From an uncultured Bacteroidales bacterium (GTDB lineage: Bacteria; Bacteroidota; Bacteroidia; Bacteroidales; Paludibacteraceae), in assembly GCA_902780495.1 (NCBI GenBank), contig CACZFM010000001.1:1-64000 (forward strand): 64,000 nucleotides of DNA. Direction: 5' to 3'. The translations under genes and the position numbers were made by a program. Shown here piece after piece: positions 1-64,000 of the stretch. Each line of letters starts with the position of its first letter. Position 1 is the first letter of the stretch. The notes beneath the pieces are model-generated. The model was given only the letters and a program-made list of their open reading frames with translations, had not been told where the DNA came from and searched no databases.

Positions 1-708
1 GACAACAGACTGAACGCCAAAACGTTGGGACTCAACGCAAACGAGGCAAGCGTTCTTGCAGTAATCACCAAATGTACCCAATCGGGCAAAGGGTGGTACG
101 CGGATATAGATGCGTTAGCCGACGCGTTGGAGTTCAGTGTGTCGTCAAAAACGGTTGGCAGAGCGGTAAAAAAACTTATCGATATGGGGCTTGTGGAGAA
201 GAGACAAAATGTCCTTTACGCGCAGACAAATTGTCCAAAATCAGAGACAAATTGTCCAAAAATCGGGACAAATTGTCCTTCCCCCACACCCCCTATATAT
301 AAAGAAAATATAAAAGAAATGGAAAAAGAAAATAATTACGCGCGTGCGCAAAGACGCACAGCGCAAGCCCCGACTCCCGATTCTTTTGATGAATTATTGA
401 AAGCATTTACGCTTCGCGTGGGAGATATCAAATTAGCCGATAGTCTGCGCGATGAATGTCTACGCACCTGGCGTTCGGAACAATACCCTGATTGGAAAAA
501 GAAAATGCTCATTCAGAAGGTGCAAAGCGGCGAATGGATAAAACCACGCTTGGACTGGTTGCTGGCTGACTTTGACCCCAAGCCGGAGAACTGGAACGGG
601 CGTGAGTTGGAGAAAGATGTGGCGTACGTGACTGCCAAATTCAACGGCAAATGGGGCACGTACACACAACAAGATGTCGAACTGTTTGGATTGGAGGTAA
701 AGAATTAG
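1..708 (+). CDS. Winged-helix DNA-binding protein, 5'-truncated by window edge
   Basis: The frame is open from base 1, so the true start probably lies outside the window; the first possible start inside is a TTG at 25. Residues from about 1 to 70 of the TTG-started form look like a winged helix, with a recognition-helix pattern 'SSKTVGRAVKKLIDMGLVEK' followed by a wing. Next comes a low-complexity stretch in which 'TNCPK' occurs three times (about residues 68-85), then an Arg/Glu-rich helical C-terminal part. The arrangement resembles replication-initiator or helix-turn-helix proteins of Bacteroidota mobile elements and prophages. It heads a run of small element-like genes. The exact function is not recognised; DNA binding is inferred from the N-terminus only. 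Confidence 0.6.
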   Translation, partial: DNRLNAKTLGLNANEASVLAVITKCTQSGKGWYADIDALADALEFSVSSKTVGRAVKKLIDMGLVEKRQNVLYAQTNCPKSETNCPKIGTNCPSPTPPIYKENIKEMEKENNYARAQRRTAQAPTPDSFDELLKAFTLRVGDIKLADSLRDECLRTWRSEQYPDWKKKMLIQKVQSGEWIKPRLDWLLADFDPKPENWNGRELEKDVAYVTAKFNGKWGTYTQQDVELFGLEVKN

Positions 709-710
709 CG

Positions 711-768
711 ATTTAAGATTTCAAGTTTCAAATTTCAAGTTTCAAATTTCAGATTTAAGATTTAAGAG
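711..768. repeat. AT-rich heptad repeat (TTTCAAG/TTTCAAA)
   Basis: Alternating 7-nt units TTTCAAG and TTTCAAA run through this gap and end in two copies of 'ATTTAAG'. A near-identical array occurs at 1978-2021. Both arrays end directly before the ATG of a small gene (771 and 2022), so they form the 5' leader of those genes. They may be translational leaders or slippage-prone spacers; no function is proven. Confidence 0.75.
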
Positions 769-770
769 TT

Positions 771-875
771 ATGAAATACAAATTGGAATATCCGTTTCGG
801 TATATATCGGGGACGGTGTCACGCAAAAGATTAGCTGACGGTTCGGTCGTTAAAAGGAACAATGTACTTCCGTAA
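771..875 (+). CDS. Small 34-residue protein, possible shortened member of the SG/GK family
   Basis: An ATG at 771 directly after the heptad repeat opens a 34-codon frame ending with TAA at 873. The product contains 'YPFRYISGTVSRKR', which matches in spacing the N-terminal pattern 'F-x-D-P-I-x-x-x-(S/T)-G' of the genes at 1014 and 2270. It may therefore be a short or degraded paralogue of that family. No signal peptide or membrane segment is visible. Confidence is limited by its length; the support is its position and the shared pattern. Confidence 0.35.
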   Translation: MKYKLEYPFRYISGTVSRKRLADGSVVKRNNVLP

Positions 876-1013
876 GACCTATCCCCAAAGACGTTGTGAA
901 GAATGCGATTAGAAGGTTCTCGTAAGATGGTCGCGTGATGGTGGCGAAACAACCACGCCACCCCTGCAACCCAAACAAGAAAAAACGACAAACAACAAAA
1001 ACCCAAAACAGAC

Positions 1014-1283
1014 ATGGCAAAAGTGGAATTTTCCGACCCCATCGCCTCGGTGACCGGCATCGTGCTACATAGCGACCCATACTACTTCCGGCGCTATCCC
1101 GCCCGAAACGGGCAGACCCTGCACATCGTGCAAAGCCGTCCCGACCGGTCACGCCATCAAGCCACCAGCGCCGAAGCCGCCAACCGAAGACTGTTCGGCG
1201 AACGATTCGGCAAAGAAAAACACAGAGAACATGTGGCAGAAACGATGAGAGGACAAACAGAAATAGAATTTACAGACATCTAA
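1014..1283 (+). CDS. Small basic protein of the SG/GK-pattern family
   Basis: This 89-residue protein begins 'MAKVEFSDPIASVTG' and is rich in Arg and His. The start matches in layout that of the gene at 2270 ('MSKVKFLDPIDHISG') and, more loosely, that of the gene at 1632 ('MAKIKLHGMFARIMGK'). I infer a family of short proteins made by local duplication. The Arg/Lys content would suit nucleic-acid or virion binding, but I do not recognise a named domain. It sits in a tandem of small same-strand genes. No own promoter was identified. Confidence 0.6.
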   Translation: MAKVEFSDPIASVTGIVLHSDPYYFRRYPARNGQTLHIVQSRPDRSRHQATSAEAANRRLFGERFGKEKHREHVAETMRGQTEIEFTDI

Positions 1284-1290
1284 AAAACGT

Positions 1291-1431
1291 ATGAAAACAA
1301 GTAACAAAATCCCAATATCCGTGCTTTGCGCCCGCCTTCAGGCCATCGAACACTATGCCAATCCCCAACGTGCGTTCAATGAACTGCTGCTAAGGCTGGC
1401 TGTCGGTGAACGATGCCAAAAGCTTTTCTGA
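1291..1431 (+). CDS. Small 46-residue hypothetical protein
   Basis: An ATG at 1291, seven bases after the stop of the preceding gene, opens a 46-codon frame ending with TGA at 1429. The product is amphipathic with a helical C-terminal half ('NPQRAFNELLLRLAVGE') and no signal peptide or membrane segment. Tight spacing suggests co-transcription with the gene at 1014. I do not recognise the family. It is a plausible real small gene. Confidence 0.45.
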   Translation: MKTSNKIPISVLCARLQAIEHYANPQRAFNELLLRLAVGERCQKLF

Positions 1432-1492
1432 ATACGCAGGATATGACCTGCTGCGAAAATAATCAGTTTTCTTAATGGAATAAAGGCGAAAA

Positions 1493-1524
1493 TTTGGCAG
1501 GGTGCGTGAAAAGCAGTAATTTTG
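1493..1524 (+). promoter_or_regulatory. Bacteroidota-type promoter for the 1632 gene
   Basis: TTTG at 1493-1496 is followed after 20 nt by TAATTTTG at 1517-1524, matching the Bacteroidota housekeeping consensus. It would start transcription near 1531, giving a leader of about 100 nt before the ATG at 1632. The gap 1432-1631 holds nothing else I can identify. Confidence 0.75.
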
Positions 1525-1631
1525 CAGCGTGATTGCTTCGCAGTTTATTGCAAAGCGGTTTATACGAAAAGAAACCTGCGTCCATGCAGGGAAATAAACA
1601 TACATTATTAACCAACCTAAATTTTAACAAG

Positions 1632-1952
1632 ATGGCAAAAATCAAATTGCATGGTATGTTTGCCCGCATCATGGGCAAATTCAACCGCTCGGAAGTGCTG
1701 TACTTCAAGCGTTGTCAATGCGGTCAGGAACAGTTGGGCGTGGACCTGCTCAATCCGTCCAAAGCCAATCACGCGAAAAACATTCTCGCACAGAACGCCC
1801 TGAAAAGCGCCGTTCAGGCTGCAAAAGCCGCTTTGGCCGATGCAGAGCAACGTACGGCACTGGAGAACGGCTTCAATGGACAGAAAAAATACCGCACACT
1901 GTTCACCTACGCAGTGGCACAGAAGTATGTGAAGCCGAATTTTGGAGAGTGA
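1632..1952 (+). CDS. Small basic Bacteroidota protein of the SG/GK-pattern family
   Basis: The frame is open further upstream, but the natural start is the ATG at 1632, beyond the promoter at 1493-1524 and a typical A-rich leader. The 106-residue product begins 'MAKIKLHGMFARIMGKFN', then continues 'SEVLYFKRCQCGQEQLGVD' and an Ala-rich amphipathic helix. Similar short proteins, in which a conserved Gly-Lys follows a beta-strand and the tail is helical, occur in Bacteroidota mobile regions. The function is unknown. The protein is Lys/Arg-rich and lacks a signal peptide, so it is probably cytoplasmic. Confidence 0.6.
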   Translation: MAKIKLHGMFARIMGKFNRSEVLYFKRCQCGQEQLGVDLLNPSKANHAKNILAQNALKSAVQAAKAALADAEQRTALENGFNGQKKYRTLFTYAVAQKYVKPNFGE

Positions 1953-1977
1953 AGAGCTAAGAGTTAAGAGTGAAGAG

Positions 1978-2021
1978 TGAAGATTTCAAATTTCAAGTTT
2001 CAAATTTCAAGTTTCAAATTT
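1978..2021. repeat. Second AT-rich heptad repeat
   Basis: TTTCAAA and TTTCAAG units alternate up to the base before the ATG at 2022. The preceding bases (1953-1977) are a different purine-rich repeat of the form 'AAGAG(C/T)(T/G)AAGAGTTAAGAG'. It is the counterpart of the array at 711-768 and shows that the leader, not just the gene, is duplicated here. Confidence 0.75.
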
Positions 2022-2228
2022 ATGAACAACACACAGATTTACAAAATCGTGGAGACGATTACTATTGCGCTGCTGACATGCTGCGCCGTGGCACTGGGAC
2101 TGACCTCGTGCAAAGCATGGAGAACCATCTCCACTACCGCGACCTACAGCCAATCAACTGACAGCACCAAGACTTCCGCCACTATCGTAACAAAAACCGT
2201 GGAGGAATATCAAGGCGCTAAAAAGTAA
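2022..2228 (+). CDS. Small putative lipoprotein, smalltalk-like
   Basis: An ATG at 2022 directly after the heptad repeat gives a 68-residue protein. Residues 8-29 form a hydrophobic helix ending in 'LGLTSCKAW', a lipobox-like Cys at about residue 30. A Ser/Thr-rich tail follows. The N-terminal half resembles the very short 'smalltalk' proteins of Bacteroidota, which have the same basic, hydrophobic, '(L/V)G(L/V)(T/S)SC' layout, although this one is longer. It is probably inner- or outer-membrane anchored. The assignment to the smalltalk group is inference from pattern only. Confidence 0.55.
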   Translation: MNNTQIYKIVETITIALLTCCAVALGLTSCKAWRTISTTATYSQSTDSTKTSATIVTKTVEEYQGAKK

Positions 2229-2269
2229 AAACCTATTTATCAACCATTAAACCTCAAACCTTCAACATT

Positions 2270-2602
2270 ATGAGCAAAGTAAAGTTTTTAGACCCGATAG
2301 ACCATATTTCGGGCAAGTTGAGCGCCAAGACGCGCGTAACGTATTGTCACCGTGAGGCTTCCAAACGAAACTTCACCCAAATCCGCGGAAAGCGTAACCT
2401 CGAAAACTATCCGTACACTGCAAAAGAGTTGGCGCAACAGTTGCGGTTCAAGACCGTTGCCGCCGCTGTCCGTCAGCGTATTAACGGTCCTACGCGTGAG
2501 CAGGACTTGATAGCGTACCACGCTTCCGGCTATGCGGGCACATTCCGTCAGTGGCTGTTCCAGCAAGAGTTGGCGGCGTATGACGCACAACAAGGGGAGT
2601 AA
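2270..2602 (+). CDS. SG/GK-pattern family protein, longest local member
   Basis: This 110-residue basic protein begins 'MSKVKFLDPIDHISGKLS', aligning with the start of the gene at 1014. The middle part is rich in Arg/Lys and Tyr. The C-terminal half, with 'AVRQRINGPTREQDLIAYHA' and 'GTFRQWLFQQELAAYDA', is predicted helical. It has no membrane segment. A structural or packaging role in a mobile element is possible but unproven. It is the last gene of the element-like block before the mre operon. Confidence 0.6.
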   Translation: MSKVKFLDPIDHISGKLSAKTRVTYCHREASKRNFTQIRGKRNLENYPYTAKELAQQLRFKTVAAAVRQRINGPTREQDLIAYHASGYAGTFRQWLFQQELAAYDAQQGE

Positions 2603-2743
2603 GCTCCGCAAAAGTGATCTTTGATGTATTGAAAAATTTGTAGTACCTTCGGACGCCGCCTTTCATTGGTCCCCAACAACCATCCCCGCAGCAATGAAAT
2701 TCCCCCGAACATACGTTCGCACCCTGCGGGACATACACAGAGA

Positions 2744-2883
2744 TATTTTTCTATCTTTTTTGTTAACGCTTTGCGTTCTGTTTTTATGCCGTCAGCTGCT
2801 GCGCCTTATGCAAGCATAGACACAACAACTGACAACACAAAAACAATGAAAGTATTCATCTCAACAAAAAAGATAGAAAAATA
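2744..2883. repeat. Perfect 21-nt inverted repeat pair upstream of mreB
   Basis: Bases 2744-2764 and 2863-2883 are exact reverse complements (arm core CTATCTTTTTTG), separated by 98 nt. The right arm ends immediately before the TTTG of the mreB promoter. The enclosed 98 nt contain no promoter consensus that I can find. Options include a remnant small transposable element, an invertible segment, or a regulatory hairpin. The rest of the gap 2603-2964 shows nothing else. Confidence 0.8.
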
Positions 2884-2915
2884 TTTGCATATGTGCAATT
2901 TTTGTAGTAATTTTG
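2884..2915 (+). promoter_or_regulatory. Promoter of the mreB-rodA operon
   Basis: TTTG at 2884-2887, a 20-nt spacer and TAATTTTG at 2908-2915 match the Bacteroidota consensus. Transcription would begin near 2922, about 43 nt before the mreB ATG. The right arm of the 21-nt inverted repeat abuts the upstream element. Confidence 0.85.
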
Positions 2916-2964
2916 CGCGATTTTATCAATTATCCGACTAAAACCAATTAATAGCGACAAAACA

Positions 2965-3984
2965 ATGGGTCTTTTTTCATTAACACAGGAGATTGCCATC
3001 GACCTTGGCACCGCCAACACCATCATCATCCATAATGACAAGGTGGTCGTAGATGAACCGTCTGTAGTAGCCATCAATGCTGCGGACAACAAACTGGTAG
3101 CCGTAGGTCGCAAGGCACAACAAATGATAGGTAAGGGCGGTAACCTCATTCGTACCATCCGTCCTCTCCGCGACGGTGTGATTGCCGACTTCTATGCCTG
3201 CGAAATGATGATACGCGGCATGATTCAGATGATTCCCAAGCAGACGACACTCTTCACACCGAATCTGCGCATGGTGGTTTGTATCCCATCCGGTTCGACC
3301 GAAGTGGAGATACGTGCCGTTCGTGACAGTAGCGAACATGCAGGCGGCCGTGACGTGTATATGATTTACGAGCCGATGGCAGCCGCCATCGGTATGGGCA
3401 TAGACGTGGAAAGTCCGGAAGGATGTATGGTGGTGGATATAGGTGGCGGTACTACTGAGATTGCCGTTATCTCGCTGGGCGGTATCGTGGCAAACAAGTC
3501 CATCAAGACGGCAGGTGATGATTTCAATGCGGATATCATCGAATATATGGGTCGCATCCACAATCTGCGTATTGACGAGCCTACCGCCGAACGCATCAAG
3601 ATAGCCGTTGGTTCTGCTCTTCCGGAACTGGATGAGCCGTTGGAAGACTACATCGTGATAGGTCCGAACAAAGTGACCGCTCTTCCGCTGCAAGTTCCCG
3701 TGAGCTATCAGGAAATAGCCCACTGCCTGGAAAAGAGTATCGCCAAGGTGGAAAACGCCGTGTTGCAAGCTCTGGAATCGACTCCGTCGGAGTTGTATGC
3801 CGATATCGTGAAACGCGGAATCTATCTGGCGGGTGGCGGTGCCCTGCTGCATGGTTTGGCAAAGCGCCTCACCGACAAGATAACCATCCCGTTCCATGTG
3901 GCCGAAGACCCGTTGCACTCTGTGGCCCGCGGAACAGGTATCGCTCTGAAGAATGTGCATAATTTTGCCTTCCTAATCCGCTGA
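2965..3984 (+). CDS. mreB: Rod shape-determining protein MreB
   Basis: This bacterial actin homologue polymerises under the inner membrane and guides lateral peptidoglycan synthesis. The 339-residue length is typical. The phosphate-1 loop 'DLGTANT' lies near residue 13, the second phosphate loop 'VVDIGGGTTE' near 156, and the adenosine motif 'YLAGGGALL' near 288. The short amphipathic N-terminus 'MGLFSLTQEIAIDLG' would touch the membrane. It is the first gene of a five-gene elongasome operon, with its own promoter 50 nt upstream and mreC starting nine bases after its stop. Confidence 0.97.
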   Translation: MGLFSLTQEIAIDLGTANTIIIHNDKVVVDEPSVVAINAADNKLVAVGRKAQQMIGKGGNLIRTIRPLRDGVIADFYACEMMIRGMIQMIPKQTTLFTPNLRMVVCIPSGSTEVEIRAVRDSSEHAGGRDVYMIYEPMAAAIGMGIDVESPEGCMVVDIGGGTTEIAVISLGGIVANKSIKTAGDDFNADIIEYMGRIHNLRIDEPTAERIKIAVGSALPELDEPLEDYIVIGPNKVTALPLQVPVSYQEIAHCLEKSIAKVENAVLQALESTPSELYADIVKRGIYLAGGGALLHGLAKRLTDKITIPFHVAEDPLHSVARGTGIALKNVHNFAFLIR

Positions 3985-3993
3985 TAAAGGGCT

Positions 3994-4821
3994 ATGCAAA
4001 ATCTGCTCAGATTCTTACAGCGTTATAGCAACTTCCTGCTTTTCATAGTGTTGGAAGTTGTTGCTTTATTGCTGTTTGTTCTGACGCAACCCTATCAACA
4101 TGCCCGCTTTTTCTCGGCCGCCAACGGTTTTGTTACCTCCGTTACGCAAGTGGGGGACAACATAAGCGGCTATTTTACGCTGACCCGTGTCAACCGCCAA
4201 TTGGCAGAGGAGAACGCCATGCTGCGTGAACAGATAGTCGGTTACCAAAGCCTGATAGAAAAGCAGGCGGAGACCGACACCACCTATCGCTATGCGCATC
4301 TGAGATGGCAGTTCACACCGGCCAAAGTGGTGGATATGCAAACTGCCACAGCGCACAACTATCTGGTTATCAACAAAGGAAGTCGCGACAATGTGCAGGA
4401 AGGACAAGGCGTGTTGTCGCATGATGGTGTTGTGGGCGTGGTGAGCAAAGTGAATACCCATTTCTCGTTGGTGGTTCCTCTCATTCATCCCAAGATGAAC
4501 TTGAGTTGCCGTATCATGCGTAACCGCCAACAGGGTTTTCTTCACTGGGACGGGCCGAGTAGCCGCTATGCCGGCCTGAACGACATAGGTCGCCATATCG
4601 AAGTGCGTGAAGGTGACACCATCGTCACCAGCGGCCTGACTGACCGTTTCCCACAAGATGTGATGGTGGGAGTAGTGGACAAAGTGACCTTGCGCGACGG
4701 AGATACCAATTACCGTATAAGCGTACGCCTCTCGACCGACTTTAGAAGTCTGGAATACGTGCAAATCATCCGCAATCCGCTGTCGGATGAACATCATGCC
4801 ATCAAACCCCAAGAGCCATGA
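3994..4821 (+). CDS. mreC: Rod shape-determining protein MreC
   Basis: MreC bridges cytoplasmic MreB and the periplasmic PBP2/RodA machine. The 275-residue product has one N-terminal membrane helix (about residues 12-32), then a coiled-coil dimerisation stretch including 'LAEENAMLREQIVGYQSL', and then the beta-barrel MreC domain, with the conserved 'NKGSRDNVQEGQGV' and a 'GDTIVTSGL' segment. The order mreB-mreC-mreD is canonical. Its stop overlaps the mreD start (ATGA at 4818-4821), implying translational coupling. Confidence 0.95.
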   Translation: MQNLLRFLQRYSNFLLFIVLEVVALLLFVLTQPYQHARFFSAANGFVTSVTQVGDNISGYFTLTRVNRQLAEENAMLREQIVGYQSLIEKQAETDTTYRYAHLRWQFTPAKVVDMQTATAHNYLVINKGSRDNVQEGQGVLSHDGVVGVVSKVNTHFSLVVPLIHPKMNLSCRIMRNRQQGFLHWDGPSSRYAGLNDIGRHIEVREGDTIVTSGLTDRFPQDVMVGVVDKVTLRDGDTNYRISVRLSTDFRSLEYVQIIRNPLSDEHHAIKPQEP

Positions 4822-5309
4822 ACATCGCCAAGAACATACTTCGCTTTGTGGTTCTGCTGATTTTGCAGGTGCTGCTCTTCAACCATCTGAACGGATGGGG
4901 TTTGTGCCATCCGTATATCTACATCATGGCTCTTATCTGTATGCCTCTGCTTCCGCGCTGGGCAGATATGCTGATTGCTTTTGCCCTCGGATTTGTGATG
5001 GATATGTTCTGCTCCTCCCTCGGCATCCATACAGCAGCCTGCGTACTGATTGCCTATCTGCGCCCGTTGTTACTGGCAAAGATGGTGCAAGACCCTGAAC
5101 GCGTGATGCAAGATGTGTCAGTGGATACAGTGGGATTGAGTCAGTTTGTGCGCCTCACGGTGGCATTGTGCCTTCTCCATCATGGCGTAGTGTTCCTGAT
5201 GGATGCATGCACGCTTTCACATTTCTGGATACTGCTGCTCCGATGGATAATCAGTTGCGCAGTTACACTCTTTGTTATCTTGGGTTACAGTACATTCCGT
5301 AAGGCATGA
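4818..5309 (+). CDS. mreD: Rod shape-determining protein MreD
   Basis: This 163-residue polytopic inner-membrane protein has about five hydrophobic helices, the normal size and make-up of MreD. It acts in the elongasome with MreC and RodA. The family is poorly conserved in sequence, so the call relies on topology and on its position between mreC and the PBP2 gene, with four-base ATGA overlaps on both sides. Confidence 0.9.
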   Translation: MNIAKNILRFVVLLILQVLLFNHLNGWGLCHPYIYIMALICMPLLPRWADMLIAFALGFVMDMFCSSLGIHTAACVLIAYLRPLLLAKMVQDPERVMQDVSVDTVGLSQFVRLTVALCLLHHGVVFLMDACTLSHFWILLLRWIISCAVTLFVILGYSTFRKA

Positions 5310-7153
5310 TCAATGACCGATACCATAACCGTTGTTCCATTGTGCTGCGAGGCATCGTTATTGCCGTTGCCTCTCTGCTTGTGCTACGCTTGTTTTATTT
5401 GCAGGTTATTGATAGTTCCAAAGTGGATAAAGCCGACCGTAATGCCCTGTATCGGCAGACTATCTATCCGTCACGCGGACTAATCTACGACCGCAACGGC
5501 AATCTGCTGGTGTTCAACCAGTCCGTTTACGATGTGATGCTGACTTTCAAAGAGATGGGGCAAGACTTCGACACACTGGGTTTCTGCAAGGTTATGCGCA
5601 TCACGCGCCAAGATTTCGAAAACCGCCTGAACGAAATATCCGACCGAAACCGTAACCGCGGTTTCTCCAAACTGACACCGCAAGTGTTTATGAGCCTGCT
5701 ATCGAAAGAAGATGTGTCGGTGCTACAAGAATCGTTGTTCAGTTTTCCCGGAGTGGCCATCCGTGAACGAACGGTGCGCGACTATACCTATCAGGCGGCT
5801 GCCCATGTGTTAGGCAATGTGGGCGAAGTCAATCAGAACGACCTTGACCGTGACCCGTATTATGCACGCGGCGACTATTCCGGCAGAGATGGTATAGAGC
5901 GTTGCTATGAGAAGATATTGCGTGGCACGAAAGGCGTTGAAGTCTTGATGCGCGATGCACACGGCCGCATACAAGGCAGTTACCATGACGGCGAATTGGA
6001 CAGGCAACCGCAATCCGGCACGGATATTCAACTCACATTGGATATTCGTGTACAGATGTTGGCGGAACAACTGCTGCAAGGCAAAAAGGGCAGTGCCGTG
6101 GCCATCGAACCTAAAACGGGAGAAATACTTGCGCTGGTTTCTTCTCCTGCCTGGGACCCTAAACAATTGGTGGGGCGTCCTCGTTCAAAGAATTACAATG
6201 TATTGTTGAACGACAAGCATAAGCCTCTCCTCAATCGTGCTATACAAGCCCAATATCCTCCGGGCTCGACCTTCAAACTCATTCAGTCGCTGGTAGGTTT
6301 GCAAGCCGGTGTGCTGAACGAACATACGATGTATCCGTGTTCCGGCAAGGAATCAACGCCCATCAAATGTACGCACCACCACGGTTCGCCCGTTGATTTG
6401 GAATCCGCCATAGAGCAATCGTGCAATCCATACTACTGGCAGGCGTTCCGTGATATCCTGCAAGCCGGAGGAAGCAGTAACAGGCAACTGCACCGTAACT
6501 ACGACAAATGGCGTGAGCGGGTACTCAGTTTCGGTTTCGGAAGTGCTTTCGACACAGACATACGCAACCAGTACAAGGGCAGTATTCCTGACAGCAAGAT
6601 GTACGACCGCATCTATGGCAAAAGCGGTTGGAAAGCTATCACTATCCGTTCCCTTAGTATCGGTCAGGGTGAGATACTGGTGACCCCTCTCCAACTTGCC
6701 AATGAGGCGGCATGTATAGCCAATGGCGGTTATTTTGTGACCCCTCACCTGGCGCGACTCGGAAAAGCCGAATTAGACAGTGCAGGCGTTCCGCAAAATC
6801 AGAATGAGAAACATTATGCCCTGGTGGATGCCTGCCATTTTGATGTTGTCAAACGGGGTATGGCACGCGTAATGACCAACGGCACAGGACGACACTACGC
6901 CGTGCCGGAACTGAATATGTGCGGCAAAACAGGTACGGTGCAAAACCCACATGGCCGTGACCATGCTATCTTCATCGGCTTTGCACCATTGGAGGATCCG
7001 AAAATAGCGGTAGCCGTAGTGGTGGAGAACGCAGGCTTCGGCGCCACATGGGCAGCACCTGTTGCTACAATGATGATGGAACAATATCTCACCGATACGG
7101 TGGCACGAACCGATTTGTATAACCGCATAAGCACAACCCAACTCATCAATTAA
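5306..7153 (+). CDS. mrdA: Penicillin-binding protein 2 (elongation transpeptidase)
   Basis: This class B PBP cross-links peptidoglycan during cell elongation. The 615-residue protein has an N-terminal membrane anchor (about residues 14-33), a PBP dimerisation domain and a transpeptidase domain. The catalytic serine lies in 'YPPGSTFKL', the SxN motif in 'EQSCNPY', and the KTG box in 'CGKTGTVQNP'. It follows mreD with an ATGA overlap and precedes rodA by two bases, the standard partner arrangement of PBP2 with its SEDS glycosyltransferase. Confidence 0.96.
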   Translation: MINDRYHNRCSIVLRGIVIAVASLLVLRLFYLQVIDSSKVDKADRNALYRQTIYPSRGLIYDRNGNLLVFNQSVYDVMLTFKEMGQDFDTLGFCKVMRITRQDFENRLNEISDRNRNRGFSKLTPQVFMSLLSKEDVSVLQESLFSFPGVAIRERTVRDYTYQAAAHVLGNVGEVNQNDLDRDPYYARGDYSGRDGIERCYEKILRGTKGVEVLMRDAHGRIQGSYHDGELDRQPQSGTDIQLTLDIRVQMLAEQLLQGKKGSAVAIEPKTGEILALVSSPAWDPKQLVGRPRSKNYNVLLNDKHKPLLNRAIQAQYPPGSTFKLIQSLVGLQAGVLNEHTMYPCSGKESTPIKCTHHHGSPVDLESAIEQSCNPYYWQAFRDILQAGGSSNRQLHRNYDKWRERVLSFGFGSAFDTDIRNQYKGSIPDSKMYDRIYGKSGWKAITIRSLSIGQGEILVTPLQLANEAACIANGGYFVTPHLARLGKAELDSAGVPQNQNEKHYALVDACHFDVVKRGMARVMTNGTGRHYAVPELNMCGKTGTVQNPHGRDHAIFIGFAPLEDPKIAVAVVVENAGFGATWAAPVATMMMEQYLTDTVARTDLYNRISTTQLIN

Positions 7154-7155
7154 CC

Positions 7156-8307
7156 ATGCTCAATCAGCGTAACTCAATATGGTCAGGAATAGATTGGATA
7201 ACCGTCGGAATGTTCCTTGCACTATGTATCATAGGCTGGGTGAATATTTACGCGGCAGGCTATTCGTTTGAGCATGAGAGTTCCATTGTCTCTTGGTCCA
7301 ATCGCGCAGGAAAACAGTTCGTGTGGATTATCACCGCTTTGTTAATGGGATTGATTATCATATTGATAGACGAACATACCTATCAGATTCTGGGCTATTG
7401 GTTTTATGGAATAATGATTCTTATTCTATTAGCTACGCCTGTTCTGGCACATGATATCAAGGGTTCCCTTTCGTGGATTTCTTTGGGACCCGTATCTATC
7501 CAACCGGCAGAGTTTGCCAAGTGCTTTACGGCAATAGCAGTTGCCAAATATATGGGGCGCTATGGCTATGAGGTGAAGGGATGGAAAGATTTGGTGGTTC
7601 CTTTCCTGTTGATAGGTGTGCCGATGTTTATTATTATGGTTTTGCAAGATGAGACAGGGTCGGCGTTGGTGTTTGGAGCATTTCTTTTTGTTTTCTATCG
7701 TCAGGGCATGACCGGCAAGTTCTTGCTTTTCGGAGCCATAGCTGTTTTAGTGGGAGTATTGGTGCTGAAACTGCAAATCATTCCGGACAACTGGATAGAT
7801 ATGGTGCTGCAACCTCACCAGCGCAGCCGTATCGAAGTGCTGTTAGGTATAAAAGATGACCCGCGTGGAGCAGGCTATAATGTGGCGCAATCGCTCATCG
7901 CCATCGGGTCGGGACGCTTTTTCGGGAAAGGTTTCCTGCAGGGAACACAAACGAAACTGAATTTTGTGCCGGAGCAAGATACAGACTTCATTTTCTGTAC
8001 GATAGGTGAAGAATGGGGATTCTTCGGTTCTGCTTTTGTGGTGCTGTTGTATATGGCTTTTATTCTGCGGCTTATCACACTTGCAGAAAGGCAACGGGAC
8101 ATGTTCTCGCAAGTCTATGCGTATGCCGTTGCCTGTATATTTTTGGTGCATCTCACCATCAATGTAGGTATGGTTCTGGGCATTATGCCCGTCATCGGAA
8201 TACCGTTACCGTTCTTCAGTTACGGTGGTTCGTCCTTATGGGGATTTACGTTGCTGCTGTTTATTCTGATAAGGTTGGACGCGTCCCGTATCAACAAAAT
8301 GCTTTAA
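7156..8307 (+). CDS. rodA: SEDS peptidoglycan glycosyltransferase RodA
   Basis: RodA polymerises lipid II into glycan strands alongside PBP2. The 383-residue product has about ten membrane helices. It also has SEDS signatures: 'EQDTDFIFCTIGEEWGF' in the large periplasmic loop and a 'PFFSYGGSS' motif near the C-terminus. It is the final gene of the operon and converges with kdsD. Only 17 bases separate the two stops, and no clear terminator is visible there. Confidence 0.96.
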   Translation: MLNQRNSIWSGIDWITVGMFLALCIIGWVNIYAAGYSFEHESSIVSWSNRAGKQFVWIITALLMGLIIILIDEHTYQILGYWFYGIMILILLATPVLAHDIKGSLSWISLGPVSIQPAEFAKCFTAIAVAKYMGRYGYEVKGWKDLVVPFLLIGVPMFIIMVLQDETGSALVFGAFLFVFYRQGMTGKFLLFGAIAVLVGVLVLKLQIIPDNWIDMVLQPHQRSRIEVLLGIKDDPRGAGYNVAQSLIAIGSGRFFGKGFLQGTQTKLNFVPEQDTDFIFCTIGEEWGFFGSAFVVLLYMAFILRLITLAERQRDMFSQVYAYAVACIFLVHLTINVGMVLGIMPVIGIPLPFFSYGGSSLWGFTLLLFILIRLDASRINKML

Positions 8308-8324
8308 CAGCGCACAAATACAAT

Positions 8325-9302
8325 TTAAGCAAAGTCTATGATATGATGGATGGAGATGATGCCGATTATCTCTTCCGTGTCAGGCGTTTCGGTCACAGCC
8401 AGTGTGGTGATATTGTATTTATCCATGATAGCCAACGCATCGCTTAACAGCGAATCCTGATGGATATGCTTGTAGGAGGGAGTCATAATCTCCCGCGCTG
8501 TGATATGAAGGTCATCGTACTTTTGAATGGCGCGCCGTAAATCTCCATCCGTTATTATACCGAGGCATTTTGCTTCGTGGCATAAATCTCCGTTCTCCTC
8601 GAACACCATCGTCATGCCAAGATGTTTGTCGGACATCTCATGCACCAAATCACGGAAAGGAGTGTTGATGCGAACACGTGGGACAGCCGTTGTCATGCAG
8701 TTTTTCACCCTTCCGAGTAGTTTCCTTCCGAGTGCTCCTCCGGGATGGTAAACGGCAAAATTCTCTGCACGGAATTTTCGTTTTTCCATCAGGCAGACCA
8801 ATAGCGCATCTCCCATCAGCAGTGTAGCAGTGGTGGATGTTGTTGGTGCTAACCCAAGCGGGCAGGCCTCTTTGTCCACATGTACGGAAAGAGTCAGGTC
8901 ACATAGTTGTGCCAATTTCGATTTGGGGTCACCGGTCATGGCTATCAACTTACAACCGATATTGCGCAGAGGAGCAACCACATTGATGATTTCGTTGGTC
9001 GACCCACTGTTACTGACCAACATTACGACATCCTTTTTATTGACCATCCCCAGATCACCGTGCACGGCTTCTGCGGCATTCACAAAGATGGATTCTGTGC
9101 CGGTGGAAGCGAATGAAGATGCCATTTTGTGGCCTATAATACCGGTTTTTCCGATACCCATTACCACCAATTGACCTTGACAGTGGTATATCATATCCAC
9201 CGCCTTGTCAAAACTATCGTCTATCGCATTGCCAAGTTTCTCAAATTCGGCAATTTCTTCTTTGAAGATGGCTTTTGCCCTTTCCGAATACGTATGTTGC
9301 AT
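8325..9302 (-). CDS. kdsD: D-arabinose 5-phosphate isomerase (KpsF/GutQ type)
   Basis: The enzyme interconverts ribulose 5-phosphate and arabinose 5-phosphate, the first step toward KDO of lipopolysaccharide. The 325-residue protein has an N-terminal SIS sugar-isomerase domain ('MGIGKTGIIGHKMASSFAST', 'SNSGSTNE') and two C-terminal CBS domains (from about residue 200). I chose the ATG at 9302 because the longer frame begins with TTG. This start lies five bases after the kdsA stop. It is directly downstream of kdsA, which consumes its product. Confidence 0.93.
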   Translation of the reverse strand: MQHTYSERAKAIFKEEIAEFEKLGNAIDDSFDKAVDMIYHCQGQLVVMGIGKTGIIGHKMASSFASTGTESIFVNAAEAVHGDLGMVNKKDVVMLVSNSGSTNEIINVVAPLRNIGCKLIAMTGDPKSKLAQLCDLTLSVHVDKEACPLGLAPTTSTTATLLMGDALLVCLMEKRKFRAENFAVYHPGGALGRKLLGRVKNCMTTAVPRVRINTPFRDLVHEMSDKHLGMTMVFEENGDLCHEAKCLGIITDGDLRRAIQKYDDLHITAREIMTPSYKHIHQDSLLSDALAIMDKYNITTLAVTETPDTEEIIGIISIHHIIDFA

Positions 9303-9307
9303 GTGTG

Positions 9308-10138
9308 TCAATCTCTTTTTTTGTCAAATGAATGCACCAGTTCGTGTATGCGTACCGCCTGCGAAAGCACATTATTGATATCGCTTAATCGTATCTGATT
9401 AGCAGCATCCGAGATGGCTTTTTCCGGATTGGGATGCACTTCCAGAAACAAACCGTCAACCCCGACTGCAAGAGCAGCACGTATGAGGTAAGGCACCATT
9501 TCACGGTTGCCTCCGGTCACGCCAGCTTGTGAACTGGGTTGCTGTACCGAATGCGTTGCATCGAAAACGACAGGATAACCCAAGCGACGCATTTCCACGA
9601 GTCCGGTCATATCCACCACGAGTCTGCCATAACCGAACGAAGAGCCTCGCTCGGTCAACCATATTCCTTGCCCGACAGGCAAATCCATCTCTTGGCGAAC
9701 GAGATTAATCTTGTCAACGGCGCCACGCATGTCCCAAGGTGCCATAAACTGACCTTTCTTAACATTCACTATTTTTCCTGTGCGTGCAGCCGCTTGCAAC
9801 AAATCGGTTTGACGGCTCAAAAATGCCGGAATCTGAAGGACATCCGCCACTTCCGCAACAGGCTGACACTGCCAACTTTCATGCACATCGGTTAATATAG
9901 GAAGGGAGAATTGGTTTTTTACTTCCTGCAGAATTTTCAATCCTTCTTCCATGCCGATACCACGGCATGACAAACTGGTGCGGTTGGCTTTGTCATAGGA
10001 AGATTTGAAATAGAATGGTAAATGCAACTCTTCCGTGACCCGTTTTAGCGTCTCGGCAGTTTGCATTACCATGTCCCTGTTTTCTATGGCACAAGGTCCT
10101 GCAATCAGAAAGAAATGTGGATTTTCAGTCGGGTTCAT
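9308..10138 (-). CDS. kdsA: 3-deoxy-8-phosphooctulonate synthase
   Basis: KdsA condenses phosphoenolpyruvate with arabinose 5-phosphate to KDO 8-phosphate in the cytoplasm. The ATG at 10138 gives 276 residues, the normal length, with the N-terminal 'FLIAGPCAIE', 'FKSSYDKANRTS' for phosphate binding, 'ILTDVHE' and 'FDATHSVQ'. The longer open frame has only coding remnants of the neighbouring gene. Its pairing with kdsD makes a KDO supply module. The stop codon of the upstream GH16-fold gene lies two bases before the start. Confidence 0.95.
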   Translation of the reverse strand: MNPTENPHFFLIAGPCAIENRDMVMQTAETLKRVTEELHLPFYFKSSYDKANRTSLSCRGIGMEEGLKILQEVKNQFSLPILTDVHESWQCQPVAEVADVLQIPAFLSRQTDLLQAAARTGKIVNVKKGQFMAPWDMRGAVDKINLVRQEMDLPVGQGIWLTERGSSFGYGRLVVDMTGLVEMRRLGYPVVFDATHSVQQPSSQAGVTGGNREMVPYLIRAALAVGVDGLFLEVHPNPEKAISDAANQIRLSDINNVLSQAVRIHELVHSFDKKRD

Positions 10139-10140
10139 TG

Positions 10141-11460
10141 TTAGTCTTGTGTGTATACGCGAACCCACGCCACGTTAAGTTTTCCTTCCGTGGGGCGTTG
10201 GTGTTCATCTATGAAAGACGAAATGGCAAGATATAGTTTCTCTTGTGGTATATTGTGCGAGGTACGATATACCTCAACATTATTGACATACCAGATGAGC
10301 TCTCTGTCGGTCCAACGCAAAGAATAGATATAATATGATTTGGGCGTTATACCACGGATTATTGTGCCATCAAAGCCTTTCTCTCCGTAATTGCCGACAG
10401 TGATATGTTTTCCGTTGTAGTGGAAGATACTAATGAGCGGAAGTTTCTTGTCTGAACCGAGCCATACGGCATGATGAATGTTACCTTCGATGCGTATTTT
10501 TGCCATGAAGACTCCTCCTTTTTGGCGGAATTGGTCAGCCGTTTGGATAATATCTCCGGTATAGTCAAAATCCTTGCTGACAAAGCCTTTCTTGGGATCC
10601 CAAGCCGGTGAGGTGGTCTTCTCTTTTTTGGTAAACAGACAGAGTTTATTGTCTACAGTACCGACATTTTTACCGCCATTGTTGGCTTGCTGTTCGTTCA
10701 CGAATGAGTGCTGCCGGAGCAGTTGGGGATTGTCGTAGGAAAAACCTGCCCGCCAAGCGGATTCATTCATCTTGTTCCAATCGAATTCATCGGTGAAAGT
10801 AGCCTTCATTTTTTGCATACGCTCAATCTCGTTGCGATCTTGACGGAGGTAGAAGATGATATCTGCCATTTCTGACAATCGTTTGAAGCGTACTTCCTGT
10901 TGATACTCATCCGTGGTTTTCCAACGACTTGGGTTACTCCAGAATGCGTGTTGCTGTTTGTATTCTGGTGTTGAGACTTCTTCCAGTAAAGCCTTGAAAC
11001 GTGCAGGCAATTTGGAGTCACGGTACTTGAGATAAGATTGATATTCCTTTGAATTTTCAAATGTTGCCATTTGTTTCAGTTCAAGAGAGTTGCGAACTTC
11101 TTTCGGGCTTTGAAGTTTTACATAATTTTCCGATTGACGGAATTTCAGGTAGTCCTTAAGTCGCTGGCTATTCTCAATCTCAATAAATTGCTGCAATTGT
11201 TTGTCGTGGAGCAATTCTTTGTATTGACGTATGGTTTCATACGTAGGAGTTTGTTTGTACTTAGTATGAGTGAGATTGTACTTCTTTTGTTGGAACTCTT
11301 TGCTTTCAATTGTTTTTTTGAGTTCAAGATACTCTTTCAATTCGGGCGATTGTTCCACTTGACGATAGCGCACAATACGCTCTTCGTCATCCATCATTTG
11401 GCGCTCCATCCGTTCTGTAGAATGAAGTCGGCCTGTTAGTTTTTTGAAAAACAGATTCAT
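10141..11460 (-). CDS. Coiled-coil repeat protein with C-terminal GH16-like jelly-roll domain
   Basis: This 439-residue protein has two parts. Residues 1-220 are highly charged and contain repeated Phe/Leu-Ser-Lys-Tyr-Leu units, such as 'SPELKEYLELKKT', 'SQRLKDYLKFRQS' and 'SKEYQSYLKYRDS'. Residues 250-439 look like a concanavalin-like GH16 domain, ending in the characteristic 'LNVAWVRVYTQD'. The GH16 catalytic signature ExDxxE is not visible; the corresponding region reads 'MAKIRIEGNIHHAVW'. The protein is therefore probably a binding rather than a hydrolysing module. No signal peptide is present. It sits just upstream of kdsA in the same run, hinting at envelope polysaccharides. The function is unknown. 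Confidence 0.7.
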   Translation of the reverse strand: MNLFFKKLTGRLHSTERMERQMMDDEERIVRYRQVEQSPELKEYLELKKTIESKEFQQKKYNLTHTKYKQTPTYETIRQYKELLHDKQLQQFIEIENSQRLKDYLKFRQSENYVKLQSPKEVRNSLELKQMATFENSKEYQSYLKYRDSKLPARFKALLEEVSTPEYKQQHAFWSNPSRWKTTDEYQQEVRFKRLSEMADIIFYLRQDRNEIERMQKMKATFTDEFDWNKMNESAWRAGFSYDNPQLLRQHSFVNEQQANNGGKNVGTVDNKLCLFTKKEKTTSPAWDPKKGFVSKDFDYTGDIIQTADQFRQKGGVFMAKIRIEGNIHHAVWLGSDKKLPLISIFHYNGKHITVGNYGEKGFDGTIIRGITPKSYYIYSLRWTDRELIWYVNNVEVYRTSHNIPQEKLYLAISSFIDEHQRPTEGKLNVAWVRVYTQD

Positions 11461-11472
11461 AAAAATGTTGTT

Positions 11473-12057
11473 TTATGGTTGTTGACTTGCTAATTGTATT
11501 TTTCGTTCATGCGCGGTCTGTATCTCCTGCAAAGAGGCGAACAATTCCGCCATGGTTTCTACAAATATGGGAGAATATTGCTCTTGCTGAGGAAGGAAAC
11601 GAAGTTCCTTCATGTGTGCTATTTCTGCGCGTAAACCGGTATAAAATCCTTTATAATCAAGGACTAAGGTGGGTTTCTTGTGTTCACCGATCGTTCCACT
11701 GGAAATAACATCAAACATTTCGTCCAATGTGCCAAAACTGCCGGGTAGGCACACGAAACAATCTGCTATTTCGCGCATTAGGTGTTTTCGGTCGCACAGA
11801 TTGCCCACTTCATAGAACTCGTCGCAATTACCGGCTTTTCGTCCGGAATGAATAATCCGTTCCGGTATCACCCCTATGACATATCCTCCTGCTTCTTTCG
11901 CTGCATTGCTTACTCTGCTCATCAATCCACCGGTGGCACCGCCATATACCAAACGATAAGCGTGCTCCCCAAGCCAAGTCCCCAACTCCTTTCCAAGAGC
12001 GAGATATTCATCAGGGATGGCATCTTTAGCCGAGCAATATACAGCAACAGTCATCAT
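11473..12057 (-). CDS. LOG family protein (nucleotide 5'-monophosphate phosphoribohydrolase-like)
   Basis: This 194-residue Rossmann-fold protein of the LOG (formerly 'lysine decarboxylase') family has 'VYGGATGGLMSRVSNAA' near the N-terminus. It also has 'PGSFGTLDEMFD', a variant of the PGGxGTxxE catalytic motif with Ser in place of the second Gly. Family members cleave the N-glycosidic bond of nucleoside monophosphates, including cytokinin precursors. It starts four bases after the gyrB stop codon. Two adjacent Met codons (12057 and 12054) are possible starts. Confidence 0.88.
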   Translation of the reverse strand: MMTVAVYCSAKDAIPDEYLALGKELGTWLGEHAYRLVYGGATGGLMSRVSNAAKEAGGYVIGVIPERIIHSGRKAGNCDEFYEVGNLCDRKHLMREIADCFVCLPGSFGTLDEMFDVISSGTIGEHKKPTLVLDYKGFYTGLRAEIAHMKELRFLPQQEQYSPIFVETMAELFASLQEIQTAHERKIQLASQQP

Positions 12058-12060
12058 TGA

Positions 12061-14073
<2,013 letters not shown>

Positions 14074-14170
14074 TTATGGTTGTATTATAATATATTCGTT
14101 AGTCCCAAAGATCCCACCATTTCGGTGATGACCTTATTATAAATCGCGCACGCGGGCACGAAAGAACATG

Positions 14171-14201
14171 CAAAGGTACTGCTTTTTATTTATATATGCA
14201 A
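14171..14201 (-). promoter_or_regulatory. gyrB promoter
   Basis: On the minus strand TTG (complement of 14199-14201) is followed after 20 nt by TACCTTTG (complement of 14171-14178). The leader to the gyrB ATG is about 95 nt and is AT-rich. Confidence 0.8.
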
Positions 14202-14231
14202 GTATTTTACCAAGAAAAATAAGAGAAACTG

Positions 14232-14660
14232 CTATTTTTCGCAAATTTCTTCGTACGTATAACCTCTTTGTAACAGAAAACGAATAATTTTTTGAGGATT
14301 ATCTCCTTTTTTTAGGGCATAGAGATGTTGTAAATTTTTGTGATAAACGGCTTCATCTATATTTTGTAAAGCATGGTCAATGATAGTGTCTTCAATGTGT
14401 TTGCTTTGCAGGGCGGCACGTATTTTTATGCGCCCCCAAGATTGATACGCCACCTTATCATGTACAAAGGCATTACAATAACGTTCATGGTTCAGGAAGT
14501 TATTGTTACGAAGATAGGTAATGATATTTTCGTGGTGTTCTTTGGGAATTCCCCACTGAAAAAGTTTTGCCAATACATCTACTTCCGCCCGTTCAGCTTG
14601 AACACAATAACGGGCTGTTTTTTCAATAGAGGCATCCAAAGACCATTCGTTCCTTTCCAT
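14232..14660 (-). CDS. recX: Regulatory protein RecX
   Basis: RecX modulates RecA filaments. The ATG at 14660 gives 142 residues composed almost wholly of helices in the three-helix-repeat manner of RecX, including 'RYCVQAERAEVDVLAKLFQWG', 'FVHDKVAYQSWGRIKIRAAL' and a C-terminal 'FLLQRGYTYEEICE'. The start overlaps the 3' end of prmC by 38 bases. No recA is in the window. Confidence 0.85.
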   Translation of the reverse strand: MERNEWSLDASIEKTARYCVQAERAEVDVLAKLFQWGIPKEHHENIITYLRNNNFLNHERYCNAFVHDKVAYQSWGRIKIRAALQSKHIEDTIIDHALQNIDEAVYHKNLQHLYALKKGDNPQKIIRFLLQRGYTYEEICEK

Positions 14661-15432
14661 ACATATCAGATTTGATGATGGTTTGCGTATATCCAATCTC
14701 CTGCAGGCAACGTGCTGTTTCGTGCGCCAAGTGTTCATTCACCTCAAAATAGAGTCGTTTGGCAATTTTTCGTTCGGCAATGCGACGATAAAAAAGCAAG
14801 GGATCATCGTCACTGACGAATAATGCTTTATCAGGTTCATAATCCAAAACATTGCGATTCATGCTCTCTTTTTCGCTATTTAAGATATAGGGTGGGTTGC
14901 TAACGACCACGTCATAGGTGTCCAACGTTTCATTTCCGAGAATATCCATGCATAACCAATTAAGTATGACTTCATTCTTTTTTGCATTCCGTTGTGCCAC
15001 CTCTAAGGCCTGGGGACTTACATCCAACGCCGTAATATCCCAATTCGGGCGATCCTTTTTTAGGGCTACTGCGATACAACCCGATCCGGTTCCTATATCC
15101 AAGATGCGAAGTGTTTTGTCCTGACAGTCAGTTTCTACCCAGTCTACCAATTCGGCTGTCTCAGAGCGAGGAATCAAAGTGGCAGGTGATACGTTCAGGT
15201 CCAATCCTCTCCAAAGTGTATGCCCGAAAATGTATTGTATAGGTTCTCCTCGTTCCAGCCGCAGAAGAATCTGCTCAATTTCGTCAACAGGGGGCATAAT
15301 GTCGCGGAGCAATATTTCTGTCCTGTTCAAATGGTATACTTCTTCCATTATCCAGAAAGCCATTTCTCGAGCCTCTTGTTCCCCATAAAGCGGAGAGAGA
15401 CGATTGGTAATATGAAACAATGTTGGATTCAT
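14623..15432 (-). CDS. prmC: Release factor glutamine methyltransferase PrmC
   Basis: PrmC N5-methylates the Gln of the GGQ motif in RF1/RF2. I chose the ATG at 15432 (269 residues) because it overlaps the stop of the upstream radical SAM gene as ATGA. The helical N-terminal domain is followed by a SAM-binding fold with 'ILDIGTGSGCIAVAL' and the catalytic 'VVSNPPYI'. It is followed closely by recX in the same run. Confidence 0.93.
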   Translation of the reverse strand: MNPTLFHITNRLSPLYGEQEAREMAFWIMEEVYHLNRTEILLRDIMPPVDEIEQILLRLERGEPIQYIFGHTLWRGLDLNVSPATLIPRSETAELVDWVETDCQDKTLRILDIGTGSGCIAVALKKDRPNWDITALDVSPQALEVAQRNAKKNEVILNWLCMDILGNETLDTYDVVVSNPPYILNSEKESMNRNVLDYEPDKALFVSDDDPLLFYRRIAERKIAKRLYFEVNEHLAHETARCLQEIGYTQTIIKSDMYGKERMVFGCLY

Positions 15433-16406
15433 TCCGTGCAGTTCTGACAAATAGGGAAGGGATATGAATTGGAGAATACGGTTTCTCGAAAGTGTTCGGC
15501 GACTTTACTTTGCCAGCAATCTTTCAGACTTTGTTCTGCGATATTGCCAAAACGATATTGTCCGTTTTTGTCGAAACAGCAAGGGAGTACATCTCCATTG
15601 GCATTGATGACGCATCCTGTCATAAGCCTTCGGCAGATGCTCTTGTTTTTTTGCAAGCGGTTTCGCGGATGGTATTTTCCATCATTTCCCAATGTGTAAC
15701 GGCAGTATGCAGAATCGGAAGGCATGAGGGGATTCCCATTGGTATAATCGTAGAACTGTGCCGTCTTAAAAGTAAGTCGGTCTGCCCCCATTTTCTTGTA
15801 ATCGCGTCGAAAGAGATTCCACTCATGTTCATTGCTTTTTAGAAGGAGGCATTGCAGTTCAATGGTTGTTGATTGTTGAAGTTCAGTCTTGGCTTCACGG
15901 AGATATTTTAATCCTTCCAGTGTCCGTTGTAAACTTCCTCCCTTTCGATATGCAGTATAACTTTCCTCGGTCAGCCCGTCAAGTGAAACAATTATTCGGT
16001 TTAATCCTGCTGCAATAAGGTCATGCGCCAATGTGCGTGTCAATGATTGGGCATTCGTGGAAACGATGGTGTAGATATGCCTTTCCCGTGCTTCCCGAAT
16101 CATATCCGGCAACTGCGGATTCAGAAGAGGTTCGCCTTGAAAGAAGAACTGAATGGTATGTATCCACAAGCAGGATTCTTGTAGCAGTTTCAGATAAAGA
16201 GCCATTGGCATCAGTGCGTGCTGATGTCTCTCTCTTCCTGCTTGTCCAACGGGACATTCGGGACAGCGCAACTGGCAGTAATTGGCAGGTTCTATGCTAA
16301 GAAAAGTGGGAAAGTGTTTGAAATGCTTTATGCCGACTTTTCTTAGTATCCAATCCGTTTCTGCCCGTAATAGGTTGATAGTTCTATTTACAAGGAATTT
16401 TGTCAA
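15429..16406 (-). CDS. Radical SAM/SPASM domain protein
   Basis: This 325-residue protein has the radical SAM cluster motif CxxxCxxC in 'CQLRCPEC' (near residue 44) and a C-terminal SPASM region with 'NANGDVLPCCFDKNG' and 'ICQNC'. It has no PqqD/RRE-like N-terminus and no small peptide gene nearby, unlike the radical SAM gene at 37.7 kb. The start is a TTG at 16406 that overlaps rpiB by 23 bases; no ATG precedes the CxxxCxxC motif. Its substrate is unknown. Confidence 0.8.
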   Translation of the reverse strand: MTKFLVNRTINLLRAETDWILRKVGIKHFKHFPTFLSIEPANYCQLRCPECPVGQAGRERHQHALMPMALYLKLLQESCLWIHTIQFFFQGEPLLNPQLPDMIREARERHIYTIVSTNAQSLTRTLAHDLIAAGLNRIIVSLDGLTEESYTAYRKGGSLQRTLEGLKYLREAKTELQQSTTIELQCLLLKSNEHEWNLFRRDYKKMGADRLTFKTAQFYDYTNGNPLMPSDSAYCRYTLGNDGKYHPRNRLQKNKSICRRLMTGCVINANGDVLPCCFDKNGQYRFGNIAEQSLKDCWQSKVAEHFRETVFSNSYPFPICQNCTE

Positions 16407-16815
16407 TGCGCCGTTGGTGACGACCTCCTTCGAAACCGGTGGTCAAGAATTGTTCTACGATGTGGATTGCAAGGTCTGAAGAAATGTAGTTTGCCGGTAA
16501 GCCGAGTACGTTGGCGTTGTTGTGCCTGCGTGCAAAATCCGCTAACGGCACATCCCAACAAAGGGCAGCGCGGATGCCTTGATGATGGTTCATGGTCATC
16601 GTGATGCCGTTACCGGTTGAGCAGATGGCTATTCCGCAATCATGTTTTCCTGCTTCGATGGCGGTGGCCAGCGGATGGGCAAAATCAGGATAGTCGCAAC
16701 TATCCGTGGAGTAGCAACCGTAATCTTGTGTTTCATGACCATGCTCATGTAGCCAACTTATCACCAGTTGCTTGAGATGATATCCGGCATGGTCGCTTGC
16801 GAGTCCGATATTCAT
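16384..16815 (-). CDS. rpiB: Ribose 5-phosphate isomerase B
   Basis: RpiB interconverts ribose 5-phosphate and ribulose 5-phosphate, the latter being the substrate of KdsD. The 143-residue length is typical. It has 'GLASDHAGYHLK' at the N-terminus, the catalytic Cys in 'GIAICSTGNGI', and 'RHNNANVLGLPA'. It is the second gene after queG in a tight minus-strand run. Confidence 0.95.
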   Translation of the reverse strand: MNIGLASDHAGYHLKQLVISWLHEHGHETQDYGCYSTDSCDYPDFAHPLATAIEAGKHDCGIAICSTGNGITMTMNHHQGIRAALCWDVPLADFARRHNNANVLGLPANYISSDLAIHIVEQFLTTGFEGGRHQRRIDKIPCK

Positions 16816-16835
16816 GTTCTTTAGTTATTTATTTA

Positions 16836-17528
16836 TCAATACATGTTCTGTTTTCTATTGTAAGGGCATACCTGCTGGCAGACGGTACATTTGTGTGTTT
16901 CGTACGCCAGGCATTTTCGTGCATCCCACACATCCAGACCCAATGCCCCCCGTATGCAATGGTCGATGCATACCCGGCATTCTCCACATCCGGATTGTAC
17001 TTTAGGAGAGTCTGCGGGATCCATATCTGTCACATCACATCCGATGACCAGTTCTCCGAGATGTACCAGACTTCCCAAGTCAGGATGAATGAATTGGCGG
17101 TTTCTGCCAATGAACCCAAGGCCTGCCATTACCGCCCATTTCCGTTCCAGCACGGGTGCCGAGTCACAGAAGATGTGTTGTGTCGGTAAAGGGATATTGC
17201 CAAGTTGCGCTTCCAGTTGGTAGAGCAAACTTTTAATGGTTCGATGGTAATCGTGCCCGCATTTGTTGTAGTGCAAAAGGACAACAATCACCCATTGTGC
17301 TCCTGGTACCAGTTGGCGGATATCGTATCTTTTCTCGGTGTTGCGCTCCAAATAGGTCATATTGCCGTGTAGCCCCTGTGCAATCCATCGTTCCATGAAC
17401 GTGGCATCCTCGTCGAGGCGTCCGGCAGGTGCAATTCCGCATGCATCAAATCCGACTTCGCGGGCACATTGCTGTATGTGTTTCCAACTAAGCACTTGGT
17501 TTGCTATATGATTATCCAAAGTGGCCAT
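16836..17528 (-). CDS. queG: Short epoxyqueuosine reductase-like protein QueG
   Basis: QueG reduces epoxyqueuosine to queuosine in tRNA using a cobalamin and two 4Fe-4S clusters. Visible are 'GNMTYLERN', the 'HYNKCGHDYH' segment, the conserved Asp in 'FCDSAPVLERKWAVMAGLG', and two cluster motifs, 'CGECRVCIDHC' and 'CTVCQQVCPYN'. At 230 residues it ends right after the second cluster and lacks the C-terminal HEAT-repeat part of long QueG proteins. Clean motifs and a good promoter argue against decay, so it may be a naturally short form. Confidence 0.88.
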   Translation of the reverse strand: MATLDNHIANQVLSWKHIQQCAREVGFDACGIAPAGRLDEDATFMERWIAQGLHGNMTYLERNTEKRYDIRQLVPGAQWVIVVLLHYNKCGHDYHRTIKSLLYQLEAQLGNIPLPTQHIFCDSAPVLERKWAVMAGLGFIGRNRQFIHPDLGSLVHLGELVIGCDVTDMDPADSPKVQSGCGECRVCIDHCIRGALGLDVWDARKCLAYETHKCTVCQQVCPYNRKQNMY

Positions 17529-17547
17529 TTTTCAACATTTCAAGGTG

Positions 17548-17579
17548 CAAAGGTATAATTTTTCGGGCAAATATGCAAA
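17548..17579 (-). promoter_or_regulatory. queG promoter
   Basis: On the minus strand TTTG (complement of 17576-17579) is followed after 20 nt by TACCTTTG (complement of 17548-17555), about 20 bases before the queG ATG. It is back to back with the efp promoter on the other strand. Confidence 0.85.
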
Positions 17580-17604
17580 TTTTTTGCACTAAATATCCAA
17601 ATTA

Positions 17605-17636
17605 TTTGTGTATTCCAATTATTTTGTGTACCTTTG
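17605..17636 (+). promoter_or_regulatory. efp promoter
   Basis: TTTG at 17605-17608, a 20-nt spacer and TACCTTTG at 17629-17636 match the consensus. The efp ATG lies 38 bases downstream. Confidence 0.88.
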
Positions 17637-17674
17637 CAGCCGCAATAGTATGAACATACATAAAATTCCTTATT

Positions 17675-18238
17675 ATGATAAACTCACAAGACATTAAGAA
17701 TGGCGTTTGCATCCGTATGGACGGACGTCTGTATTTTGTAGTGGAATTTCTCCATGTGAAACCTGGAAAGGGCAATACGATTATGCGTGTTAAATTCAAA
17801 GATGTGGTTGATGGCCGTGTTCTGGAGCGTCGTTTCAATATCGGCGAGAAACTGGAAGATGTCCGTGTAGAGCGTCGTCCGTATCAGTATCTCTACCAGG
17901 AAGGTGACGATTACATCTTTATGAATCAAGAAACCTTTGAACAGATACCTATTGCACACGATTTGATTACCGGTGTTGATTTCCTGAAAGAAGGATTCAT
18001 CTGCGATGTAGTCAGCGATGCAAGTACCGACACTGTTCTCTTTGCAGAACTGCCCACTAAAGTGGAATTGGCTGTTGCCTATACGGAACCGGGTCTCAAG
18101 GGCGATACGGCCACCAACACCCTGAAGCCTGCAAAATTGGAAACCGGTGCCGAAATCCGTGTGCCTCTTTTCATTAACGAAGGCGAAATTATCCGCGTGG
18201 ATACCCGCGATGGAAGCTATTGCGAACGTGTTCGTTAA
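17675..18238 (+). CDS. efp: Translation elongation factor P
   Basis: EF-P rescues ribosomes stalled at polyproline stretches. The 187-residue length is canonical, with a KOW-like N-domain and two OB folds. The modified loop reads 'HVKPGKGN', so a Lys occupies the tip, as in the E. coli-type loop rather than the Arg type. The C-terminal signature '[15 protein letters not shown]' is present. It is monocistronic, with its own promoter and a hairpin terminator at 18268-18304. No EpmA, EpmB or EarP is seen in the window. Confidence 0.97.
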
Positions 18239-18267
18239 TGCCGGATAGTTGAGAAGGCTTATTAAAC

Positions 18268-18304
18268 AAAGTGGCAGTGTCGATAAAGGAGATTGCCACT
18301 TTTT
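18268..18304. terminator. Bidirectional terminator between efp and parC
   Basis: The stem AAAGTGGCA (18268-18276) pairs with TGCCACTTT (18294-18302) around a 17-nt loop and runs into a T tract on the plus strand and an A/T tract on the minus strand. It lies between the convergent efp and parC genes. Confidence 0.8.
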
Positions 18305-18315
18305 ATTTGCCTATA

Positions 18316-20925
18316 TCAGAATAGACTAAGTTGTTCATCCACCGGCTTACTGCTTTCAGGCAAGTCGTTTGTGATGGTGAAGGGCACATCCAACTCTTTG
18401 TTGTTATGTTCTTCTTTATTCTCCTCATTATTTTCTTCCTGAGCTTCCGGTTCCGGTTGTGGTTCGGGTTCCGGCGTGATATCTGTAATAGAGGAGATAT
18501 CCAGTGTGGTGATGCGTTTTCCTTTTGCTTTCGGAGACTTGACATCGATGAAATCACTCATAGTGATATCCATCGGTTCGCGATTTTCTTCTTTGAAGCA
18601 AATTCTGAACACCGCTTCATCGCGGTCGGAGAGCAACGCGATAGCATTGTCGTCGCTTTCACCCAGGAAACTTTGCACTTTGAGTTGTGCATCCAATTGG
18701 AATCGTTTGCCGTAGTAGTATCCCAAGTCGGCATTCCACATGGCAAGCGACCATACTTTCTCGGGGTTGAATTTCTCAATGATTCGTATGTCGCGGTCAA
18801 AATGAGCAGTCAGTTCAAAGGTGGTGGCGTAATATTCTCCCTTATTGGTGATAACTAATATACGGTCTTCGTCCACAAACTCACCGAGATAGTTGCCTTG
18901 TCCGTCATAATTGATGCGCAGGACATCGGGGTCGAACCACACTTTTCGTCCTCCGAGAGTGGAATGTCCCTTTTGTTTGAGACTGATGGTTTTGACATCG
19001 TATTTTGTCAAAACATTGCCACGTGCGCTGCGGCTCTTGACCGCCAATTCACTCAAATCTTTGCAGACTTCCACTTTCTTTAGATGCAGTGCCGGTTTAA
19101 GTTGGACGCGAATGACTTCCGCCTCACCATTCGGATTGGCTGTGAAATAGACAACTTTACTGCCGGTTTTGCCTTGTGTCAGGTCGTATTCTTTGTCGCG
19201 TGTGACACCTGTCACATTGAAACGTTTCATGTAATAGATGCCGCCTCTTCCGTCCCGATATACCACATTATAGGTGGTGCGAATATCGTTTTTCTTGAAG
19301 ATGGCTACATGCAGTATGTCGGTGCCAATGAAAATCTTCTCGGCAACGCGTGTGACTTTGTATTTTCCGTCTTTATGGAAAACGATAATATCATCGATAT
19401 CGGAGCAGTTGCAGAGATATTCGTCTTTCTTCAGTGCGGTGCCGATAAATCCTTCTTCGCGATTGATGTATAGTTTTTCATTTGCCTCCACTACGGTTTT
19501 GACATTGATACTTCCGAAGTTACGCACTTCCGTGCGGCGCGGATATTTGCTTCCGTAGGTATCTTTCAAATGTTGGAACCATTTGATGGTATATTCCGTA
19601 AGATGGGCAAGGTCTTTTGCGGTTTGTTTGATTTTCTTTTCCAAGTCACGCATCAGTTCATCGGCTTTCTTGGCGTCAAACCGCGTGATGCGTATCATCT
19701 TTATTTCAAACAGCCGCTCGATATCCTCTTTGCGTACATCACGGATGAGTTTGCTTTTCCAGGGGTCAAGGGCATGATCCACAAAAGTAATGGCTTGCTC
19801 TTTGGAGGATGCGTCTTCATAGCCTTTCTCCTTATAGATACGTTCTTCGATGAAAATCTTTTCCAGCGATGTGAAGAAGTATTGTGCTTCCAGTTCGGCT
19901 TTTTGTATCTCCAATTCCTGCCGGAGCAGTTCTTTGGTGTAGTCCACCGACTTGCGCAAGAGGTTGCTGACGGTGGTAAAGATTGGTTTCTTGTCCTCAA
20001 TTACGCAGCAGTTGGGCGATATACTTACCTCGCAATCAGTGAAGGCGTAAAGCGCATCAATAGTCTTGTCGGACGAGGCTCCCGGAGCGAGTTGCACGAC
20101 AATCTTTGCTTCTTCTGCCGTGAAGTCGTCCACTTTGCGGATTTTGATTTTGCCTTTTTCCTGTGCTTTGAGGATGGTCTCTATAATTTTGGATGTGGTG
20201 GTTCCGTAAGGCACCTCGGATATCACAAGAGTTTTGTTGTCATCCGTTTTGGTGATTTTGGAGCGGATTTTCACCATGCCACCCCGTTCGCCATCGTTGT
20301 AGCGGCTGATATCTATTTCCCCTCCTGTCGGGAAATCGGGGTAGAGCACGAACTCTTCGTTACGCAGGCAGGCAAGCGCTGCATCGCAGAGTTCTACAAA
20401 GTTGTGGGGCAGAATTTTGGAGTTCAGTCCGACAGCGATACCTTCCACACCTTGTGCCAGCAGAAGCGGGAATTTGACGGGCAGATGGATGGGTTCTTTC
20501 TTGCGTCCGTCGTAACTCAACATCCATTCCGTTGTTTTGGGGTTGAAAACGGTTTCCAAGGCAAATTTGCTAAGGCGTGCCTCGATGTAACGCGGTGCGG
20601 CGGCGCCATCACCCGTGAGGATGTTTCCCCAGTTTCCCTGACAATCAATCAGCAGGTCTTTTTGTCCCAATTGAACGAGTGCATCGCCTATGCTGGCATC
20701 GCCATGCGGGTGATATTGCATGGTTTGACCGACGATGTTCGCCACTTTGTTGTATTTGCCGTCATCCACCCCTTTCATGGCGTGCAGTATGCGCCGTTGA
20801 ACGGGTTTCAGTCCATCTTCTATGGCAGGAACGGCACGTTCCAGTATGACATAACTGGCATAGTCCAGGAACCAATCCTGGTACATGCCGCTGAGATGAT
20901 ATTTCACATATTTTTCGTCTGTCAT
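18316..20925 (-). CDS. parC: DNA topoisomerase IV subunit A
   Basis: This is the breakage-reunion subunit of a type IIA topoisomerase. The ATG at 20925 overlaps the folB stop (ATGA) and gives 869 residues. It has the 'GLKPVQRRILHAM' segment, the active-site Tyr in 'APRYIEARLSKFALE', a long coiled coil and a beta-propeller C-terminal region. A very acidic tail follows ('PEPEPQPEPEAQEE'), then a final 'DEQLSLF'. The sequence fits the ParC-like A subunit of Bacteroidota better than GyrA. No parE is adjacent. Confidence 0.93.
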   Translation of the reverse strand: MTDEKYVKYHLSGMYQDWFLDYASYVILERAVPAIEDGLKPVQRRILHAMKGVDDGKYNKVANIVGQTMQYHPHGDASIGDALVQLGQKDLLIDCQGNWGNILTGDGAAAPRYIEARLSKFALETVFNPKTTEWMLSYDGRKKEPIHLPVKFPLLLAQGVEGIAVGLNSKILPHNFVELCDAALACLRNEEFVLYPDFPTGGEIDISRYNDGERGGMVKIRSKITKTDDNKTLVISEVPYGTTTSKIIETILKAQEKGKIKIRKVDDFTAEEAKIVVQLAPGASSDKTIDALYAFTDCEVSISPNCCVIEDKKPIFTTVSNLLRKSVDYTKELLRQELEIQKAELEAQYFFTSLEKIFIEERIYKEKGYEDASSKEQAITFVDHALDPWKSKLIRDVRKEDIERLFEIKMIRITRFDAKKADELMRDLEKKIKQTAKDLAHLTEYTIKWFQHLKDTYGSKYPRRTEVRNFGSINVKTVVEANEKLYINREEGFIGTALKKDEYLCNCSDIDDIIVFHKDGKYKVTRVAEKIFIGTDILHVAIFKKNDIRTTYNVVYRDGRGGIYYMKRFNVTGVTRDKEYDLTQGKTGSKVVYFTANPNGEAEVIRVQLKPALHLKKVEVCKDLSELAVKSRSARGNVLTKYDVKTISLKQKGHSTLGGRKVWFDPDVLRINYDGQGNYLGEFVDEDRILVITNKGEYYATTFELTAHFDRDIRIIEKFNPEKVWSLAMWNADLGYYYGKRFQLDAQLKVQSFLGESDDNAIALLSDRDEAVFRICFKEENREPMDITMSDFIDVKSPKAKGKRITTLDISSITDITPEPEPQPEPEAQEENNEENKEEHNNKELDVPFTITNDLPESSKPVDEQLSLF

Positions 20926-21263
20926 AACTCTATTGTTGCCCATGCCGTTTTGCCTCCCACGGGCGGGTTCTTTTTGCTGATGCTTACATGTATTTCGCTT
21001 GCTTCCGGAAACGCGGTCCGGATGGCGTTGCGTATGCGACCTGCCACATGCTCGAGCAAGTTACTCGGAATGGCCATTTCCTGTTTGACGAGGTTGTAGA
21101 TTTCACCGTAGTTGAGGGTGTCGCACAAGCAGTCTGTTTCCACGGCTTTGCTTTCGGGAACACAGAACGACACGCTCACTCGAAACAGGTTGCCTGTTTG
21201 TTTTTCTTCCTCAAATACGCCGTGGTTCGCCTGCAATTCTATGTCTTGCAAGCCTATCCTCAC
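20922..21263 (-). CDS. folB: Dihydroneopterin aldolase
   Basis: FolB cleaves 7,8-dihydroneopterin in folate synthesis. The 113-residue protein begins 'IGLQDIELQANHGVFEEEK', the usual N-terminal signature with the active-site Glu, and keeps the C-terminal 'SISKKNPP' followed by a beta-strand. The start is GTG at 21263, immediately after the stop of the 55-residue membrane protein gene. The stop overlaps the parC ATG, so all three are probably one transcript. Confidence 0.92.
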   Translation of the reverse strand: MRIGLQDIELQANHGVFEEEKQTGNLFRVSVSFCVPESKAVETDCLCDTLNYGEIYNLVKQEMAIPSNLLEHVAGRIRNAIRTAFPEASEIHVSISKKNPPVGGKTAWATIEL

Positions 21264-21431
21264 TTACTTCGCGATTTTGTTGAGCAGGATGTAAGCCAGA
21301 ATACCGATGACTTCCAATACAAGGCTTGCAACCAGCAACCAGTTGTCAGGCATTGCGGTGGCGTAAACGACCAGACAGCATACACCCAGAAGGATGAAGA
21401 TTAAGCCTAATACTTTCAAGAAACTATTCAT
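21264..21431 (-). CDS. Small two-helix membrane protein
   Basis: The ATG at 21431 opens 55 codons ending immediately before the folB start. The product has two hydrophobic helices, 'LGLIFILLGVCCLVVYA' and 'WLLVASLVLEVIGILAYILL', joined by a short 'TAMPDN' turn, and a basic end 'NKIAK'. It is preceded by a strong promoter and is the first gene of the folB-parC run. The function is unknown, but its placement and hydrophobic pattern make it convincing. Confidence 0.75.
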   Translation of the reverse strand: MNSFLKVLGLIFILLGVCCLVVYATAMPDNWLLVASLVLEVIGILAYILLNKIAK

Positions 21432-21461
21432 AATGCATTATTTATTTTTCGAAATTGGCTG

Positions 21462-21492
21462 CAAAGGTACTACTTTTTTCTGATATATGCAA
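21462..21492 (-). promoter_or_regulatory. Promoter of the small membrane protein-folB-parC run
   Basis: On the minus strand TTG (complement of 21490-21492) is followed after 20 nt by TACCTTTG (complement of 21462-21469), about 30 bases before the ATG at 21431. Confidence 0.85.
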
Positions 21493-21528
21493 GAGTTCGG
21501 TGCTTTTTTCGAAGGAAAAGTTCAAAAT

Positions 21529-22608
21529 TTATCGTATTGCCCGATAAATTCCACCAGGTAGGCTTTTTACGAGTCCTTTCATTTCCATCATTGTCAGTGT
21601 CGCGGCAATGGTGCTATAGGGTACACCTGTTTCCATGACAAGGAAGTTGATATGTATGCCGTCCTCTTCGCTGCGGAGTTGTTGTAATAGTTGTTTTTCT
21701 TGTTCGTTAAGTGGCATATTCAGTTCCACCAGTTCGGTTTGTGTGTTGGCGGGTTTGTCTTCCGGTTTCCACATCATTGCCGCAATCAAGTCGTCTGCCG
21801 ATTCAATGAGACCGGCTTTCTGGTCGCGTATGAGTTGGTTGCAACCTTGTGACAGTTCGTCTTGCGGTCTTCCGGGGAAGGCAAAGAGTTCGCGTGCATA
21901 ATCGGAGGCCATGCGTGCAGTGATAAGTGACCCGCCCCGCAGTTTGGATTCCACTACCACAACCGCATCCGCCATGCCGGCAATGATGCGGTCGCGTGCG
22001 ATGAAGTTATGCCGTTCGGGGTCTGTGCCGCTTGGATATTCTGTGAGCAATCCGCCCTTTTCCAATGCGGCTACCGCTTCTTTGCGATGGTACTGCGGAT
22101 ATATTCTGTCCAGCCCGTGTCCGGCAATCGCAAGGGTGGGTATGCCGGCTTCGAGTGCCGCCCTGTGGGCGGCGATGTCAATGCCGTAAGCCAGACCGCT
22201 GATGATGGTCACATCGGGAACTTTGGCTGCCAAGTCCAGCACCAAACGACGTGTCATCTCTTTGCCGCGCTCCGAACAGCCGCGTGTGCCGACCACGCTC
22301 ACCATTTTGCCCTTGTTGGCATGGATATTTCCTTTGCCGTAGAGCAGAATCGGCGCATCCGGACAATTGCGCAGGCGCATGGGATAGGTCTCATCACCAA
22401 AGCAGAACACGTCTATATTATGCCTGCGGATGAAGGACTCTTCGGCTTGGGCTTTCTCCCACGCTTGTGATTTTCCTTCATCCGTTATGTTTTGCCATGC
22501 CTGTTGCGCGGAACCATAGTGCTCCAGCAATTGGCGCAAATGGCGCAACCTGTTGCGGTAGAGTTGCGTCAGGGCTATCAGGTATGTCCGTTCTTCGGAG
22601 GCGCTCAT
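21529..22608 (-). CDS. dprA: DNA processing protein DprA
   Basis: DprA loads RecA on incoming single-stranded DNA. The ATG at 22608 (14 bases after the upp stop) gives 359 residues. It has a SAM-like N-terminal domain, the Rossmann core with 'VSVVGTRGCSERG', 'SGLAYGIDIAAHRAAL' and 'AFPGRPQDELSQGCNQLI', and a C-terminal winged helix. The longer upstream frame overlaps upp and is not needed. Confidence 0.95.
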   Translation of the reverse strand: MSASEERTYLIALTQLYRNRLRHLRQLLEHYGSAQQAWQNITDEGKSQAWEKAQAEESFIRRHNIDVFCFGDETYPMRLRNCPDAPILLYGKGNIHANKGKMVSVVGTRGCSERGKEMTRRLVLDLAAKVPDVTIISGLAYGIDIAAHRAALEAGIPTLAIAGHGLDRIYPQYHRKEAVAALEKGGLLTEYPSGTDPERHNFIARDRIIAGMADAVVVVESKLRGGSLITARMASDYARELFAFPGRPQDELSQGCNQLIRDQKAGLIESADDLIAAMMWKPEDKPANTQTELVELNMPLNEQEKQLLQQLRSEEDGIHINFLVMETGVPYSTIAATLTMMEMKGLVKSLPGGIYRAIR

Positions 22609-22622
22609 CGGCAAGGCGCTAC

Positions 22623-23285
22623 TTACAGTTTCTCGCCGAAGCAAAGGTCACCTGCATCGCCCAGACCGGGCACAATGTATTTCTTCTCGTTCAGCACATT
22701 GTCCACAGCTGCACACCAAACGGTGGTATCTTCGGGCATGTTCTGACGGAGATAATCCAATGCCTGTGTGGTGCCGATGACACATGCTACATGCACTTTG
22801 GCGGGGGTTCCGTGGCTCAATAGGGCTTTGTAGCCCACTTCCATGGACATGCCGGTGGCAAGCATCGGGTCAACCAGCAACAGCGTTTTTCCATCCAGAT
22901 TGGGGGCGGCCAGATATTCAGACACTATCTCCAACTGGGGTTGTCCGTCCACTGTCCTTCCCATACGGCGATAGGCGCTGAGGAAAGCGTTTTCTGCACG
23001 GTCGAACATGTTCAGGAAGCCTTGATGGAAAGGCAACCCTGCGCGCAGGATGGTGCCCAGCACAACGGTATCTTGAATATGCCGTACCGTTGCGGGAGCC
23101 AGCGGAGTCTCTATCTGACGGTCTTCGTACGCCAGTTCACGACTGATTTCCACCGCCATAATTTCGCCGATGCGCTCGATGTTCCTGCGGAAACGAAGAC
23201 GGTCTTGCTGGATGTCTTTGTCCCGGATTTCACCAAGGTATTGGCTGAGGAGAGAATCCTTTTCGGAAAGATTGATGGTACGCAT
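22623..23285 (-). CDS. upp: Uracil phosphoribosyltransferase
   Basis: Upp converts uracil and PRPP to UMP. The 220-residue protein has the PRPP loop 'LLLVDPMLATGMSMEV' and the 'PEDTTVWCAAVD' region. It is slightly divergent from the enterobacterial enzyme but within family range. Its ATG overlaps the stop of the upstream coiled-coil gene (TAATG), and it precedes dprA by 14 bases. Confidence 0.9.
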   Translation of the reverse strand: MRTINLSEKDSLLSQYLGEIRDKDIQQDRLRFRRNIERIGEIMAVEISRELAYEDRQIETPLAPATVRHIQDTVVLGTILRAGLPFHQGFLNMFDRAENAFLSAYRRMGRTVDGQPQLEIVSEYLAAPNLDGKTLLLVDPMLATGMSMEVGYKALLSHGTPAKVHVACVIGTTQALDYLRQNMPEDTTVWCAAVDNVLNEKKYIVPGLGDAGDLCFGEKL

Positions 23286-23941
23286 TACTTCTGGGCTTTT
23301 ACCATGTCCTTAGCTATCTTGATTTCGGTAGCAATCTGTTTGCTGTTCTCTTTCTGTGCAGCTTCCAGATTTTTCAGTTGTCCTTCTTTGGTCTTGATTT
23401 CTTGGTCAAGGGTTTTCAGTTGGTTTTGAAGGGTCTCGATCTCACCCATTTGTTTTTTGATGAAGCTCAGTTCGTTTTGCGACTCGCTGATTTGATTGCT
23501 GTAACGAGTGCTTTGTTCGCCAAGACTCTTGATGAACTCTTCTTTTTGTTTATCTTTCACCAGGTCCAGTTTGCGGATTACGGCTTGTTGGTCGCTGGCC
23601 ACATCGCGCATTTTCTTGATACTCTTCTGGTTGCTTTCCTCGTTCTTTTGCAACTGTTTGTAATTACTGGCCGCTGCTTTGGCGTAGGTAGCAAGATTTT
23701 TTGCGTATTGTTTCTCTTGCTTCAGCTCTTTCTGGAGGTCTTTTAGGGTGTTGGCATCGCGTTTCTGTGCGTCGTCGATACCTTGCAATTGGATGAGCAG
23801 GTTGGCGGGATCGTTCACGTACTTTGCACGGAGACTGTCCAGTTGGAATTTGGTCAATTCAAAGTTAATCGGATTAACGTGTTGTGCGTTTGCACTGATA
23901 GCCGCGATCAGGATAGCGGCAAGGGTCAGAACTTTTTTCAT
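23285..23941 (-). CDS. Secreted coiled-coil protein
   Basis: This 218-residue protein has a clear signal peptide (cleavage after 'ISANA', about residue 19). Almost the whole remainder is predicted coiled coil, with many Lys, Gln and Glu heptads. It has no catalytic motif. It would be periplasmic and elongated, like scaffold or chaperone-type helical proteins. It is first in a transcript with upp and dprA and has its own promoter. I do not recognise a named family. Confidence 0.75.
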   Translation of the reverse strand: MKKVLTLAAILIAAISANAQHVNPINFELTKFQLDSLRAKYVNDPANLLIQLQGIDDAQKRDANTLKDLQKELKQEKQYAKNLATYAKAAASNYKQLQKNEESNQKSIKKMRDVASDQQAVIRKLDLVKDKQKEEFIKSLGEQSTRYSNQISESQNELSFIKKQMGEIETLQNQLKTLDQEIKTKEGQLKNLEAAQKENSKQIATEIKIAKDMVKAQK

Positions 23942-24017
23942 GGTTTTTTCTCCTTTGTTTTATTGAAAAATTGTTTATTGTTATTGTTTCTTAGATTTTC
24001 GTTTTTCTTTCACCGCG

Positions 24018-24049
24018 CAAAATTACTACAAATATTTGGAATATGCAAA
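24018..24049 (-). promoter_or_regulatory. Promoter of the coiled-coil protein-upp-dprA run
   Basis: On the minus strand TTTG (complement of 24046-24049) is followed after 20 nt by TAATTTTG (complement of 24018-24025). The ATG at 23941 lies about 77 bases downstream. Confidence 0.85.
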
Positions 24050-24116
24050 TCTCTGGTGCTTTTTTCGGAATTTATTATCCCATTACTTGCGACCTACGGG
24101 ACGATAAGCAGACAAT

Positions 24117-24269
24117 TTAGATGGCGACTATATGGGGGTCTACGTACTGCACCTGGCCATTCTCACAGAAAATGAGCGGTTGATTGTCGCGACGATGTTG
24201 CTCAACAACACGGCGATAAGATTGTTTTAAGCCCACGCTTAATTTTGTTTCTAATTCACGTTCACTCAT
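24117..24269 (-). CDS. 50-residue partner of the zeta-like kinase
   Basis: The ATG at 24269 overlaps the stop of the zeta-like gene by four bases (ATGA), which makes this short frame convincing. The 50-residue product is charged, with an N-terminal helix 'SERELETKLSVGLKQSYRR' and a C-terminal beta-like 'PLIFCENGQVQYVDPHIVAI'. It could be an antitoxin or a regulatory subunit of the kinase, by analogy with other two-gene modules, but the sequence itself does not reveal a function. Confidence 0.65.
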   Translation of the reverse strand: MSERELETKLSVGLKQSYRRVVEQHRRDNQPLIFCENGQVQYVDPHIVAI

Positions 24270-24844
24270 GTTTTTTGTATTAATTTGTTCCACATTTCCG
24301 GTTCATATATTTGGATTCCGCCAATGGTTTTATTCTGCTTGGCGACTAAAATGGCATCACCATGTGCATTATTATAAACATGTACATTGTCACAAATTGG
24401 CATATATAAGTTTAGTAAATTATAGATGCCGCGCTTGAAACGACGACGAATGTCTTCTTTAGGGATGTTATGCCCACCATTACTGACACGTTGTGCGACA
24501 CGAGCTATCGCTTGCTCCTCATTTGCCAAAAAGAAGAAAATCAAGTGTACCTTATAACCCAATGCTTGTGCGCGATGTACGAGTTGTACATACGAACGGG
24601 TAGCAAGTGTCGTTTCGATAGCAAAATCAACGCGTTGTGGTAATAATTCCTTTATCCTCTCCAACATGATACGCCCTGCCTGAAAAGCCACCGTTTCCGG
24701 AGCAAATGGCGATAGGCCACGAGCTATCTCGTCTGCATTAACAAAATTCGGACAATGCAACACATCGGGAAGCAAGGTGAACGATGCAGTAGTCTTACCT
24801 GCACCGTTGGGACCAGCTATAATATATAAATTGGGATGCTGCAT
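24266..24844 (-). CDS. Zeta-toxin-like P-loop kinase
   Basis: The ATG at 24844 gives 192 residues starting 'MQHPNLYIIAGPNGAGKTT', a Walker A loop typical of the zeta toxin/AAA_33 family. 'NADEIARGLSP' and 'FAIETTLATRSY' follow as expected for zeta-like kinases, then 'RVSNGGHNIPKEDIRRRF'. Zeta kinases phosphorylate UDP-GlcNAc or related small molecules. The epsilon antitoxin is absent upstream; the only partner is the 50-residue gene downstream. Toxicity is not proven. Confidence 0.8.
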   Translation of the reverse strand: MQHPNLYIIAGPNGAGKTTASFTLLPDVLHCPNFVNADEIARGLSPFAPETVAFQAGRIMLERIKELLPQRVDFAIETTLATRSYVQLVHRAQALGYKVHLIFFFLANEEQAIARVAQRVSNGGHNIPKEDIRRRFKRGIYNLLNLYMPICDNVHVYNNAHGDAILVAKQNKTIGGIQIYEPEMWNKLIQKT

Positions 24845-24876
24845 TTGTTGATTCGTATCTTTGTAAGATTGGGCTG

Positions 24877-24908
24877 CAAAGGTAATGCTTTTTTTTCGAA
24901 TATGCAAA
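24877..24908 (-). promoter_or_regulatory. Promoter of the zeta-like module
   Basis: On the minus strand TTTG (complement of 24905-24908) is followed after 20 nt by TACCTTTG (complement of 24877-24884), 32 bases before the ATG. Confidence 0.85.
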
Positions 24909-24966
24909 TAAAAACGTGCAAAAGTTGTAGAAAGCTTGTTTTAGAAGAGTTAGGCACGTTTTAAAT

Positions 24967-25006
24967 GTTAAATTGTTAAACCGTTAAGCCGTTAAATTGT
25001 TATTCG
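24967..25006. repeat. 8-nt tandem repeat GTTAAAYY
   Basis: Five consecutive octamers (GTTAAATT, GTTAAACC, GTTAAGCC, GTTAAATT, GTTATTCG) lie in the gap between the zeta promoter and the AAA ATPase. Unlike the four 11-nt arrays it has an 8-nt period. Confidence 0.7.
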
Positions 25007-25106
25007 GTATGTTTTACAGATACCCCTCCATATATAATGCAAAAAAGAGGCAAAATCTATCACCTGAAATGCAACTTTTTTTTCAAACAAGTGCATTTTT
25101 TTGCAG

Positions 25107-25183
25107 CCACTCTCGCGCTTCTCTCGCAATACATTCAAGCACCTCTCAAGCAGGTCTCATGCAGAGGTTGCGCTGACCTTGCG
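25107..25183. repeat. Degenerate 11-nt phased array, seven units
   Basis: Seven consecutive 11-mers share a phase: CCACTCTCGCG, CTTCTCTCGCA, ATACATTCAAG, CACCTCTCAAG, CAGGTCTCATG, CAGAGGTTGCG, CTGACCTTGCG. Column 7 is T in all seven and the last column is G in six. The array lies just past the 3' end of the AAA_14/DUF4143 gene. Confidence 0.6.
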
Positions 25184-25198
25184 CTGACAAGAAAAGAA

Positions 25199-26386
25199 TT
25201 ATTCAATCAAATGTTCAAGGTTCAGCGAAAGGAATTGCTCCAGATTAAAGGCTTCTCCGCCAACTACCAATTCCACATCCGGGTGGAACCGCTCACTGAA
25301 AACAGGCAAACCTTGGTTGTTCTGACGTCTTCCGCTTTTGACTTCTATGGCAACCAACCGTTTGGAAGTTTGAAGTATAAAATCTACTTCATTCCCATTA
25401 TAACGCCAAAAATAGAGTCTGTATTCCAGCCTGTCTGCATGATTAATCAGATATGCGCCAACGGCCGTTTCCACCCATCTTCCCCATTGCTTCGGGTCAG
25501 AATAAGCATCCCTGAAATTAATGGAGGCTGTAGCACTCAGCAATCCGGAATTATATACCTGATATTTAGGGACTGACTTATATTTTCGAGCATCATCTGC
25601 TGCATATTGTTGAAGGCCGGCCAGCAGTTTGCTTTCATCCAACAGTTGCAGGTAATTGGCTAAAGTCGCCGTGTTTCCCGCGTCTTGCAATTGTCCCAGT
25701 ATTTTGTTGAACGACAGCAATTCTCCGGAATAGGAGCAACCAAGCAAGAAAAGCTGACGTAAAAGGGCAGGTTTCAAAACGCGCTTGGTTGTCAACACAT
25801 CTTTTGTTATAGCCGGTTCAATAATGGCATCCTGCATATATTTTCGCCAGCGTTTCTGATCGTCAATGAGCGAAAATGCGCCGGGATATCCTCCATAATA
25901 GATGTACTGATCCACTGTCATTCCGAAAGCCTCACGCATCTCGTTATATGACCAGTGCTCCATTTCTATAAGCTCGTAGCGACCAGCCAAGGACTCATTG
26001 AGACCATCCTTAATGAGTAAACGCGAGGAACCAAGCAAAACGACTTTTATATTCACATCGCGCATGGTGTCCGCATCCCATTCCGCCTTAACGACTTCAC
26101 TCCAATTGTCCAATTTGTGAATTTCATCTATGACGAGTAGAAATTCGGAATAGTTATTGAGCCGTATGGATTGTCTGGCTTGTTGCCACACGTATCGAAT
26201 CCAACCGGGATTCTTATCCGGTGCATCCTCGGCAGTGGTTAGCAAATGGGGCAAAGTTAGCTCGTTAGCCACCTGCTTAACCAAAGTTGATTTACCCACC
26301 TGGCGTGCGCCGGCAACAACCTGAATAAAATGGCGTGGTTCAGTGATTCGTGACAATAAAACGGATGCTTGTTGACGCTTAAACAT
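25199..26386 (-). CDS. AAA_14 ATPase with DUF4143 C-terminal domain
   Basis: The ATG at 26386 gives 395 residues. The N-terminal AAA part has Walker A 'VAGARQVGKSTL' and Walker B 'FLLVIDEIHKL'. The C-terminal DUF4143 has 'NEVDFIL' and 'LVAIEVKSGR', which resemble a PD-(D/E)XK nuclease core. These proteins are frequent in Bacteroidota, often multi-copy and mobile, and their role is not settled. It has its own promoter and is flanked on both sides by 11-nt arrays. Confidence 0.88.
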   Translation of the reverse strand: MFKRQQASVLLSRITEPRHFIQVVAGARQVGKSTLVKQVANELTLPHLLTTAEDAPDKNPGWIRYVWQQARQSIRLNNYSEFLLVIDEIHKLDNWSEVVKAEWDADTMRDVNIKVVLLGSSRLLIKDGLNESLAGRYELIEMEHWSYNEMREAFGMTVDQYIYYGGYPGAFSLIDDQKRWRKYMQDAIIEPAITKDVLTTKRVLKPALLRQLFLLGCSYSGELLSFNKILGQLQDAGNTATLANYLQLLDESKLLAGLQQYAADDARKYKSVPKYQVYNSGLLSATASINFRDAYSDPKQWGRWVETAVGAYLINHADRLEYRLYFWRYNGNEVDFILQTSKRLVAIEVKSGRRQNNQGLPVFSERFHPDVELVVGGEAFNLEQFLSLNLEHLIE

Positions 26387-26409
26387 AATAGTACTTTTTA
26401 AAATCGGCT

Positions 26410-26441
26410 GCAAAGGTACAAGAAATTCTCAATATATGCAA
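26410..26441 (-). promoter_or_regulatory. Promoter of the AAA_14/DUF4143 gene
   Basis: On the minus strand TTTG (complement of 26438-26441) is followed after 20 nt by TACCTTTG (complement of 26410-26417), 23 bases before the ATG. Confidence 0.85.
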
Positions 26442-27002
26442 ATAAAATTCGCAATTTGTTTAGAAAAAATTCTCAAAGTACTCGGAAAATATTCTCAGAG
26501 TTCCTTTACAAGTTACGGGATTATCACGGGACCATCTGCCGAGGAAGAACCAATAACAGACCGAAATCGCACCAAGTTTGAAGGACGCGCTTCTCTATAT
26601 ATATGCTGCAAAAATATTCGGCAAATATACCTGTTATTGCCGCCGATTTGTATGAAATGCCATGTAAGAAACTGAGAATAAGGTGATAAATGTTTTTTAT
26701 AATTGCCGCTAGTTCTGCCGCTAATGTTTGTGGAATTATTCGCATCTCTTCAGCTGAGGATACGCTGACCTTAAAGAGGTTAAGCACACACCATAATAGG
26801 CCTTCAGATACCGTCGAGATACCGTCGAGATACCGTCGAGATACCGTTGGAATGTTACTTGCCATTTACGAGCGGCTTACGAGAGAGATACGTGAAGCGA
26901 TTGAGGCGCACCGAGAATGTCCGGTGGACAAGGAGTAAGTGCGCCGCGCGAGTCAGCAGAGCTGACATAGAAATCCTTAATGCCGACGATAGCGAGACAA
27001 AA
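26442..27002. other. Gene-poor gap with repeat array
   Basis: No convincing gene is seen in this 560-base stretch. Short open frames on both strands lack motifs and overlap each other. It contains the 11-nt array at 26808-26850 and a small palindrome GTCAGC-AGA-GCTGAC at 26953-26967, directly upstream (plus sense) of the terminator that closes the 16-kb cassette. Confidence 0.6.
26808..26850. repeat. 11-nt tandem array ATACCGTCGAG
   Basis: Three exact copies of ATACCGTCGAG are followed by a fourth, degenerate copy, ATACCGTTGG. The flanking bases to about 26920 may hold further decayed units in the same phase, such as 'TTACGAGCGGC' and 'TTACGAGAGAG', but less clearly. Confidence 0.85.
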
Positions 27003-27032
27003 GCACCGCCTTTTTTATTCAAAAGACGGTGC
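27003..27032 (-). terminator. Terminator at the end of the 16-kb cassette
   Basis: On the minus strand GCACCGTC (complement of 27025-27032) pairs with GGCGGTGC (complement of 27003-27010), with one wobble pair, and TTTTG follows. It lies 33 bases beyond the stop of the last cassette gene. Confidence 0.7.
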
Positions 27033-27064
27033 AAAGATATCGGTATGATAGATTACGTGTAGCA

Positions 27065-27313
27065 TCACTTGTCACCTGCATAAAGGAATTCACGTCCTGC
27101 ACTTGCGGACCACTCGCGATACTGTTTCAGTTCGTTGAAACGATGAGCCACTTCGTCGTATTGTTGCTGCAACTCACGTCCTTTCTGTTTGGCGGCTTCT
27201 TTTTCGGCAGGGTCAGTTAGCTCGGCACGTGATTTATTGAAAGCCTTGAGTTCGCTTTTCAGCCGCGACATCTCCTCGCGGGTTTGTTGGTATAATTCTT
27301 CAGAGTAATGCAT
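27065..27313 (-). CDS. Small charged coiled-coil protein
   Basis: The ATG at 27313, one base after the stop of the preceding gene, gives 82 residues; a longer start at 27364 would overlap that gene. The product is an almost continuous charged helix with 'EEMSRLKSELKAFNKSRAEL' and 'KQKGRELQQQYDEV'. It is the last gene of the minus-strand run and is followed by a terminator. I do not recognise the family; it may be a partner of the YubB-like protein. Confidence 0.6.
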   Translation of the reverse strand: MHYSEELYQQTREEMSRLKSELKAFNKSRAELTDPAEKEAAKQKGRELQQQYDEVAHRFNELKQYREWSASAGREFLYAGDK

Positions 27314-27314
27314 A

Positions 27315-28274
27315 TCAAATAAGTCCTGATAGTTCCGAATAGATTTCTGCTTTATATTTTTCAAGATATTCTGTTAGTATTCTGCCATATACTTCTTCTG
27401 GGTAGAAACCGGGAATACAGCCGTGTTGCGCCTCGTAGGAATTCAGATCTACACCTTTCTCGCCTGCATATTCTTGAAGCATATGCTCATACCGGCTATC
27501 TTTATCCGGGTTAATTTCTGCGTCTTCAAGTGTTCTCCCGTTCCACATATAGCCCCAATAACAAGCTTCATGACCATAGGCATAGACGGTTATACCATCT
27601 AAGGCATTCATATACTCGAAGAAAGTAATTGGCGGACCCCAAGGACTTTCCACTTCTGATGATAGACACAAGATGCCATTTTCGTCTTTGAGGCACTTCC
27701 ATTGCTCAAATGCAGCCCATTTGCATCCATGATGTTTTGCCGCCCAATCATACCAACCAACGACGCCATATTTCTTCTTTTGGTATGCTACTGCACGGCG
27801 ATAGCCACGAACATATTTGCTATAAGAAGCCATCCATTTCGGGTGCATCATTTTCAAGGCGCGATCATAGTCCTCCGGCTCAAATCTTGGAGAAAGCGGA
27901 TCTGTAGGCTCATCACCAAAGATATCAAAGGGAAGTATCTCTTCCTCCTGCTGCTCTTCTATAGGGTGAAAGTCATCCGGATGCGCAAGCATGAAATCGT
28001 ATATCTCATCACTTTTCCCATACCACTCTGAAAAGCTCTGCATCTTATTGGTAGTATCCCAATGGTCAAAGGTTTTTGGGTGTGGCAGAAAAGAGAATGT
28101 AGATAAACTATGCTTTCTGTCTAGGTCAGCCAGAAGTGACGCAATTTGTTCGCCCGGCATCCGAACAGACACGCGCAAGGACAATCTGTTATTTTTTAGA
28201 CCTTTATTCAGCAAGTCCACAATGGCACGTTTTGAGCCATTGATAAATACGGAACTATCTATGTAATTAGCCAT
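27315..28274 (-). CDS. YubB/Api92-like (ferredoxin-like domain) protein
   Basis: This 319-residue protein ends with a segment resembling the Api92/YubB C-terminal domain found in plasmid- and phage-encoded proteins. The recognisable part is 'YGVVGWYDWAAKHHGCKWAA', where family members carry the pattern W-Y-D-W-x(5)-G-x-K-W. An acidic stretch ('EEQQEEEILPFDIFGDEPTD') lies near residue 107. Family members are linked to mobile DNA, but the biochemical role is unknown. It follows the PD-(D/E)XK gene and is one base from the 82-residue gene. Confidence 0.65.
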   Translation of the reverse strand: MANYIDSSVFINGSKRAIVDLLNKGLKNNRLSLRVSVRMPGEQIASLLADLDRKHSLSTFSFLPHPKTFDHWDTTNKMQSFSEWYGKSDEIYDFMLAHPDDFHPIEEQQEEEILPFDIFGDEPTDPLSPRFEPEDYDRALKMMHPKWMASYSKYVRGYRRAVAYQKKKYGVVGWYDWAAKHHGCKWAAFEQWKCLKDENGILCLSSEVESPWGPPITFFEYMNALDGITVYAYGHEACYWGYMWNGRTLEDAEINPDKDSRYEHMLQEYAGEKGVDLNSYEAQHGCIPGFYPEEVYGRILTEYLEKYKAEIYSELSGLI

Positions 28275-28344
28275 AAGTTCCTTAACTTAAATCTCTTTTG
28301 ACAGTTCGTTCCTCACAAATTGTGCACCTTCTTCAGCAAAGATA

Positions 28345-29805
28345 TCACTTAATAATCTCAACTAGCCGATCCATCATCTTGATTTCCTTGTCTAATTTCA
28401 GGATAGCATCTTTGTATACCGCGATACGGTTATCCAATTGGGCAAAATCCATCGTTGTCTGTATCGCACTCTTCTTCGGATTAGTGTCATAACTACCAAC
28501 TCGAAAGTACTTGCCATGATTCTCCTTTTTGAGCGATTGGTCTGTTTTTCTAAACACTATTTTCAGTCCTTCATACACTTTATCAGGGAAACGGGTCATA
28601 TCTTTTTGTGTCATCTCTGAAACCCTGGGAGACACATGGTCTATTCCCATCTGATAGTTGAATTTCTTTTTCTTTGAGGCCAGATGGAAAGGGTTACGAA
28701 TCGTGATATGTATTGAAGGAATGCTATAGTTCCTTTCGTCTCTCTCAGCCCATTTTTGTTTATAGAGCACGATAAACGATGGTGTATAATGTACGCGCCA
28801 ATCCTTGAGATCCATATCTTCCTCTGAAATCACTGGGCTGGATAAGTATTGCTCTATATCGTGCGCAAAGATATCCTCACGTGCAAATTCCAGGGACTTA
28901 ATAAGGCTATCTGCTATGGGTGTTTCTTTCGCTTTCTGATAGTATAGGATACCTTTAGAAATGAGATTATATTTCTGTATATCGGCTCCTACAAATTGTG
29001 CTTCCTTCGTTATCCATGATTGCTGCCAAGTGCTTGCCGGCTCAAGTACGTATTCCAAATATGCAATATATTGCTGCAAAGCACTATTTAGCAAATCATT
29101 TTGTGGTAGCAATGGCAGGAGATCCTTCTTAAGCCATTGATATATATCGTTCTCATAGGATAGCTTCCGAAAGTGTCCGATAGTATCCAATTCCGCTTTA
29201 ATGGTTCTAGAGAAACTGGATTGACTCGGACCTTCATCGCTATCTTGTTTGGTAAGATAATAGACATATAGATTCTGCAACAGATAGTCCACTTTCTTTT
29301 TCTGACCAAAGGTCAGTTTATCGTACCATTCTTTGTCAAATTGACCGGTTGCAGTATACGGAGATGAAATGCCTACATAAAGCAAAGTAGTAACATACCG
29401 TAACAACTGATTCCTTGTATCTGCCGCCTCGTTAACCTTATTCTCAATAATAATATTGGTATCTCCTATTTGAATCGCCAGATCGACAAGTCCCCAAGTG
29501 TCTTTTTTGTTTCCCAACGCTTTTAATTGCGTTGTGACATAAACATCTCCGGACTCTATGAACTCTTTCGTTGGCAGATCATCTATATCCAGCACTTCTT
29601 CCACAAATGATGGTAGGAGCATGTAATTGTTAAATGTCAGCAGTTGCTCTAACAGATTCGTGTGCATATTCTCTTTCATGTCAAAGATATCGCACAAAAG
29701 AAACGGACGACTATGCGTGTCGAATTCACGTTGATACTGCTCCAACAGGATATCCCAATTGAGGCCACCACCAGTTGATGTTGAGAGGAGATTATTGATT
29801 TTCAT
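28345..29805 (-). CDS. PD-(D/E)XK nuclease-superfamily protein
   Basis: The ATG at 29805 gives 486 residues. The N-terminal third fits the PDDEXK_4 pattern: Glu/Asn-rich 'ENMHTNLLEQLL', an Asp in 'WGLVDLAIQIGD', then 'NIIIENKVNEAADTRNQLLRY', the D-x(n)-E-x-K core with a following Gln. The C-terminal part is unassigned. Members occur among defence genes and as standalone proteins. It is separated by 158 bases from the LRR gene. That gap carries a weak TAGATTTG (complement of 29857-29864) but no good upstream element. Confidence 0.75.
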   Translation of the reverse strand: MKINNLLSTSTGGGLNWDILLEQYQREFDTHSRPFLLCDIFDMKENMHTNLLEQLLTFNNYMLLPSFVEEVLDIDDLPTKEFIESGDVYVTTQLKALGNKKDTWGLVDLAIQIGDTNIIIENKVNEAADTRNQLLRYVTTLLYVGISSPYTATGQFDKEWYDKLTFGQKKKVDYLLQNLYVYYLTKQDSDEGPSQSSFSRTIKAELDTIGHFRKLSYENDIYQWLKKDLLPLLPQNDLLNSALQQYIAYLEYVLEPASTWQQSWITKEAQFVGADIQKYNLISKGILYYQKAKETPIADSLIKSLEFAREDIFAHDIEQYLSSPVISEEDMDLKDWRVHYTPSFIVLYKQKWAERDERNYSIPSIHITIRNPFHLASKKKKFNYQMGIDHVSPRVSEMTQKDMTRFPDKVYEGLKIVFRKTDQSLKKENHGKYFRVGSYDTNPKKSAIQTTMDFAQLDNRIAVYKDAILKLDKEIKMMDRLVEIIK

Positions 29806-29963
29806 AGGTATATTATTTATTTGTTCATATTTATTACGCACAATATTATTTGGCTGCAAATCTAATACTTTATTTTCAAATTAAAAAATAGAAGTTAATC
29901 TTTTTTGCAATTCGCCCTAATTAGCCATAAAGGATCATAAGAATACTTATTAAATAATGCATC

Positions 29964-32000
29964 CTAATATCTAATCATTTTACAATCTGATCTGAATATC
30001 TGCTCACTATTATATTTCTTTCCTTTAGGCAGATATAATTTAGTAAGGTTAGTACATCCTTCGAAGATATTCTTTCCTAAATATGTTAAACTTTTGGGGA
30101 TTTTAAACGAAGTTAATTTGGTACAATCTGCAAATGCATATTCATCGATGCAATCTACACCTTCTGAAATGGTTACTGAAATCAAGTTATTGCAATTTCT
30201 AAAGCTATTTGCACCTAATCTTTTTACATTACCTGGGATTTTTATCGAACTTAAATTGCTACAGTTCTTAAAGGCATTGTTGCCAATTGATTCAACATTT
30301 TTCTTAATTGTTATAGATCTTAAAGCAGAATATTTATTAAAAGCGTTATTCCCTATATTTTTCACGTCTCCTCCTATTATAAACTCTTGCACTTGAGGGC
30401 CAAAGATTTCTGCCATAGGAGACACTGAACGAATATCAAAGTCTCTGCCAATAATTGCATTTGAATTAATAGTAACGGATGTCAATTTTGCGCACTCGTT
30501 AAAGGCATTTTTCCCGATTTTCAGGACAGAAGTCGGAATGATGATTGATTTCAAATCATAGCATTTTGCAAAAGTGTTTTTGCCAATCCCCCTTACTGAC
30601 TCGCCTAAAATGTAAGTTTCCACTTGCGGTCCAAATACATTGCTAAGAGATGATTTATTGTAATCTTTATTAACAATCATATCTGAATTTATAGTGACTG
30701 AAATAAGATTGGAGCATCCATCAAATGCACCGTTTTCTATTACTTTTACTGATTCACTTATAACAATGGATTTTAGTTCCTTGTTGTTATTAAATGCGTT
30801 TGCTTCAATTCTTTCTATATTGGCAGGAATAACAAATTCTCCTGATTTTGTGGGAGTTAATGATATGGAACCACTATTAGTCTCGTCTAAAAGTCCTATC
30901 ATTTCGACATTATCGGATTCAGAACTGGTTTCTCCATCTCCGAATATTGCAAGTGGTACAAAACATAGAAACATCATACCGACCAAACCAAGTATTACCC
31001 ACAATATGGTATGGTCTTTTTGCCACCAGATCGCACTTTTTGCCTTTTTTATATCCTCATCATAAGTGGATAGTAAATTTGCAAACACCGAATCTGTTGG
31101 ATATAGCGATTTAACTTTCAAAATACATTCCTTATACTTACTTAGATAAGCGGTCATCAGCATCGCTCCAGCCTCTCTTTCGGATTCTCCTTCGCCTCCG
31201 AGTTTTTCGCTCATCTTAGAATGCATCGAAACCGCAAATGTGAATAATTCTTCCCTTGCGGTTGGCAGAGGAAAAGTATTCAAAGCATCAGCCATTCTAT
31301 TCCATTTCGCTTTTTGCCCTTTAGTTGATTTGGTAATTTCTTCAAAAGTCCTTTCTAATTCTTTCAAATATCGCGTCGCGTTGGCAAAATTTGCAATATT
31401 AGTCACAGACACTTCCTGTGCCGGAATTTGTTCGGAAGCAGACCTTCTTCTTTTTTCTGCTGCATTTCCTCTTTTTCTCAAAGCTTCTTCCGCTTCTAAA
31501 GCTTTCTTTTCTGCATCCTTAGCACGACGTTCTGCTTCTAATGCACGCTTCTCCGCAATTTCTGCCTTTTTACGCGCTGTTTCTTCGGCCTTTTGGCGGA
31601 TTGCCTCTTCATTGGCTTTCTGGGCAGCTTCAGCTTCTTTGGCTTTTTTCTGTGCCTCCTGCTGCCGTATCTTCTTGGTCTCAGCAGGTAATTTAGGTGA
31701 TTTTTTCAACCAGCCTAAGCCATAGGCCAAACAGGAGAATACATAAAGAATTTCATCCTCCTGTAACATATTTCTCTGAGCAAAAGAACGAGCAAGAGCT
31801 TCAGTTTCAGCGTTCCATTCGCCGATTTCAGTCAGTTTTTGAGAGTAATCTTCTGTTACGATAGTGCGCAGTATCTTTTTATATGGACGCATCTCAATAT
31901 CGGAGAAAGCTCCTTCGTCATCCATACAACTGATAAGAGTTTTTGAATAAAGAACATCTATTCCTCTCTGCTTGATTATTTTCTTTATTATAAGATGCAT
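29964..32000 (-). CDS. Coiled-coil transmembrane protein with BspA-type leucine-rich repeats
   Basis: This 678-residue protein has four zones. Residues 1-100 form a helical domain ('GIDVLYSKTLISCMDDEGAF' ... 'YVFSCLAYGLGW') of a type common in Bacteroidota. Residues 103-190 are a Lys/Glu/Ala coiled coil. Residues 200-325 form a helical module that resembles part of the protein at 39833-40765. A membrane helix at about 331-353 precedes residues 375-670, which are LRR_5/BspA repeats ('IPTSVLKIGKNAFNECAKLT' type). I infer a cytoplasmic N-terminus and extracytoplasmic repeats. It follows the DA1-like gene by two bases and probably acts as a sensor or effector of the triad. Confidence 0.85.
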   Translation of the reverse strand: MHLIIKKIIKQRGIDVLYSKTLISCMDDEGAFSDIEMRPYKKILRTIVTEDYSQKLTEIGEWNAETEALARSFAQRNMLQEDEILYVFSCLAYGLGWLKKSPKLPAETKKIRQQEAQKKAKEAEAAQKANEEAIRQKAEETARKKAEIAEKRALEAERRAKDAEKKALEAEEALRKRGNAAEKRRRSASEQIPAQEVSVTNIANFANATRYLKELERTFEEITKSTKGQKAKWNRMADALNTFPLPTAREELFTFAVSMHSKMSEKLGGEGESEREAGAMLMTAYLSKYKECILKVKSLYPTDSVFANLLSTYDEDIKKAKSAIWWQKDHTILWVILGLVGMMFLCFVPLAIFGDGETSSESDNVEMIGLLDETNSGSISLTPTKSGEFVIPANIERIEANAFNNNKELKSIVISESVKVIENGAFDGCSNLISVTINSDMIVNKDYNKSSLSNVFGPQVETYILGESVRGIGKNTFAKCYDLKSIIIPTSVLKIGKNAFNECAKLTSVTINSNAIIGRDFDIRSVSPMAEIFGPQVQEFIIGGDVKNIGNNAFNKYSALRSITIKKNVESIGNNAFKNCSNLSSIKIPGNVKRLGANSFRNCNNLISVTISEGVDCIDEYAFADCTKLTSFKIPKSLTYLGKNIFEGCTNLTKLYLPKGKKYNSEQIFRSDCKMIRY

Positions 32001-32002
32001 AC

Positions 32003-32692
32003 TTAACGTTTATATGATTGCATATATGTGATTACGGACGAAAATCCTTTTTGTTCGTACATTTCTTTCATTTTTCGAAATCCATCGCCATAAACGATGT
32101 CTGTATCTCGGTTTAATAATTCAATCTGTCCCATTGCAGTAGGCGTATGGATAGATAGCATAACGAGATATGATCCTAAATTGCAAAAACCTTCGCATAT
32201 TGCGTCAGGAGGATATATTTGATGTTCATATTGCCAAATATGTAACATCTCATGCGATAGAACCATGGCTAATACAGCTCGTGATAAGTAGCGTCGTACA
32301 ACAATATGGTATCCGTCTGTATCAGGAGGTAATTCCACAAAACCTCTCGCCTGAGCCGAATGCAGATTCGCCATTTGTGCAGCAGTCACTCCTTTTAACA
32401 TAATATGCGATTTAATGTCTAAACCTTGCTGCTTATAGAACGTACGAATATACGAAACCGTTTTCTCTGCACCGGCTTTGTCCGGTACGTTCTTCACGCA
32501 AGTTTCACACAGCCATTCGCCAGGAACCATTTCCTTGGCTTTTGATCCATAATAACGTCCGCAACTGGAACAGAAGCAAGCATTATGTTTTTTACATGCA
32601 AGATTTCCGCTCCAGTCTTGGTACGCTTCGCCAAGTATGATCTTACCACAGATACGGCACGAATGTCCTAACAATAATGAGCGAATGTTCAT
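32003..32692 (-). CDS. DA1-like LIM/zinc-finger metallopeptidase
   Basis: This 229-residue protein has an N-terminal LIM-like double zinc finger: C12-x2-C15, C33-x2-H36, C41-x2-C44 and C62-x2-C65. The C-terminal peptidase resembles plant DA1: the zinc motif H147-E-M-L-H151, then a downstream Glu in 'ICEGFCNLGSYLVM' as third ligand. Plant DA1 is a ubiquitin-activated peptidase; bacterial homologues are of unknown target. The TGATG overlap with the PP2C gene and the two-base gap to the LRR gene place it inside the signalling cassette. I infer that it cleaves a partner protein or a modified peptide of the same cassette. Confidence 0.82.
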   Translation of the reverse strand: MNIRSLLLGHSCRICGKIILGEAYQDWSGNLACKKHNACFCSSCGRYYGSKAKEMVPGEWLCETCVKNVPDKAGAEKTVSYIRTFYKQQGLDIKSHIMLKGVTAAQMANLHSAQARGFVELPPDTDGYHIVVRRYLSRAVLAMVLSHEMLHIWQYEHQIYPPDAICEGFCNLGSYLVMLSIHTPTAMGQIELLNRDTDIVYGDGFRKMKEMYEQKGFSSVITYMQSYKR

Positions 32693-33954
32693 CAGCTATC
32701 CGTCTCTACTTTCTCTCCTACGATATTTTGGAGTGACTTTAGTGTTTTTTCGTAATCTGCTTTGACACGTTGATACTCACGCTCTATAGCCGGTTTTCGC
32801 GATTCGAGATCTTTTGCCTCCTTGGTCGCCTTCTCTATTCTTCGATTAATGTCAGTCAATTTTTGTTCCCATTCATCCATTGACGATTTAAGAGATTCCA
32901 AGTCTTTCGACAGAGCCTCTTTTAAACGACATTCTACCGCATTTGACATAGCATCCAGCAGACTCTCATCATAGACAAATGCTACAGACATATCATCCTT
33001 GCTACGCATAGCACTGAGTATAGGAAGATTCTCTTGAATCTCCTTAATAACCGATTCTAAGCCCTCTTGCTTTATACGACGAATGATATTACCATAGAAA
33101 TTATATAATTTGTCGCCATCGCCAAGCGAGTCGTCAAGTCCATCCGATCCTAAAAATATTGCAGATGGGAATTGTCCATCCCCTTCTGCGCAATATCGGA
33201 ATTCCTCTACAGGTTCCGAATCACATAAAGATGTTGTTTTGTTGAGGAAACAACGTTCGTCCCATGGAATAGGCTGCGAGAACTGCATATCCTTATCCAT
33301 CATAACGCACTTGCCATCTCCCAAATGGAAGGCGAACCAATAATCAGGCGTCTGTGCGTACGTCATCAGCGTACATCCGTATGCTTTGACTATCCGTTCT
33401 GAGTCTTGCAAGATTTGCAAATGTTCCGGCTTAATATTCTCGGTTTCCCACTGTGTGACAGGACGCTTCGCATCTTCTAAGATAGCATTTCTCCATTGGA
33501 TATAAATTTTTGCGAACAATCGACGCATACTGATATCCAAGTTGTCTTGCTCTGCTATCGTATCTAATATACCCACTTGCGTAAATGGCATATTTGCAAA
33601 GAGGTTCTTACCGTCTTCACGTATCAACTCGAGCACATTCGTGACTGTGATATCCGCCGCTTCTTTTGCTCCTACTGCGCTACGGAAATAAGTATCCCCG
33701 CCATGACCATCACACACAACGGCAATATAGATACCTTTTTCTTTATCAACATACGTGCGTGAATAATCTTGGCATTCCTTGTTGGTCGCTTTATGACTGT
33801 CCCCTTGACAGGAATAATTGTAACATTCAGTAGTCGGCAAAATCTGAGACTTGGAAGATGGTTCTATCAGCGGCAAAACTTGAGGTTCGGCAGATGGTTC
33901 TATCTGCCGTTCCTCATTTTTTTTGCTTCCGAAAAGAGATTTGAAGAAACTCAT
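32692..33954 (-). CDS. PP2C-family Ser/Thr phosphatase (TerY-P triad)
   Basis: This 420-residue protein has a PP2C fold with metal-binding residues in 'VVCDGHGG' (D82), 'FLGSDGLDDS' and 'SKDDMSVAF'. The N-terminal 40 residues hold a short duplicated segment of the form EPS-x2-(P/S)-Q-(V/I)-L-P. The C-terminal 90 residues form a coiled coil ('KLTDINRRIEKATKEAKDLE'). In the TerY-P triad this enzyme opposes the kinase. It lies eight bases after the vWA gene and overlaps the DA1-like gene by one base. Confidence 0.9.
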   Translation of the reverse strand: MSFFKSLFGSKKNEERQIEPSAEPQVLPLIEPSSKSQILPTTECYNYSCQGDSHKATNKECQDYSRTYVDKEKGIYIAVVCDGHGGDTYFRSAVGAKEAADITVTNVLELIREDGKNLFANMPFTQVGILDTIAEQDNLDISMRRLFAKIYIQWRNAILEDAKRPVTQWETENIKPEHLQILQDSERIVKAYGCTLMTYAQTPDYWFAFHLGDGKCVMMDKDMQFSQPIPWDERCFLNKTTSLCDSEPVEEFRYCAEGDGQFPSAIFLGSDGLDDSLGDGDKLYNFYGNIIRRIKQEGLESVIKEIQENLPILSAMRSKDDMSVAFVYDESLLDAMSNAVECRLKEALSKDLESLKSSMDEWEQKLTDINRRIEKATKEAKDLESRKPAIEREYQRVKADYEKTLKSLQNIVGEKVETDS

Positions 33955-33961
33955 AATTCGA

Positions 33962-34717
33962 TTACCAATTATCGTCCATCGTCACGTTTGCAGCTTCTTG
34001 ACCAATCTGCACATTTGACTCGCCTTGTAACTGTTGTGCGATAGCTTGTCCTACTTCCTCTTGTTTTGTTTCGGGAGCATCTGCGCCTGCAGATGAGCTA
34101 GAACTCTTTGAGCCCACCTGTGAAGACGTAACAACGACGCATTTGATTACTTTCTTCAGCGACTCAACATCGTGCACTTGAATAACCATCTCAATGTTAC
34201 CGGTAAACTTCGCGAGCACTTCCAAATCTGCGTCATCGCCGATAGCAATGGCTATCTTGATAGCAGCTTTATACCAGTTATTCTGCTTTAACTGAGAGAG
34301 TCCACGTTCAAAATCATCTGTGGGACCGCCATCAGACAAGAGAATAAGTACGGGAGCAAATGAGCCACTACCGCTCTTCATAAAACCATGCGATTGTGAT
34401 AACTTGCTTGCCAATTCAGAGCAAGCTGCTCCTAAATCAGTGCCTCCGTTTGCTGTTTGGTCAGTCCATTCAAAATCAGCTGCAATCTTTGGTTCGGGAG
34501 TTACCCAATCACATCCATTGGAGAATGTTAATGCTGCCACTTTAATTTCAGCATCTGCATTCGAATCATTGATGTCATTTACAATAGGCAGAACGTTACG
34601 AATAGCATCGTTTACTGCTCCAATTTTACTTCCTCTCATACTACCGGAAACATCGGCAAGTAAGAATAAGGTCATCGTGCGACGCGGCACGGCTTGAACA
34701 TCATCTAATAAACCCAT
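33962..34717 (-). CDS. TerY-like von Willebrand factor A protein (TerY-P triad)
   Basis: This 251-residue protein starts after a short basic lead with a MIDAS metal site D22-x-S24-x-S26 in 'LLADVSGSM'. A later Thr ('NGGTDLGAAC') and Asp ('LLSDGGPTDDF') complete the site. No signal peptide is present, so it is cytoplasmic, as in TerY. The C-terminal 45 residues are low-complexity, with Ser and Gln. In the triad the vWA protein is thought to be a phosphorylated adaptor. It lies between kinase and phosphatase, 19 and 7 bases away. Confidence 0.9.
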   Translation of the reverse strand: MGLLDDVQAVPRRTMTLFLLADVSGSMRGSKIGAVNDAIRNVLPIVNDINDSNADAEIKVAALTFSNGCDWVTPEPKIAADFEWTDQTANGGTDLGAACSELASKLSQSHGFMKSGSGSFAPVLILLSDGGPTDDFERGLSQLKQNNWYKAAIKIAIAIGDDADLEVLAKFTGNIEMVIQVHDVESLKKVIKCVVVTSSQVGSKSSSSSAGADAPETKQEEVGQAIAQQLQGESNVQIGQEAANVTMDDNW

Positions 34718-34736
34718 AATGATAAAGTTTTTAAAG

Positions 34737-36011
34737 TTATTGTATTTTTGCTATATATTGATATCCTCTTATTTTCAGTTTAAGCTGCAATCCAACTTTT
34801 ACCGGAAGGTACTCGTTTGGTTTCACAATACGTACTTGACCGGTAGTAGTTTGAACCTCAATGTCGTTTTGCATTAAGTTTTGAATTACCAGTTTGGATG
34901 GGTCTTGTGCGGTATGAACAATTCGCATATCCGGTGTATCATCCCGATCAATAAAAAGCGTATTACCATCCGTTAAGGGTAATCTGCGCTTTTCTATTTC
35001 GAGTACATTCGAAACGACAATCGATTTTCCACAATCAAGACATTTCTGTAAACTTGCAAATGTTTCTTCCCCACAGAACGGGCAACGGATTAATTCATCG
35101 CGTACAGAGGTTAGAATATCCAACCATTGCATTTCTGTTAGACGCTTATTGGGGCTATTGAGAATTGGCGCTGTAAACTCCCGAGTAAAGGAGTCACGAA
35201 GCAACTTCGGGAATAGTGGCCAACGTTTGATCACATTGTTATGTAATCCCTTTATCGGCGCATTGGATTTATCTGTCGGGTGCGCGATAAAGAGTATCTC
35301 ACTTCCATAACATTTTCGATCTAGTTCTTCGGTCATGCAAGGATGTGCCAATACCTTCATTCCCTCAAACGGGTGATTCATGTAAATGATGTAGAATAAA
35401 ATCACTGCCAAAGAGAATTTATCGGTATAAGCATCCGGCATACGTTGCCCAGTAACTACTTCCGGAGCCATATATCGTGCTTTACCTAAAATGCCGGATT
35501 TCTCTCCATTCGGGAAAGCATTGTCATTATCGCAGATCATTACATGACCTGTCTTTGGATCAATAAAGAAGTTGCCATCATTCAAATCTTGGTAACTTAA
35601 TCCCTTTGCGTGCAATGCTTTAAATGCTTCGCATATTTCTATCGCAGAAGTAAAGATGGCATGCAGACTTGCAAAGCGCTGCTTGTTAATAAGGAATTGA
35701 CCAAACTCATAGTAGCCTTCCGGGCGGAGTTTCATTACATAGCCGAAGCTGCCCTGCTCATGTTGGGTCACGTACTCCGGCCATATAAACATCGGAGCAG
35801 GAGCACCTGATTCTGCATTCTGCCGCAAGTTTTTGTAGAACTTCTCTGGAGAAGATGATGGCGGGTTTTTATACCATTTTAATGCCATGTCTTTTCCGTT
35901 AACCGAGGCAAGGTACACATAGCCTTGTCCTCCTTCGCCAAGTAATTTCTTTACTGTGGCTGTCGCTCCGTTCGTCAAATGGACGGTAGCACCGATTTGT
36001 AATTCTGACAT
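34737..36011 (-). CDS. Ser/Thr protein kinase with zinc ribbon (TerY-P triad)
   Basis: This 424-residue kinase has a Gly-rich loop 'LGEGGQGYVY' (G25-G30), the catalytic Lys K45 in 'MALKWY', the catalytic loop 'YQDLNDGNFF' with Asp and Asn kept, and the metal Asp in 'CDNDNA' in place of DFG. 'ARYMAPEV' is the activation segment end. After the kinase fold come a zinc ribbon (C-x2-C ... C-x2-C, 'CPFCGEE' and 'CLDCG') and a beta-rich C-terminal domain. This layout is that of the TerY-P triad kinase. The degenerate DFG is usual in that group. It is four bases from the 64-residue gene upstream. Confidence 0.9.
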   Translation of the reverse strand: MSELQIGATVHLTNGATATVKKLLGEGGQGYVYLASVNGKDMALKWYKNPPSSSPEKFYKNLRQNAESGAPAPMFIWPEYVTQHEQGSFGYVMKLRPEGYYEFGQFLINKQRFASLHAIFTSAIEICEAFKALHAKGLSYQDLNDGNFFIDPKTGHVMICDNDNAFPNGEKSGILGKARYMAPEVVTGQRMPDAYTDKFSLAVILFYIIYMNHPFEGMKVLAHPCMTEELDRKCYGSEILFIAHPTDKSNAPIKGLHNNVIKRWPLFPKLLRDSFTREFTAPILNSPNKRLTEMQWLDILTSVRDELIRCPFCGEETFASLQKCLDCGKSIVVSNVLEIEKRRLPLTDGNTLFIDRDDTPDMRIVHTAQDPSKLVIQNLMQNDIEVQTTTGQVRIVKPNEYLPVKVGLQLKLKIRGYQYIAKIQ

Positions 36012-36015
36012 ATTT

Positions 36016-36210
36016 TTATTTTTGAGAGACCTCTTCTACAAATACATTCCAATCTCCTGCATTACTAACACAGGCTATTACCCAATTGATTGCATCTTGC
36101 TCGTTATTGCCCCATGCGCCAGTTTTTCCATGCTCAATGACCTTACGATCATAGTCAGATTTTGGATGGGCAAGAGTTCTATGCCATTTCACTTCGTACC
36201 ATTGACTCAT
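36016..36210 (-). CDS. Small 64-residue protein before the kinase
   Basis: The ATG at 36210 gives a 64-residue Trp-rich protein with 'SQWYEVKWHRTLAHPKSDYD' at the N-terminus and 'DAINWVIACVSNAGDWNVFV' after it. It is compact and probably single-domain. I do not recognise it. The four-base spacing to the kinase and the 57-base gap on the other side, which carries the repeated 34-nt element, suggest that it opens the triad sub-block. Confidence 0.6.
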   Translation of the reverse strand: MSQWYEVKWHRTLAHPKSDYDRKVIEHGKTGAWGNNEQDAINWVIACVSNAGDWNVFVEEVSQK

Positions 36211-36231
36211 AATTCAATTAACTTTAAATTG

Positions 36232-36265
36232 TTGCCTACTCTTCTTCGGATTTTTGGCATACTCC
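36232..36265 (-). promoter_or_regulatory. Repeated 34-nt element, copy A
   Basis: Plus-strand bases beginning TTGCCTACTCTTC and ending ACTCC match copy B at 42946-42980 at most positions, with one single-base gap. Shared blocks are TTGCCTACTCTT, TCGGATTTT, GGC and ACTCC. Both copies lie upstream of a block of minus-strand cassette genes. It may be a shared regulatory or recombination element. Confidence 0.6.
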
Positions 36266-36267
36266 GT

Positions 36268-36579
36268 TTATATAAATATAAGGATTAATATTGTTGCTAT
36301 AATGAATGGGAAAGACATAAAACGAACTCCCCATGATAAAACGCTATACCATTGTGCATCAAAGACATCCATCTGGCTCATAAATGCAAAACCAATTGGA
36401 GGGATGTGCATGTTCCATACTTTGTAGCCAAATATCCAACCGGGAATTATCATGATGCATGACACGATAAATAGGGGAAGCAACCATCCGCTGAAATTCG
36501 GGTCATTTCCTATCATCCATGCGCAGATGAGTCCCAGAATAGTCAGATACGGTCCTATTTTACACAACAGGTATTTCAT
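36268..36579 (-). CDS. Small membrane protein
   Basis: This 103-residue protein has three hydrophobic helices (about residues 12-25, 30-50 and 80-102) with 'IIPGWIFGYKVWNMHIPP' between the second and third. The ATG at 36579 lies two bases beyond the stop of the upstream gene, supporting co-transcription. No family is recognised. It may be an immunity or sensing membrane component of the cassette. Confidence 0.6.
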   Translation of the reverse strand: MKYLLCKIGPYLTILGLICAWMIGNDPNFSGWLLPLFIVSCIMIIPGWIFGYKVWNMHIPPIGFAFMSQMDVFDAQWYSVLSWGVRFMSFPFIIATILILIFI

Positions 36580-36580
36580 A

Positions 36581-36958
36581 TTATGATAGAATTATTTCTG
36601 TCTTCCAACCATGCATATTGCAACAAAGTGCATCTAATGGGCGATATAATGCGAAGATATACATTGTTCCAACGTATAAAATGCATTCTTTTAGTTGAAG
36701 AAACACATGATACTCTCCATCCCTTTGAGGTGCTTTCTCTGCCGGCACACCATAAAAGTGCAAGTCCGGACCAAGTTGATTAACTCCAGTTACCTCTTGC
36801 AATAGATATCCTTTTCCTTGCAACAAAGGTTCAATCTCTTCCCATGATGCTTGTATTGCCTCGCCATAACTAATTTTCCCGATGGAAATATAATCTGACA
36901 ATGGGTGTGTTTCACCTTTTTGCCAGCGGGCTACAAATTTTTTAAGTGTTTCTTTCAT
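36581..36958 (-). CDS. Cytoplasmic cassette protein of unknown function
   Basis: The ATG at 36958, shortly after the amidohydrolase stop, gives 125 residues; the longer frame overlaps that gene. It starts 'MKETLKKFVARWQKGE'. The core alternates helix and strand with 'GPDLHFYGVP' and 'YHVFLQLKECILYVGT'. It is not recognised. It lies between amidohydrolase and membrane protein, in the same run. Confidence 0.55.
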   Translation of the reverse strand: MKETLKKFVARWQKGETHPLSDYISIGKISYGEAIQASWEEIEPLLQGKGYLLQEVTGVNQLGPDLHFYGVPAEKAPQRDGEYHVFLQLKECILYVGTMYIFALYRPLDALCCNMHGWKTEIILS

Positions 36959-36962
36959 GGTA

Positions 36963-37709
36963 TCAATCAAAAAGGTTATACAATTTCTCAAAATTTGTAT
37001 GAGACACTTTCTCCCATTGCTCACAAGACATTACGTCTCTCACATGGAAGATAGTTTCTCTATAATCTGTCAACAAATCTTTCTCCGGCGCATGGATTTT
37101 CTGCAAAGGATAATCTGTTCCGAATAATATTCGGTCTTCTAATCCAGTTTCGATAAGTTTCGCAACTTCAGGAAATGGCGTATAAGCGGTATCTCCCCAG
37201 CAATTCGGGCATTCTTTTATTACTTCAATCGCTTGATCCACAGGCCTACAATGAGCCAAGACGAATGACACATTAGGATGAGATTTTACGATTTCCTTAT
37301 ACACGCCCGCCTCGCAATGCGGGAAATCGCCGGTATGAATTATCAGCGGCAAAGATAGCTCTTCAGCAATAGTTGCACACTCATTTACTCCGTTAAGCGA
37401 CCACGGATGATTTCCGTGTACTTTGAGTGCATACCATTTGATACCGCTCTCAAGCATCATATCTAGTTTGCCCTTTAACAGCATTTGGGGTGTAAGCCAA
37501 AGAATGGGCAAAACGCTTTGTGGAACAAGTGTAACCAGTTCGCGCATTTCATTCAGGACTTTTTTGTAATCCTCCTCCCAAATAGTGGTGGACATGACAG
37601 CATACTTCTCCACTCCGGCTTGCTGCATAAAAGCAACTACTTCTTGCGGAGAAGTATAAATGTCGTTGAATTGTCCTACATGGATATGCGCGTCACTTAG
37701 TTTCGCCAT
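36963..37709 (-). CDS. Amidohydrolase (amidohydrolase-2/TIM-barrel metal hydrolase)
   Basis: This 248-residue TIM-barrel protein has the metal ligands in 'DAHIHVGQ' (HxH, residues 8 and 10), a His in 'PLIIHTGDFPH', one in 'FVLAHCRP', and the Asp in 'ILFGTDYPL'. The full set suggests an active hydrolase, in the amidohydrolase-2 or TatD-like group. The 5' end overlaps the radical SAM maturase by 17 bases, so the two are tightly linked. It could act on the modified peptide or on a small-molecule substrate. Confidence 0.82.
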   Translation of the reverse strand: MAKLSDAHIHVGQFNDIYTSPQEVVAFMQQAGVEKYAVMSTTIWEEDYKKVLNEMRELVTLVPQSVLPILWLTPQMLLKGKLDMMLESGIKWYALKVHGNHPWSLNGVNECATIAEELSLPLIIHTGDFPHCEAGVYKEIVKSHPNVSFVLAHCRPVDQAIEVIKECPNCWGDTAYTPFPEVAKLIETGLEDRILFGTDYPLQKIHAPEKDLLTDYRETIFHVRDVMSCEQWEKVSHTNFEKLYNLFD

Positions 37710-39177
37710 AGTTCTTTTTCAGTTGCTCAGCAAAATATTCCTCTGCAAGTCGCTTGGTTAAGAATGCCACATCGCAGAAATGGCGATTGATCTTGAGCAT
37801 ATCGCCGTTGCTCTCATTATAGTTGCGTACCAAACAACGAGCGCAGAAATCGCGAGCCTCACAGGTCAAACATTCAGGAAAACTCTCTTGCGTGATACGC
37901 CGTAACTCGCGCAGTTTCGGGCTATCTTCCCAGATTTCAGCCAAAGATTGTTTATATACATTGCCTAAAACCATGGATTGCCATCCGGCGCATGGATACA
38001 CATCGCCATTAGCCGTTATACAACAGTTGTCATAGCCTACACCGCAAACACGCTGTTTTTTATAGCGCTCTAAATCGAACTTTATTTCTTCGCTCACAGG
38101 GCGCTTTGTGATAACATCTTGCTTATATACCGGATCATACTGCATGATATCGCGAAGCAACTCTTCGGTTTCCTCTATCGAAATACGATTAGCAAGATTA
38201 GAGGTATCAAAGTTCGCCTCAGCCATCATAATAAAGTCCGTTTGTGCTTTTATCTTCAGCGAATTAGCATACTCCAATACCGCTCGATAGCCTTTACGGT
38301 TGGCTTTCATAATCGGGCATGAGATTTGTACCGGTACATCTGCTGCAACGAGTTTCTCTATTGCCGCTTTGGTCTTTGCAAACGAACCTTTGACGGTGGT
38401 AATGAAATCGTGAATTTCCGGGTCCATGCTATAGAGCGACACTTGGATAAGCGAGATATTCAGGTCTTTGAGTTGCTGCACTTGCTCGTCTTTCAACGCG
38501 ATTAGATTACTAAGGATAGTAACCATCATATCTTTTTCGCGCGCATAACGCGTGAGTTCAATTAGGTCTTTGTGCATGAATGCCTCTCCACCTGAGAACG
38601 TGACATGAATACCACCCATTGCAGCCAATTGGTCAATAAGATCCTTTACTTTAGCAGTCGGCATATCAAAACCTGCATTCTTCTTCTCGTTAGGGATATA
38701 GCAGTGAATACACCGCTCGTTACAACGGGATGATAGCTCAAACTGGATATTGGAGATTAGCGGTTTGCCTTGTACTTCCTCCAAGAAGAAATCCTGTGTG
38801 TTCTCGCTAATCGGTTTTTCTGTAGCTTGATAGAAATCTGTTGCAAGCGTCTTAGGATTGCCCATTGAATATGAGAATGTCAAATCCTTGGCATCCAATT
38901 CTTCTGGCGTCTCGCCAAGCATGATAAAATGGTCTTTTGCCAAACTCTCTGCGAACTCCATAAAATCGGCTTCGAGTGTAGCGAAGTCCACGCCACTATA
39001 TACTTCGAGCAGACGATTGATAATATCATCTACTTCCTGCGGCTCACGATTAATCTCACGCAATAAATCTGCGCCAAACGAATCATAACTACGATCATGT
39101 CGAGTTAATTGATTCGTAATATATCCGTAACGTTCAGTCGTTCGGATAAAAGAGTTCTTAGATTGTTTTATTAGCAT
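37693..39177 (-). CDS. Radical SAM/SPASM peptide maturase with PqqD/RRE-like N-terminus
   Basis: This 494-residue protein has three zones. Residues 1-95 resemble PqqD/RRE precursor-binding domains ('IRTTERYGYITNQLTRHDRS', then helices). The radical SAM core has C152-x3-C156-x2-C159 in 'CNERCIHCY', with 'VTFSGGEAF' following. The SPASM C-terminus has 'CCITANGDVYPCAGW' and clustered Cys in 'CLTCEARDFCARC'. This is the layout of enzymes that install thioether or C-C links in ribosomal peptides. It overlaps the 71-residue gene by seven bases; the 55-residue peptide gene lies 278 bases upstream. Confidence 0.9.
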   Translation of the reverse strand: MLIKQSKNSFIRTTERYGYITNQLTRHDRSYDSFGADLLREINREPQEVDDIINRLLEVYSGVDFATLEADFMEFAESLAKDHFIMLGETPEELDAKDLTFSYSMGNPKTLATDFYQATEKPISENTQDFFLEEVQGKPLISNIQFELSSRCNERCIHCYIPNEKKNAGFDMPTAKVKDLIDQLAAMGGIHVTFSGGEAFMHKDLIELTRYAREKDMMVTILSNLIALKDEQVQQLKDLNISLIQVSLYSMDPEIHDFITTVKGSFAKTKAAIEKLVAADVPVQISCPIMKANRKGYRAVLEYANSLKIKAQTDFIMMAEANFDTSNLANRISIEETEELLRDIMQYDPVYKQDVITKRPVSEEIKFDLERYKKQRVCGVGYDNCCITANGDVYPCAGWQSMVLGNVYKQSLAEIWEDSPKLRELRRITQESFPECLTCEARDFCARCLVRNYNESNGDMLKINRHFCDVAFLTKRLAEEYFAEQLKKNYGETK

Positions 39178-39386
39178 GGATTACCATTGTTTTGTTGAGA
39201 AAAGAGAGTCAAGAGATCAAATATATCACTTGCTAATCGTTGTGTACACTCATCAATTCGCTGCTGAATAGTTTTATCTGGTTTTTCAAAATTCTCTACC
39301 CTATTTTGTTCTTTAATACCATTTTGTAATTTTTCGAAATACTTGACGCTATTGCACAAGTAATTTAATATCTCATTTTGATTCAT
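39171..39386 (-). CDS. 71-residue helical protein between precursor and maturase
   Basis: The ATG at 39386 gives 71 residues: Asn/Gln-rich helices with two Cys residues in the first half and 'NGNPC' as the end. It overlaps the maturase start by seven bases. A leader-binding, chaperone or second substrate role is possible. I do not recognise the family. Confidence 0.6.
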   Translation of the reverse strand: MNQNEILNYLCNSVKYFEKLQNGIKEQNRVENFEKPDKTIQQRIDECTQRLASDIFDLLTLFSQQNNGNPC

Positions 39387-39413
39387 TTCGTTAATTGTTT
39401 TAAGGTAAATTTA

Positions 39414-39437
39414 GGAGCGGGCAGAATTTCCCGCTCC
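39414..39437 (-). terminator. Hairpin between peptide gene and maturase genes
   Basis: A perfect 8-bp stem (GGAGCGGG 39414-39421 with CCCGCTCC 39430-39437, 8-nt loop) lies 17 bases after the stop of the 55-residue peptide gene. On the minus strand it is followed by TAAATTTA rather than a strong T run. It may be a leaky terminator or a processing barrier that sets peptide over enzyme dosage. Confidence 0.65.
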
Positions 39438-39454
39438 ATTTAAAAAACAAACGA

Positions 39455-39622
39455 TTAGCCTGCTAATTCACATACGGAACAACCTGAAGGCCTACTCCAG
39501 CAGTGTCCCTCAGCATCAACTGTCGTTGTGTTGTTTCCTTGATGATGTGTAGGACAACCAGCTGCATACGAACCTGTCGGAAGGTTCTTTGCAATCAATT
39601 CAGCTTTTTGATAATTTTTCAT
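39455..39622 (-). CDS. Putative RiPP precursor peptide, four Cys
   Basis: The ATG at 39622 opens 55 codons ending with TAA at 39455. The N-terminal part 'MKNYQKAELIAKNLPTGSYA' is helical and charged, like a leader. The C-terminal part after 'AGCP' is rich in Gly, Ser, Thr and His with Cys at 23, 41, 48 and 51, ending 'CSVCELAG'. The 55-residue size, leader/core split and position two genes upstream of an RRE-containing radical SAM/SPASM enzyme make it the likely substrate. The true cross-links are unknown. Confidence 0.72.
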   Translation of the reverse strand: MKNYQKAELIAKNLPTGSYAAGCPTHHQGNNTTTVDAEGHCWSRPSGCSVCELAG

Positions 39623-39707
39623 AAAGCGTTAATTTTTTGTTTGCGCTACGGACACTCGCGCGTTAATAATAAGGAATATGCCATCTGTCCACTATGGCAT
39701 TTTATAA

Positions 39708-39833
39708 TTAATCTTTTTTCTCTTGAGAAGCCAACATACATCCAGTAATATTATCCGGACATTCGGCTGTATTCCGATAAGCACAACTTGCACGCATCGG
39801 GCATTTTTGTGTATGTAGAAAATGAGCCTCCAT
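39708..39833 (-). CDS. 41-residue four-Cys protein
   Basis: The ATG at 39833 overlaps the stop of the 310-residue gene by one base (TAATG), which supports translation. The 41-residue product has Cys at 11, 17, 25 and 32, spaced C-x5-C-x7-C-x6-C, with a charged end 'SQEKKD'. It may be a small zinc- or cluster-binding protein or a second peptide substrate. The N-terminus of the 309-residue protein at 40800-41729 has a comparable Cys spacing, so the two may be related in function. Confidence 0.6.
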   Translation of the reverse strand: MEAHFLHTQKCPMRASCAYRNTAECPDNITGCMLASQEKKD

Positions 39834-40765
39834 TAATCAGTAATCAATCTAACAATACCGCGTATGAAAGCTGCTACAATGAACACCACTATGGAAATTA
39901 CCCATTCCCACCATTCTTCTATACAACAGAAGGTAATAATAGCAGAAAGTAGCCAAATACCCCAAAATATCCGACTATGAATTTTCACATTTTTCTTATG
40001 TCTTTGTTTTTCCTCTTCTTCTTTTGCTTTTTCTGCTGCTTCTTTTGCCTCTTTGGCCGCGATTTCAGCCTGCTTTTGACGTTCTATCTCCTCTAATTCA
40101 GCAATATATGTTTTGAACTCACTATTGTTTGCATAATGGGTTTTCGCATAATCCATGATTAGATTATAACGACTTAGCCAAGCCTCTTTAATAAGATCAC
40201 CCGCTTTACCACCCTCAGATTTTTTTGCCCGTTCTGCATAAACAAGACATTCCTTAAGTTTGAGAACCACATCTGTTTCTTCCGGCATGGGCATATTATC
40301 AATTTCTGCCTCTTTATCTTTTGCCCTTTGAATGCTTTCTTGTTTCTTTTGTTTGGCAGCTTGAGCTTTTTCGCGACGTACAGCTCTCTTTCGCGCCTCT
40401 TCTTCAGCATCGTAGTCATTATAATCGTCTTCATCATCGTTACCGTATGAAGTAGACATACCTCCTCCGGTAGTCTCTTTTAAAACTTGGACAGTATAGA
40501 ATCCGCCGTCTTTCTCCGCTCTAAAATAGAAATTGACGTCGCTTAATTCTACACAAGCATCTCCATTTTTCTTTGGGAGGTATTTTAAGCTTTTCGCTAA
40601 TTCATTTGAATCAACTCCAGGCAAATTGAAAATTGGATACCAATACCCTTCCGAACCGATAGAATCCTTATTCTCTCGGCAATACTGAAAGAGTTGAGCA
40701 GCAATGTTTTTGTGCGCGGTGCCAGCTTCAAAAGCACCTTGTAATTGATTTGATAAAAATCCCAT
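39833..40765 (-). CDS. Coiled-coil membrane protein, 310 residues
   Basis: Residues 1-100 are a mixed domain starting 'GFLSNQLQGAFEAGTAHKN'. Acidic low complexity ('NDDEDDYNDYDAEEEARKR') and a coiled coil follow. A helical module (about residues 165-230, 'WLSRYNLIMDYAKTHYANNS') resembles residues 245-320 of the LRR protein at 29964-32000. A second coiled coil and two C-terminal membrane helices (about 265-305) finish the protein. No signal peptide is visible. I infer an inner-membrane protein with a large cytoplasmic part. Confidence 0.7.
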   Translation of the reverse strand: MGFLSNQLQGAFEAGTAHKNIAAQLFQYCRENKDSIGSEGYWYPIFNLPGVDSNELAKSLKYLPKKNGDACVELSDVNFYFRAEKDGGFYTVQVLKETTGGGMSTSYGNDDEDDYNDYDAEEEARKRAVRREKAQAAKQKKQESIQRAKDKEAEIDNMPMPEETDVVLKLKECLVYAERAKKSEGGKAGDLIKEAWLSRYNLIMDYAKTHYANNSEFKTYIAELEEIERQKQAEIAAKEAKEAAEKAKEEEEKQRHKKNVKIHSRIFWGIWLLSAIITFCCIEEWWEWVISIVVFIVAAFIRGIVRLITD

Positions 40766-40799
40766 AATTTGTATATTTTATTATTAAGATATCATCATT

Positions 40800-41729
40800 T
40801 TATTTGATAGAATCTAACTCTTTTTTTTGTAAATAATAGCGAATAGCTACAGCAGCTATTAGGCCCAAAAAGCCCAATGCCATTATGGTAGGTAGTAATG
40901 ATCCAATGAGTAACACAAAAACCGCCACAACACCCCAAATTATCCAGAATTTCTTGTTTTTCTGCTTATGAATTTCGCGAAGTTCTTGACGTTTTTGTTC
41001 TTTTTGACGTTCTTGCTCTGCTTTGCGTGCTCTTTCTTCTGCTTTGCGTTTACGTTCCTCTTCTTCTTTTTCCCGTCTTTGCCGTTCTTCTTCCTCTTTT
41101 TTTGCTTTCTCTTCTGCAGCTTTTTTATCAATGAACTGTTTCCATTCTACTGCTTGCTTATGGATTTCTTCTCTTTGAGCACCGGGACCTGTTAACCCAT
41201 AATCGCGATATGCCTTGAGAATCTCGTCTATTTTTTTTATACAGAGATTATAGGGCTCGCGTGGATCTCTCTTTTTATAACCGTGGTCAAGATCTTCATT
41301 TCGCTCAATGAAATCATTATAATTAACGATTGCATCCGAATCAAATGGCTCTATTTGAGAACGTATTTGCTCCCACGTCATATATCCAACGCCATACATC
41401 ATAGGATGCATATTGTCTGTCGGGAATTTTGAAATTCCTTGTTGCACAGCAAGTTTGTCAAGATATTCGTCAATATAATCAATAGCTCTATTGACCTTAT
41501 CTAATTCCCTACCTATTCTTTCTTTGAATCTTTCTTGACGTCTTTGTTTCTCCTTCTCTGCTTGCTCCGCCCACATTTGATTCTGTTTTTCTTCAACATC
41601 ATCAAAAGCACTTAGCATACCATAATGCGGGCAGCCATCTTTGTCTGCAGAAGTCACATAACTGCGCATAAGATTATCCTCATCGCAGCGGTCATAAAAT
41701 TTGCACCGTTTACAAATACTGTTAGCCAT
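40800..41729 (-). CDS. Cys-cluster coiled-coil membrane protein, 309 residues
   Basis: The N-terminus has C-x2-C-x5-C and a later Cys-Pro-His ('SICKRCKFYDRC' and 'DGCPHYG'), a possible zinc or Fe-S site. A helical region and a long Lys/Glu/Arg coiled coil (about residues 195-255) follow, then two membrane helices near the C-terminus ('FWIIWGVVAVFVLLIGSLLP'). The design (cytoplasmic domain, coiled coil, C-terminal membrane hairpin) is shared with its two neighbours. The function is unknown. Confidence 0.7.
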   Translation of the reverse strand: MANSICKRCKFYDRCDEDNLMRSYVTSADKDGCPHYGMLSAFDDVEEKQNQMWAEQAEKEKQRRQERFKERIGRELDKVNRAIDYIDEYLDKLAVQQGISKFPTDNMHPMMYGVGYMTWEQIRSQIEPFDSDAIVNYNDFIERNEDLDHGYKKRDPREPYNLCIKKIDEILKAYRDYGLTGPGAQREEIHKQAVEWKQFIDKKAAEEKAKKEEEERQRREKEEEERKRKAEERARKAEQERQKEQKRQELREIHKQKNKKFWIIWGVVAVFVLLIGSLLPTIMALGFLGLIAAVAIRYYLQKKELDSIK

Positions 41730-41769
41730 AATAATATAATTTTAAGGTTATTTATCAATTATCAAATCT

Positions 41770-42927
41770 CTATTCGGATTCTTTCATCCCCCATTTTTTC
41801 TTCAATTGTTTTTTTACCGCTTTCCAACAAACTACGACAATTGTTATTATAGCAGCATCTATTAGTACATTTATGAAATTTGATTCAACAAATTCAGTTG
41901 GTATATAGCATAGTCCAAGTGTAATGAAGAACACTGCCAAACCAATGTAGTTAATTCGACTTTTCTTTTTGTCTTCTTCTTCCTGAATTCTTTTTTTCTC
42001 CGCACGTTCTGCTGCTTTCTTCTTCTTATCCTCTTGTTCTTTCTTCTTCTCTTCAGCCAAGTACTGAGCCTTTTCTTCGTCCGACATTTCAACAATGGCT
42101 TTCAGTTTTTTCCATTCTGGCATGATTTCGCGGTATTTTTTCTCAATAATTGGCAAGCGTTCATCCGCAAATGCCAAACCTTGTTGAGGTGTGAACATTA
42201 CATAATCATAATTTCCATAAATTTTGGCATTTAGCATTTTAATAGGCAATTGTCCGTCATCCAGTAAGTCCTCGACTTCTTTTACAATTTTCGGATGAGA
42301 ATCAGCATCTCCTCGATCTATATGATATACCTCGTGATAACCATCAACCAATTGCTCAGCGAAACGACGTCTGGCTTCTTCGTAATCACCAGATGTCTTG
42401 TGCCATGAACAAATACGAGCTTCTACAGGTGTGGTTGGATAAACAAAGCCATCATCCGCCGTGCCAATCTCAACATCTATATAAACCCATGGAAAAATTT
42501 TTATTTGCTTGGATTCGTCACTTTTAGAGACATATGTCTTTTTCAGCAATTCCGGAGCATACAAAGTTATGTGCCTGTAATCATAACTCTTCTCATTATT
42601 TTCCATGTTTAAAATGTAAATCTCTTTCCCTTGGAAAACTACATCTTCCATGAAGTCTGAATATTCAAAGTCCCTTGTCTGCCAATCAGACCATTTACCG
42701 GTATCTTCATTGTAACGACGGTATTCTATGGATTTAATAGACACGCCTTTGTATATGCTTTCATTGAACCGGACCATAAATTTATCCGTACAATACGTGT
42801 CTTCAGGCACATTCGGCAATTCTCTCTTCAGAGAAAACCAAAATCTTCCACCTAATTCCAAAGCGGCTGCTTTTTTTGTAAGTTCTTCAAAACGCTTTTG
42901 GATTTTTTCAAAGTAATTAGATTCCAT
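41770..42927 (-). CDS. Coiled-coil membrane protein, 385 residues
   Basis: This is the first large gene of the cassette. Residues 1-250 are a mixed alpha/beta domain with many aromatic residues ('FWFSLKRELPNVPEDTYCTD', 'FPWVYIDVEIGTADDGF'). Residues 270-320 are a Lys/Glu coiled coil. Two membrane helices follow (about 325-345 and 350-370). It has no signal peptide. A transcript from the promoter at 43384-43415 would reach it after the 53-residue frame unless it terminates at the hairpin near 43017-43062. Confidence 0.7.
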   Translation of the reverse strand: MESNYFEKIQKRFEELTKKAAALELGGRFWFSLKRELPNVPEDTYCTDKFMVRFNESIYKGVSIKSIEYRRYNEDTGKWSDWQTRDFEYSDFMEDVVFQGKEIYILNMENNEKSYDYRHITLYAPELLKKTYVSKSDESKQIKIFPWVYIDVEIGTADDGFVYPTTPVEARICSWHKTSGDYEEARRRFAEQLVDGYHEVYHIDRGDADSHPKIVKEVEDLLDDGQLPIKMLNAKIYGNYDYVMFTPQQGLAFADERLPIIEKKYREIMPEWKKLKAIVEMSDEEKAQYLAEEKKKEQEDKKKKAAERAEKKRIQEEEDKKKSRINYIGLAVFFITLGLCYIPTEFVESNFINVLIDAAIITIVVVCWKAVKKQLKKKWGMKESE

Positions 42928-42945
42928 ATGATCAATACATTTTTT

Positions 42946-42980
42946 TTGCCTACTCTTTTATCGGATTTTCGGCCCACTCC
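42946..42980 (-). promoter_or_regulatory. Repeated 34-nt element, copy B
   Basis: This is the counterpart of copy A (36232-36265), one base longer. It lies 18 bases upstream of the ATG of the 385-residue gene, in its 5' leader. Conserved blocks are TTGCCTACTCTT, TCGGATTTT, GGC and ACTCC. Confidence 0.6.
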
Positions 42981-43002
42981 TCTATATTAGATTGTGATTG
43001 TC

Positions 43003-43018
43003 ATGTATATATATACAT
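43003..43018. promoter_or_regulatory. 16-bp palindrome upstream of the cassette
   Basis: ATGTATATATATACAT is a perfect palindrome 22 bases beyond copy B. It could be an operator, or simply an AT-rich hairpin. Directly next to it, 43017-43062 can form a minus-strand hairpin (GGCCTC with GAGGTC), with TTTTT a few bases beyond it, which would end the short upstream transcript. Confidence 0.45.
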
Positions 43019-43168
43019 ACAAAAAGCGCAGACCTCATCCGTTGCTTATCGCAAATCGAGGCCTTCGCTAACCTATCAGACTATAAACAACAATGAAACC
43101 TACGCCGATATGACAACACGCCTGCCTAAAGCGGCAGAGCGAGTATAAAAGTCATACCCATAGGCATT

Positions 43169-43330
43169 CTATTGCGTACTTTGTGAAGGTCTGAGTAATG
43201 AAAAGTTGCGAAGTTTTCGATTTGCCAACACTAAAGCGTCAATAAACGCCTTTTCAATATGTAAATGAATCCCTCTAACCCATAGCCTATTGCCGAAGCA
43301 AGAGACTATTTCGGCGCAGATAGATTCCAT
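43169..43330 (-). CDS. Possible 53-residue protein behind a strong promoter
   Basis: The ATG at 43330 lies about 50 bases after a consensus promoter and opens 53 codons with 'CFGNRLWVRGIHLHIEKAFI' and an end 'RNFSLLRPSQSTQ'. I do not recognise it. The promoter favours a transcript here, but the frame could equally be the remains of a decayed gene or a leader RNA. Neither RBS nor overlap helps to decide. Confidence 0.35.
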   Translation of the reverse strand: MESICAEIVSCFGNRLWVRGIHLHIEKAFIDALVLANRKLRNFSLLRPSQSTQ

Positions 43331-43383
43331 AGAAAGAGCATGCTTCTGGCATACACGTTGCCCACAAAACTCATTTCCGACCT

Positions 43384-43415
43384 CAAAAGTACTGCTTTTT
43401 TTTGAATTGTGCAAA
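43384..43415 (-). promoter_or_regulatory. Promoter upstream of the 16-kb cassette
   Basis: On the minus strand TTTG (complement of 43412-43415) is followed after 20 nt by TACTTTTG (complement of 43384-43391). It is the only full consensus promoter I find directed into the cassette. Confidence 0.75.
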
Positions 43416-43505
43416 TAAAACAGGCAAAAAATGCAAATGAATTTGATTTTTTTTGAAAATTATTGAGAAAATAGGAAGGACTTGGATGAACTCGGACTAT
43501 ATAGG

Positions 43506-43637
43506 TGGAACTATTGCTATCCCTATGGTAAGGGTATGCTATCCCTATGGTCATCTGTCGGTGATAAGTCGGTTATGTATCGGCTATCCTGTGTTAATCT
43601 TGTGTTAATCCTGTGTTAATGTTGTGTTGAGAGAGTG
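43506..43637. repeat. Degenerate 11-nt phased array, twelve units
   Basis: Twelve consecutive 11-mers all end in TG or CG: for example CTATCCCTATG (43517 and again 43539), GTCATCTGTCG, GTGATAAGTCG, GTTATGTATCG, GCTATCCTGTG, TTAATCTTGTG, TTAATCCTGTG, TTAATGTTGTG. The phase is unbroken for 132 nt although the sequence changes gradually along it. It lies between the DUF975 terminator and the cassette promoter. Confidence 0.85.
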
Positions 43638-43650
43638 AGAATAACAGGCG

Positions 43651-43687
43651 AATAAAAAGATAGAAGGCACAGCCGTTGCGCTGTGCC
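43651..43687 (-). terminator. Terminator of the hut-folD-rRNA methyltransferase run
   Basis: On the minus strand a perfect 8-bp stem (GGCACAGC and GCTGTGCC, plus positions 43666-43673 and 43680-43687, 6-nt loop) is followed by TTCTATCTTTTTATT. It lies 35 bases after the DUF975 stop. Confidence 0.88.
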
Positions 43688-43721
43688 CTCATCATCAGTC
43701 TGCCTGATGTTTGTCGGATGA

Positions 43722-44399
43722 TTATACAGTCTCCACTTCCACTGCTGCCGTTTCCTCCTGAGGTTTGATATCCTCATAGAAATGCGCAGAAGCGGTGGAC
43801 ATGTACGGAGCAATCCAAAGGAATCCGATACCGAAGGTGATCAAACCCAGCAGTATCCATCCGAGGAAACTCAGGCTAAGCAAGAACAATTTCCCCTTAT
43901 GTCCGCGCATCATCAGACGGCTGGCACGCAATGCCTCACGAGCCGAATACTCCGGATGATCCTTCAATACAAAAGGTGCCATGGCATACGCCAAACCAAG
44001 AATAATGGTGCCGATAAACAAAGTCGGTATTGCAATCAGCGCAAGAATGAGCACATAAAGCACATAGGTAACGACAATATTACTGTAGTTCTCAATTGCA
44101 TTCTGCCAAGAGGCAAGAACCGCTCCTTCGCTTTGTTCATTACGGCGAACATAATCAAGCAATAGCATAGAGAACCCGTAGGACATGGGTGCTACCAGCA
44201 ATATGCTGATTACCATAGAAAGTCCCGAACCGGACATAGACAGTACATCCAGCCCCAGGAAAGTACCAATCATGCTGACACCTCCACCGACATAAGCAAT
44301 GATGCAAATGATAAACATGGTGAAAGCGACTGCGTTCCAATGGGGTGACAGTGTCTCCCAAGCCATTTCGCGATACTGTTTACAACTTTTTGTTTCCAT
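43722..44399 (-). CDS. DUF975 family membrane protein
   Basis: This 225-residue polytopic protein has about five membrane helices and the typical DUF975 parts: an N-terminal 'CKQYREMAWETLSPHWNAV', and later 'YAMAPFVLKDHPEYSAREAL', 'SRLMMRGHKGKLFLLSLSF' and 'PYMSTASAHFYED'. The function of the family is unknown. It is the last gene of the hut-linked minus run and ends at a strong terminator. Confidence 0.88.
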   Translation of the reverse strand: METKSCKQYREMAWETLSPHWNAVAFTMFIICIIAYVGGGVSMIGTFLGLDVLSMSGSGLSMVISILLVAPMSYGFSMLLLDYVRRNEQSEGAVLASWQNAIENYSNIVVTYVLYVLILALIAIPTLFIGTIILGLAYAMAPFVLKDHPEYSAREALRASRLMMRGHKGKLFLLSLSFLGWILLGLITFGIGFLWIAPYMSTASAHFYEDIKPQEETAAVEVETV

Positions 44400-44447
44400 A
44401 ATTATAAAAAATTAAAAGGTTAATAATAGAGTGATTGTGATTACCCA

Positions 44448-45788
44448 TCAAAGTTTGCGTATTCTCCACTCGTTCGGATAGGTATTGTTGAGCCGGTTAC
44501 CCACATTCTTGACGAACCCGAGCGGAACGTCTTCGTAGGTAAGCAGATGGTGTCCTAGATTGAGATGTTCGGTCAGCGGCAGTGCCTCTGTCCGCAGGAA
44601 ACACAGTGCTTGTTCCAGATTGACGGCGACATTCGGAAAAGCATCTTTTCGCAGGGCTTTCGCCATACTGAGGCTGTGTTGCGGAGCCGCACCCTTTCCC
44701 CGTTTTTCGGACACGCCGAATCCTGTGCAAATACAGGTGAGGAACGTGGAAAGATAGTCGATGAGATCCTTATAGCGGGCAGGGTAGGCGGTGGTGAAAC
44801 GGTCGCTTTGCCGTATCGCCCAATCATCGGGATTCTGCAGCCAAGAGGAAATCTCTTTTTCAAACTCCACAGGCATCGTTTTGACCGTTCCTTTGACTTT
44901 TGGCGAGAAAGGCACAAAACTTTCGTCATTTTTGCGGAGTGCACATATATAAAGCCCTTCTCCTTTGGTCCGATGCGGGAAGAAATGATAGCCCGGATAG
45001 CCTTCCACGATTCCCCAATCGGGTTCATAGTCCACCGGCAGTATTTCCGCTCCCAGACAATCGGTAATCCAAAGGACATTGTCTTCATTCTCTTCGTGAT
45101 TAAAGGTGCAGGTGCTGTAAATCAGCAGTCCGCCGGGTTTGAGACTGTCCCAGAGATCCATAAGGATGGCGCGTTGCCGTTCGGCGCAGAGTTGGACATT
45201 CTTCACGCTCCATTCTTCCCGTGCCTGCATGTCTTTTCGGAACATGCCTTCGCCCGAACAAGGAGCGTCCACCAAAACACAATCAAACAGATTGCGGCAC
45301 TTGGTGCCGAATGTTTCCGCCCGATTGTGGGTAACGATGGTGTTTCCGTTGCCCCATTTCTGGATGTTCTCACTCAAGATGAACACACGTTGGCGGTCCA
45401 CCTCATTGCTGACAAGAAGTCCTTCTTTCCCAAGATGCTGGCTCAAGAGCGTAGATTTGCCGCCCGGTGCGGCACACATATCCAGCACAATGCTTTCGGC
45501 AGGCAGATATTGGTCGATGACCTGTTGCAGGAACATTGAACTGGCCTCCTGCACATAGTATGCTCCGGCGTGAAACAGCGGGTCAAGGGTGAACTGAGGC
45601 CGTTCGCTGAGGTAGTAACCATCGATATGCCATGGCACCTCGTCAATGTCACATGCAAAAGAGAGCGTATCCCGTTTGTCGTTCAATCGGATACTGGTGA
45701 CAGGCTCCGTTTCCAATGCACGAAACAGCAACTCGGCTTCCGAGCCTAACTGTTGGTGCATCCTCTCGATGAATTCTATAGGTAACAT
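44448..45788 (-). CDS. rsmF: RsmF-like rRNA cytosine-C5 methyltransferase
   Basis: This 446-residue NOL1/NOP2/sun-family enzyme has a SAM-binding motif 'VLDMCAAPGGKSTLL', the catalytic Cys in 'VDAPCSGEGMFRK', and the second Cys in 'IYSTCTFNHEEN'. The C-terminal PUA-like extension ('GLYICALRKND' and beyond) fits RsmF/YebU. It would methylate a cytosine of 16S rRNA; the exact position cannot be read from sequence. It follows folD by 12 bases. Confidence 0.9.
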   Translation of the reverse strand: MLPIEFIERMHQQLGSEAELLFRALETEPVTSIRLNDKRDTLSFACDIDEVPWHIDGYYLSERPQFTLDPLFHAGAYYVQEASSMFLQQVIDQYLPAESIVLDMCAAPGGKSTLLSQHLGKEGLLVSNEVDRQRVFILSENIQKWGNGNTIVTHNRAETFGTKCRNLFDCVLVDAPCSGEGMFRKDMQAREEWSVKNVQLCAERQRAILMDLWDSLKPGGLLIYSTCTFNHEENEDNVLWITDCLGAEILPVDYEPDWGIVEGYPGYHFFPHRTKGEGLYICALRKNDESFVPFSPKVKGTVKTMPVEFEKEISSWLQNPDDWAIRQSDRFTTAYPARYKDLIDYLSTFLTCICTGFGVSEKRGKGAAPQHSLSMAKALRKDAFPNVAVNLEQALCFLRTEALPLTEHLNLGHHLLTYEDVPLGFVKNVGNRLNNTYPNEWRIRKL

Positions 45789-45800
45789 ATTGTTTGAAAA

Positions 45801-46667
45801 TTATCTTGTTTGTGCGCGCAGGAAACAGCCTTCCACATTCTCCATCAGAGAACAGATGGTCAATGGTCCCACGCCTCCCGGAACAGGCGTAATCATCCGG
45901 CATTTGGGTGCTACATTGGCAAAATCCACATCGCCGCACATCTTGCCTGTTTGCGGGTCGGAATTGATGCCTACATCCACGATGACAGCCCCTTCGCTCA
46001 CCATATCGGCCGTGATAAAGTATGCCTTTCCCAGTGCCGCAACAATGACATCCGCACTGCGCAACAGGTCGGGCAGATTCTTTGTGTGGCTGTGTGCGAC
46101 AGTGACCGTGGCATTCTCGTTCATCAGCAGTTTGCTGACAGGCAGTCCGACGATATTGCTGCGCCCGACAACGACGGCTTTTGCACCGTCCAACGGAATG
46201 TCTGCCGCTTCCAGTATGCGCATGGCGCTACGAGGTGTGCAAGGCACAGGGAAACGGGTGTAGTCGTTCCGCTTCTGTTTCCAAAGATTGGCAACATTGG
46301 TGTCTGTGACACAATCCACATCCTTCGCCGGCGAAATGGCATCCACTACTTTTTCGGTCCGTACCTGTTTGGGCAAGGGCATTTGTACAAGTATGCCGTC
46401 CACGTTGGTATCGCGGTTCAGGCGGTCCAGTTGTTCCAGCACTTCCGTTTCCGTGCTTTGTCCGTCCATCCGGATGACCTGACAAGCCATTCCCACTTCA
46501 GCCGTTTGTTTCTCGCAAGAAGCCACATAGCGTTGACTGCCGTAATCATCGCCAACCAGCAATACACTCAGGCACGGCACTCGGCCGTATTGCGTTTTAT
46601 ACTGCTCCATCCGTTCGCGAAGAAGGGCTTTGGTCTGTTCTGCCAGTTTTTTCCCGTCAAATGTCAT
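45801..46667 (-). CDS. folD: Bifunctional methylene-THF dehydrogenase/cyclohydrolase
   Basis: FolD interconverts 5,10-methylene-, methenyl- and 10-formyl-tetrahydrofolate. The 288-residue protein has 'VQMPLPKQV', the NADP fold 'VVGRSNIVGLPVSKLL' and the closing 'PVPGGVGPLTICSLM'. The Lys/Tyr-containing N-terminal region is conserved. It lies four bases after hutI, where it can take the methenyl-THF made by FtcD from the formimino group of histidine. Confidence 0.95.
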   Translation of the reverse strand: MTFDGKKLAEQTKALLRERMEQYKTQYGRVPCLSVLLVGDDYGSQRYVASCEKQTAEVGMACQVIRMDGQSTETEVLEQLDRLNRDTNVDGILVQMPLPKQVRTEKVVDAISPAKDVDCVTDTNVANLWKQKRNDYTRFPVPCTPRSAMRILEAADIPLDGAKAVVVGRSNIVGLPVSKLLMNENATVTVAHSHTKNLPDLLRSADVIVAALGKAYFITADMVSEGAVIVDVGINSDPQTGKMCGDVDFANVAPKCRMITPVPGGVGPLTICSLMENVEGCFLRAQTR

Positions 46668-46671
46668 ATCA

Positions 46672-47901
46672 TTATGCGTTTATCTCTTTACCCGACAAGA
46701 TGTGATGCCTGATAAAAGGTGTTTGGTACATATAAGGAATCATTGTTAGCGACTGCAGGGGTCGCGTTACGATAAGATTGGCGCGTTTCCCGACCGTGAT
46801 AGAGCCGACTTCGTCACTTACTCCCATCGCGTAAGCGGAGTTCAAGGTGACGGCATTCAGTGCTTGCACGGCGGTCAGGCGCATACGAATACAGCCCATT
46901 GCCATCACAAAGCGCATGTCGCCGCTGGGGCTGCTTCCCGGATTGTAGTCGCTGGCAAGAGCCACGCCCAATCCTGCTTGTATGAAGTCTTTCGCCCGTC
47001 CGTACGGCAGTCCGAGGAAGAACGATGAACCTGGTAACATGGTAGGCATAGTGACACTGCCCTGCAAGGCATCAATCTCCGCATCGGTGGTCTTTTCCAA
47101 ATGGTCCACACTCAGTGCGTGGTGCTTCACACCGATTTGCACACCGCCACTGACCGCCAATTCATTGGCATGAATCTTGGGCCGTAACCCGTAGTGTTCA
47201 CCCGCCGTAAGAATACGGCCGGTATCTTCTACGGTGAAAAAGCCTTCGTCGCAGAACACATCCACGAAATCCGCCAATCCCTGTTGCGCAACGGCAGGCA
47301 GCATTTCCTCGCAAACGAGACGGACATATTCTTCGTGACCATATCCGCGCCCGATAGCATGAGCGCCCAGGAATGTTGCCCGCACGAGAGCAGGTACGTT
47401 CTCACGAATACGCTTGATGACACGCAACATCTTCAGTTCATCTTCGGTTCGCAGGCCATAGCCGCTTTTGATTTCCAATGCTCCTGTTCCTTTTGCAATC
47501 ATCTCTTGCACGCGCTCCATCGATTGGCGATAGAGTTCGTCTTCGCTTGTTTCATGCAGACGGTCGGCAGAATTGAGAATACCTCCGCCGCGGCGTGCAA
47601 TCTCTTCGTAGGAAAGACCGTTGATTTTGTCCAGGAACTCACCTTCCCGCGAACCGGCATAGACGATATGTGTATGCGAGTCGCAGAAAGAGGGCAGCAC
47701 CAGTCCGCCTTCGGCATCAATGTATCTATCCGCTTCCGGCAGGGTGTCCATTGTGCCAAATCCGGCAATACGGTCACCGTCTATCAGCAGCCATGCGTCA
47801 GCCAGTGTGCCTGTCTCGTTCATCTCTGCGCCTTGTTTGCGCAAAACGCCCTGTGGCACAATGCCGACCAGTTCACGTATGTTTTTAATACAAGTCTTCA
47901 C
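46672..47901 (-). CDS. hutI: Imidazolonepropionase
   Basis: HutI opens the imidazolone ring to formiminoglutamate. The 409-residue protein has the metal motif 'CDSHTHIVYAG', 'LEIKSGYGLRTEDELKML', 'HANELAVSGG' and 'LASDYNPGSS'. The start is GTG at 47901, overlapping the hutH end by 17 bases; no ATG is suitably placed. It is third in the hutU-hutH-hutI-folD run. Confidence 0.95.
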   Translation of the reverse strand: MKTCIKNIRELVGIVPQGVLRKQGAEMNETGTLADAWLLIDGDRIAGFGTMDTLPEADRYIDAEGGLVLPSFCDSHTHIVYAGSREGEFLDKINGLSYEEIARRGGGILNSADRLHETSEDELYRQSMERVQEMIAKGTGALEIKSGYGLRTEDELKMLRVIKRIRENVPALVRATFLGAHAIGRGYGHEEYVRLVCEEMLPAVAQQGLADFVDVFCDEGFFTVEDTGRILTAGEHYGLRPKIHANELAVSGGVQIGVKHHALSVDHLEKTTDAEIDALQGSVTMPTMLPGSSFFLGLPYGRAKDFIQAGLGVALASDYNPGSSPSGDMRFVMAMGCIRMRLTAVQALNAVTLNSAYAMGVSDEVGSITVGKRANLIVTRPLQSLTMIPYMYQTPFIRHHILSGKEINA

Positions 47902-49375
47902 GTCTGATAAATTCTTTACTTGCTACCATCAGCGGATGCATATAGCGGTCCACATCAATGAAGGGAACCACTTTGCGATACTCGCTGACGATTTTCTCTA
48001 TATGCTTTGAACTTTTGGCCGGTCTTCTGAATTCCAATGCTTGTGCGGCATTGAAGAGTTCGATACCTAACACACTCTCGGTGTTTTCCACCAGTCTCAC
48101 CAGTTTGGTGGCAGCGTTTGCTCCCATTGACACATGGTCTTCCTGTCCCTGACTGGATGGGATGCTGTCGCACGAGGCAGGCCAGCACAGGCCTTTCGAT
48201 TGACTGACGATACTGGCAGCCGTGTATTGAGGAATCATGAATCCGCTGTTCAGACCGGGCTTTGCCACCAGGAACGAAGGCAGGTCACGCTGTCCGGAGA
48301 TGAGTTTGTAGATACGTCTCTCGGAGATGCTTGCCAGTTCGTTCATTGCGATAGCCAGCATATCCATCGGTATGGCAATCGGTTCGCCGTGGAAGTTTCC
48401 TGCCGAGATAATCATATCTTCATCGGGAAATACGTTCGGGTTGTCGGTAGCGGAATTGATTTCGTTCTCAATCACACTCTTTACGTATGCCAAGGTATCC
48501 TTTACGGCTCCATGTACCTGCGGAATGCAACGGAAAGAGTAGGGGTCTTGCACGTGTACTTTCGGGCGTGCAATCAGTTCACTGCCCTCCAGCAGTTCAC
48601 GGAAACGATTGGCGGTAACCATCTGTCCGGGTTGGCAGCGCAGGTTGTGGCTATGCGGATAGAACGGTTCGATACGACCGTCAAAGGCTTCCAGTGAGAT
48701 GGCGCCGATCATATCCGCCCATTTGCTCAGCCGTTCTGCTTGCAGGACGGACCAAACAGCGTTTGCGCTCATGAACTGCGTACCATTGAGCAGTGCCAGA
48801 CCTTCTTTCGATTGCAGGCGTATGGGTTGCCATCCCAGTTCTTTCCAGACATCTGCAGCCTGACGGCGTTCGCCTTTATAAAGCACTTCGCCCATACCGA
48901 TAATCGGCAGACTGAGATGTGCCAAGGGAGCCAAGTCTCCGCTGGCACCCAGTGAACCTTGCTGGTAAACGACAGGAAGGATATCCATATTGAACATATC
49001 CACCAGGCGTTGCACAGTAGCCACTTGCGAGCCCGAATGGCCGTAACTCAACGACTGCGCTTTCAGCAGCAGCATCAGTTTAACTATCTCCGGACGCACT
49101 TCTTCGCCCATACCGCAGGCATGAGACATAACCAGATTGTGCTGCAATTGGCTGAGGTCTTCTGCGGGAATGGTGATGTTGCACAGACTTCCGAATCCGG
49201 TGGTCACACCGTAAACGGGACGGCCGATATCTTCCATCTTGCTATCCAGGAACTTGCGGCATTTCTCAATCGCCGCGATGGCTTCTTTGCCCAGTTCCAG
49301 TTGCATGTGGTTATCAATAATTTCTTTGACCCTGTCAATGGTCAGATGCTTATCGCTAATAATGTGCTTATTCAT
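47885..49375 (-). CDS. hutH: Histidine ammonia-lyase
   Basis: HutH removes ammonia from histidine to give urocanate. The 496-residue length is normal. The MIO cofactor forms from Ala-Ser-Gly in 'GSLGASGDLAPLAHL' (near residue 144), and 'YGVTTGFGSLCN' is present near the start. The later signature 'QEDHVSMGANAA' is kept. It lies 30 bases after hutU and overlaps hutI. Confidence 0.96.
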   Translation of the reverse strand: MNKHIISDKHLTIDRVKEIIDNHMQLELGKEAIAAIEKCRKFLDSKMEDIGRPVYGVTTGFGSLCNITIPAEDLSQLQHNLVMSHACGMGEEVRPEIVKLMLLLKAQSLSYGHSGSQVATVQRLVDMFNMDILPVVYQQGSLGASGDLAPLAHLSLPIIGMGEVLYKGERRQAADVWKELGWQPIRLQSKEGLALLNGTQFMSANAVWSVLQAERLSKWADMIGAISLEAFDGRIEPFYPHSHNLRCQPGQMVTANRFRELLEGSELIARPKVHVQDPYSFRCIPQVHGAVKDTLAYVKSVIENEINSATDNPNVFPDEDMIISAGNFHGEPIAIPMDMLAIAMNELASISERRIYKLISGQRDLPSFLVAKPGLNSGFMIPQYTAASIVSQSKGLCWPASCDSIPSSQGQEDHVSMGANAATKLVRLVENTESVLGIELFNAAQALEFRRPAKSSKHIEKIVSEYRKVVPFIDVDRYMHPLMVASKEFIRREDLY

Positions 49376-49405
49376 GGTTTGTTTGCAATAAAGGGTTTCC
49401 TGTGT

Positions 49406-51430
49406 TTAGTTTTTGAGTGCTTCCCGTATGGTTTCCTCATCGGCCGTATTGGGCATTGTCACGCGCAGACCTGTTGCACGTTCCATCTCTCTCAAGATGG
49501 CGTGATTGGCACCTTCGTTGCGCGCCCAACTACGACGGGCGATACCGTTGTTCACATCCCAGAACAGCATGTTTTGAATGTGTCGTGCCGAATCATCACT
49601 TCCGTCGATTACCATACCAAATCCGCCGTTGATGACTTCGCCCCATCCGACTCCGCCGCCGTTATGGATACTTACCCATGTAGCACCACGGAAGCCGTCG
49701 CCGATGACATTCTGTATTGCCATATCGGCAGTGAACTGCGAGCCGTCGTAGATATTACTGGTCTCGCGGAACGGTGAGTCGGTGCCGCTTACGTCATGAT
49801 GGTCACGGCCTAACACGATGGGTGCGCTTATTTCGCCTTTGCGGATGGCTTCGTTGAACGCGAGGGCTATCTTGGTGCGACCTTCGCAATCGGCATACAG
49901 AATACGCGCCTGCGAACCTACTACCAAATGATTGCGTCCCGCTTCTTCTATCCAACGGATATTGTCATCCATCTGTCCTTGTATCTCTGCGGGTGCATCT
50001 TTCACGATTTCGCTCAGCACTTTCACTGCCAATGCATCACTCTTGGCAAGGTCTTCGGGCTTTTCGCTCATGCAAACCCAACGGAACGGGCCGAACCCGT
50101 AGTCAAAGAACATCGGACCCATAATATCTTGCACGTAAGAAGGATAACGGAAAGTACCGTCCTTTTTCATTACGTCTGCGCCCGCGCGCGAGCTCTCCAA
50201 CAGGAATGCGTTTCCGTAGTCGAAGAAATACATACCGTTTGCGTGCAGACGGTTGATGGCTGCCACATGGCGCCGCAACGATGCCTGTACGGCTTCTTTG
50301 AAGCGTTCGGGCTCTTCCGCCATCATGCGTTTACTTTCTTCCAGACTGTAACCGACGGGATAGTAACCGCCTGCCCAGGGGTTATGCAACGATGTCTGGT
50401 CTGAACCCAAGTCAACAGGATAGTTCTCATCTGCCAGACGTTCCCACAAATCCACCACATTGCCAACGTATGCCAGTGACACCACTTCTTTGCCGGCTTG
50501 GGCTTTGCGGATGCGTGCCATCAGTTCGGTCAAGTCTTCATGCAGTTCGTCCACCCAGCCTTGCTCATAGCGTTTGCGTGCAGCAAGAGGATTGATTTCT
50601 GCGGTCACGCTCACTACGCCGGCGATGTTACCCGCCTTGGGTTGTGCGCCTGACATACCGCCTAAACCGGCTGTGACGAACAGCATACCTTTGCGTTCTT
50701 CGGCCGTGCCGGTCAGACCTTTCTTGCGCAGTTGTTTGCGTGCGGCATTCATCACAGTGATAGTTGTGCCGTGTACGATTCCTTGCGGACCGATGTACAT
50801 GTAACTTCCTGCCGTCATTTGTCCGTATTGCGAAACGCCCAGTGCGTTGAACTTTTCCCAATGGTCAGGCTTCGAGTAGTTGGGGATAACCATTCCGTTG
50901 GTCACCACCACTCTCGGTGCATCTTTATGGCTTGGGAAGAGCCCCATCGGATGACCGGAGTACATGGACAATGTCTGCTCGTCAGTCATGGTGGCGAGAT
51001 ATTGCATGGTCAGTCGGTATTGCGCCCAGTTCTGGAAGATGGCACCATTGCCGCCGTATATAATCAGTTCGTGCGGATGTTGTGCCACGCGGGGATCCAG
51101 ATTGTTCTGTATCATAGCCATGATAGCTGCCGCCTGCTTGGATTTTGCGGGATACTCGTCAATCGGACGCGCGTACATTTCATAACTCGGACGGAACCGG
51201 TACATGTAGATACGTCCGTAGAGACGCAACTCTTCTGCAAACTCTTTGGCAAGCACTTTGTGATGCTTTTGCGGGAAATAGCGCAGGGCGTTTTTCAGCG
51301 CCAGCACTTTTTCTTCTTCCGTCAGGATGTCCTTGCGTTTGGGTGCATGGTTAATGGTCGTGTCGTAGGGTTTGACCTCCGGCAGTTCTGCGGGAATCCC
51401 CGCCAGAATCTCTTGTTGGAATGTGTTCAT
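49406..51430 (-). CDS. hutU: Urocanate hydratase
   Basis: HutU adds water to urocanate with NAD as an electrophile. At 674 residues it is the long Bacteroidota form. It has 'MYSGHPMGLFPSHKDAPRVV' and 'VTAGLGGMSGAQPKA' as part of the NAD site, and the conserved catalytic-region segment 'GRDHHDVSGTDSPFRET'. It is separated from ftcD, its usual pathway partner, by the inserted 4.6-kb island. The 11-nt array at 51448-51612 lies directly upstream. Confidence 0.95.
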   Translation of the reverse strand: MNTFQQEILAGIPAELPEVKPYDTTINHAPKRKDILTEEEKVLALKNALRYFPQKHHKVLAKEFAEELRLYGRIYMYRFRPSYEMYARPIDEYPAKSKQAAAIMAMIQNNLDPRVAQHPHELIIYGGNGAIFQNWAQYRLTMQYLATMTDEQTLSMYSGHPMGLFPSHKDAPRVVVTNGMVIPNYSKPDHWEKFNALGVSQYGQMTAGSYMYIGPQGIVHGTTITVMNAARKQLRKKGLTGTAEERKGMLFVTAGLGGMSGAQPKAGNIAGVVSVTAEINPLAARKRYEQGWVDELHEDLTELMARIRKAQAGKEVVSLAYVGNVVDLWERLADENYPVDLGSDQTSLHNPWAGGYYPVGYSLEESKRMMAEEPERFKEAVQASLRRHVAAINRLHANGMYFFDYGNAFLLESSRAGADVMKKDGTFRYPSYVQDIMGPMFFDYGFGPFRWVCMSEKPEDLAKSDALAVKVLSEIVKDAPAEIQGQMDDNIRWIEEAGRNHLVVGSQARILYADCEGRTKIALAFNEAIRKGEISAPIVLGRDHHDVSGTDSPFRETSNIYDGSQFTADMAIQNVIGDGFRGATWVSIHNGGGVGWGEVINGGFGMVIDGSDDSARHIQNMLFWDVNNGIARRSWARNEGANHAILREMERATGLRVTMPNTADEETIREALKN

Positions 51431-51447
51431 GATGTATAATCGATTTA

Positions 51448-51612
51448 TGTTTAGTCTGTTTTTAGTCTGTTTTTAGTCTGTTTTTGTTCTTTTCTTCTTC
51501 CTGTTGTCCACCTATTTTCCAGCCACTCTCATCGGATGCTCATCGGTTGCTGAACGGGTGCTCATCGGTTGCTCACTATGACATCACCATGATATCAGCG
51601 GCATATCGCCCC
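51448..51612. repeat. Degenerate 11-nt phased array, fifteen units
   Basis: Fifteen consecutive 11-mers without a gap: TGTTTAGTCTG, TTTTTAGTCTG (twice), TTTTTGTTCTT, TTCTTCTTCCT, GTTGTCCACCT, ATTTTCCAGCC, ACTCTCATCGG, ATGCTCATCGG, TTGCTGAACGG, GTGCTCATCGG, TTGCTCACTAT, GACATCACCAT, GATATCAGCGG, CATATCGCCCC. Adjacent units resemble each other more than distant ones, as if the array drifts. It fills the gap between hutU and the island. Confidence 0.85.
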
Positions 51613-51625
51613 AATCCATCTTCTT

Positions 51626-51985
51626 TCACTCCTCAACTCCTTCACTTCCTTTCCTCTCCTCACTCAACTCATGCTTTATATAATCGTACAACCTGCCTTG
51701 TATGGGCTTGTTATACTTTCTCGCTTTCCGCACGGCCTCGTCATATCGTGCCTGCCATTCCGCTTTTCTTTCCGGATTATGCAGAATGGCTTTCGTTTCT
51801 GCCATCAGTTCTGCAAACCGTCTTGCTGTCGGATGTTCTGCTTTTTCTTTCTTTGTTTTCTTGCTCAATTCCGGCTTACTGCACACTGCCGCCCATTCAT
51901 CATTCCCTGGTATCCTCCGTGCATAGTGCCTCTTGTCAACATTTCCCCGCAACTCATCCACAATATTTACCCACTTCGCTTTCAT
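51626..51985 (-). CDS. 119-residue helical protein, last island gene
   Basis: The ATG at 51985 overlaps the FISUMP-like gene stop (ATGA). It begins 'MKAKWVNIVDELRG' and is rich in charged helices ('RFAELMAETKAILHNPERKA'). The first 14 residues recur in the 42-residue frame at 53886-54014, so part of this gene was duplicated. The family is not recognised. It is encoded at the 3' end of the island, next to the 11-nt array. Confidence 0.6.
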   Translation of the reverse strand: MKAKWVNIVDELRGNVDKRHYARRIPGNDEWAAVCSKPELSKKTKKEKAEHPTARRFAELMAETKAILHNPERKAEWQARYDEAVRKARKYNKPIQGRLYDYIKHELSEERKGSEGVEE

Positions 51986-52869
51986 TTTACCTCTTGCCCT
52001 TGTATTGAGTAAGTCTTGTCTCCTTGTTTTATATAGATGCTACCATTCTGAAATATCTTTATAACTTTTCCTTTATTCTCTTCTACGCTAGTAGCGTCTA
52101 TACCTGTAGGATTTGTAGAAACTGTAGGAACATAAATAGCCCTTATGGCACGACCAAAGTTGTTTGTGTCTTGAAAGTATATTCTGACCATATTACCACG
52201 GAAATAGTGATAATATGAATAGTTACCACCCCATTTAGTATATATCGTACTTGTGTGATAGTCAGCATGTCCTCCTGCATTGACGACCATACTTCTACAC
52301 CAGTCATAATAGCCTACAGCAGGAAGGAAAATAGACACGTCTGCAAAATCGCCGACGCCTGTTACCTTATACCCGGACAATGTGCAACCTTCAGTATATT
52401 GTACGGTAGTTCCATTACACCATGTCCACGTAGTATATGCAGTATTGATAAGTGTATCGAAATGTTGTTTACTGGGAGTTTGCCAGCCATCTCCCCATAG
52501 TGTCGTCGCAATATCGGCAATACCGACACTCACATTCTTATTATACCTACTTTTTCTCCCATTCTGGTTAGGATTATTCCATGGATAGAGACCTCCGACA
52601 TTATTCGTGTTGTATAAAGGTGCATTTTCGTTGTTGTTGTAGTACGGTGTCGCATCTGCTCCTTCTTGTAAGTCTGCATAATCCGTAATAGTAGCACCTA
52701 CATTGAATGTCGCCCATAATGGACCATTTTCCCATAGTTGTACGTAGTCGCAAGTAGTACGACCGGAAGAACTTAATACTGAGGCTGTCCCCGTTATGGG
52801 CTGCCCTTGCTCTGCAAATACAACATTTGCGAAAACAATCATAAATAATGATAGAATACTTTGTTTCAT
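51982..52869 (-). CDS. Secreted FISUMP-like protein with T9SS-like tail
   Basis: This 295-residue protein has a signal peptide of about 19 residues ('SILSLFMIVFANVVFA'). The central part has FISUMP/DUF1566 features ('WATFNVGATITDYADLQ', 'DGWQTPSKQHFDTLIN', 'VSIFLPAVGYYDWC', 'NFGRAIRAIYV'). The end 'GSIYIKQGDKTYSIQGQEVK' resembles a short type IX secretion sorting signal. It would be surface-exposed. Its presence inside an island of nuclease and Fic genes is unusual. Confidence 0.8.
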   Translation of the reverse strand: MKQSILSLFMIVFANVVFAEQGQPITGTASVLSSSGRTTCDYVQLWENGPLWATFNVGATITDYADLQEGADATPYYNNNENAPLYNTNNVGGLYPWNNPNQNGRKSRYNKNVSVGIADIATTLWGDGWQTPSKQHFDTLINTAYTTWTWCNGTTVQYTEGCTLSGYKVTGVGDFADVSIFLPAVGYYDWCRSMVVNAGGHADYHTSTIYTKWGGNYSYYHYFRGNMVRIYFQDTNNFGRAIRAIYVPTVSTNPTGIDATSVEENKGKVIKIFQNGSIYIKQGDKTYSIQGQEVK

Positions 52870-52878
52870 TATATCTAC

Positions 52879-53889
52879 TTAGTTCTTCTGGTTTATCAGG
52901 TTCACCACTACTTTGACCATGGTGTCTTTTTCTTCTGTGCGGCTTTCGGCAATCATAAGAGTTAGCGCGACAAGAGTGTTGTCCGCCAGACGTTTGGTGC
53001 CATCTTCGCGGTAGAGAATGCCGTTGTTGTTTAAAAACCATAGAAACAACGTAGCCGCGATGCGTTTGTTGCCATCAGAGAAGGAGTGGTTCTTTGTCAC
53101 CAAATACAACAGCATCGCCGCTTTCTCCTCCACACTTGGATACAAGTCCTTGCCGCCGAACGTCTGGTAAATCTGACCTATACTACTCTTGAACGAATCG
53201 TCTTTCTCATTGCCAAATAACGCACTTCCACCGAACTTCTCACGTAAGGCGTTGATAGTCTGAATGGCATTCTCATACGTCGCATGGAACCGCTCTTCGG
53301 GTGTAGTCTCTTTGACGGTCAACCGCTCGTAATCATAATTATCAAGCGTGTCCAACGCGTACGTGTAATCCAAAACGACATCAAAAATAGCTTGCGTCTC
53401 GTCCGTGTTCTCAATCGCCTTACTTTGCACCGCTCGACCAACTATCTGCACCAACTGCCTCAACTCCGCCAGCTGCTCCCGCCTCAGTTTCTCATTGACG
53501 GCAAAGCCTTTGATGAGGTAGTCCTTAAGAATCCTGTTTGCCCACTTACGAAATTGGATACCTCTTTTACTCTTTACTCGAAAGCCAACAGAAGTAACCA
53601 TTTCCAAGTTATAGTACATTACCTCGTTGGTTTGAGTTTTGCCTTCCATTGCTCCATGCGGAGTGGTGGACGCAAATTTTGCGCCTACCACTTCATCCGC
53701 CAATTCTTCGTGTAAAGCGTTATTGATATGCTTGCGAATTGTTTTTACATCTCTGTCAAACAACATAGCCATTTGCGAAGCAGTCAACCACACGGTTTCT
53801 TGCTCCATGCGCACATCGAGCTGAATCATGTTGTCATCCGCACGATAGATGATAATCTCGCCTCTGTTATGTTCCGAAATCTCTTTCAT
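52879..53889 (-). CDS. RhuM-Fic/Doc fusion protein
   Basis: The ATG at 53889 overlaps the stop of the 42-residue frame (ATGA); the frame extends five codons further without need. The 336-residue product has an N-terminal RhuM (virulence-associated, DNA-binding-like) domain ('TVWLTASQMAMLF', 'FRVKSKRGIQFRKWANRIL'). The C-terminal Fic/Doc domain has the motif 'HSFSDGNKRIAA', with active-site His and the Asn-Lys-Arg form typical of Doc-like kinases and AMP transferases. Such fusions are common in Bacteroidota accessory regions. Confidence 0.85.
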   Translation of the reverse strand: MKEISEHNRGEIIIYRADDNMIQLDVRMEQETVWLTASQMAMLFDRDVKTIRKHINNALHEELADEVVGAKFASTTPHGAMEGKTQTNEVMYYNLEMVTSVGFRVKSKRGIQFRKWANRILKDYLIKGFAVNEKLRREQLAELRQLVQIVGRAVQSKAIENTDETQAIFDVVLDYTYALDTLDNYDYERLTVKETTPEERFHATYENAIQTINALREKFGGSALFGNEKDDSFKSSIGQIYQTFGGKDLYPSVEEKAAMLLYLVTKNHSFSDGNKRIAATLFLWFLNNNGILYREDGTKRLADNTLVALTLMIAESRTEEKDTMVKVVVNLINQKN

Positions 53890-54014
53890 ATTCTTTCTAC
53901 CCAACTGTTTCCAAAATGGAAACTATCGCTTTTTTCTTGCTTGTTGTGCACATAGTGCCTACTGCCCACATTCCCCCGCAACTCATCCACAATATTTACC
54001 CACTTCGCTTTCAT
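53886..54014 (-). CDS. 42-residue frame, duplicated 5' end of the 119-residue gene
   Basis: The ATG at 54014 opens 42 codons. The first 14 residues ('MKAKWVNIVDELRG') match the 119-residue gene at 51626, with near-identical DNA over about 55 bases, and then the sequences part. The stop overlaps the RhuM-Fic ATG (ATGA). It may be a gene fragment retained as a translated leader that couples to the Fic gene, or a small antitoxin-like peptide. Confidence 0.5.
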   Translation of the reverse strand: MKAKWVNIVDELRGNVGSRHYVHNKQEKSDSFHFGNSWVERI

Positions 54015-54027
54015 TGGTTTGTATTAT

Positions 54028-54933
54028 CTATTCCTCAAAATAGTCTGTGTCAATGCGTTTGACCATGTAGGATTGTTTGAGAGAAACTCCTACATTATAT
54101 TCTATCATGTAGTTCGCTAACTCTTGGCCATCAATTAGCACAACTTTCACATCTCCTTTGGGTTGGAATTGGTGTGCTTCCTTCGAAAAATAGGATGTGG
54201 TTATAAACACCCCTTTCTTGGCTCCTTGACCAACTAATGCTCCCACAAACTTCTGAATCTCTGGCTGTCCTACGCAGTTGGACCAGCGTTTGGCTTGCAC
54301 ATAAATCTTATCGAGTCCAAGTTTGTCTTCTTTGATAACCCCATCAATACCATCATCTTTGACATAGGCGGTAACAGTTCCCGCGTCTTCAAGTGAGCCG
54401 CCGTATCCCATGGCAACTAGCACATCAACTACTATTTGTTCGAATTTTTGTGGGGAAACATCCATCAGAGAAGATAGAACTTCATTCGCCAATTGGTTGT
54501 TTATTTGAGAATATGCCTCTTCTAAAACTTCGACAGGAGTTTTTGCTGCTTCATCTGCTACAATATCTTTCTTTGTCGGTTTGGCACTTTCTTTAGGGGC
54601 ACGACCATAAAATGCCACGAAAGAAGGGTATTCGGCTAGCGTTTTCAAAGTTACTTCACCACCTTTCAACCGTTTAAGTCCCTCTTCTGTAATTTTGTAC
54701 TGGCCATTTAATACTTTTTCTGCCAGACCGGCTTTACGCAGATAAGTTCCTGCCCATAAAATACGGTTGTAAACTTGTGTCTGACTTTGATTGGCTATTT
54801 TCTCTTGTGCTTCTTCTTCCGTCAATCCGAAATACTTGATGGCATACTCAATAATGTCTTTGTTTTTATGGATATTCCCATCAGAAAGACATTTCAAATA
54901 TGGTGTGAAAAAACTATCAAATTTTGGTACCAT
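54028..54933 (-). CDS. Mrr-like restriction endonuclease
   Basis: This 301-residue protein has an N-terminal winged-helix Mrr_N region ('YLKCLSDGNIHKNKDIIEYA', 'LRKAGLAEKVLNGQYKITEEG') and a C-terminal Mrr catalytic domain. The latter holds the D-x(n)-Q-x-K core in 'DDGIDGVIKED' and 'IYVQAKRWSN', followed by 'GVFITTSYFSKEAHQF'. Mrr proteins cut modified DNA. It is the second gene of the island after ftcD and RhuM. No methyltransferase is nearby. Confidence 0.9.
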   Translation of the reverse strand: MVPKFDSFFTPYLKCLSDGNIHKNKDIIEYAIKYFGLTEEEAQEKIANQSQTQVYNRILWAGTYLRKAGLAEKVLNGQYKITEEGLKRLKGGEVTLKTLAEYPSFVAFYGRAPKESAKPTKKDIVADEAAKTPVEVLEEAYSQINNQLANEVLSSLMDVSPQKFEQIVVDVLVAMGYGGSLEDAGTVTAYVKDDGIDGVIKEDKLGLDKIYVQAKRWSNCVGQPEIQKFVGALVGQGAKKGVFITTSYFSKEAHQFQPKGDVKVVLIDGQELANYMIEYNVGVSLKQSYMVKRIDTDYFEE

Positions 54934-55044
54934 AGTGGTGTTGTTTATAAAATTATCAAAATCGTTGTGTGTTTCAAGTGGTATTGTCTTTTATTCTCCT
55001 TATCCTCGGTAGTTCCTTTGCAAATCAAACTATTGGCGGTGTTT

Positions 55045-56073
55045 TTACAGTTCCCCTTCTTTGTTTTCTTGTTCAATCATTCGTTTTACCGCTTCGTCAA
55101 AATCTGAAGCGATGGGTTGCGTGCGGTTGAAGATGTCATACTCGGATTCGGCTTTCGTGTCGGCTTGTGCTTTGGAGATACTGCCTTTATCAGGCAGAAT
55201 ATTGTAGCGTCGGAACGAAAGGAACTCATTCACGCTCGCTGCAAACTGCTCCATATTAAAGGTGTTTTCTCGCTCAATGAGGTCTTCAATATAATCGAAA
55301 TAGCCGGTAACGGTGCGCTCCAATTGACGAATCTGCTTCTCATCCAGATAATTCTTGGCAATGGTGACATCCGATTTCAAGACACGTCCGTTAGGCGAGT
55401 TCTTCCATGTCTTCAGTCCCATGTGCTCTTGGGTATGGTCGGCGTGTGTGTAGATAATCTCTGCCGCCGTTTGCCCGGTAATGGCATAATGGAAGCGGTT
55501 TTGTACCATGGCATAGAACTCGCGCGTGGTAAGCGCTTTCGGGTCGTAGTCAATACTGCATTCCGCATAGATATCTGTAATCTGCTGCCAGATTCGGCGT
55601 TCGCTTGCACGGATAGAGCGTACGCGCTCCAAGAGTTCACGGAAATAATCCTGTCCAAAGATGGCCTTGCCTTGTTTGAGGCGCTCATCGTCCAATACAA
55701 AGCCCTTGCGGATGTATTCATTCAGAATCTTAGTTGCCCATTGGCGGAAACGCGTCGCGCGCGTGGAGTTAACACGGTAACCGACAGAGATAATCGCATC
55801 AAGGTTGTAGAATTGGGTCACACGCTTAACTTGACGAGTACCTTCTTGTTGAACTATCGAGATTTTCTCGGCAGTTGCCGCGAAACTTAATTCCTCGCTT
55901 TCATAGATATTACGGAGATGCAAACTTATATTATCCGAAGAACAATCAAACAATGTCGCCATTGCTTTCTGCGTCATCCAGATGGTCTCGTTGCGCACCA
56001 CGACTTGCACCTGTGCGGTGCAGTCGGGTGCATCATAGAGAAGGAATAATGCTTGTCTGTCAGCAGGAGTCAT
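55045..56073 (-). CDS. RhuM family protein
   Basis: This 342-residue protein has an N-terminal RhuM domain ('ETIWMTQKAMATLFDCSSDN', 'FYNLDAIISVGYRVNSTRAT', 'FRQWATKILNEYIRKGF') and a helical C-terminal part with 'DYFRELLERVRSIRASERRI'. RhuM proteins are accessory in pathogens and Bacteroidota and often carry extra domains; here none is visible. It starts 15 bases after the ftcD stop, so a transcript from the ftcD promoter runs into it. Confidence 0.88.
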   Translation of the reverse strand: MTPADRQALFLLYDAPDCTAQVQVVVRNETIWMTQKAMATLFDCSSDNISLHLRNIYESEELSFAATAEKISIVQQEGTRQVKRVTQFYNLDAIISVGYRVNSTRATRFRQWATKILNEYIRKGFVLDDERLKQGKAIFGQDYFRELLERVRSIRASERRIWQQITDIYAECSIDYDPKALTTREFYAMVQNRFHYAITGQTAAEIIYTHADHTQEHMGLKTWKNSPNGRVLKSDVTIAKNYLDEKQIRQLERTVTGYFDYIEDLIERENTFNMEQFAASVNEFLSFRRYNILPDKGSISKAQADTKAESEYDIFNRTQPIASDFDEAVKRMIEQENKEGEL

Positions 56074-56088
56074 TATGCCGGTAAGGTG

Positions 56089-57810
56089 TTACTTATTGAT
56101 ATTGGCGTTGACAAAGCTCAGTATCTCTGCTTCACGCTGTTCGGCCTCTTTCACCATTGCAGCTGCCTCTGCAATCAGGCGTTCGGCAGTCTCGCGGTTC
56201 TTCAGGCCTGCGGCATTGATGCGGACGTTCATATCTGCGCCACGTACGGCAGCACGTGCAGCAAGAGCGCCTACACCAGCATCCGATGCCGAAGCAGGAT
56301 TGCCTTTTTCAGCCATTGCCTTAATCACAGGGAAAGCGCGCATACTGGCTTTCATGGTGCGCAGAGGCACTTGTGTCGCATACAATGTGGCGGCCTCCAT
56401 GGCTTCAGCGCGGGCTTTCTTCTCCTCTTCAGTGCCTTTAGGCATGGCAAACACATCCATAATCTTATTGAATGCAGCCGTATCTTCGTCCACCAAAGCC
56501 AGCAGTTCGTTCATTACTTCCTGCCCCTCTTCGGCCACTTTTGAGAACTCTTCCCAACGTTCGTCCCAGCCGCGTTTGTGGGCACTCAGGTTAGCCACCA
56601 TCGTACCAAGTGCGGCACCGAGTGCGCCCATATAGGCGGAGATACTGCCGCCACCGGGGGCTGCCGATTCGGATGCAGTCTCAATGGCAAAGCCCTTGCA
56701 GGTCATGCGGATAAGGTGCTCTTTTTCTGCCTGTTCCTTTTCATCCACAATCATGTATTCTATCACTTTCTCTTTCGGATTGAACGGTTTCAGTTCGTCC
56801 AGCCCCATCGATTTGACAGCCATGCGGATGATTTCTTCTTCCGTTATACCGAGGCTGCGCTGTTGGCGTGCCAGGTAGTATTTGCCGGCATCAATCAGGG
56901 CGCACTTGGGCACCAGACCAACGATTTCTGCTCCGGTTACGCGCATCCCTCTTGCTGCGGCCGCGCGGCTAACCTCCTCAAAAGCAACATGCAGCGGAGT
57001 GGCAGTGATATCCGTGATATTCATGCTCACTTGCGCAATGCCGTATTCATCAATATACCATCCGATGGCCTTGCAGCCTTTCAGTGTGCCGGGTATCCAT
57101 ATCTCTTCGCCATTGGCATCGCGCAGCACTTTGCCGGTCAGTTTGCCGCCTTCGCGAGCCTTGCGGCCTTTCTCGCGTACATCAAATGCCACAGCCATCG
57201 CACGGCGGGTGGAGGTGGTGTTTAGGTTGAAGTTCACGGCAATCAGGAAGTTGCGTGCGCCCACATTGGTCGCTCCGGCTGTTGCTACACGCTCGTTGAA
57301 TTCACCGGGGCCGAAATCGGGTTTGCGTTTTGGGTCGCTCATTTTCTCCGGCAGAGCCTCGTACTCACCTTCACGGCATACGGCGAGATTTTGGCGTTCG
57401 GGCGTAAAGGCAGCGGCTTCATAGCAGTAGCACGCAATACCCAGTTCTTCATACATCCGTTTGGCCAGTCCGCGCGCAAGGGTGGCGCACTCTTCCAAGG
57501 TGATACCTGCCACGGGAATCAGCGGGCACACGTCCGTTGCACCGCTACGCGGATGGGCACCGTGGTGGTGACGCATATCAATCAGTTCAGCGGCTTTTCT
57601 GGCACCCCTGAACGCGGCTTCTACTACCACATCCGGACTTCCCACGAAAGTAACGACCGTTCTGTTGGTGGCCTCACCCGGGTCTACATCCAGTACTTTT
57701 ACGTTCTCACCGTTCACGTCTGTGGCTTTTATTTCTGCCACGATTTGGTTGATGACATCCATGTTGCGTCCTTCCGAAAAGTTGGGCACGCATTCAATCA
57801 GTTGTTTCAT
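56089..57810 (-). CDS. ftcD: Bifunctional formimidoyltransferase-cyclodeaminase
   Basis: FtcD moves the formimino group from formiminoglutamate to tetrahydrofolate and releases ammonia, giving 5,10-methenyl-THF. The 573-residue fusion has the N-terminal transferase ('ECVPNFSEGRN', 'HPRSGATDVCPLIP') and a C-terminal cyclodeaminase ('AAPGGGSISAYMGALGAALG'). It carries its own promoter and is the first gene of the interrupted hut run. folD further along would use its product. Confidence 0.95.
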   Translation of the reverse strand: MKQLIECVPNFSEGRNMDVINQIVAEIKATDVNGENVKVLDVDPGEATNRTVVTFVGSPDVVVEAAFRGARKAAELIDMRHHHGAHPRSGATDVCPLIPVAGITLEECATLARGLAKRMYEELGIACYCYEAAAFTPERQNLAVCREGEYEALPEKMSDPKRKPDFGPGEFNERVATAGATNVGARNFLIAVNFNLNTTSTRRAMAVAFDVREKGRKAREGGKLTGKVLRDANGEEIWIPGTLKGCKAIGWYIDEYGIAQVSMNITDITATPLHVAFEEVSRAAAARGMRVTGAEIVGLVPKCALIDAGKYYLARQQRSLGITEEEIIRMAVKSMGLDELKPFNPKEKVIEYMIVDEKEQAEKEHLIRMTCKGFAIETASESAAPGGGSISAYMGALGAALGTMVANLSAHKRGWDERWEEFSKVAEEGQEVMNELLALVDEDTAAFNKIMDVFAMPKGTEEEKKARAEAMEAATLYATQVPLRTMKASMRAFPVIKAMAEKGNPASASDAGVGALAARAAVRGADMNVRINAAGLKNRETAERLIAEAAAMVKEAEQREAEILSFVNANINK

Positions 57811-57883
57811 GTTTTCTATTTTGTTTTTAGAAGATTATTGTCTGTCTGTGGAGCCGGAAACACGCCGACTTGATACCAGCCCG

Positions 57884-57915
57884 CAAAGATACAACTTTTT
57901 TTGCATATATGCAAA
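57884..57915 (-). promoter_or_regulatory. ftcD (hut) promoter
   Basis: On the minus strand TTTG (complement of 57912-57915) is followed after 20 nt by TATCTTTG (complement of 57884-57891). The 5' leader to ftcD is about 65 nt. Confidence 0.8.
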
Positions 57916-57991
57916 TTCTTTGCATCTTTTTTTATACCACGCTGCCAAAAACGAAAAAAACGCTCACTTTTTGGGCTTTTTTATGCACGCA

Positions 57992-58017
57992 GGACTGCTC
58001 CGTTGCCGAAGCAGTCC
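57992..58017 (-). terminator. Hairpin after pepD
   Basis: A perfect 8-bp stem (GGACTGCT 57992-57999 and AGCAGTCC 58010-58017, 10-nt loop) lies 23 bases after the pepD stop on the minus strand. A T tract appears only further on, so termination may be weak. Confidence 0.6.
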
Positions 58018-58040
58018 CGTAGTGTGGTATGTATTCCTGT

Positions 58041-59486
58041 TTACAGAGCCTTCAAGGTCTCAAGCAGGAAATCGTAGTATTTCTGCACGGTGGCGATGTT
58101 CACGCGCTCATCGGGCGAGTGGGGGTGTTCGATGGTCGGACCGAATGAAATCATGTCCATACCCGGATAGTTACGTCCGATGATGCCGCATTCCAAACCT
58201 GCGTGGATGGTCACGATGCGTGGAGCGTTGCCGAATTTCTTGGTGTAGATGTCTTTCATTACGCCCAGAATACGGCTGTTCAGATTGGGTTTCCAACCGG
58301 GGTATGCGCCGGAGAACTCTACTTCCGCACCGGCCACAGCGAAGGTGGATTGAATCATTTGCTTCAGTTCTTCTTTGCGGCTTTCTACCGATGAACGGGT
58401 CAGGCAAAGCACAACCACCGAATTGCCTTCCATCTTGATGGCACTCAGGTTGTTACTGGTCTCCACCACATCCGGCATTTCGGGTATCATGCGATACACG
58501 CCGTGCGGGCAGATGGTGATGGCGTGAATCAGGAAGTCTTGCACGTCTTCGGGCAGTTCGGTCTTCGGACATGCCACTTCTTCAGCGGTGAAATGGATAT
58601 CATCTTCTATGCCGTCATATTCTTTGATGAACAGGTCTTCCCACTCATCCACCAGTTGCAGCATCTCTTCTTTGCCGTCTGCGGGGATGGTGATGACAGC
58701 CGATGCTTCACGCGGAATGGCGTTGCGCAGCGAACCGCCTTCCACTTCGGCCAGGCGTGCTTCGTAGTCGGCTACAGCCACTTTCAGGAAGCGGAACAGA
58801 AGTTTGTTAGCATTGGCACGCTGCAAGTGAATATCACATCCGGAGTGGCCGCCTTTTAGACCTTTCAAGCTGATTTTCAGTGCAATGTCACCTTCCTCCA
58901 CTTCTACGGGCGTAAAGTCAAACCGTGCCGTTGTGTCCACACCGCCGGCGCAGCCGATATACAGTTCGCCTTCTGTCTCTGAGTCAAGGTTCAGTAATAT
59001 CTTGCCTTGCAGTACACCGCCCTGCAACGCGTGTGCGCCGTACATACCGGTCTCTTCATCCACGGTGAAGAATGCTTCCAACGGGGGATGAACCACGTTC
59101 TTGTCGGCCAGTATGGCCATAGCGGTGGCAACGCCTATGCCGTTATCGGCACCAAGGGTCGTACCATCGGCAGTCACCCATTCTTTATTGTCCTCAATAT
59201 AAGCGTGTATGGGGTCTTTCTCAAAGTCGAATTGGGTGTCATTGTTTTTCTGGGGCACCATATCCATGTGTCCTTGCAGGATTACACCGGGGTGGTTCTC
59301 CATGCCGGCACTGGCGGGTTTGCGGATAATAACGTTGCCTATTTCGTCAACCACTGTCTCCAGTCCGAGGCTGCGACCGTAATCGGCCAGGAACTTTGAG
59401 ATCTCTTCTTTCTTGCCCGATGGGCGGGGAATTTGGGTAAGGCTGTAGAAGTTTTTCCACAAGGCCTTGGGTTCAAGGTTAAGCAT
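58041..59486 (-). CDS. pepD: Aminoacyl-histidine dipeptidase
   Basis: PepD releases histidine from dipeptides. The 481-residue M20-family peptidase has the zinc motif 'LQGHMDMVPQ', 'LGADNGIGVATAMAI' and 'TVDEETGMYGAH'. Its position next to the hut genes suggests supply of histidine, although the asparaginase gene is its direct upstream partner (45 bases). Confidence 0.93.
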   Translation of the reverse strand: MLNLEPKALWKNFYSLTQIPRPSGKKEEISKFLADYGRSLGLETVVDEIGNVIIRKPASAGMENHPGVILQGHMDMVPQKNNDTQFDFEKDPIHAYIEDNKEWVTADGTTLGADNGIGVATAMAILADKNVVHPPLEAFFTVDEETGMYGAHALQGGVLQGKILLNLDSETEGELYIGCAGGVDTTARFDFTPVEVEEGDIALKISLKGLKGGHSGCDIHLQRANANKLLFRFLKVAVADYEARLAEVEGGSLRNAIPREASAVITIPADGKEEMLQLVDEWEDLFIKEYDGIEDDIHFTAEEVACPKTELPEDVQDFLIHAITICPHGVYRMIPEMPDVVETSNNLSAIKMEGNSVVVLCLTRSSVESRKEELKQMIQSTFAVAGAEVEFSGAYPGWKPNLNSRILGVMKDIYTKKFGNAPRIVTIHAGLECGIIGRNYPGMDMISFGPTIEHPHSPDERVNIATVQKYYDFLLETLKAL

Positions 59487-59531
59487 AATCGTTGGTGTTT
59501 TTGATTGATTATTTTGTATTGTTTCTTTCGG

Positions 59532-60551
59532 TCAATCCATTTCGCCCACAAGGCTTACTTGCAGCATCTGTTTGATTTTCTTCAGGTCATCGCCATAGCG
59601 TCCGAACAGATACATCATCTTTGTCAGCAGGGCTTCGGTGGTGATGTCTCGGCCTGACAGCACGCCGGCTTTCAGCAGGTTCATGCTCACTTCATAGCGT
59701 CCCATCTCTACGCTGCCGGTTTCGCATTGGGTCTTGTTCACGATGGCGATGCCGCGGTCAACGGCTTCTTTCAGTTCTTCGTACAGCCATTCGAACGACG
59801 GGGCGTTGCCTGCACCGTAGGTCTCCAGCACCACGCCTTTCAAATTGGGGGTGGAGAGTACTGCATGTACCACGGCACGGGTGATGCCGGGGAATATCTT
59901 CAGCACCGCCATATTGCTATCCAGTTTGTCCCATATCTCCAGCGGCAGGTTGTCGGCCTGATGAATGAGGGAGTCACGGAAATCGATATGCACACCGGCC
60001 TTGGCAAGACACGGATAATTGAAACTCTCGAAGGCCTCGAAGTACTCCGCGTTTTTCTTGGTCGAACGGTTGCCGCGGTAGAGTTTTTCTTTGAAGAACA
60101 GGCATACTTCCGGCACCATACTTCGTCCTTTCTCGTTCACGGCTGCGGCTATCTCCACAGCGGTCAGCAAGTTCTCTTTTGCATCCGAACGCAGCACACC
60201 CACCGGCAACTGGCTGCCTGTGAACACCACCGGCTTGCTCAGGTTGTGCAGCATGAAACTCAGCGCACTTGCCGAATAGGCCATCGTGTCGGTGCCGTGA
60301 AGGATAACGAAGCCGTCATACTGATCATAATGCTCATAAATGGTATGAGCCATCTTGCTCCAGTCCTCCGGCTTGATGTCCGATGAATCAATCAGCGGCG
60401 TGAATGGAAGCATATCTACTTTGATGTCTTGCGCGAATAGTTCCGGCACAAACGCACGGAACGTCTCTGTATCAGCGGGATGCAGGGCACCGCTCTTCGG
60501 ATTGCGAACCATCGAAATGGTTCCGCCTGTCAATACAACCAGTATCTTCAT
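59532..60551 (-). CDS. ansA: L-asparaginase (type I, cytoplasmic)
   Basis: This enzyme hydrolyses asparagine to aspartate and ammonia. The ATG at 60551 gives 339 residues with the catalytic Thr in 'VVLTGGTISM' and the second active-site motif 'FVILHGTDTMAYSASAL'. There is no signal peptide, hence type I. It is preceded by its own promoter, and pepD lies 45 bases beyond its stop. Confidence 0.92.
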   Translation of the reverse strand: MKILVVLTGGTISMVRNPKSGALHPADTETFRAFVPELFAQDIKVDMLPFTPLIDSSDIKPEDWSKMAHTIYEHYDQYDGFVILHGTDTMAYSASALSFMLHNLSKPVVFTGSQLPVGVLRSDAKENLLTAVEIAAAVNEKGRSMVPEVCLFFKEKLYRGNRSTKKNAEYFEAFESFNYPCLAKAGVHIDFRDSLIHQADNLPLEIWDKLDSNMAVLKIFPGITRAVVHAVLSTPNLKGVVLETYGAGNAPSFEWLYEELKEAVDRGIAIVNKTQCETGSVEMGRYEVSMNLLKAGVLSGRDITTEALLTKMMYLFGRYGDDLKKIKQMLQVSLVGEMD

Positions 60552-60575
60552 ATCGCTTTTTAATGTATCAAGCCG

Positions 60576-60607
60576 CAAAGGTACTAAATCTATTCCATAT
60601 ATGCAAA
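60576..60607 (-). promoter_or_regulatory. Asparaginase-pepD promoter
   Basis: On the minus strand TTTG (complement of 60604-60607) is followed after 20 nt by TACCTTTG (complement of 60576-60583), 24 bases before the ATG. Confidence 0.85.
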
Positions 60608-60712
60608 TTTTTACCCCTATTTTTAGAAAATAATGCGCTTTTTTCCAAATTAGTCCATGTTTGGCACGATATTTGTGGTACTATTTTCAGGAAACATCCT
60701 AACCGCATTTGT

Positions 60713-61405
60713 ATGATTGCAGAGAAAAAGTCAGCCACAGTGCTTATCTACGAAAGTGATGCGAATTTGAGCAGTGTGATGGGAGATTACCTCCGAAGTG
60801 TGGGTTACGATGTTGCCGTAGCGGCTAACAGCGATGTCGCAATCGAACGACTCTCGCAACAGGCCATCGATCTTTGTCTTTTTGAATCGCAGATGCCGGA
60901 TGTGTCGGGCGAGGAACTGACCAAAGAGTTACGTTCGCGCGATTACGACATGCCGATTATCCTTCTTTCTGAACGTACCGAACGCGAAGAGGTCTTGGCG
61001 GGATATGAGGCAGGCGTTGATGATTACGTGGCGAAACCCTTTGTCATGGATATCCTTCTCCGCAAGATGAAAGCGCTGTTGAGATTGGCGCGCAGAACGG
61101 AGGATAATCCCGAAACACTGTTTTCTGTCGGAGGGGTCACGTTCGATTCGGCACGGCAAACACTCGGAGAACAGAAACTGTCCGCGCGGGAAACCGAACT
61201 ATTGCTCATCCTTTGTCGGAATATGAACAAGTTGGTGGACCGCAGCCTTATCCTCAAACGCATTTGGAAAACAGACGATTTCTTCTCGGCGCGCTCTTTG
61301 TCGGTCTATATTCATCATCTGCGGCACTTTCTTGGCCTGGAGGGAAGTACGGCTTCTATCCTCGTCATGCATGGAAAAGGGTACAAACTTATTGAAAATC
61401 AATAG
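60713..61405 (+). CDS. OmpR/RprY-like response regulator with Glu at the phospho-acceptor site
   Basis: The ATG at 60713 gives 230 residues, an N-terminal receiver and a C-terminal winged helix of the OmpR type ('LSARETELLLILCRN', 'RSLSVYIHHLRHFL'). In the receiver the acceptor Asp is Glu58 ('LCLFESQMPD'), and the acidic pocket reads 'YESD' instead of 'xDDD'. The switch Ser86 and the Lys108 of 'VAKPF' are kept. No histidine kinase is adjacent. I infer activity independent of, or altered in, phosphorylation. A Bacteroidota RprY-type relationship is likely but not proven. Confidence 0.88.
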   Translation: MIAEKKSATVLIYESDANLSSVMGDYLRSVGYDVAVAANSDVAIERLSQQAIDLCLFESQMPDVSGEELTKELRSRDYDMPIILLSERTEREEVLAGYEAGVDDYVAKPFVMDILLRKMKALLRLARRTEDNPETLFSVGGVTFDSARQTLGEQKLSARETELLLILCRNMNKLVDRSLILKRIWKTDDFFSARSLSVYIHHLRHFLGLEGSTASILVMHGKGYKLIENQ

Positions 61406-61517
61406 TTGATATACGATCAAAACCGAAAGGTTTTAACCCAACCGGTTTTGCATGAGCCGGTTAAGAGAAAGTAGTTTTTTCATAATAGTTTTTAATTGTG
61501 TTATAAGTAGTTTTGGG

Positions 61518-61554
61518 AGAGGGCTCGATGGGAATCGCGCCCCTCTTTTTTTCT
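61518..61554 (+). terminator. Terminator downstream of the response regulator
   Basis: The stem AGAGGG (61518-61523) pairs with CCCTCT (61541-61546), and a T tract follows. A second potential hairpin, AACCGG with CCGGTT, lies nearer the gene end at about 61439-61461. The rest of 61406-61798 shows nothing convincing. Confidence 0.6.
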
Positions 61555-61798
61555 TCATCTGTCATATCGGTAATCTTTCAAAATAAAAACCGAATAATTT
61601 CCGAACAAAGTTCAGGCTAAATACGTAAACGACACGACAACGACACGTAAACGAATAAGAACACCAACGTGAGGAAGTGCCAACAGCCACAACCCTGCCA
61701 TAAAGACAGAAAAAACGCACACTATGCGTGAAATTGAACGGCAAAAATCGCCAAAAATCGCACAAATGCACCGATTATATAAAAAAAACATGAAAATA

Positions 61799-61830
61799 TT
61801 TGCACGTTCCAAATAATTGTAGTACCTTTG
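61799..61830 (+). promoter_or_regulatory. Alpha-amylase promoter
   Basis: TTTG at 61799-61802, a 20-nt spacer and TACCTTTG at 61823-61830 match the consensus. The ATG lies 27 bases downstream. Confidence 0.85.
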
Positions 61831-61857
61831 CGCGCTTTAATGTTTTTAATACACGCA

Positions 61858-64000
61858 ATGAAAAAAATAGCATTTATTACTCTTTTTGCTTTGAGCAGCG
61901 TTCTTTGTCTGGCTCAAAACTACGGAATTCTGGTCAACGGCAACACTTTCTTCGCTGCCGAGCACACGGAAAAGTTTGAAGACTACGAACAGTATGTCGC
62001 ACACGTGCAGTTCTCCGCCGGAGATAAGTTCGTACTCTGCAACGCCACACAGGATGCCATTTGGGTCAAACCCCTCGACCCAAGCACGGTGGAAGGATTC
62101 TCCCTCGAAGGAGACACCTACAAATGTACCGTCTCCGGCTGCTTCGACTGCTACATCAAACTCAAATGGGGAGCAGATATCCTCTATGTCGGACCGGGTA
62201 AAAACTGCGGTACAGGCGAACCATACAAACCACAAGAAGTCTGCACACCTTCGTACGGACTGCTCGTGGACGGACAATTCGTCGAAGGTACACAAAACAC
62301 CGCGCAAACCAACTGGCTCGAATACATGATTTCGAACCTCACACTCAAAGCCGGACAAACCATCAAACTCTATGATGTTTGCACTAAAGCCCAGTGGATC
62401 GTAGAAAAATACGCAGAAACCAGCTACCAGTTCCAATTTACGGAAGACCAAAGCAGTTATCTGGTCACCGAAGATGGGGAATATGATTTCTATATCAAAT
62501 TCATCTACCAGAACGACGAAGTGTATGTCCACAAACACGGCTCTGAACCCACTCCCGCACCGGGTTCTTCTGTTCCCTCCGAATGTGGCGATGTCATGAT
62601 GCAGGGCTTCTATTGGGATAGCTACAAGGTGGATGACGAAGAGACTATGACCAGCGAGTTTGGGGATACACGTTGGCGCTCCATGCTCACGCGTGCCGAA
62701 GAGATAGGTGCCTATTTCGACCTCGTTTGGCTGCCGCCAAGTGCCTATGCCTCCGGAACAGGCTATCACCCGCGTCAGTATAGCAACCAGAACTCGGACT
62801 GGGGAAGCCGCGCTGAACTGGAGAAACTGATTGCATCTTTCCACAACAGCGGCACAAAAGTGGTGGCGGATATGGTCGTCAACCACGTGGAAGCCATGGC
62901 CAGTTGGTGTGATTTCGCATCGGTGGATTTCGGCGAATATGGACGCTTCGAAATAGACGGTTCATACATCTGTACCGATGATGAAATGAACGACCCATAT
63001 AACAAACAGGACACCTTGGCGGGTAAATGCTGGGGCTCTGCCTCCGGACCGTACGATGACGGATATGACGGAGAGCAGAACTATACCGCTGCACGCGATT
63101 TGGCACACGACTCCGAGAAGGTGCGCGAAATGTGCCGCGCGTATGCCAAATGGCTCATCAATGTGATGCACTACGATGGTTTCCGTTACGACTACTGTAA
63201 AGGTTTCCATGCTTCGCATATCAATGACTACAACCGTGCCGGTGGAGCATATATCTCCTTCATGGAAATGTGGTCGGGTAATGAAAACATCATCCGCAAT
63301 ATCCGCGATGCACAGATGAACACCATGGCACTGGACTTCCAGACCAAGTATCAGGCCTTCGATGGCATTGCTGCTTTCGATTACGGACGATGCAAAGGCT
63401 CCGGACTTCTGGGTGCGGGTATGTCCAAATATGCCGTTACGTTCATTGATAGCCACGACTGGTTCTTGCGCGACAATGGACAGGAGTTCGGCGGAAACGG
63501 CAACTCCATGAAGCCGGAACTGAAAGACCGCCTCTTACAGGCAAACGCCTTCCTGCTCTCTATGCCGGGTATTCCTTGCGTATTCTATCCCCACTGGGCA
63601 AAATACAAAGAGGAAATCAAACCCATGATTAACGCACGCCATTTGGCCGGAGTACATTCTGAAAGCCCTGTTACCGATGAATATGCGGAAAAAGACGGCT
63701 ATCAGTGCACTGTACACGGTCATAACGGATACCTCATCCTCTGTTTGGGTAACAAAGCGAACAATACCTTTAATGGCTATACCAAGGTGGCAAGCGGAAA
63801 AGGTTATGCCATTTGGGTACAAGCGACCAATGATGTCGCTCCGGGTATCATCGCCACGCAAAGTACTACGTTCGAAGACCTCGAAAATGGTATCACCGTT
63901 ACTATGCAGGCTGTAGGCGGAAGTCGTCAGGCTACGCTCTATTACACCACCGATGGCTCCGATCCTACCACCGAATCGGAACAATACACCGGACCCCTTA
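61858..64000 (+). CDS. Secreted GH13 alpha-amylase, 3'-truncated by window edge
   Basis: The ATG at 61858 opens at least 714 codons without a stop before the window end. A signal peptide ('IAFITLFALSSVLCLAQN') is followed by two related N-terminal beta domains ('YGILVNGNTFF' and 'YGLLVDGQFVEG'). A GH13 barrel then carries 'VVADMVVNHVE', the nucleophile Asp in 'GFRYDYCKGF', an acid Glu in 'ISFMEMWSG', and 'FIDSHDWF'. Near the edge a chitobiase/hexosaminidase-type C-terminal domain begins ('ATLYYTTDGSDPTTES'). It would degrade starch-like glucans extracellularly or in the periplasm. Confidence 0.93.
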   Translation, partial: MKKIAFITLFALSSVLCLAQNYGILVNGNTFFAAEHTEKFEDYEQYVAHVQFSAGDKFVLCNATQDAIWVKPLDPSTVEGFSLEGDTYKCTVSGCFDCYIKLKWGADILYVGPGKNCGTGEPYKPQEVCTPSYGLLVDGQFVEGTQNTAQTNWLEYMISNLTLKAGQTIKLYDVCTKAQWIVEKYAETSYQFQFTEDQSSYLVTEDGEYDFYIKFIYQNDEVYVHKHGSEPTPAPGSSVPSECGDVMMQGFYWDSYKVDDEETMTSEFGDTRWRSMLTRAEEIGAYFDLVWLPPSAYASGTGYHPRQYSNQNSDWGSRAELEKLIASFHNSGTKVVADMVVNHVEAMASWCDFASVDFGEYGRFEIDGSYICTDDEMNDPYNKQDTLAGKCWGSASGPYDDGYDGEQNYTAARDLAHDSEKVREMCRAYAKWLINVMHYDGFRYDYCKGFHASHINDYNRAGGAYISFMEMWSGNENIIRNIRDAQMNTMALDFQTKYQAFDGIAAFDYGRCKGSGLLGAGMSKYAVTFIDSHDWFLRDNGQEFGGNGNSMKPELKDRLLQANAFLLSMPGIPCVFYPHWAKYKEEIKPMINARHLAGVHSESPVTDEYAEKDGYQCTVHGHNGYLILCLGNKANNTFNGYTKVASGKGYAIWVQATNDVAPGIIATQSTTFEDLENGITVTMQAVGGSRQATLYYTTDGSDPTTESEQYTGPL

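Follow-up and report, generated by a model that had tools for sequence, protein, structure and literature searches.

A putative RiPP precursor family with a variable core, encoded beside a radical SAM/SPASM maturase and an amidohydrolase in gut Bacteroidales

Introduction

A conserved leader and a variable core, genetically linked to an RRE-bearing maturase, form the classic signature of a RiPP precursor. The known maturases nearest to the enzyme described here, both by sequence and by fold, are SkfB (6efn), AlbA, StsB and SuiB (5v1t), all of which share with it the combination of RRE, radical SAM and SPASM parts and a small precursor gene nearby. In Bacteroidales, radical SAM RiPP clusters with PCAT exporters have been described (PMC10352776), which resemble our locus in their host order, their radical SAM/SPASM enzymes and their small precursors, but mostly use leaders with a GG motif and PCAT exporters; neither the AAGC motif nor an amidohydrolase occurs in that text. 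An amidohydrolase-family enzyme dedicated to RiPP processing is known from bottromycin biosynthesis (PurAH/BotAH; PMC10885120), where it takes off the follower peptide after macroamidine formation; this is a pathway of another kind, to which our locus is likened by enzyme family.

Here, we analysed a 64,000-nucleotide stretch of DNA from an uncultured Bacteroidales bacterium of the family Paludibacteraceae (GenBank assembly GCA_902780495.1, contig CACZFM010000001.1, positions 1 to 64,000), referred to as the window, in which an earlier note had seen a candidate RiPP with an RRE-bearing radical SAM/SPASM maturase. The cassette consists of precursor, maturase and amidohydrolase genes, all on the reverse strand. 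Unlike the SkfB, AlbA, StsB and SuiB systems, it has a dedicated amidohydrolase and a precursor that fits no model, its maturase scores far below the NCBIfam cut-offs, and no exporter appears among its frequent neighbour families. We conclude from sequence comparison that it represents a putative new RiPP precursor family and cassette of the known RRE/radical SAM/SPASM kind.

Results and discussion

The precursor gene and its conserved ends

The open reading frame at positions 39455-39622 translates to MKNYQKAELIAKNLPTGSYAAGCPTHHQGNNTTTVDAEGHCWSRPSGCSVCELAG, a peptide of 55 residues with Cys at positions 23, 41, 48 and 51, just as the earlier note had read it. That note had suggested looking for homologues of the peptide beside related radical SAM genes, and sequence and HMM searches indeed yielded 22 precursor genes, each adjoining a homologous maturase. 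They occupy 20 distinct loci: besides that of the window, 14 come from one-genome-per-species contigs and five from further genome searches. Within the block GSYAAGCP, pairwise comparison counted 964 synonymous against 63 non-synonymous codon differences, which marks the precursor as a translated and strongly constrained gene. Given this excess and the homologues next to a homologous enzyme at 20 loci, the frame is a real gene, well beyond chance.

Alignment of 21 precursors gave the consensus MKxYxKxxxxAKNxPxGSYAAGC, in which A11, N13, P15, G17, Y19, A21, G22 and C23 are invariant; GSYAAGC lies near residue 23 in every homologue (in one as the variant GAYSAGC) and is followed by Pro at residue 24, or by Lys at locus L013. 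Residues 1-24 of the window peptide (39551-39622) thus comprise leader and anchor, residues 25-47 a variable loop, and residues 48-55 a CX2C pair with four further residues. Across the family the loop spans 5-23 residues with no conserved position, whereas the C-terminal pair (CX2C, but CX3C in two peptides) stands exactly four residues from the C terminus in 22/22 precursors; the last conserved Cys often precedes Glu or Asp. The description as a four-Cys peptide therefore applies to the window peptide itself, while only three cysteines, C23 and the C-terminal CX2-3C, are kept in the family. Cys41 was rejected as a functional Cys, as it is found in the window peptide and absent from the homologues. 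Nor did the proposed division into a charged helical leader half and a core half hold, since the switch from conserved to variable sequence sits at Pro24 and not at the midpoint.

Distribution of the cassette

Among 358 Paludibacteraceae genomes, a close maturase (E < 1e-200) was present in eight, and the peptide adjoins it in 8/8; two further genomes of the same set carry a divergent maturase with another precursor. When 393 genomes of the order were sampled, a single one (G305), besides the window's own, contained a convincing precursor match. A match in G457 was taken as chance, as it has an in-frame stop and no trace of a precursor among its open reading frames. In the sample of phylum genomes, no precursor was detected beyond this order, and none of the window's family on the mobile elements searched, either in IMG/VR or on plasmids. 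The cassette is hence rare and patchy in its occurrence, and the named source records, which stem for the most part from the guts of ruminants, deer and horses, place it in gut Bacteroidales of grazing animals; metagenome assemblies are among the source genomes. In the tree, the maturases that neighbour the precursor form one monophyletic clade (20 tips, support 0.965), which together with the linkage in 8/8 genomes supports the original proposal of a RiPP with an RRE-bearing radical SAM/SPASM maturase. A peptide that is not conserved next to the maturase, which the earlier note had named as grounds for refutation, was thus not what we observed.

The maturase

The maturase (494 residues, 37693-39177) combines an N-terminal PqqD-like RRE (Pfam E-value 1.1e-6), a radical SAM barrel (2.9e-25) and a SPASM part (1.4e-13), as seen by Pfam, alignment and AlphaFold2. 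Its cluster motif CNERCIHC (residues 152-159, 38701-38724) is the same in 20/20 clade members, and alignment of these 20 proteins revealed eight invariant cysteines in the SPASM region (37774-38046), at residues 378, 386, 396, 436, 439, 445, 448 and 468, which by their number would suffice for two auxiliary clusters. The layout anticipated for the enzyme, a PqqD-like domain followed by CxxxCxxC and a Cys-rich SPASM part, is thus confirmed, as is the position of the peptide two genes upstream, with a 71-residue frame in between. The AlphaFold2 model has a mean pLDDT of 80, with values mostly of 82-96 in the RRE region. Its closest solved structures are SkfB and SuiB, the highest score belonging to SkfB, a sactisynthase; the epimerase EpeE is, like the C-C linker SuiB, also among the structural neighbours.

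Searches against NCBIfam reached no cut-off, the best model scoring 142.1 bits against a required 500. Among the maturases of peptides with a named product class, StsB ranked highest, far under its cut-off, and the sactisynthase models StsB (109.7 of 625 bits), AlbA (91.7 of 850) and SkfB (73.7 of 300) all remained below threshold. The best 25 of 85 matches, all below cut-off, include no PapB or SCIFF (ranthipeptide) model. Two loci have an additional radical SAM gene next to the main maturase (L013:6675-7988 and L016:5378-6487).

With RRE, CX3CX2C motif and SPASM cluster cysteines in the maturase, and with a linked small precursor of conserved leader and variable core, the locus shows the general features of RRE-dependent radical SAM/SPASM RiPP systems. 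The peptide itself matches no named class, and the earlier note had not recognised one either: against NCBIfam and Pfam, the precursor gave just a chance match (ApyD, E-value 0.23). In the open-access full-text literature, the precursor motifs were found in no paper, and a search for the pairing of radical SAM enzyme and amidohydrolase returned reviews and unrelated pathways only. Neither an exporter nor a C39 peptidase was among the 25 most frequent of the 68 families matched by 87 neighbouring genes; a secreted Bacteroidales RiPP lacking a dedicated exporter or C39 peptidase is unusual.

A conserved amidohydrolase

The third gene of the cassette, absent from the account in the earlier note, encodes an amidohydrolase of 248 residues (Amidohydro_2/TatD-like by Pfam and AlphaFold2; 36963-37709). 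It lies 3' of the maturase at 19/19 testable loci, the contig of the twentieth (L045) stopping short. Residues H8, H10, K96, H98, H125, H153 and D199 are invariant, the metal site is intact, and the closest folds to the AlphaFold2 model (pLDDT 95.7) are uncharacterised amidohydrolases, the 2-pyrone-4,6-dicarboxylate hydrolase LigI and TatD. Since the amidohydrolase PurAH trims bottromycin (PMC10885120), it is plausible by analogy that the cassette enzyme trims the precursor or the modified peptide.

Exchange of the precursor core

The maturases of the window and of a related locus, L009, are 97.8% identical. Their DNA aligns from upstream of the peptide, with identity unbroken up to the codons of Cys23 and Pro24, beyond which the two loci are unalignable until a hairpin; the frame 3' of this hairpin is again unrelated, and alignment returns at the start of the maturase. 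Similarity between the two loops (z = -1.8) falls under the shuffled expectation, whereas the loops of L019 and L020 are nearly the same (z = 12) although their maturases share only 74.7% identity. As loop similarity is lost at 97.8% but kept at 74.7% maturase identity, the difference between the window and L009 is better read as an exchange of the core than as drift. A frameshift was rejected as its cause, since the DNA itself cannot be aligned beyond Pro24.

The hairpin of the window, a stem-loop GGAGCGGG...CCCGCTCC at 39414-39437, lies just 3' of the peptide stop. A strong hairpin occupies this position at 13 of the 16 loci with the peptide ahead of the maturase, and in a dinucleotide-shuffle test 12 of 14 loci gave z-scores of -3.2 to -7.2 (-4.3 in the window), the other two being without signal. 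Because the stem sequences differ among loci, it is probably the structure itself that is kept, and the hairpin may possibly act as an attenuator or as a stabiliser or protection of the mRNA. The slot between hairpin and maturase holds, in the window, the 71-residue frame (39171-39386), which overlaps the maturase start, gave no confident Pfam match and is replaced by an unrelated frame in each gapped relative. All 8/8 loci with a gap of at least 266 bp have a frame of 54-219 residues in this slot, at most 16 bp from the maturase start or overlapping it in all but one case, and these eight are mutually dissimilar (no similarity below E 0.4). One may speculate that the slot encodes an immunity or partner protein.

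Proposed mechanism

What, then, would such a cassette make? We consider it probable, though by no means certain, that precursor, maturase and amidohydrolase make a RiPP, most likely by stapling with Cys-derived thioethers. The leader, MKxYxKxxxxAKNxPxG, is expected to be bound by the RRE of the maturase, whereupon the radical SAM/SPASM part would act on the fixed anchors, namely Cys23 in GSYAAGCP and the CX2-3C near the C terminus, so that the two ends would be stapled around the variable loop of 5-23 residues; the amidohydrolase would then most likely take off the leader or trim the modified peptide. This reading is favoured by the linkage of peptide and maturase, the single maturase clade, the RRE/radical SAM/SPASM layout, the structural likeness to SkfB and SuiB, the fixed spacings at both ends, the swapping of the loop while leader and enzymes are kept, and the constant presence of the amidohydrolase (19/19). 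From the swapping of loop and small neighbour gene while the enzymes stay, we infer that the maturase tolerates any loop and that the product is under diversifying selection, as might be expected of antagonism or strain-specific signalling.

Radical SAM/SPASM enzymes also epimerise residues and form C-C or ether links. A RiPP cassette with such other chemistry, in which C-C or C-O links at Tyr19 or Ser18, or epimerisation, would be installed and the cysteines would serve for disulfides or metal, is a tentative possibility: the 21 aligned peptides all have Tyr19, Ala21 and Gly22, EpeE and SuiB are among the structural neighbours, and the loop residues are unconserved, so that no constant acceptor for a thioether stands out. 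However, outside the leader the Cys pattern is the strictest feature, at a fixed distance from both ends, the top solved structure is SkfB, and StsB is the top maturase of a named class in NCBIfam, although far below cut-off. It appears quite improbable that the peptide is a small metal- or redox-binding product, such as a metallophore or cofactor precursor, instead of a diversified effector. Its three conserved cysteines, the last often before Glu or Asp, and its partnership with a metal hydrolase would suit this idea, as would the almost invariant core of a sister family, which is what one expects of a cofactor, but a cofactor would not tolerate a loop that is swapped between near-identical loci and varies fourfold in length. 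That the small frame encodes an unmodified regulatory or structural protein merely travelling with the maturase is highly improbable, since the frame is strictly linked, at 20 loci, to a single clade of RRE-bearing maturases and combines a conserved leader with a variable core.

The stapling reading may be extended to modular antagonism or recognition, with two invariant Cys anchors stapled, loop and cognate immunity or partner gene swapped as a unit, and a permissive maturase and amidohydrolase held fixed; we regard this extension as rather doubtful. If true, it would amount to a scaffold for cyclic peptides in which loops are swapped in nature, and a radical SAM RiPP would here be released by an amidohydrolase. 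A maturase that staples fixed anchors around any loop would offer a ready scaffold for cyclic peptides of arbitrary sequence, an amidohydrolase would be tied to radical SAM peptide maturation, and the swapped loops and partner frames yield testable predictions on competition among gut Bacteroidales.

A sister family on conjugative plasmids

A sister precursor of 38 residues (MxYxKPxxLAxxxxxMAxCxPNSKPSGRPCNPPxPxGR) is found with a maturase about 37% identical over its full length to that of the window, and its leader begins similarly. It differs in that its maturases form a separate clade (support 1.0), its core is nearly invariant across phyla and no amidohydrolase was present at the loci examined. 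The gene (loci L026, L027, L028 at about 7807-7925, L041:9783-9899, L042:9696-9812 and L049-L051) sits, unannotated, on E. coli, Salmonella and Photobacterium plasmids of the conjugative type, and also occurs in Bacteroidales genomes, with precursor matches in three more. The peptides of E. coli and Photobacterium are exactly the same, while their maturases are 77% identical. Through its presence on plasmids of E. coli and Salmonella, the sister family offers a tractable laboratory host. On the phage contig IMGVR_UViG_3300014208_000005 (L052:5001-5117), the sister precursor occurs as an orphan: no maturase was found within the 94-kb record, possibly a fragment. This is a hint that the substrate may travel on phages by itself.

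Neighbouring genes

At seven loci, a membrane Ser/Thr kinase is encoded no more than 8 kb from the cassette (L013, L014, L015, L018, L019, L020 and L044), mostly paired with a protein of 185-220 residues (F3) without a Pfam family. With only two to six kinases per genome (eight genomes counted), we estimate about 0.02 to be expected per locus, which makes the association unlikely by chance. As these genomes also contain the kinase and F3 pair at sites that lack the peptide, the pair was not adopted as part of the system and is left as an association. Just downstream of the cassette, the window contains a TerY-like group (32003-36011) composed of a kinase with a C-terminal zinc ribbon, a VWA protein, a PP2C phosphatase and a further protein that has a zinc ribbon and a metallopeptidase-like motif; the triad of kinase, VWA and PP2C was rejected as a system part, being unconserved and missing in L009 despite the 97.8% identical maturase. 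In one relative, a YcaO gene stands just upstream of the cassette (L022:4798-6825), where further modification of the peptide is possible. A 7-kb phage record (H37) gave a weak radical SAM match. Upstream of the peptide, a Cys-rich frame of 41 residues (39708-39833) overlaps the end of a coiled-coil gene, and the protein encoded at 40800-41729 starts with a similar Cys pattern.
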